From positions 1-21,793 of the IMG/VR virus record IMGVR_UViG_3300031841_002333: 21,793 nt of DNA; one strand, written 5' to 3'. Numbering within the stretch: position 1 is the stretch's first letter; each line of letters opens with the position of its first letter. Below the pieces are notes generated by a model. That model saw only the letters and a program-made list of their open reading frames with translations. It did no database searches and had not been told where the DNA came from. This stretch comes from a virus. Position numbers and translations under genes: made by a program. This document shows, piece by piece, positions 1-21,793 of the stretch.

Positions 1-1921
1 TAATATCAATAGCATCTTCTAAACCTATTTGCCCTGACTGCAACGCCACTTGAATATTTTGCTCTAGCTTTTGTTGCTCTTCTTCGTCAGGCTCTAGTTC
101 TAAGAATATACCAAACTCGTGTATACTTAGTTTATCTATTTCTTCTAGCGTAGCTATATTAAATTGATTTATACTACCCATCAAAGCCTCTTTAGTTAAC
201 GGGAAACTTAACGCATCCGCAGCTCGTAAACTTATATTTTCTGCAGCTCTAACTGTTAAATACATTAATGACTGTAGCACGTGTTTTGTGGCTGTGTTAG
301 AATTAGCAGCTGCAAGTTTTTGTAAACCTACTAAAGCATCTTTACTTGGCTGGCTACCATCGCGAGCTTCGTTTAGCCCCGTCACGTCACGTATCATTTG
401 TAAATAATATTGATACGTTTGTATTAACGATTGTATTTTAGCCATGCCATTAGAAGTCTGCAACTCTTGTATTGGTACTTGACCTCTATTAGGATCACCA
501 TCTTGAGTCATAGATCTACCTACAATGCTACCAGTTTGAAAATACATATTCAACGCCTCTTGAGGGTTATACGTAGTTCCATTGCCTAAATCAACTTCAG
601 ACAAGCCATCAACATCAACATATACACCGTCTGGTACCATACGTGATAATACTTGTTGTAACTTTAAATGTGTGATTTGAATCATATCAGCAAAGCCAGT
701 AATACGGTTTACTAAAGAATCTATACGACCTTTATACATACGAGGCGCTGATATAGCATAATTCATATTAACCTTAGTAACATCACCGTAAGGTCTTGAC
801 ATGTTTTCAGATAATCTCCAGTCAAGCATTGAGTTCATACCTAGAACTTTAGCTCCTGTGTATAAAACCTCTATACTTCTTGAAACTCTTTCGAAGTTAT
901 CGTTTGGCGGTGGATTAAATGTATCAGGTTTTTCTAATACCTTTTCTAAACCTTGATCAGTCTTTTTTATTTTAAATACTTGATCGTGATATGTTTTATA
1001 TTCAAAAAATAATATTTGAACTTGATCTCTTTGATCTTGTCCCCACCAGTTAGTTGTATAGTTACTACTACCCGGATACTGTTGTATTTCTTCTAGCTGT
1101 GCATCGTCTAAATAAGGAAACAAACGTTTTACCTCAGATAAGCTCATGCTTTTTACTTCACCAACATAATATATGTCTTCAAAGTTAGGATCTTCTGTAT
1201 AAGAATAAACAAGTGAAGCTGGATCTACGTGATCAACAGTAATACCTTCAGATAAATTAAAGCTAGTTTTTACAGCACCTATACCTAATACGGTAAGATC
1301 GTAAGCAACTCGCTTTTTAACTTCATCATATTTATTGTAATCTAATACATTAGATATTAATTCTTCTTCTGCTATTTCTACACTTTGCTTATAATTTAAT
1401 TGCATGTAAAGATCTAGTTCGTTTTGATCTTTAGGTAGATTAGCTGGATCTGGGCTAGCATAAAAGTTTTTACCAAGTGCAGCGTTAAGAGTTTCAATGG
1501 TGTTTTTATTTTCCATGTCTCTAACAGCTGCCATAGCAAAGTCTGTTCTTTGTTTTATAGAGTACGGATCTTGTGCGAAAGATTTTAACTCATAACCTTT
1601 ATCAGTCATACCATTAACTACAATATCTACAAACTTAGATAATATAGGTACTGGTTTCCAGTCAAGATTTAAATAAGACAAATCACCATTAATAGCTAAC
1701 TCATCTTTATATTTTTGTATAGACTGCTCACCTCTGGCGTATAATTTTAATCTGTTAAAATTTTGAAAGTTAGCTGTAAACCTTTCTAGTCCACCTCTAT
1801 TACTTCTAAACCATTCATTTTCAACAGCGTTACCGACTTGTAGTCCATAGTCATAAGAACTCTTAACCTCTTCAGGTACCACCTGATCTGGAAATGAACT
1901 ATTGTAGTTAGTATAAACCAT
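1..1921 (-). CDS. Portal protein, partial (3' end outside window)
   Basis: About 640 codons are visible from the ATG at 1921; the frame is open to base 1, so the C-terminus is missing. I read it directly by translating the complement. It begins MVYTNYNSSFPDQVVPEEV and continues as a long mixed alpha/beta protein without signal or membrane segments. Features typical of large phage portals are an acidic early region, a stretch of short beta motifs (YVDVDGLSEVDLG), and near residue 515 the segment TGLNEARDGSQPSKDALVGL followed by a long helical region. A 'TG(L/I)xxxRxG' turn before the long helix is a common portal signature. It starts 4 bases after the terminase stop, and terminase followed by portal is the standard packaging order. 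Portals form the dodecameric DNA gate at one head vertex. No Shine-Dalgarno is visible; the leader is ATAAATAA. Portal is an inference from position, size and motif, and is fairly firm. Confidence 0.82.
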   Translation of the reverse strand, partial: MVYTNYNSSFPDQVVPEEVKSSYDYGLQVGNAVENEWFRSNRGGLERFTANFQNFNRLKLYARGEQSIQKYKDELAINGDLSYLNLDWKPVPILSKFVDIVVNGMTDKGYELKSFAQDPYSIKQRTDFAMAAVRDMENKNTIETLNAALGKNFYASPDPANLPKDQNELDLYMQLNYKQSVEIAEEELISNVLDYNKYDEVKKRVAYDLTVLGIGAVKTSFNLSEGITVDHVDPASLVYSYTEDPNFEDIYYVGEVKSMSLSEVKRLFPYLDDAQLEEIQQYPGSSNYTTNWWGQDQRDQVQILFFEYKTYHDQVFKIKKTDQGLEKVLEKPDTFNPPPNDNFERVSRSIEVLYTGAKVLGMNSMLDWRLSENMSRPYGDVTKVNMNYAISAPRMYKGRIDSLVNRITGFADMIQITHLKLQQVLSRMVPDGVYVDVDGLSEVDLGNGTTYNPQEALNMYFQTGSIVGRSMTQDGDPNRGQVPIQELQTSNGMAKIQSLIQTYQYYLQMIRDVTGLNEARDGSQPSKDALVGLQKLAAANSNTATKHVLQSLMYLTVRAAENISLRAADALSFPLTKEALMGSINQFNIATLEEIDKLSIHEFGIFLELEPDEEEQQKLEQNIQVALQSGQIGLEDAIDI

Positions 1922-1925
1922 TTAT

Positions 1926-4151
1926 TTATGTTATTATTTTTGAATTAATTCCTTGGTTATTATATCTTTTAAAACCAAGAGGCACTACGTTTATTTGTTT
2001 TTCGGCAACAGGTCTATATTTGTTTCTGTTGCAAGCCATTATTGCTAAACCAGAGCTAATCGAAGCGTCGTGTTTAGTTCTACTGTTTATATTAAACGTA
2101 GCCCAATCTTCTAATGTTTCTTGAAAGTACATATTACCGTATGAATCATTTATAATACCTACGTGGTTTTCTATATAATATTCTATAGCGGCAGCGTGAG
2201 CTTGTTTAATATCTTCGCTTGAGTTAGGTATTCCACCTATTTCTTTTTCAGACGTTGATAACTTATGATAAACTTTATCAGGTCTGTTCATTGAAAACTG
2301 TCTATAACCTCTACGTTTTAAATAATACAATAATCGAGGTTTATTGTTTTCTGCAAGTATAGGCATACCATAAAATACTAATGCCATTAAAACATCTTCA
2401 AAAAATATTTCAGCTGTTTGTGGTCTTGCTATATATTCTAAAAAAAACATATTAGGCGGAGCATCTTCCATGCTAAACTTTGTTAATCCATGTAAAGATC
2501 CTTTAGAACCTCTACCGTCAACAGTACCTGATATGTCGTAACTATCACACCCAAACGCGCCTATGTGCTCGTTACCTGGGTATTTAACGTTGTTTTTTAA
2601 TATAACTTTATTCTGCAAATGCAGAGGCGGCACCCATGATAATAAAAATCTACCGCTGTTGTTTGGAGTAAACGTTACTATAGAATCTTTTATACCGTTG
2701 CTCCACTGAAAACTACCTCTAGTTAAAACACCAGAGTATTTTAAATCTTCATTGTAATCTATTTGCTCGTATATTTTTGCTAGGTTAAATAAAGATTCTT
2801 TTGCTTCGTCTCTAAACGCGTGTTTTTCTGTGCGAGGAAACTGTCTATAATATTCGTTTAAAGAGTCTTGATCGTTCTTTAAACCTTCAACTTCGTTTTC
2901 CCAATACTCTATTACACCTACTTCAATTTCAGATCCGTCAATACCTTTGATCGGCGTTTCCGGCGTTTCGAAAACAGGTAATCCATAAGTATCAATGTAT
3001 CCTTCGTAGTTCCATTCCATAGGTATGAACAAACTATATAGTCCTGAGCTAGTCTGTCCATTGCGGTTTCTTTTGGTAACATCTGATTCATAATAAAGTT
3101 TTTTAAAGTTTTCGCCACCTTTATCTAGTGAGTTTGATGTTGAACCCATCATACACTTACCTACGATTCTAGACCCTAGTCTAAGTGTTGTTTTTGTTAC
3201 ACGCCAGTTATTTAAAATATTATCCGGACGCTCCCACTTACCTGATTCATCGTGGGCAAGGAGCTTAAGTTTTTCACCGTCATATGAGTTGTCACCTGTG
3301 TTTTTCCAGTCGATCGTTGTATCAAGTCCTTCGATTTCTTCTGTTTCAATACCTTGATCAAGTTTTCTTCTTGTAAGTTTTGATGCTGGTACTCTGTACG
3401 CAAGTTCTGTTTTCGGTCTATCCATACCATCTTGTATGGGTTTGAAAAAGAACGGGTAGTTAACTGATATGGGTACAACTTTATCGGTGAACATTTTTTT
3501 TGCGTCTGCACCTGACTTTGATAGTATTCCAAAACGTGAGTCGGAAGATATAGTCGCTTGATTAACAAGTTCTCCTGATGCCATAAAGGAAAAACCAGAC
3601 CGTCTATTTTTGAGGTAGCACATACCATAACATCGCTGGTCTGCTTTACATGCTTCCCAGAAGATAAAGAAAAGCCTATTTGATTCTCTATAATCTGCGG
3701 CTCCAACATCAATTTTACTCCACTGCAGGTACATGTAATGAGAGCCAGTAACATAAGTAGGATTACCTTTGTTGTAAAACCAAAAACCTTTATCACGTCT
3801 TTCAAACTCTTGGTCGATAAAATCATACCACTGCTCTTTAAAATATTCTGGCTTTTGATTAAATTCAAAAACGCTTTTTATTCTATCTAACTCTTTAGGA
3901 TAATCAAGTTTTTGCCAAAACTGATCTTCTTTTTTATTAGATCTTTTGTAACTATTTTCTACATCAGGTAAAGCTATTTTAAGATTTTGTATTTCTATAA
4001 CTTCACCTATTTTACCGGTTTTACTTATAACTACTACGTCATGTTCTTTGTTGTAGCCATAATCCCATTTTTTATACCTATTGTTTTTCTTTATTACACT
4101 AGGTTTTATGTGATCAGTTAATGTATTTACAAGCGTTTGTTGATAACTCAT
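1926..4151 (-). CDS. terL: Terminase large subunit (packaging ATPase/nuclease)
   Basis: 741 aa, longer than many TerL proteins (about 450-650 aa), with an N-terminal extension of roughly 120 residues. TerL drives DNA into the prohead by ATP hydrolysis and cuts concatemers. A degenerate Walker A-like KNRRSGFS lies at about 181-188. Walker B with the catalytic glutamate is KLLAHDESGKW at about 297-306 (D301, E302). A coupling-motif-like MMGSTSNS is at about 334-341. The RNase-H-like nuclease half supplies IGAFGCDSYD (D536), an acidic residue after a hydrophobic strand in GMPILAENN (E601), and the terminal KHDASISSGLA (D695). The ATG overlaps the upstream gene's stop as ATGA (4 bases) and the portal gene follows. 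A classical P-loop GKT/S is absent, which is known for many phage terminases of the RRxGxS type. Confidence 0.93.
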   Translation of the reverse strand: MSYQQTLVNTLTDHIKPSVIKKNNRYKKWDYGYNKEHDVVVISKTGKIGEVIEIQNLKIALPDVENSYKRSNKKEDQFWQKLDYPKELDRIKSVFEFNQKPEYFKEQWYDFIDQEFERRDKGFWFYNKGNPTYVTGSHYMYLQWSKIDVGAADYRESNRLFFIFWEACKADQRCYGMCYLKNRRSGFSFMASGELVNQATISSDSRFGILSKSGADAKKMFTDKVVPISVNYPFFFKPIQDGMDRPKTELAYRVPASKLTRRKLDQGIETEEIEGLDTTIDWKNTGDNSYDGEKLKLLAHDESGKWERPDNILNNWRVTKTTLRLGSRIVGKCMMGSTSNSLDKGGENFKKLYYESDVTKRNRNGQTSSGLYSLFIPMEWNYEGYIDTYGLPVFETPETPIKGIDGSEIEVGVIEYWENEVEGLKNDQDSLNEYYRQFPRTEKHAFRDEAKESLFNLAKIYEQIDYNEDLKYSGVLTRGSFQWSNGIKDSIVTFTPNNSGRFLLSWVPPLHLQNKVILKNNVKYPGNEHIGAFGCDSYDISGTVDGRGSKGSLHGLTKFSMEDAPPNMFFLEYIARPQTAEIFFEDVLMALVFYGMPILAENNKPRLLYYLKRRGYRQFSMNRPDKVYHKLSTSEKEIGGIPNSSEDIKQAHAAAIEYYIENHVGIINDSYGNMYFQETLEDWATFNINSRTKHDASISSGLAIMACNRNKYRPVAEKQINVVPLGFKRYNNQGINSKIIT

Positions 4152-4423
4152 TTTGATCTACCTTCAGCAAAGCCCTTAAACGACTGAGCTTTTGATTCTT
4201 TTTTGTTAGAGTCTAACATAGATCTTTCTTCTTCTATCCTGTTTAATATTTCAAACGCATCAAATATAGCTAGCTTTTTAGTTGCCGCAGCGTTTTTTAA
4301 ACGATCAGCTGACACATCATCTTCAGTGTTAGTGATAATTTTTTCCTCAGCAACTTTAATAAGCTCGTCAACTGCTTTCTGTCCAGCTCGGATTATATTC
4401 TGTTTCGTGTCCTTGACGCTCAT
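4148..4423 (-). CDS. Candidate small terminase subunit
   Basis: 91 aa, charged and probably all-helical, with no membrane segment. It lies directly upstream of terL with a 4-base ATGA overlap, the classical place and size for TerS, the DNA-recognition partner of TerL. Visible features are an amphipathic N-terminal helix (residues about 5-30), a middle helix around ADRLKNAAATKKLAIFDAFE, and a charged, basic tail. I see no clean helix-turn-helix. Its start lies inside the end of the preceding gene, giving a 56-base overlap (4368-4423), which implies translational coupling. The terminase role is an inference from position; the protein could instead be another head-assembly factor. Confidence 0.55.
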   Translation of the reverse strand: MSVKDTKQNIIRAGQKAVDELIKVAEEKIITNTEDDVSADRLKNAAATKKLAIFDAFEILNRIEEERSMLDSNKKESKAQSFKGFAEGRSK

Positions 4424-4973
4424 ACTTAATAACTATATCATTTGATTTCATACAATACAAGAGTTGTTTATCTATAACAAACTCAAACTCACTTAAAGGT
4501 TTAAACCCTACGTAGTCCTCTGGGTTAATCTGGATAGCTTCTAACGAACTATTACCATATTTTAGTATACCACGTAAGGTTTTAAGTTTATCACCTCTTA
4601 TATTTTGTTTTTCTAAAACAGGTTTTACAAAACAATAATCACTATTAGCATGCCACTTGTCGTCTTTGTGGTACATGTATATTTGATCATCGGTTGCAAA
4701 ATACATATTATCTTTAAAATACTTAGAGCTATTTTTTTCTTTGCCACGTATATCGTACCAACGTCTAAATAAATTAAAGTGAACTATAACTTTATCACCT
4801 TTTTTAATAGGTGTTTCGTAAGCAGCTGGGACTTCAACAACTTCTGCTAATCTATTAACAAAGTTGTGATCTTCAATACCAGCGTTTACTATTAATATTT
4901 TGTCATCAATATTTATTTCATTGTTGTATCTTTCACCTATAGGCTTAACAATGAATTGAAAAATACTTTTCAT
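4368..4973 (-). CDS. Tandem GroES-like (double Cpn10) protein, candidate second co-chaperonin
   Basis: 201 aa. Two consecutive segments each follow the Cpn10 beta-barrel plan. Segment one (about 6-103) has FIVKP, then LAEVVEVP, IKKGDKVIVHFN and a closing strand near ATDDQIYMYHKD. Segment two (about 113-184) has YCFVKP, LRGILKYGN, INPEDYVGFKP and EFVIDKQLLYCMKSNDIV. The last matches the GroES ending 'id.ee.l.m.esDil' well. In family terms, a GroES subunit is one barrel of about 95 aa, and tandem Cpn10 proteins are known from chloroplasts (Cpn20). The possible mobile loop of segment one (about 30-41) has no clear GG-hydrophobic-triad, and segment two has a short loop. The gene starts one base inside the preceding stop (TAATG) and its last 56 bases overlap the TerS candidate. 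The same genome carries groEL and a normal groES. The fold assignment is my alignment by eye; the co-chaperonin role is inferred. Confidence 0.62.
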   Translation of the reverse strand: MKSIFQFIVKPIGERYNNEINIDDKILIVNAGIEDHNFVNRLAEVVEVPAAYETPIKKGDKVIVHFNLFRRWYDIRGKEKNSSKYFKDNMYFATDDQIYMYHKDDKWHANSDYCFVKPVLEKQNIRGDKLKTLRGILKYGNSSLEAIQINPEDYVGFKPLSEFEFVIDKQLLYCMKSNDIVIKYERQGHETEYNPSWTESS

Positions 4974-5200
4974 TAATATTCTAAGTCATACTCAACAGAT
5001 ATAGCCATGTTAGAATTAAACTTCTTCCATGGCAATACCTCGTTGTTTTTCTTAATATGTATGTTATAAGAATTATCAGACTCTTCAAAAATAATATAAG
5101 ATATAACGTGACCGCCATAAACCTCTTGACCAACAGAATAATGCATAGCATCATTCTTATAGTCAGAACCTATACTGATTTTTCTTATAACGCTAGACAT
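4973..5200 (-). CDS. Conserved small phage protein, function unknown
   Basis: 75 aa, soluble, mostly beta: an IRKISIGSDYKNDAMHYSVG opening, then alternating strands and a closing NMAISVEYDLEY. The short 'GSDYKNDAMHYSVGQ' type of segment resembles small proteins I associate with marine Bacteroidota phages, but I cannot assign a family or function. It is locked into the transcription unit by single-base stop/start overlaps (TAATG) at both ends, with the coiled-coil gene upstream and the double-Cpn10 gene downstream. No signal peptide or membrane span is visible. Confidence 0.75.
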   Translation of the reverse strand: MSSVIRKISIGSDYKNDAMHYSVGQEVYGGHVISYIIFEESDNSYNIHIKKNNEVLPWKKFNSNMAISVEYDLEY

Positions 5201-5472
5201 TAATCTTGTTTTTCTTCTTGCTCAATAGCAGTATATTCACCTGTGCCAATATCAATATTTACAGCACCATATTCTTTTTCTAACTCAGGTTTAAATTCTT
5301 CAACTTCTTTTAACACACCTGCATACTCGTGAAGCAATTGGTGTTTTTCGTTTTCAATAAAACCAATTTGCCTTAGCAGCTGTGTGATTTTATTTTGTTG
5401 ATCTTGAATTTTCTCCAAGTGTTCTTGTGAAATTTTATTAGATTTACTTTCCATTTGTTTTACTTTACTCAT
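5200..5472 (-). CDS. Small coiled-coil protein
   Basis: 90 aa, dominated by a predicted coiled coil from about residue 10 to 65 (charged heptads rich in Q, E, K, L and I) and ending in an acidic tail (IEQEEKQD). No catalytic motif is visible. A spanin, scaffold or assembly role is conceivable, but there is no lipobox or transmembrane segment to support spanin. Its ATG follows a 26-base gap carrying an AATTAAATCAAAT leader identical to the one before groEL. It sits between the holin-like gene and the 75-aa gene. Confidence 0.75.
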   Translation of the reverse strand: MSKVKQMESKSNKISQEHLEKIQDQQNKITQLLRQIGFIENEKHQLLHEYAGVLKEVEEFKPELEKEYGAVNIDIGTGEYTAIEQEEKQD

Positions 5473-5490
5473 TTGATTTAATTTAATTAA
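5471..5490 (-). promoter_or_regulatory. A/T-rich translation leader, copy 2 of a shared motif
   Basis: On the minus strand this reads TTAATTAAATTAAATCAAAT and runs into the ATG of the 90-aa coiled-coil gene. The 13-mer AATTAAATCAAAT is identical to the stretch just before groEL. There is no Shine-Dalgarno. It probably acts as an unstructured ribosome landing site of the kind used by Bacteroidota; a promoter function cannot be excluded. Confidence 0.45.
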
Positions 5491-5498
5491 TTAATATA

Positions 5499-5897
5499 TT
5501 ACTTATTGTCACTTGATTTTTTACTCTTTTCCCACGTACGACCCACAAAATAAGCACCATACACTGTTATTAATAGTGATTGGAATATAGGTATGTAAGC
5601 TTCGTCAACTTGAAAGCCACCAATGTTGCCATCAAAAAACGCCAACGCTGTAAATATAACAGTAAGATATATCAACACTAGCGGCCTTATGTTTTTAGAT
5701 AAAAATGAATCTGATTGCATATCAAGTTTCCAGCGCTCAGTAATTTGAGTCTGCGCATCTTGATCTGCTTTTTCTAACAACTCTTGAATCTTTTGTTTAG
5801 CAGCTAATCTTTCCTCGTCTGTAGTTGTAAGTTTATCGATTACATTACCTACGTCTTTAATTAAACCGCCAGTTAAAAGACTTAAAAGTTTTTTCAT
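5499..5897 (-). CDS. Holin-like membrane protein (3TM/GTA-holin type)
   Basis: 132 aa. The N-terminal half is a charged amphipathic/coiled segment (about 1-58), followed by the signature-like WKLDMQSDSFLSKNIRPLVL (about 56-75), a hydrophobic span at about 72-88 and a second at about 102-119, then a basic tail. The 'W..D..SDSFLSKNIRPL' block before the first span is characteristic of the 3TM holin family described from gene transfer agents and phages. Such proteins permeabilise the inner membrane to time lysis. No endolysin is recognisable beside it in this window, so lysis is inferred from family resemblance only. It begins one base inside the stop of the 326-aa gene (TAATG). Confidence 0.75.
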   Translation of the reverse strand: MKKLLSLLTGGLIKDVGNVIDKLTTTDEERLAAKQKIQELLEKADQDAQTQITERWKLDMQSDSFLSKNIRPLVLIYLTVIFTALAFFDGNIGGFQVDEAYIPIFQSLLITVYGAYFVGRTWEKSKKSSDNK

Positions 5898-6877
5898 TAT
5901 CTATTCTGATTAAATCTCTCCATGACCTGCGATCTGTAATTTTGTGTACTTGGTCCTGCATATAATGGTTTTATATCTTGATGTCCAGAAGCTTTACCTT
6001 TCTTTTTATGTCTTTTACTTTTGTAAGTAGGCATTTGAGTTGCTAAAAGCTCTTCTTGGCTGTAAGGTGTAAACACTTGATAAGACTCTCTGGCTGGCGT
6101 AATTTCGTTTAAAGCTCTGTTTATAGTCTTGTCTAAAGTATATCTTTGGTCACTTGTTAAATTTTCACCATACGATTCTTTAATATAATCTAAAGCTTGT
6201 TGAGGCGTATAAGCACCGCTACCTACTAAAGCCGCATATTGACCAGCCGCGTTGTACGCTGCACTAGTTTGTTGTGCCTGTTTACTTCCTTGGCTTGTAA
6301 ATGGTAAGCTACTCATGTAATCTTGAGCAAATTGATTACCCATTTTAACAGCATCTATATCAACTAAATCTTTAATACCTTGCTGAATTTGAGCTTGATT
6401 GTATTCATAATCTTGCTGTAGAGCTTGTTGTTGACTAATACTGGTATCGCTAATAGCTCTTTTTTGCGTGTCAATACTAGTTTCACTACCACCACCTTGT
6501 CTTAATTCGTTAAGAGCTACAAGTCTATTTTCTTCTGTTTGCTTAGCCGCTTCATCAGCTCGTTTTTGGTTTATTTCTAAAAACCTTTTATCTTGAGCCC
6601 TTTGCTGTTCTTTAGTTAACGCATTGTAAGCGTCCTTAGCGGCTTGAGACGTATCCACTTGCATTAAGTCAGGAGTAACTACATCATAAACTAACTCATC
6701 GCTAGATGGTGCTGTTTGACTTATAGTTGTTTGACGTTGAGATATAGTAGGTATGTCACTAGCGCTACTATGAGGGTGAACATGCGGTTCTGTCCCTGAC
6801 TGAGAAGCTGAATGAGCAAATGGGTGTTTGCCACCTACAACTCTTTTAACGTTTTGATTTCTTAACTTAAATGCCAT
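5897..6877 (-). CDS. Probable internal virion or scaffold-like protein, Q-rich
   Basis: 326 aa, unrecognised. A basic and histidine-rich N-terminus (MAFKLRNQNVKRVVGGKHPF, then HVHPHSS) is followed by a long hydrophilic Q/A/E-rich helical region (about 75-185). A second helical region comes next, then a lysine-rich patch (KSKRHKKKGK near 287-296) and an arginine-containing tail. No membrane span or catalytic motif is visible. Length, helicity and position before the lysis and packaging genes suit a minor virion or assembly protein. The N-terminal MAFKL is shared with the HELGH protein upstream. The leader AATAAGATATGGCA closely resembles that of the 60-aa gene. Confidence 0.7.
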   Translation of the reverse strand: MAFKLRNQNVKRVVGGKHPFAHSASQSGTEPHVHPHSSASDIPTISQRQTTISQTAPSSDELVYDVVTPDLMQVDTSQAAKDAYNALTKEQQRAQDKRFLEINQKRADEAAKQTEENRLVALNELRQGGGSETSIDTQKRAISDTSISQQQALQQDYEYNQAQIQQGIKDLVDIDAVKMGNQFAQDYMSSLPFTSQGSKQAQQTSAAYNAAGQYAALVGSGAYTPQQALDYIKESYGENLTSDQRYTLDKTINRALNEITPARESYQVFTPYSQEELLATQMPTYKSKRHKKKGKASGHQDIKPLYAGPSTQNYRSQVMERFNQNR

Positions 6878-6883
6878 ATCTTA

Positions 6884-7093
6884 TTATTTATAACCACACC
6901 CTTTTTTAGTCATAGGGTGATTCATATTTATTGCGTGGTCTCCATATTTTTTCATTGGATGCCCCATGTTTATAGGTCCTGTTTCTGCTTCTCCGTATTT
7001 AGATAAACAATGTTTAGACATAAAGGTTCCTTTTTTAGACAAAGGCCCTACATTTCCTTTTTTAGATTGTGTGTCTGGATTAGTGCTTGGCAT
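6884..7093 (-). CDS. Small Lys/Gly/His/Met-rich repeat protein
   Basis: 69 aa, very basic, without predicted hydrophobic core. The C-terminal half holds two near copies of an 11-residue unit, INMGHPMKKYG and INMNHPMTKKG. Related degenerate pieces (GPLSKKG, MSKHCLSKYG) lie before them. Histidine, methionine and cysteine are unusually frequent, so metal binding is possible but unproven. A DNA-associated internal head peptide or a target of the adjacent HELGH protein are other options. A leader of only A and T (TTAAAAATTAAAATT) precedes the ATG. It is part of the run of small proteins between the chaperonin cassette and the holin. Confidence 0.65.
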   Translation of the reverse strand: MPSTNPDTQSKKGNVGPLSKKGTFMSKHCLSKYGEAETGPINMGHPMKKYGDHAINMNHPMTKKGCGYK

Positions 7094-7104
7094 AATTTTA
7101 ATTT

Positions 7105-7428
7105 TTAAGTTATTCTTTCTGCAAATTTATTTGCATAATCTTCCCATGGTAGTTTATCGCTACCCTCTTTCATATTTTTCCTTGAATATGTTTTTCCTTT
7201 GTAGTATACGTTGTTGTCATCGTAGTTCAATGCACCGCTTTTAATTTGCTGCATGTGGCCTAACTCGTGAGCTAATACTTCTTTGTATTGTATAGGATCT
7301 TTAACGTCCTTGCTCATTAGTATACTACCATTGTTTAAGGCTTTACCTAATACTCCTTCTTCTAAATCTACGTGATATAAAGGCGTGTTGTCTACTGCGT
7401 AGGGTGGATTATTAAGTTTAAAAGCCAT
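7105..7428 (-). CDS. Zincin-like (HELGH) putative metallopeptidase
   Basis: 107 aa. The segment YKEVLAHELGHMQQIKSG (about 48-65) contains HExxH, the zinc-binding and catalytic helix of zincin peptidases: two histidines and the catalytic glutamate at about 54-58. A downstream LPWEDYANKFAERI (about 93-106) supplies a candidate third ligand or supporting helix, as in small SprT-like or phage zincins. No signal peptide is visible. Its compact size and its place among virion-type small genes suggest maturation or processing of a virion protein, or a structural zincin, rather than wall lysis. It begins with MAFKL like the 326-aa protein. The start overlaps the previous stop by one base (TAATG). Confidence 0.75.
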   Translation of the reverse strand: MAFKLNNPPYAVDNTPLYHVDLEEGVLGKALNNGSILMSKDVKDPIQYKEVLAHELGHMQQIKSGALNYDDNNVYYKGKTYSRKNMKEGSDKLPWEDYANKFAERIT

Positions 7429-7586
7429 TATTTATTGTTATAAGGAAACATTTCGTTTAGTCTATCTCTTCTAGCGCCACATCCACATGGTATATTTAAA
7501 CCATCAGAAACCTTGTCTACAATTGTTTTGACTCCAGTTGCTGTTGTGAATTTTTCTATCGTGTCGCCTAAACCTCTTGATTTCAT
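7428..7586 (-). CDS. Small CGCG-motif phage protein (52 aa)
   Basis: A short gene found by reading the complement: ATG at 7586, TAA at 7430-7428. It begins MKSRGLGDTIEKFTTATGVK, continues with a short helix, then IPCGCGARRDRLNEMFPY and ends NNK. The start is supported by a TAATTATG junction with the previous gene (2-base gap) and the end by a TAATG junction with the HELGH gene, so it fills an otherwise empty slot exactly. The GLGD(T)IEKFT...CGCG.RRD.LN opening and closing resemble a small protein I recognise from many phages. The two cysteines could bind metal, but function is unknown. Confidence 0.85.
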   Translation of the reverse strand: MKSRGLGDTIEKFTTATGVKTIVDKVSDGLNIPCGCGARRDRLNEMFPYNNK

Positions 7587-7588
7587 AA

Positions 7589-8125
7589 TTATTTTTTGTA
7601 CTTTGGATTTCTGGTTCGCTGACCTGGTCTTCTGTAAAAACCGCCAGCCAAACCAGCTTCTTTATAAATTTCGTTATGCGCGTCGATTTGATTTTGAGTA
7701 TAATTAGCAGCGTTAAATCTTTCTATTGCTGGATTAGCTATGTCTGGATTTCGAGAACGCATTGCGTTTATATCAGACGTAACACCTGGTGTTAGATCTC
7801 TTGGAACAAAATCAGCTTGAAAGTCCGCTGGAACTGGATTACCAAATTCATCTAAAACAGGAGTGCCAGTATTGTTAAGTGGTGAATGATGTTTCTTATC
7901 ATACTTCATATCACCAGCTAACTTTGAAATATGCTTTTCATCATTAGTCATTTGCTTATTACTACCGCCATGTTTAGCATCATATTTAATATCTCTTTTT
8001 AGATAATCAATATGAGCAGCGTCATCTCTTTCAGATGCTTTATAATTTCCTCTAGTTACAGGTGTACGTGAGTGTCTTGCGTTGCCAGTATACTGACCGT
8101 AGTGTCCTTTTTCCATAATTACCAT
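7589..8125 (-). CDS. Basic protein with an internal duplication, probably virion-associated
   Basis: 178 aa, unrecognised, soluble, rich in K, R, H, D and N. Two adjacent near-copies are visible: HIDYLKRDIKYDAKHGG (about 38-54) and HISKLAGDMKYDKKHHS (about 65-81). The C-terminus is basic (GQRTRNPKYKK). The first ATG (8125) overlaps the previous stop by 7 bases. Met4 at 8116 would start MEKGHYGQY just after a TAATT, the same junction seen at the next gene, so it may be the true start. Function unknown; DNA- or scaffold-binding is plausible from charge alone. Confidence 0.7.
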   Translation of the reverse strand: MVIMEKGHYGQYTGNARHSRTPVTRGNYKASERDDAAHIDYLKRDIKYDAKHGGSNKQMTNDEKHISKLAGDMKYDKKHHSPLNNTGTPVLDEFGNPVPADFQADFVPRDLTPGVTSDINAMRSRNPDIANPAIERFNAANYTQNQIDAHNEIYKEAGLAGGFYRRPGQRTRNPKYKK

Positions 8126-8385
8126 TTTACTTTGTCAGCCCAGTAAGCAGCAGACATTTTACCTTTTTTAATATTTTTCGCATGACGGGCTTTAAAACTA
8201 GCGCGGCGTGCCTTTGATTTTGAATCTTGCTTTTTACCGGCAGTACTTACGCCTTGCTGACCAAACCTAATTATTTTTTCTTTACCACCTTCACAAGCTT
8301 TTACAATATGTGATTTAGTCTTGTGACCTGGTGTTTTTCTAGGTTTGTTACATTTTAAGGTTTCTTTGTTTACCTTGCTAGCCAT
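8119..8385 (-). CDS. Small very basic conserved phage protein
   Basis: 88 aa, lysine- and arginine-rich. Segments are CNKPRKTPGHKTKSHIVKAC (two cysteines about 20 residues apart), IIRFGQQGVSTAG, then a basic helix SFKARHAKNIKKGKMSAAYW ending WADKVKW. The FKARH...KGKMSAAYW..KVKW ending is a pattern I recall from small proteins of several marine tailed phages; function is not established. Charge suggests nucleic-acid or head-interior binding. It starts 1 base after the stop of the 60-aa gene and its TGGTAA end overlaps the next start. Confidence 0.75.
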   Translation of the reverse strand: MASKVNKETLKCNKPRKTPGHKTKSHIVKACEGGKEKIIRFGQQGVSTAGKKQDSKSKARRASFKARHAKNIKKGKMSAAYWADKVKW

Positions 8386-8386
8386 T

Positions 8387-8569
8387 TTATTTTCCTTCAG
8401 CTTTCATTGTTATAGGTCCAGCTTTATACACAGGCATATCCTTAGATACTTCCATACCTGTAATACCTGAGCTACTACCTTTTCCTTTTGGAAAACCAGT
8501 TAAATCTAATGGTCCGTCCCATACTGCGTTTTCACCTACAGCTCCGTGTTTTAGTGGTTGCTTTGCCAT
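8387..8569 (-). CDS. Small glycine/lysine-rich protein
   Basis: 60 aa, unrecognised. It has turn-rich segments GPLDLTGFPKGKGSSSG and a C-terminal YKAGPITMKAEGK. The GPI(T/N)M short motif recurs in the 69-aa repeat protein (GPINM), so the two may share a binding habit. The leader TAATAGATATGGCA resembles that of the 326-aa gene. It is packed 5 bases after the previous stop and 1 base before the next start, supporting a real gene despite its size. Confidence 0.65.
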   Translation of the reverse strand: MAKQPLKHGAVGENAVWDGPLDLTGFPKGKGSSSGITGMEVSKDMPVYKAGPITMKAEGK

Positions 8570-8574
8570 ATCTA

Positions 8575-9234
8575 TTAATTAAATGTGTTTCTTAAAAAAT
8601 TACCAACTCTAGTTCCACCACCTCTTTCTTGTTTCCTAGCATCTCTTCGTGCTATTCTAGCGGCTGTATTTCTAGTTCTTTCTTGCAGTCTAAGGCTTTG
8701 TGGTGTTTCACCTACTAAGCTAGTATCAGTGCTAACGTCAGTAGTCGAGTCTGTGCTTGCTGTTGTGTCGTCAGAACCTTGTGCTATTTGGTTTCCATAG
8801 TTTTGGAAAATTTGTGCCATGTCCATTTGTGCGTGGGCAGTAGGCTCTAATCTATTATACTGTCTATTGAATGTAGGTGTAGACCCGTAGTTTAAAGGAT
8901 CACCTTCAGACGTTTCAGTATAACCCATTTTTTTCTGAACATTAGTAGGCAATTTATTTATACCTTCTTTTGGATCTTCAGGTAGTCTTTTATTTAATGC
9001 GTGCTTTTCTAGCTTAGCTAAACCAGGTTGCATATTCATTACATGCTGGCGTTGTTGTTGTGTTCCAAACACCTGATCAGCCACACCTAATGCAGTAGGA
9101 CTCATTCTAGTCATTGCGCCAGAATAAGGATCTTGCATAGCATTTACGTCCATTTGTCTAGGTCCTCCAAATACAGCATTCATACCTACTTGACCAGTGT
9201 TACCAACAAATGGTAGTCCATCTTTTTTATACAT
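8575..9234 (-). CDS. Hypothetical virion-type protein, low complexity
   Basis: 219 aa, unrecognised. The N-terminal part (1-70) is rich in G, M, Q and N; a middle helical/lysine section (about 70-105) is followed by a Tyr/Asn/Gln segment; then a Ser/Thr/Asp low-complexity linker lies near 153-173 (TTASTDSTTDVSTDT). The tail is a strongly basic helix (ARIARRDARKQERGGG) ending GNFLRNTFN. No membrane span or catalytic motif is visible. The basic tail could contact DNA or another virion protein. It follows the winged-helix gene by 2 bases (TAGTTATG). Confidence 0.65.
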   Translation of the reverse strand: MYKKDGLPFVGNTGQVGMNAVFGGPRQMDVNAMQDPYSGAMTRMSPTALGVADQVFGTQQQRQHVMNMQPGLAKLEKHALNKRLPEDPKEGINKLPTNVQKKMGYTETSEGDPLNYGSTPTFNRQYNRLEPTAHAQMDMAQIFQNYGNQIAQGSDDTTASTDSTTDVSTDTSLVGETPQSLRLQERTRNTAARIARRDARKQERGGGTRVGNFLRNTFN

Positions 9235-9236
9235 AA

Positions 9237-9680
9237 CTATCTTTGTTTATCTTTGTTTACGTTATTTATAGAAGTAATAAGAACTTTGTCCATGTATGTT
9301 TTACCTTTCATTATCTTATTTCTTCGTTCACTAGTAGGTATATCCTCTTCTCCTAGCATTATTCTATATACTCTTTGTATAAGCTGTTTGCATTTAAAAG
9401 AAACTTTGTATATGTTATACTTTTGTGTTGTTCTGTTTCTTTCTCTCCACACAACTATCCAGCCTTCTTTTAAAAGTCTATTCCATCTTCTATTGTCCCA
9501 GCTGTAAGAATAACTGCCATCTTCAAAATCTTTTTTAGTAAAAAGATCTATGCAGTCTAAATATATTAAAAGCTCTAAGTCAGCGTCGTTTAAATTATTA
9601 TTACGACATGCCCACTTACGTATAATACGATAGTGCTTTAATATATTTAACCGCTTAATGTCACTAGCCTCTATTCTCAT
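9237..9680 (-). CDS. Winged helix-turn-helix DNA-binding protein
   Basis: 147 aa. The fold suggests a MarR-like winged helix: helix 1 about 10-26, helix 2 in LNDADLELLIYLDCIDLF (about 30-47), a recognition-type helix SWDNRRWNRLLKEGWI (about 60-75), and a wing strand pair VVWRERNRTTQKYNIYKVS (about 76-94), then a C-terminal helix and a basic tail. MarR-like proteins bind DNA as regulators, but this lacks an obvious effector pocket and may instead be a late-gene regulator or a packaging factor. It overlaps the end of groES by ATGA, so its translation is tied to the chaperonin genes. Confidence 0.7.
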   Translation of the reverse strand: MRIEASDIKRLNILKHYRIIRKWACRNNNLNDADLELLIYLDCIDLFTKKDFEDGSYSYSWDNRRWNRLLKEGWIVVWRERNRTTQKYNIYKVSFKCKQLIQRVYRIMLGEEDIPTSERRNKIMKGKTYMDKVLITSINNVNKDKQR

Positions 9681-9937
9681 AACAACACAACAACATCTTG
9701 TAATTTTATAACTGTATATTGTTCGTTGTTAATTTCTATTTTGTGACCACTATGTCTGTCATAATATATAGCATCACCTTGCTTTATAACCTCTATTTGA
9801 TCACTAACAGAAACTACATTAGCTTCTGTATATCTTATATCTTCTCTGTCTTTAACTGACAGTACTAAACCACCTTCTGTTTTTTTATTAGATACTGGTT
9901 TAGGTTTTACGATTATATTATTGCCCACTGCCTTCAT
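9677..9937 (-). CDS. groES: Co-chaperonin GroES (Cpn10)
   Basis: 86 aa (bacterial GroES about 95). It is the heptameric lid that closes the Cpn60 chamber during a folding cycle. Visible: NNIIVKP at 6-12, a mobile loop with KKTEGGLVLS (the GG plus hydrophobic triad that contacts GroEL), the ANVVSV strand, KQGDAIYYD, and the closing EINNEQYTVIKLQDVVVLL. It starts inside groEL, with the ATG 20 bases before the groEL stop, and ends with an ATGA overlap to the winged-helix gene. The order groEL then groES is the reverse of the bacterial operon. All loop residues needed for chaperonin docking appear present, so a functional lid for the phage GroEL is likely. Confidence 0.93.
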   Translation of the reverse strand: MKAVGNNIIVKPKPVSNKKTEGGLVLSVKDREDIRYTEANVVSVSDQIEVIKQGDAIYYDRHSGHKIEINNEQYTVIKLQDVVVLL

Positions 9938-11471
9938 TAATTCTAAGATTATTGATTACACAATCAGTTGACAATATTGTTGTAGCTACAGACGCTGCGT
10001 TTAGCAAAGCGCTTTTAGTTACAAGCAGAGGATCTATAATACCAGACTTAATCATATTTACCATATTTCCTGTAACCACATTTAATCCTCTGCCTTTAAC
10101 TTTAGGTAGCTCGTACTCAACTATACCAGCGTTTTCTAATATAGTTTTAAATGGAGCTTTAATTGCTTCTAGCAAAACCTCTTCGCCTTTTGACTTTGGT
10201 TTTATAAAGCTAGATGCGTTTAAAAGAGCTATACCACCGCCAGGTACTATACCATCTTTTATTGCAGCTTTTGTAGCACAGATAGCATCTTCAACCCTAT
10301 CTTTCTTTTCTTTTAATTCTACTTCAGAGTTAGCACCTACTTTTACAATTGCTACTTTAGCTGATAGCATTGCTAATCTTTTTTCGTATTTATTTTTAGT
10401 AGCAGCTGATGAGGCGTTTTTGATTTTATCTTTTATATCCTCTATTAAATCGTCTAGTTCACTAGAAGATTTATCTACTTGTAAAATTGTTTCTGTTTGG
10501 TTAGAAACAGATTTAACACACTCGCCTAAATGTTCCGGCTGTATTAAATCCATATCATCGCCTAAGTCTTCATTTATAACAGTAGCACCAGTAAGCATTG
10601 ATAGATCTTGTAGAACTTCTTTCTTACTTACACCATATATAGGCGCGTCTATTATATTTACTTTTATATTGCCTTTTAGCTTATTCATAGCTAAGGCATT
10701 TAAAACTTGTTGCTCAGCATCACCAATTATAAGTAGTGATCTGTTGTTTTTAATAACATACTCTAACACATTTTGTATCTTACGTATGTTTGGTATTAAA
10801 GACTCTACAATTAAAACTAAAGGGTTTTCTAGCTCAGCTGTACCTTTTAGTTTGTCAGTTATAAACGAATCGTTTTTAAAACCTTTATAGTATTGAACAC
10901 CATCAACTACTTCGCAAAAAGTTTCTGGTTGATCATTTACCTCCATCATAACAACACCTGTATTATCAACAGCTCTAAAAGCATCTGCAATAATACCACC
11001 TATTTGTTTATCATTGTTAGCTGATATGGTAGCTACTTGATCAATCATTTCACCCACTACAGGTGTACTATTTTTTTCTAAATAACTTATAACTTTATCA
11101 ACACCAGAGTTAATACCTTCTTTAAGTTCTCTAGTGTTAACGTCTTTTTTATAAGAGTTTTTTAAGAGTGCGTGTGCTAGCACTGTAGCTGTTGTCGTTC
11201 CATCGCCAGCTTCTTGCACAGTTTGCCTAGCCGCTTGTTTTAAAAGCGTCGCACCCATGTTTTCTACAGGATCTAATAGTATAATGCTATCAGCCACTGT
11301 AACTCCATCTTTTGTTATAACGGGTTGGCCCGCACCGTCCTCTAGTATAACACACTTGCCGCTAGCTCCTAATGTGGAGCTAACAGCTTTAGTGAGATTT
11401 TCTATACCTTTAAATACTTTGTCTTTAGCGTCAATGCCAAAGTTTAAGTTCTTAACTATTGCGTCAGACAT
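9918..11471 (-). CDS. groEL: Chaperonin GroEL (Cpn60), phage type
   Basis: 517 aa, slightly short of the 548 of Escherichia coli. It forms the ATP-driven double-ring folding chamber. Equatorial ATP-site motifs are intact: VITKDGVTVAD (D55), EAGDGTTTATVLA (D90), and DRVEDAICATKAA (D395, matching the catalytic Asp398), then IVPGGGIALL. Apical-domain motifs include YYKGFKNDSFITD and KVNIIDAPIYG; the latter replaces the usual KAPGFGDRRK. The C-terminal flexible GGM repeats are absent; it ends TDCVINNLRINEGSGQ. Phage-encoded GroELs are known from large Pseudomonas phages such as EL and from marine viromes. Its ATG follows a 29-base gap with the AATTAAATCAAAT leader. Likely clients are virion proteins; that is inference. 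Confidence 0.95.
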   Translation of the reverse strand: MSDAIVKNLNFGIDAKDKVFKGIENLTKAVSSTLGASGKCVILEDGAGQPVITKDGVTVADSIILLDPVENMGATLLKQAARQTVQEAGDGTTTATVLAHALLKNSYKKDVNTRELKEGINSGVDKVISYLEKNSTPVVGEMIDQVATISANNDKQIGGIIADAFRAVDNTGVVMMEVNDQPETFCEVVDGVQYYKGFKNDSFITDKLKGTAELENPLVLIVESLIPNIRKIQNVLEYVIKNNRSLLIIGDAEQQVLNALAMNKLKGNIKVNIIDAPIYGVSKKEVLQDLSMLTGATVINEDLGDDMDLIQPEHLGECVKSVSNQTETILQVDKSSSELDDLIEDIKDKIKNASSAATKNKYEKRLAMLSAKVAIVKVGANSEVELKEKKDRVEDAICATKAAIKDGIVPGGGIALLNASSFIKPKSKGEEVLLEAIKAPFKTILENAGIVEYELPKVKGRGLNVVTGNMVNMIKSGIIDPLLVTKSALLNAASVATTILSTDCVINNLRINEGSGQ

Positions 11472-11486
11472 ATTTGATTTAATTAA
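11472..11486 (-). promoter_or_regulatory. A/T-rich translation leader before groEL
   Basis: The minus strand reads TTAATTAAATCAAAT directly before the groEL ATG. The same AATTAAATCAAAT stretch precedes the 90-aa gene. No Shine-Dalgarno is present within 20 bases. It is probably an unstructured initiation region. Confidence 0.5.
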
Positions 11487-11500
11487 ATTATATTTATTTT

Positions 11501-11785
11501 TTACTCAAAGGTTTTAACTACCTTAGGTCCTTTTACAAAGTCAAGCTTTTTAGTGTAATGATCGATGCTACCATCAATAGCAGCTTCGGCACCGTCAAGT
11601 GTTTCTCTGCGAGTTACATCTTGCCACTTACCCTCTTGATCTTTGTATTCGGTTTGAAAATATCCATTTGGTAGTTGCACTATTCGCCAGTTTTTCTTTT
11701 CAGCAACGTGCTTCCAAAATTCGATTTGGTCTTCGGATATTTGTGGTTGACTATTCCACGTATGAGTCCTGTAATATAGTGTCAT
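11501..11785 (-). CDS. Conserved small phage protein, function unknown
   Basis: 94 aa, soluble. It starts MTLYYRTHTWNSQPQISEDQ and holds an aromatic-rich core (IEFWKHVAEKKNWRIVQLP, then NGYFQTEYKD), a region WQDVTRRETLDGAEAAIDGS, and ends in a basic KGPKVVKTFE. The pattern suggests an alpha/beta domain with a C-terminal helix. I do not recognise the family with confidence. It is the first gene after the 82-base gap and lies directly before groEL, so if that gap holds a promoter this gene leads the chaperonin cassette. Confidence 0.72.
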   Translation of the reverse strand: MTLYYRTHTWNSQPQISEDQIEFWKHVAEKKNWRIVQLPNGYFQTEYKDQEGKWQDVTRRETLDGAEAAIDGSIDHYTKKLDFVKGPKVVKTFE

Positions 11786-11867
11786 TGGTTTTGGTTTTAT
11801 GTTAGTTTATTTGGTTGCTCTAACCCGAGCAGGGTATACTTTATATATCACTTATTTTTGGTGATTT
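11786..11867 (-). promoter_or_regulatory. Longest intergenic gap: possible promoter or RNA structure
   Basis: Eighty-two bases without a gene, the largest gap of the window. Read on the minus strand it holds an A/T stretch with GATATATAAAGTATA (possible -10-like TATA elements), then a GC-rich patch CCCTGCTCGGGTTAGAGCA. That patch can form alternative small hairpins: TGCTC/GAGCA (11816-11820 with 11827-11831), GGTT/AACC and ACCC/GGGT. Another 5-bp inverted repeat (ATCAC 11847-11851, GTGAT 11861-11865) lies near the upstream end. No T-run follows these stems on the minus strand, so it does not look like a terminator of the leftward unit. A promoter or 5' UTR element for the 94-aa, groEL and groES genes is plausible. 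Confidence 0.4.
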
Positions 11868-12188
11868 TTACCATGGCACGTCTTTAAGCTCTGTAGTAGG
11901 TGTTTGCTTTTCTAAAATAATGTTATCTAAAGTGTTTTTAAACTTTTCTAAATCTACAGCAGATTCCACCCAATCTTCAACTTGACTTTGAGTTAGATCT
12001 TCAAATGGTATAAAATTTTCTGGATCTGGTGAGGGTATGTTAGCTACGCCAGACGTAGTAGAAGTAAACTCCTCATCTTGTGTTGTTGCGGTATACTTCC
12101 AGTGCACCACGTAAACCACATCACTGAGACCGTTGTCTAAAACTTTTACATCAAGTTTTACTATATTTAATTTATATGTGTTTGCCAT
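11868..12188 (-). CDS. Conserved small phage protein (DUF7936-like)
   Basis: 106 aa. A beta-rich first half (YKLNIVKLDVKVLDNGLSDV, then VVYVVHWKYTATTQDEE), a GVANIPSPDPENFIPFEDLT loop, and a helical second half (SQVEDWVESAVDLEKFKNTL). The 'GL(S)(D/N)VV..VHW.(Y/C)T' start plus 'F..(F/Y)..LT...V..WV' resembles a small family of marine phage proteins near tail genes (I believe the one catalogued as DUF7936; recalled, not searched). Its role is unknown; the place behind the long fibre gene suggests an assembly or accessory tail role. It begins 1 base after the fibre stop (TAAAATGGC). Confidence 0.72.
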   Translation of the reverse strand: MANTYKLNIVKLDVKVLDNGLSDVVYVVHWKYTATTQDEEFTSTTSGVANIPSPDPENFIPFEDLTQSQVEDWVESAVDLEKFKNTLDNIILEKQTPTTELKDVPW

Positions 12189-12189
12189 T

Positions 12190-12522
12190 TTAGTTATTTT
12201 CTAACGCTTGTATTCTTTCTGTTAGTGATTCTATAATATCTTGCTGTTCTTGTATTGCTTTGATAAGCATAGTAGTTAAAGCACCTTGGTTAATTGATTT
12301 AATTCCGTGTTCGCTATCATCAGTCTCTACTAAATCTGAGCTTACAGCCTCTGCTTCTTGGGCTATTAGACCTTTACAATTTTTATTCTGAGGGTGGTCT
12401 TCCATTGTTCTACCTAAAAGATCTTCATCTGTTTTCCAATCAAATGTAACTGTTCTTAATTGAACTAACTCAGATAAACCTAAAGTATTATCTTGTATAT
12501 TTTCTTTTAGTCTTTCATCAGA
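12190..12522 (-). other. Peptidase S74-type intramolecular chaperone domain
   Basis: Residues 1495-1604 of the 1604-aa fibre. It begins at the predicted cleavage serine of SDERLKENI, contains LIAQE near 1546-1550, and ends in an amphipathic helix (KAIQEQQDIIESLTERIQAL) that would form the trimeric coiled coil. In the family, endosialidase-type tail proteins trimerise through this domain and then release it by self-cleavage. The positions are estimated from the visible motifs. Confidence 0.85.
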
Positions 12523-15500
12523 TGTAGTTGTACCGCCTGTAAATCTACCTGTTCCTGTTACATCTAACGGATAAGCAGGAACATCTTTCGCTATACCAAC
12601 TCTAGCGGTTCCGGTAGTAGTAGCTAAAACATTAAGCGCTGTAAATCTAGCGCTGTCGCTTGTACCATTACCTACCGCAAATCTATGACCTTGCGTATAA
12701 GTATTTACATTAAAATTATTCCATCTTCCAACTATAAATTGAGTGTCAGACTCCGCTGTGCCATAAGCAGTTCCTGACGTTGCACCATTTGTTGGCGTGA
12801 TAAGAGAAAAACCTATAGTAGCAGAAGCAGACCCATCACTGGTCCTATTATATCTACCTACACAAATACTATCACTTGCTAGTACAGTGTTAAAATTACC
12901 CTGAACTATATTTCTATCTGCAGCAGACGCTGCTGTGGCTGTGCCAATAAAACCAAATCCAATGTTATTATTGGAACCACTTACAATATTTAAATCACCA
13001 CTTGTGTTAGCTATTCCTGAGTATCCTATTTCATTAAGTGTACCTCCAAGTATATTTAATGATGATGGTGGTCCAGCGCTTGAATGAATATTGTTGTCGT
13101 ACCCACACATAAAGTTACCATAAGCAAGATTAGGTGTGGATGTATTATAAGCACCTATAGCAAAATCTAACTCGCCTCCCGCTCCATTTGCTTCACCAAA
13201 AGCTGTTGCTTTATGACCAGACGCTACGGTACCAGAGCCCATAGCAAAACTAACTAAGCCAGAAGCTGTAGAGTTATATCCAGCTGCAAAAGTGTAATGA
13301 TTAGTAGCGTCGTTTAAAGTTCCTATTGATGTAGCCGTAGTACCTGGAGTTGTTCCATCGCCACCAGCGCACAAGCTATTAATTCCTGATGCTACACTAT
13401 TACCGCCGATAGCAAAAGAACCTGCACCTGATGCAGTTGTATTAAATCCGCCTGAAAACGACTGTCTTCCTTGTGCTGTTGTATTTTCTCCAGTAGCAAA
13501 AGCTTCTAATGAGTTAGCCGTGTTATTTTGCCCGAACGCAGCAGCATATTGCCCTGAAGCAGATGAGTTACCTTGTTGTATTGAACCATCTGAGTTTACT
13601 CGCAATCGAGCAGTGCCAGAGCCTATAGCTCCTGTGTATAGTGTAAAATCTGTTTGATAATGAGGAGCTAAATTTCCTGTTGAATGAAGATTTATACCGA
13701 GAGTATGCGGATCTACTGTTAAAGTATGTGTGCCATCAGAGACTTGAAAGTTTTGATCAGAAATGGTGTTACCTGATGTTATTCTAAGTCTAGCCGTTGA
13801 TGAACCTGCTCTATTGAGATTTAAATCTTGATTGTAGGATCTTACGACACCTGTGCCAGCTTGTATTTCTTTATTAAAATAAAATGCAGCTCTATCTGTA
13901 TTAAAATGAGAGTATGTTGAATTTTGTGGCCCTACATCAACATACCCACTATTTGTTTGTAATCTAATAGAATTGCTGCTCCCTTCTGTTATTCTTGTGT
14001 TGGTATCGTTTATATATATATCGCCACCGTCTACTTCAAGGTCACCTGAAAAATATAATCTTCCGCTTCCAGATGTTATTCTAAAGTCAAAATCACCAGT
14101 GCCAGCATCAGCGTCATGGAAATCAATATATTTACCAACCTCCATTACACCATCGCTTCTTACGGCAACACCTTTACCCCACCAATCGCCGGTAGCACCT
14201 ACATCTAAGTTTAATGTTGCTGAACCTTGTGTGGCTCCTCCGCTTAAATAATCACCCGCATTTACAGCTGTTATATCACCAGTAGCCCCGATAGCTAATC
14301 CAGTAATTCTACCATATGCATCTACTGTAATAGTATCTATTTTAGTATCGTCTGATGTATTACCATACGTACCAGCGCCAATACCACCAGTAGCCATATT
14401 TAAAGTAACGCTACCGCTTGTCCCTCCACCAGTTAAATTAGTACCAGCATTAACAGCAGTTATATCGCCAGTTGCACCAGTACTTACAGCAGTAACTCGT
14501 CCGTAAGCATCTACTGTTATTTGGTCAATTTTAGTATCGTTTGCTGTTGAGCCATACGTACCAGCGCCAATACCACCGGTATCCATGTTTATAGTTACTG
14601 TGTCGGTTGATCCAACTACTGTTGAGATATTAGTGCCTCCAGCAATGTCTACAGTATTCCCGTTAGATATGCTTTGGCTTGTACCACTATCTCCTGTTAA
14701 AGTAAATGAAGACATTGAACCACTACCAGTAGATCCAGTAGAAACAGATGTAACTCTACCGTAAGCATCTAATGTAATAGTATCTATTTTAGCAGAATCA
14801 GATGTAGATCCGTACGTGCCTGCTCCGGCTCCAGCTGGAGCTAAAGCGACGTTAGTCGTGTTAACTATTATACCAGTTCCTTGGCCTACTGTTAACTCTA
14901 CAGTGCCAGATGTACCACCACCAGTTAAACCATTGCCAGCAGTAACACCTGTTATGTCACCTGTAAACGGCGTAGTCCAGGTAAACGCGCCAAGACCATC
15001 TGATGTTAATACTTGACCGCTTGTACCATTGCTAGATACATTTAATTCATTTGCACCTACTACATTTGCAGATATTGTAGTAGCTATACTTGTAGCGCTA
15101 GGTCCGCCAGTTACATCACCTGTTAATGTTATGTTTTGATTTCCAGTTAAATATCTACCATCTAAACTTACTGTAACAGCTGTAAGACCTTGTCTATTTA
15201 AAGTTAAAACACCCGTGCCTGTACCAAAAGATGCTGATGTAACATAATTGTTATTGTCAGCTGGTAAAGTTATCCAAGATGTCGAAGTACCAGTTGATGA
15301 TAACACTTGACCAGAAGTACCAGCCCCATTTGAACCATCTTTAAAACTACCTGTTAATCTAAAATTACCATCAACATGAAGTTTTTCTGAAGCAGTGTTT
15401 GGGTATACAGCGCCAGTACCTATACCGACTTTTTCGTCATGTATACGCATAACTTTAACGCCATTGTCCGTAAACCAAAAGTCATTAAAGTTTGATCTAA

Positions 15501-17004
15501 TAGCGCCCCAAGATCTGTTTGGATTTGATCCTCCAAGGTTATCACCTATGTAAAGAGTTTGAGCAGAAGCAGTACCATTAGGTCTTAGGTAACTATTATT
15601 TCTTGTAAAATATACACCTGATCCAAATAAGTCTATATACTTGTTACTAGAATCGTAAATCCTAACTTTTTCACTAACAGTGCCGTCTCCAACTTGTAAT
15701 ATTACACCAGAATCAGGGCTTGTAGTGGCTATACCTAATTGAGTTCCGGTGTCGTATATTAAAGAATCAGTTAAAGCACTAGTTGTATTCCATTTAGATA
15801 TGTAGTTAGCTGTGCCGCCACCAGATACCGTAGCCGTAGGTAACGTAACTGTTTTAAGGTTATAATCAGTTAAGTGACCAGTAGAGTTTGTTGTTACGCT
15901 ATCTATAGCTGTAAACGTACCACCGCTACCTGGTGTAGCTGATGATGTGTTTTGGTTTAATGTAACTGCACCTTGACTAACTGTAGCTGTACCAGCTGAA
16001 TAACTAACGCCTATACCTGTTCCACCCGCGACATTGCCAATACCTACTGTACTAGCATCCGCAAGATCTATATTGTTCTGTACTGTAGTCCAGTTGGCTA
16101 AAGTTGTAGGCGCGTCGATCTGAGCTATTAATGAATCACCTGTTCTAACTTGCTCTGTAAAAAATGTACCATCAGCTGTCACTGTATACATCCAACCTTT
16201 TTTAATAGCTGAGCTTGGGTTTGAATCTAAGTCAGGTGTATTTGTCGCTGCATCATAACCACCTTGAAAGTTTACGGCTCCTGATGTAGAAGTTATGTCT
16301 ACATAGTTTTTAGTTGCAGCATCTTGAGCGTTTGTAGGATCTGTTACATTGATTATCTTGTTAGAAGACATATCAAGCTCACCATTAATAGAGCTATCAC
16401 CTGTAACGCTTATGCCAGTGTTAAATGTACCAGTTCCAGTTACATCTACACCACCTGTAGTAACTGTCAACCCTGTTCCAGCTGTAATTGTATTTGCTAC
16501 ACTTATACTAGACGCTAAATCAAAGCCTAATGATGTAGCGCTATTAAAAGTTATAGCTATATTGCCAGTAGCAACTAAACCTATATCATTAGTACTAGAT
16601 GGGTTTGTACCAGTTAATCTAATTAGGTTAGGTGTACCTGATACAGCTGCAAAAGTATATGTTGTGTTATTATCCGGTGGGGTAGACCAAGTGTTATCGC
16701 CTCTTAAAAATGTAGTTACTGATGGCGATCCAGTTGCGTTTAGGTCTATAGACAAAGACTGACCTGAAGCAGCTGTAGATATAAACGTGCCACCTGTTAC
16801 AGCAAACACTTGACTATCTAAGTCAACAGCACCTGTTCCATTTGTTCCAGAAAAATCTAAATCCGATGCAGTAACCAAAGCATCCACATAAGCTTTAGTA
16901 GCAGCATCAGTACTGTTTACAGGCGTAGCTAAACTAGTTATGCTGGTATTTTGTAAGTCAATACCGCTATTTACTGATACATCAAATAGAAAGTTTATCG
17001 CCAT
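12190..17004 (-). CDS. Tail fibre/spike with YadA-head-like repeats and self-cleaving C-terminal chaperone
   Basis: 1604 aa, rich in T, S, G, N and V. The N-terminus shows the fibre-type VNSTDAATKAYVD (31-41), repeated as AQDAATKNYVD (226-236). Residues 226-345 repeat a module of the neighbouring 725-aa fibre. Residues about 729-936 contain three units with KIDxITxDAYGRxT. Residues about 1145-1290 carry YadA/Hep-Hag head-like repeats (ASGxxSFAIG, TASGLVSFAMG), as in trimeric adhesins. The C-terminus has SDERLKENI (S1495), CKGLIAQEAEAV (1543-1554) and a terminal coiled coil, the hallmarks of the intramolecular chaperone (peptidase S74) that folds a trimeric fibre and cleaves itself off before the serine, here releasing about 110 residues. 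The role is likely host recognition. No Shine-Dalgarno precedes the ATG. Confidence 0.88.
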   Translation of the reverse strand: MAINFLFDVSVNSGIDLQNTSITSLATPVNSTDAATKAYVDALVTASDLDFSGTNGTGAVDLDSQVFAVTGGTFISTAASGQSLSIDLNATGSPSVTTFLRGDNTWSTPPDNNTTYTFAAVSGTPNLIRLTGTNPSSTNDIGLVATGNIAITFNSATSLGFDLASSISVANTITAGTGLTVTTGGVDVTGTGTFNTGISVTGDSSINGELDMSSNKIINVTDPTNAQDAATKNYVDITSTSGAVNFQGGYDAATNTPDLDSNPSSAIKKGWMYTVTADGTFFTEQVRTGDSLIAQIDAPTTLANWTTVQNNIDLADASTVGIGNVAGGTGIGVSYSAGTATVSQGAVTLNQNTSSATPGSGGTFTAIDSVTTNSTGHLTDYNLKTVTLPTATVSGGGTANYISKWNTTSALTDSLIYDTGTQLGIATTSPDSGVILQVGDGTVSEKVRIYDSSNKYIDLFGSGVYFTRNNSYLRPNGTASAQTLYIGDNLGGSNPNRSWGAIRSNFNDFWFTDNGVKVMRIHDEKVGIGTGAVYPNTASEKLHVDGNFRLTGSFKDGSNGAGTSGQVLSSTGTSTSWITLPADNNNYVTSASFGTGTGVLTLNRQGLTAVTVSLDGRYLTGNQNITLTGDVTGGPSATSIATTISANVVGANELNVSSNGTSGQVLTSDGLGAFTWTTPFTGDITGVTAGNGLTGGGTSGTVELTVGQGTGIIVNTTNVALAPAGAGAGTYGSTSDSAKIDTITLDAYGRVTSVSTGSTGSGSMSSFTLTGDSGTSQSISNGNTVDIAGGTNISTVVGSTDTVTINMDTGGIGAGTYGSTANDTKIDQITVDAYGRVTAVSTGATGDITAVNAGTNLTGGGTSGSVTLNMATGGIGAGTYGNTSDDTKIDTITVDAYGRITGLAIGATGDITAVNAGDYLSGGATQGSATLNLDVGATGDWWGKGVAVRSDGVMEVGKYIDFHDADAGTGDFDFRITSGSGRLYFSGDLEVDGGDIYINDTNTRITEGSSNSIRLQTNSGYVDVGPQNSTYSHFNTDRAAFYFNKEIQAGTGVVRSYNQDLNLNRAGSSTARLRITSGNTISDQNFQVSDGTHTLTVDPHTLGINLHSTGNLAPHYQTDFTLYTGAIGSGTARLRVNSDGSIQQGNSSASGQYAAAFGQNNTANSLEAFATGENTTAQGRQSFSGGFNTTASGAGSFAIGGNSVASGINSLCAGGDGTTPGTTATSIGTLNDATNHYTFAAGYNSTASGLVSFAMGSGTVASGHKATAFGEANGAGGELDFAIGAYNTSTPNLAYGNFMCGYDNNIHSSAGPPSSLNILGGTLNEIGYSGIANTSGDLNIVSGSNNNIGFGFIGTATAASAADRNIVQGNFNTVLASDSICVGRYNRTSDGSASATIGFSLITPTNGATSGTAYGTAESDTQFIVGRWNNFNVNTYTQGHRFAVGNGTSDSARFTALNVLATTTGTARVGIAKDVPAYPLDVTGTGRFTGGTTTSDERLKENIQDNTLGLSELVQLRTVTFDWKTDEDLLGRTMEDHPQNKNCKGLIAQEAEAVSSDLVETDDSEHGIKSINQGALTTMLIKAIQEQQDIIESLTERIQALENN
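13135..13572 (-). repeat. YadA/Hep-Hag head-like repeats in the long fibre
   Basis: Residues about 1145-1290. Units of about 14-16 residues with a small-residue turn then SxAxG: QYAAAFGQNNTANS, LEAFATGENTTAQG, QSFSGGFNTTASG, GSFAIGGNSVASG and, after a break, TFAAGYNSTASG, VSFAMGSGTVASG. In bacterial trimeric adhesins such units form a left-handed beta-roll. Finding them in a phage fibre implies a trimeric shaft or head. Confidence 0.75.
14197..14820 (-). repeat. Tandem repeats of a fibre unit (63-residue period in part)
   Basis: Three protein units each containing GAGTYG(S/N)T..., KID(T/Q)IT(V/L)DAYGR(V/I)T and a following GDITAVNAG-type loop. Two of them are 189 bases apart: the plus-strand 35-mers at 14363-14398 and 14552-14587 are almost identical. 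The pattern is of recombination or slippage in a modular fibre shaft. Confidence 0.75.
15970..16329 (-). repeat. Fibre module, copy 2 (shared with the 725-aa fibre)
   Basis: Residues 226-345 of the 1604-aa protein. Matching blocks include DAATNTPDL, GW(M/T)YTVT, GTFFTE, TTVQNN(I/V)DLA, TVGIGNV and VSYSAGTAT, in the same order and spacing as in residues 331-450 of the neighbouring fibre. The two copies have diverged in sequence but not in order. Confidence 0.85.
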
Positions 17005-17012
17005 GTGTTAGA

Positions 17013-19190
17013 TTATGTTACGTCTATTAGTAAAACTCTGTAATCGTCGTTAGGTATATTTCCTGTGAAAGTAATAACTAGATTTCCAATTGATCTTTTT
17101 ATTAGCGGAGTCGCGTTGCTTCCGTTAGAATTAGTTACTACTTGAGCTATTATATTGTCTGCATTGCCTGAACTAGTAACTAAAGAACTAGTAACATCTA
17201 TAATAAATTCTGTTGTGTTGAGTGTGGAATTATAATTTCTAGTAATATAAGCGACTGCATTAGTTAAATTAAAATGCGCTGAACTTCTAGGTGGATTATG
17301 CTTGTTACCTTCATGCCAAACAGTATGCTCACTAACTTCTGTGTAAGTTAAACCATTTATACCCGCTTTTACTTTTAATAACGTAGATGTTTCATCATTC
17401 TTTAAATAAGCTGACGTAGACGAATCTTCAAAGCCTACACTGGCTCTTTGATTACCCATCTGATTAAAAGTTATTTTTACATCGCCAGTAGAAAGCGTAG
17501 ATCGTAAATGTATTTTTTCGTCGCTATCGTTATCTATACGCAAACCTCCTGTTGTAAGGTTTAATACATAATCTGCATATTGATTTGCTGATGGAGATGG
17601 TGCACCTATACCTACAGTTAGATTACCAGCTATCATTATACTATCTTCTAAAGATCCAGTGCTTGTCCATCTAGGTACACGAGCAGTGCTACCAGTACCA
17701 GTAATAGCTGTATTTTCTATCCACTCAGTAACAGCACCTGTAGAAGATAATAGATAACCTGCAGCACCTATACTGTTATTACCATCTGTAAGCGAACCTG
17801 AAAGTGTCAAGTTAGTTGCTATACTTACATCATCTTTTAAATCAATAGTAGCTGTGCCTGCAGAATAACTTACACTAATGTCTCCATTTGTAGCTTCATT
17901 TACATTACCAATACCTACAGTGGTCAATGTAGCTAAATCTACATTGTTCTGTACAGTTGTCCAGTCTGTAAGTGCAGAAGGATTATCTACTTCAGCGATA
18001 AGTAAATCACCTATTTCTACGTTTTCTGTAAAGAACGTTCCAGCTACAGTAACAGTGTATGTCCAACCTCTTTGTATAGAGTTTGGTGAAGTTGTAAGAT
18101 CTGGTGTGTTTGTTGCTGCGTCATAAGAGCCTTGGTATATCAAACCACCAGCTGTAGCGTTATCTACATAATCTTTAGAAGCCGCATCAGTTGCAGCTAC
18201 TGGTATTTGAGGTATTGTTACTTGACCAGCGAAACTTGATTGCCCTGTACCTAGTACACTTAATTCTTCTTTAACTCTTACGCCAGTACCACCTATATAA
18301 ACTTCACCTGCAACAGTAGCGTTTGCATCAGTACCTATAGCTACAGTTTCTATTTGGTCTGCAATAGCGTTTTTACCTATAGCAATACTATCTGTAGCTA
18401 TAGCTGCAATAGATACTCCTGATCCAATACCTATACCACCAACGCCTTGCGCAGTAATATCTTTACCAATAGCAACAGTAGGTTTAGCTGTATTAGCTAT
18501 AACGGTATTGTCATTACCTATACTAACACTTGTGTTGGTACCGGTTATTTCAAATTTAGCTACAGGTGACGATGCTGAAGAAACTTCTTCTGATAAAAGT
18601 AAGCTACCTGTAGTAGGAAAAAGTCTAGCATAGTATACACTACCAGCTCCCAATAGCATATCACTATCAGTTGTAATACTTAAATCACCACCGGTTTTTT
18701 GTATTGTAGAGTTGTTTATATTTATATTATCCTGTGTTGTTTCACCTACAAAAACGCTTTGGCTTGCTTTAGCTGTACCTAAAACATTTAACTTGTAATT
18801 ACTATCTCCTTGAACACCTACACCTAAAAACCCGTGCACATAACCATTACCTTGAGAAACAGTTAAATTACCAGTTTGTGCTGTTATATTTTGAGCGACA
18901 CTTAAACTACCAAAACCATTTCCATTATCAAGAGTTACTAGCGTCCCTAAAACAGCGGTTCCGCTAGTAGCCGCCTGGTCTTGAAAAAACAAAGAGTTTG
19001 TTAGTTTATCAGACGTGCCGTAAATAGGTAAACGTCTAGCTGTACCGTTCATCAAGCCATCTAAGACGTAATCTTTTATAGCGTCAACAGTAAAGTTTTT
19101 AGTTTGATTTTTATTCTGCCTATCCGTTCCAAGAAGTATATCGTTTCCTAGTATAGGTGTTTTGTCTGGATAACTATAAATTATTGCCAT
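17013..19190 (-). CDS. Tail fibre/adhesin, middle gene
   Basis: 725 aa, T/S/G/N-rich. The opening MAIIYSYPDKTPILGNDILL and LGTDRQNKNQTKNFTVDAI is an N-terminal block I associate with phage fibre proteins. Residues about 220-300 carry Hep/Hag-like units (TVAIGKDITAQG, DSIAIGKNAIAD, ETVAIGTDANAT). Residues 331-450 are the module shared with the 1604-aa fibre, including ATDAASKDYVD. The C-terminal about 100 residues (from SAHFNLTNAVAY) form a beta-type domain ending DYRVLLIDVT; this could be the receptor-binding tip. There is no S74 chaperone at its end, unlike its neighbour. Leader: CTTAAAAT ATG, no Shine-Dalgarno. It is separated from the next fibre gene by 8 bases. Confidence 0.82.
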   Translation of the reverse strand: MAIIYSYPDKTPILGNDILLGTDRQNKNQTKNFTVDAIKDYVLDGLMNGTARRLPIYGTSDKLTNSLFFQDQAATSGTAVLGTLVTLDNGNGFGSLSVAQNITAQTGNLTVSQGNGYVHGFLGVGVQGDSNYKLNVLGTAKASQSVFVGETTQDNININNSTIQKTGGDLSITTDSDMLLGAGSVYYARLFPTTGSLLLSEEVSSASSPVAKFEITGTNTSVSIGNDNTVIANTAKPTVAIGKDITAQGVGGIGIGSGVSIAAIATDSIAIGKNAIADQIETVAIGTDANATVAGEVYIGGTGVRVKEELSVLGTGQSSFAGQVTIPQIPVAATDAASKDYVDNATAGGLIYQGSYDAATNTPDLTTSPNSIQRGWTYTVTVAGTFFTENVEIGDLLIAEVDNPSALTDWTTVQNNVDLATLTTVGIGNVNEATNGDISVSYSAGTATIDLKDDVSIATNLTLSGSLTDGNNSIGAAGYLLSSTGAVTEWIENTAITGTGSTARVPRWTSTGSLEDSIMIAGNLTVGIGAPSPSANQYADYVLNLTTGGLRIDNDSDEKIHLRSTLSTGDVKITFNQMGNQRASVGFEDSSTSAYLKNDETSTLLKVKAGINGLTYTEVSEHTVWHEGNKHNPPRSSAHFNLTNAVAYITRNYNSTLNTTEFIIDVTSSLVTSSGNADNIIAQVVTNSNGSNATPLIKRSIGNLVITFTGNIPNDDYRVLLIDVT
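17841..18200 (-). repeat. Fibre module, copy 1
   Basis: Residues 331-450 of the 725-aa fibre, collinear with 15970-16329. The shared blocks are described under copy 2. About 1.9 kb separates the two copies. Confidence 0.85.
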
Positions 19191-19193
19191 ATT

Positions 19194-21793
19194 TTAAGAT
19201 ATTGCTCCTGTTACTTTTACATAAATACGATTACCACTTGCGGGGCTTCCACTTGTACTTACACTTTCCGCATATTCTGATCCTGCGCTTATATTAATTC
19301 TTAAAGCGTTTGGCTGAGTGGTTGCCACAACTTCTGCAACAGGCCTATTGGTTAATGGATCGTTTGGCATAATGCTAGGATCTGTTATTTCAAATGTAGG
19401 CGCGGTTGTCCAAGTTCTACCAGAGCCTGCGTTTAATTTTATAAGATTACCCCACACAACACCAAGGTTGGCTCCATCTTTTGTTGCTTTCATAGTCACA
19501 TATTTATTACTATATGTCTGATAGATATCGTACATTTGAGAGTTTGTTGATGGCACTATACCAGCAATAGTACTTGGGCTTGTTGGCGCGTCAGATGTAA
19601 TGCTCCACATCTCTGCAGACTCAATATATATAGCGTTAGAAAGGCCAGTAACACCACTATAATCAAAGTAGACATAGTAAGTTTTACCTGCACTATCAGA
19701 TACGTATATTGTATTAAGAGCCCTAAAACTTGTTATTGGCGAAGAATTAGATGGATTAATAAATTTACCATTAAAAGGTTTTGTAGTAACTAAAGAATTA
19801 ATATTTACAACTGGAGAATTTATTGTCCAATTATCATTAAGTAAAGCTGGATAATCAGTACAGTTTGTAACTACACTTTGCGAAGATATTTTAGATGGAT
19901 TACAAGGATAAATATCCATTACAGCGGCTTGAGTTATATAATCATGGTTTTTAATTCTTAATTTTCCATTATACAACTGAAAGTTTGTACTTGCTGCATC
20001 TACCCAAATTACATATTCTGTAGGTGTGTTATAATTTGTGCCCACCCCTGGCGAATTTGCCACATAGTATTGGCTAGATGGTCCCCAGCCAGTTCCACCT
20101 GTTCCTTGCTGAATTCCTTCAAAAACTTCTATAGCTGCTAATGTTGGGCCAGGGCAACTAGATGAACTTGCTATTGTTGCTTGAGGTGTACCAACTGTTT
20201 CTTGTTGAACTGTAGCTATTATATTAGTAAATCCAGAACCTGTAACCTCATATGTAGAACCTATTGTTAATTGGTTAGGTGAACTTGCTGTAAAGTTACT
20301 AGTGACACTTTGGTTAGGACATGGAACCATTGTGTATATAAAGTCGGTTGATGGGCAAACTATATTTGCCTGGGTGATTCTACCTGAGTTATACAAGTTG
20401 TTTCCAGATCCAGTTGTACCAGCTATTTGTTGAGATTCGTCATCGCTAATAGAAAATCTTACAAATCTAGTAGCGGTAGAAGCAAAATCTATACTAGCAC
20501 CTTGACCAGGATTACTAGAATTAAACACCATATTGTTTACGTCCTCAAGACTACTACCACCTACTCTTGAAACATAACGTGTTGTAGTAAAACTATTTCC
20601 ACAAGCGTCGTCAGATGTAGTGTAAAGCGATGTTGTTGAAACGCTTATTAAGTTTTTATTTGGGTCATTATGCCACGATGCTATTTCTCCACTAGCTATG
20701 TAAATTATATGATTATAACCATTCCAATAATAACCATCTGCTGGTTTTATGCTACCTGTCTCTGTGGTCCAAACATCAACGCTTGTATTAGGCGTTGGCG
20801 TGTTTTGAGAAAACCACATTGTAGTTGTTTGATCATTGTCTACATTACCGGCTGCAGCATTTGCCATGGAAATGCTATTATAGTTTATCCAAGTATATTC
20901 ATATCTAGGAGCTACAGCACAAGCACCACCATCACTTACAGTATTGATTGTACCTGAAGTTGCATTATAACCTCCAGTTTGTAAGCATAGGTTACTTAAT
21001 GAATCTACGCCTTGTGTTAGGTTTCCTGTTGAACCATCGCAGTACGTTACAGCTATAACAGCTCCAGCTGATGCTGTAAATGTATAATTTCTACACGCAG
21101 ACAAAGGCGCAACAACACCACCTATTGTTATTGTTTCCGTAGCAGGTGTAGTTGAATATGTACCTGAAACGCTTGATGCTGGTGTGTATGTAGGTCCTGA
21201 AGTAAATTGGAAACCAGCTTTTGGTACAGCTGAAACATTCCAACCATAAGATGTGCCTACTTGACCTGTTGTAGTAAGACTTGATGGTGATGTGTTAATT
21301 ATATAAGCAACACCTTCTGTACCTCCTGTTATATTGTTAGTTACAGTAAGAGTTGCAGTTCCAGTCTTTTTAATTAAAGTACCACTTATTGTGGTATTGA
21401 TAGTTGTGTTTGCTGAAATAGTACCTGTGTTAGGTTGTGTTGGGCTAATACTAGCGCCACCACCTACAAACTCGTAATCATTATCTAGTATAGTTACACC
21501 AGTATTAAAGCTAAAGCTGTGAGGCGCTGGTCCTGTATCAACAGTACCGCTAGTGTCTCCTGTAATAGCATATGTAACACCTGCACCATTACCACCAACT
21601 ATATTATCATGCACAACCAAAGTAGCTGTAACATCTGTAGGTATAGGTATAACTGTACCTGTTAGTGTTTGTGTTACTGTTGTGCCGCCATTTGGTATAG
21701 TACCTGATGGGTTTGTAGCTGCAAACGGTGATGAAAACTGATAACCTGGATTTAGACTAGCAGTTGTATTAAATGAGTACGCGGCGTTTTCAG
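19194..21793 (-). CDS. Large adhesin/tail protein, partial (5' end outside window)
   Basis: At least 860 residues; the frame is open to the right edge, so the true start lies outside. A TTG at 21620 sits inside a repeat (TATLVVHDNIVGG) and is not a credible start. The N-terminal part holds 90-residue tandem beta repeats. After them comes a cysteine-bearing domain (four Cys at about 176, 194, 212 and 234, counted from 21620; motifs CRNYTFTASAGAV, VTYCDGSTGN, GGACAVAP). Beta-rich segments with further cysteines follow, and the protein ends ESVSTSGSPASGNRIYVKVT. The repeated beta fold and Cys domain resemble surface/tail adhesins of Bacteroidota phages. No transmembrane helix is visible. A tail-tip, fibre or baseplate-decorating role is inferred. 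Confidence 0.75.
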   Translation of the reverse strand, partial: ENAAYSFNTTASLNPGYQFSSPFAATNPSGTIPNGGTTVTQTLTGTVIPIPTDVTATLVVHDNIVGGNGAGVTYAITGDTSGTVDTGPAPHSFSFNTGVTILDNDYEFVGGGASISPTQPNTGTISANTTINTTISGTLIKKTGTATLTVTNNITGGTEGVAYIINTSPSSLTTTGQVGTSYGWNVSAVPKAGFQFTSGPTYTPASSVSGTYSTTPATETITIGGVVAPLSACRNYTFTASAGAVIAVTYCDGSTGNLTQGVDSLSNLCLQTGGYNATSGTINTVSDGGACAVAPRYEYTWINYNSISMANAAAGNVDNDQTTTMWFSQNTPTPNTSVDVWTTETGSIKPADGYYWNGYNHIIYIASGEIASWHNDPNKNLISVSTTSLYTTSDDACGNSFTTTRYVSRVGGSSLEDVNNMVFNSSNPGQGASIDFASTATRFVRFSISDDESQQIAGTTGSGNNLYNSGRITQANIVCPSTDFIYTMVPCPNQSVTSNFTASSPNQLTIGSTYEVTGSGFTNIIATVQQETVGTPQATIASSSSCPGPTLAAIEVFEGIQQGTGGTGWGPSSQYYVANSPGVGTNYNTPTEYVIWVDAASTNFQLYNGKLRIKNHDYITQAAVMDIYPCNPSKISSQSVVTNCTDYPALLNDNWTINSPVVNINSLVTTKPFNGKFINPSNSSPITSFRALNTIYVSDSAGKTYYVYFDYSGVTGLSNAIYIESAEMWSITSDAPTSPSTIAGIVPSTNSQMYDIYQTYSNKYVTMKATKDGANLGVVWGNLIKLNAGSGRTWTTAPTFEITDPSIMPNDPLTNRPVAEVVATTQPNALRINISAGSEYAESVSTSGSPASGNRIYVKVTGAIS
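21117..21793 (-). repeat. 90-residue (270-base) tandem beta repeats
   Basis: Unit A (about 21360-21629) and unit B (about 21117-21359) align at exactly 90 residues: TATLVVHDNIVGG with TATLTVTNNITGG, then GV(T/A)Y(A/I)I, and a shared GTI/GTY...T....I.G ending. A third partial unit (21630-21793) reads YSFNTTASLNPGYQF then GTIPNGGTT and LTGTVI, matching the second half of unit A (SFNTGVTILDNDYEF, GTISANTT, ISGTLI). More units probably lie beyond the window. Confidence 0.8.

Follow-up and report, generated by a model that had tools for sequence, protein, structure and literature searches.

The window analysed here is a virus record of 21,793 bases, in which the gene for a 107-aa zincin-like protein lies between genes for a chaperonin and a terminase. 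The features are as follows.

1926-4151, minus strand: terminase large subunit (TerL), phrog_6681.
4368-4973, minus strand: GroES-like protein of 201 aa, phrog_13932.
5499-5897, minus strand: holin, phrog_3427, with Pfam GTA_holin_3TM above cut-off.
5897-6877, minus strand: 326-aa protein with the same MAFKL start as the zincin-like protein, a candidate partner or substrate.
6884-7093, minus strand: basic protein of 69 aa in which xP[LIM] motifs recur, the next gene downstream of the zincin gene.
7105-7428, minus strand: zincin-like protein of gluzincin type, 107 aa, ATG start (from motif, conservation, AlphaFold2 model and fold search).
7111-7149, minus strand: helix of residues 94-106 (PWEDYANKFAERI), with E96 (codon 7141-7143) as putative third ligand (from conservation and model).
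7255-7269, minus strand: HELGH, codons 54-58, two putative zinc ligands and the presumed catalytic Glu, kept in 128/128 profile matches.
7375-7428, minus strand: N-terminal tag MAFKLNNPPYAVDNTPLY, residues 1-18, of a type common to apparently non-homologous neighbours.
7428-7586, minus strand: 52-aa conserved gene (IPCGC...LNEMFPY) directly upstream of the zincin gene, with one base of overlap.
9918-11471, minus strand: GroEL-like chaperonin, recognised from its translation; the gene at the same place in MW202828 (L103) is annotated groeL.

The window TerL shares 63% identity with its counterpart in the uncultured podovirus ctfjg026 and, among the matches listed, 30-46% with those of Flavobacterium, Cellulophaga and Tenacibaculum phages, and an 86-aa GroES-like ORF adjoins the GroEL-sized chaperonin. 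Judged by its genes, the record represents part of a phage that bears GroEL and whose TerL is kin to those of Cellulophaga and Flavobacterium phages. In PMC5332604, GroEL homologues are described in 36 genomes of phi38:1-related "group 2" marine Bacteroidetes viruses, a group that the record appears to fit. Both GroES-like genes of this phage are on the minus strand, the 201-aa one being the one near TerL and present in 92 loci, and the 86-aa one lying at 9677-9937. The 52-aa IPCGC...LNEMFPY protein has homologues in ctfjg026, in the Nonlabens phages P12024L/S and in Microcystis phage Mel-JY01. Small basic proteins at 6884-7093 and 8387-8569 (minus strand) are rich in xP[LIM]xxK-like motifs (GPLSKKG, HPMKKYG, SPLK), as are their relatives, and in one locus (L176) the product of a neighbouring gene has tandem MRSPMEM-like repeats. 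The preliminary description spoke of small basic neighbours, which holds for the 69-, 88-, 178-, 219-, 60- and 52-aa products (pI 9.1-10.6) and not for the 326-aa product (pI 7.8). In MW202828, an unannotated gap upstream of the M15 peptidase contains an ORF of 150 aa (9046-9498) whose hydrophobic segments are holin-like. The IMG/VR record G006 (129,537 bases) has one M15 gene at 31,910 and another at 94,161, and its two holin genes are separated by about 63 kb; these pairs suggest a contig of about two genome lengths.

The same description had drawn attention to a HELGH at residues 54-58 of the 107-aa protein, and the motif is indeed found there, in the minus-strand ORF at 7105-7428. Among the 40 script-called window ORFs of at least 60 aa, HExxH is present in this protein only, and residue shuffles of its sequence produced HExxH in 0.35% of 100,000 trials. 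A first scan of IMG/VR yielded 230 encoded relatives in this one viral collection, and 80 of them were retained. A search of 50,697 phage records, by contrast, turned up no close homologue from an isolate. A profile built from 54 distinct sequences and run against all loci gathered gave 128 matches, each with HExxH, representing 90 distinct domain sequences. In these matches, aligned to the profile, H54, E55, H58, Y69, R83, W95, E96 and A99 are each kept in 128/128, and H54, E55, H58 and E96 are kept in 90/90 distinct domains. Because these four residues are conserved in every match, the HELGH is not a chance occurrence. The profile was drawn from relatives having these residues, so very degenerate relatives were possibly overlooked. 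After dereplication at 82% identity, 36 domains retain ten invariant columns; in this set the HExxH and WE..A columns were demanded by the selection pattern, the independent count being the 128/128 profile matches.

AlphaFold2 modelled the protein with a mean pLDDT of 85.9 from 30 sequences and of 92.7 from 36 more diverse ones; the N-terminus had a pLDDT of 48 in the first model and 78 in the second, and hence N-terminal disorder is not claimed. The HELGH lies inside helix 45-64, and the W/E-bearing helix expected downstream of it is present as helix 94-106, which opens with W95-E96 (PWE at 94-96). The model thus shows both gluzincin features, the HExxH within a helix and a Glu (E96) in a downstream helix. 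A fold search, proposed earlier as a check, returned IrrE (3dte) as the top VIA-align match (Z 7.6, 83 residues, 3.2 A), followed by PprI, ArdC (Z 5.6) and SPRTN (Z 5.6) and, lower, by Wss1 and the minigluzincins abylysin (Z 4.7) and selecase, structures that we take to be of the zincin class. The nearest solved structures are zincins, although all with Z below 8, a value that a common arrangement can give; we find the fold convincing despite these scores, because the top of the list consists almost entirely of zincins and the motif is invariant. With Foldseek alone, no PDB entry matched at E <= 0.001, and nothing relevant came from searching PDB sequences with either the single protein or the profile. 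The zincin reading is supported by the invariant HExxH, the distal Glu, the confident model and the nearest structures, the metal site being a predicted one. Taken as such a prediction, the 107-aa protein is very probably a real metalloprotease. Some zincin folds act as binding domains, and the small size of the protein would suit a fold that serves for binding or adhesion and not for catalysis. However, E55, the catalytic Glu, is invariant in all 128 matches and would be needless for a mere scaffold; an inactive, purely structural zincin therefore looks less likely from the sequences, and we give this explanation very little weight.

Neither Pfam nor NCBIfam gave anything above cut-off for the 107-aa protein. 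Peptidase M78 (PF06114) reached E 0.016 and 15.4 bits against a cut-off of 22, which is below family level, and matched 12 of 30 relatives at E up to 0.1 (best 0.0052). PHROGs matches were to phrog_10499 (E 6e-7) and to phrog_87, "metallo-protease" (E 9e-5). Moreover, phrog_10499 and phrog_16532 were each matched by 32 of the 36 family members (best E 2e-11 and 4e-11), but both are without listed function and the window protein aligns over only 62 and 55 residues, respectively. Remote homologues occur in Ochrobactrum phage OC, Caulobacter phage Cr30 and Methylophilales phage Melnitz, where the surrounding regions are uninformative on function. By tblastn the zincin was unmatched in ctfjg026 and in the Cellulophaga and Flavobacterium relatives. 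A description of the family was not found in the available portions of PMC5332604, PMC5512222, PMC7198788, PMC10172136 and PMC9026906 or in a wider literature search, which leaves its absence from print unproven. Judged by these comparisons, what is new is a zincin member outside Pfam cut-offs, with no close isolate homologue in the collection searched.

With IrrE/PprI and ImmA (Peptidase M78) the protein shares the HExxH helix and the Glu in a later helix, and IrrE is its best structural match; IrrE, however, has further domains, for which a 107-aa zincin has no room, and the context here is a late phage block. According to PMC5512222, the zincin MPTase domains of polyvalent proteins have two His and the Glu of HExxH and a Glu in the next helix, and the suggestion there is that they work ahead of packaging, within the head or within the host. 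This active-site layout is common to the 107-aa protein, which is likewise the product of a phage gene. Polyvalent proteins are multi-domain, whereas the zincin here is mostly solo at about 105 aa, and the window protein is a single 107-aa domain. Similarly, P1 DdrB, also from a phage, contains a zincin domain and is considered to be self-processing ahead of packaging (PMC5512222), but it is large and multi-domain while the protease here is a separate small gene. By analogy with the polyvalent proteins, whose proposed sites of action include the host, a packaged zincin may be injected and cleave a host defence or regulatory protein. The presence of IrrE and ArdC among the closest folds and the position of the gene among variable small proteins are in line with such an effector. 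Nevertheless, that position is equally compatible with assembly roles, delivery is itself a proposal, and an HExxH is already present in a giant late protein of these phages, so that we consider an effector rather unlikely. The giant late-strand proteins measure 1,258-3,011 aa, one in each of G006, G007, G008, G020 and G032 (loci L194-L212), and contain an internal HEFMH, HEFLH, HELLH, HEVGH or HESTH. The HExxH region of these giants is a candidate polyvalent-type zincin domain on sequence grounds; the zincin profile matched it weakly (probability 25.7, E 7e-4, 31 columns), and no Pfam model matched it at E 0.01.

The zincin gene belongs to a conserved block. In 66 of 81 cases the gene immediately upstream is the 52-aa cysteine gene or an antisense call that overlaps it, and 231/232 neighbours longer than 80 aa are on the zincin strand. 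Viewed from TerL, the zincin is found upstream in 19 of the 24 loci that, out of 80 TerL loci, have at least 5 kb of upstream sequence, and in the remaining five other genes take its place. Since it is absent from these five loci and unmatched in ctfjg026 and the cultured relatives, the zincin is dispensable. It is thus common, placed in the late block, yet dispensable. Its location between GroEL and TerL would place it among the virion genes, as had been assumed in the preliminary description.

Being near TerL and portal, the zincin might be a prohead maturation protease that cleaves capsid or scaffold proteins. In other phages prohead maturation is the role of serine proteases, and Peptidase_S78 was absent from 17/17 records examined, in a search confined to this one prohead protease family. 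However, the zincin is missing in 5/24 loci, cultured relatives in which tblastn did not find it assemble without it, and the portal of ctfjg026 is annotated as P22-like, P22 having to our knowledge no such prohead protease. We consider a role in prohead maturation highly unlikely.

The position of the gene also bears on lysis. The next gene downstream belongs to the holin-type cluster for 42 of the 83 zincin genes that have a downstream gene, and a holin-type gene lies at most three genes downstream for 78 of 82. Furthermore, in the TerL relatives the region matching that of the zincin encodes an annotated cell-wall enzyme, namely an M15 peptidase (ctfjg026), a D-alanyl-D-alanine carboxypeptidase (elemoC), a glycosyl hydrolase (phi18:3) or an endolysin (phi38:1). 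The zincin could accordingly be imagined as a peptidoglycan endopeptidase freed by the adjacent holin. However, an M15 peptidase or Amidase_2 was also found in all seven zincin-bearing records above 60 kb (G006, G007, G019, G020, G021, G022 and G032), so the zincin is not needed as the sole lysin, and no peptidoglycan hydrolase match was noticed by fold or sequence among the matches listed. Above 40 kb, one or other of the two enzymes occurred in 12 of 15 records; G031, G038 and G039, which had neither, are shorter and perhaps partial. Glyco_hydro_108 had no match in 25 records, but its control was silent too, hence this result is uninformative. The zincin is probably not the sole endolysin and an accessory lytic role is possible; as an explanation of the gene, we regard lysis as quite unlikely.

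A different kind of evidence comes from the N-terminus, as MAFKL starts both the 107-aa and the 326-aa window proteins, with differing synonymous codons. The first conservation table exaggerates the N-terminus, many loci having been retrieved with the pattern MAFKLNNP. A rescan with residues 28-107 brought in relatives with other starts (MSFKLDNPPY, MGFIMKGAPY, MAKPITNRVK), and the N-terminal motif survived it, less strictly. Among 2,655 called genes of 180 loci, 151 have M[AGST][FY][KRI][LMIQPFS] within the first 25 residues, 99 of them zincins and 52 others. When 2,453 proteins were clustered on residues 16 onward, 17 of the resulting 302 groups had a member starting M[AGST][FY][KRI][LMIQ]. 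Drawing one random member per cluster gave a mean of 11.9 tagged clusters (minimum 9), compared with a mean of 1.46 (maximum 5) in a permutation control of 200 runs in which positions 2-5 were shuffled between proteins. TerL, one of the 17, is probably a coincidence, and "about a dozen" tagged families is an upper estimate, because fast-evolving disordered proteins may be unjoined homologues. In addition, xP-hydrophobic motifs in the first 25 residues were seen in 30/164 proteins of the late strand and 17/158 of the other strand, a weak difference (p = 0.039). The MAFK start was absent from 30 translated proteins (MS-annotated and other small ones) of phi38:1, phi18:3 and elemoC, and the tag is thus without proteomic support.

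Fusions add to this picture. Nine zincins, in nine loci, have C-terminal tails (97-439 aa). These tails gave short matches only, of 20 and 33 residues, to separate proteins; no second domain was recognised in them by eye, and one tail was unmatched by tblastn. The zincin of locus L191 carries a 47-aa N-terminal module resembling the N-terminus of a tagged G008 protein of 135 aa (44% identity over 48 aa, E 6e-8 in the local set), the rest of which occurs in other records behind different N-termini. Exchange of N-terminal modules in this way is consistent with their serving as an address. The sharing of the tag and the fusion pattern make the protein a variant of the known phage zincins. The earlier proposal that the zincin acts on or with neighbouring late proteins is thereby supported indirectly, through the common N-terminus, which includes the 326-aa protein, the C-terminal tails and the L191 module; the 219- and 178-aa proteins showed no special link to the zincin in these data. 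For a link between the zincin and the tagged late proteins we see about even chances.

Several divergent, often basic proteins with a common short N-terminal peptide recall the internal proteins of T4, in which, according to PMC9026906, the first 10 residues (CTS) direct packaging. The T4 CTS is, however, unrelated in sequence to the MAFKL tag and is cut by the serine protease gp21, whereas targeting or cleavage of MAFKL is only proposed. Crassviruses offer another case, with cargo proteins stored in capsid and tail (PMC10172136). The T4 CTS, P1 DdrB, the polyvalent zincins and the crassvirus cargo are models for comparison, homology being shown to none of them.

Our preferred reading, held tentatively and at somewhat less than even confidence, is that a late-made gluzincin protease either trims the tagged head proteins or is carried along with them. 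In this proposal the ORF would encode a minimal gluzincin metalloprotease, with HExxH and a Glu in the next helix, that belongs to a clade of marine Bacteroidetes-type podoviruses and would be expressed late from the GroEL-TerL block. The MAFKL...P peptide would be a common address for the zincin and for a group of small proteins, mostly basic and fast-evolving, and may bring them all to one site, most probably the head under assembly. At that site the protease would trim some of the tagged proteins during assembly, or be packaged and delivered alongside them. A bolder form, which we regard as distinctly unlikely, is that these phages have a packaging code of their own, M[AGS][FY]K[LMI]...P[LFYI], by which a variable assortment of small proteins is directed into the head in the manner of the T4 CTS, and that a tagged mini-zincin, and not a serine protease, enters and trims them, as an independently evolved metalloprotease counterpart of the T4 CTS and gp21.

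If the tag is a packaging signal, sequence alone would predict virion cargo among the many small genes of a widespread marine phage group, and the tag would be a simple means of loading proteins into these heads. Furthermore, if tagged proteins are trimmed by the zincin, the virion would have a minimal metalloprotease, one open to assay as a 107-aa protein.
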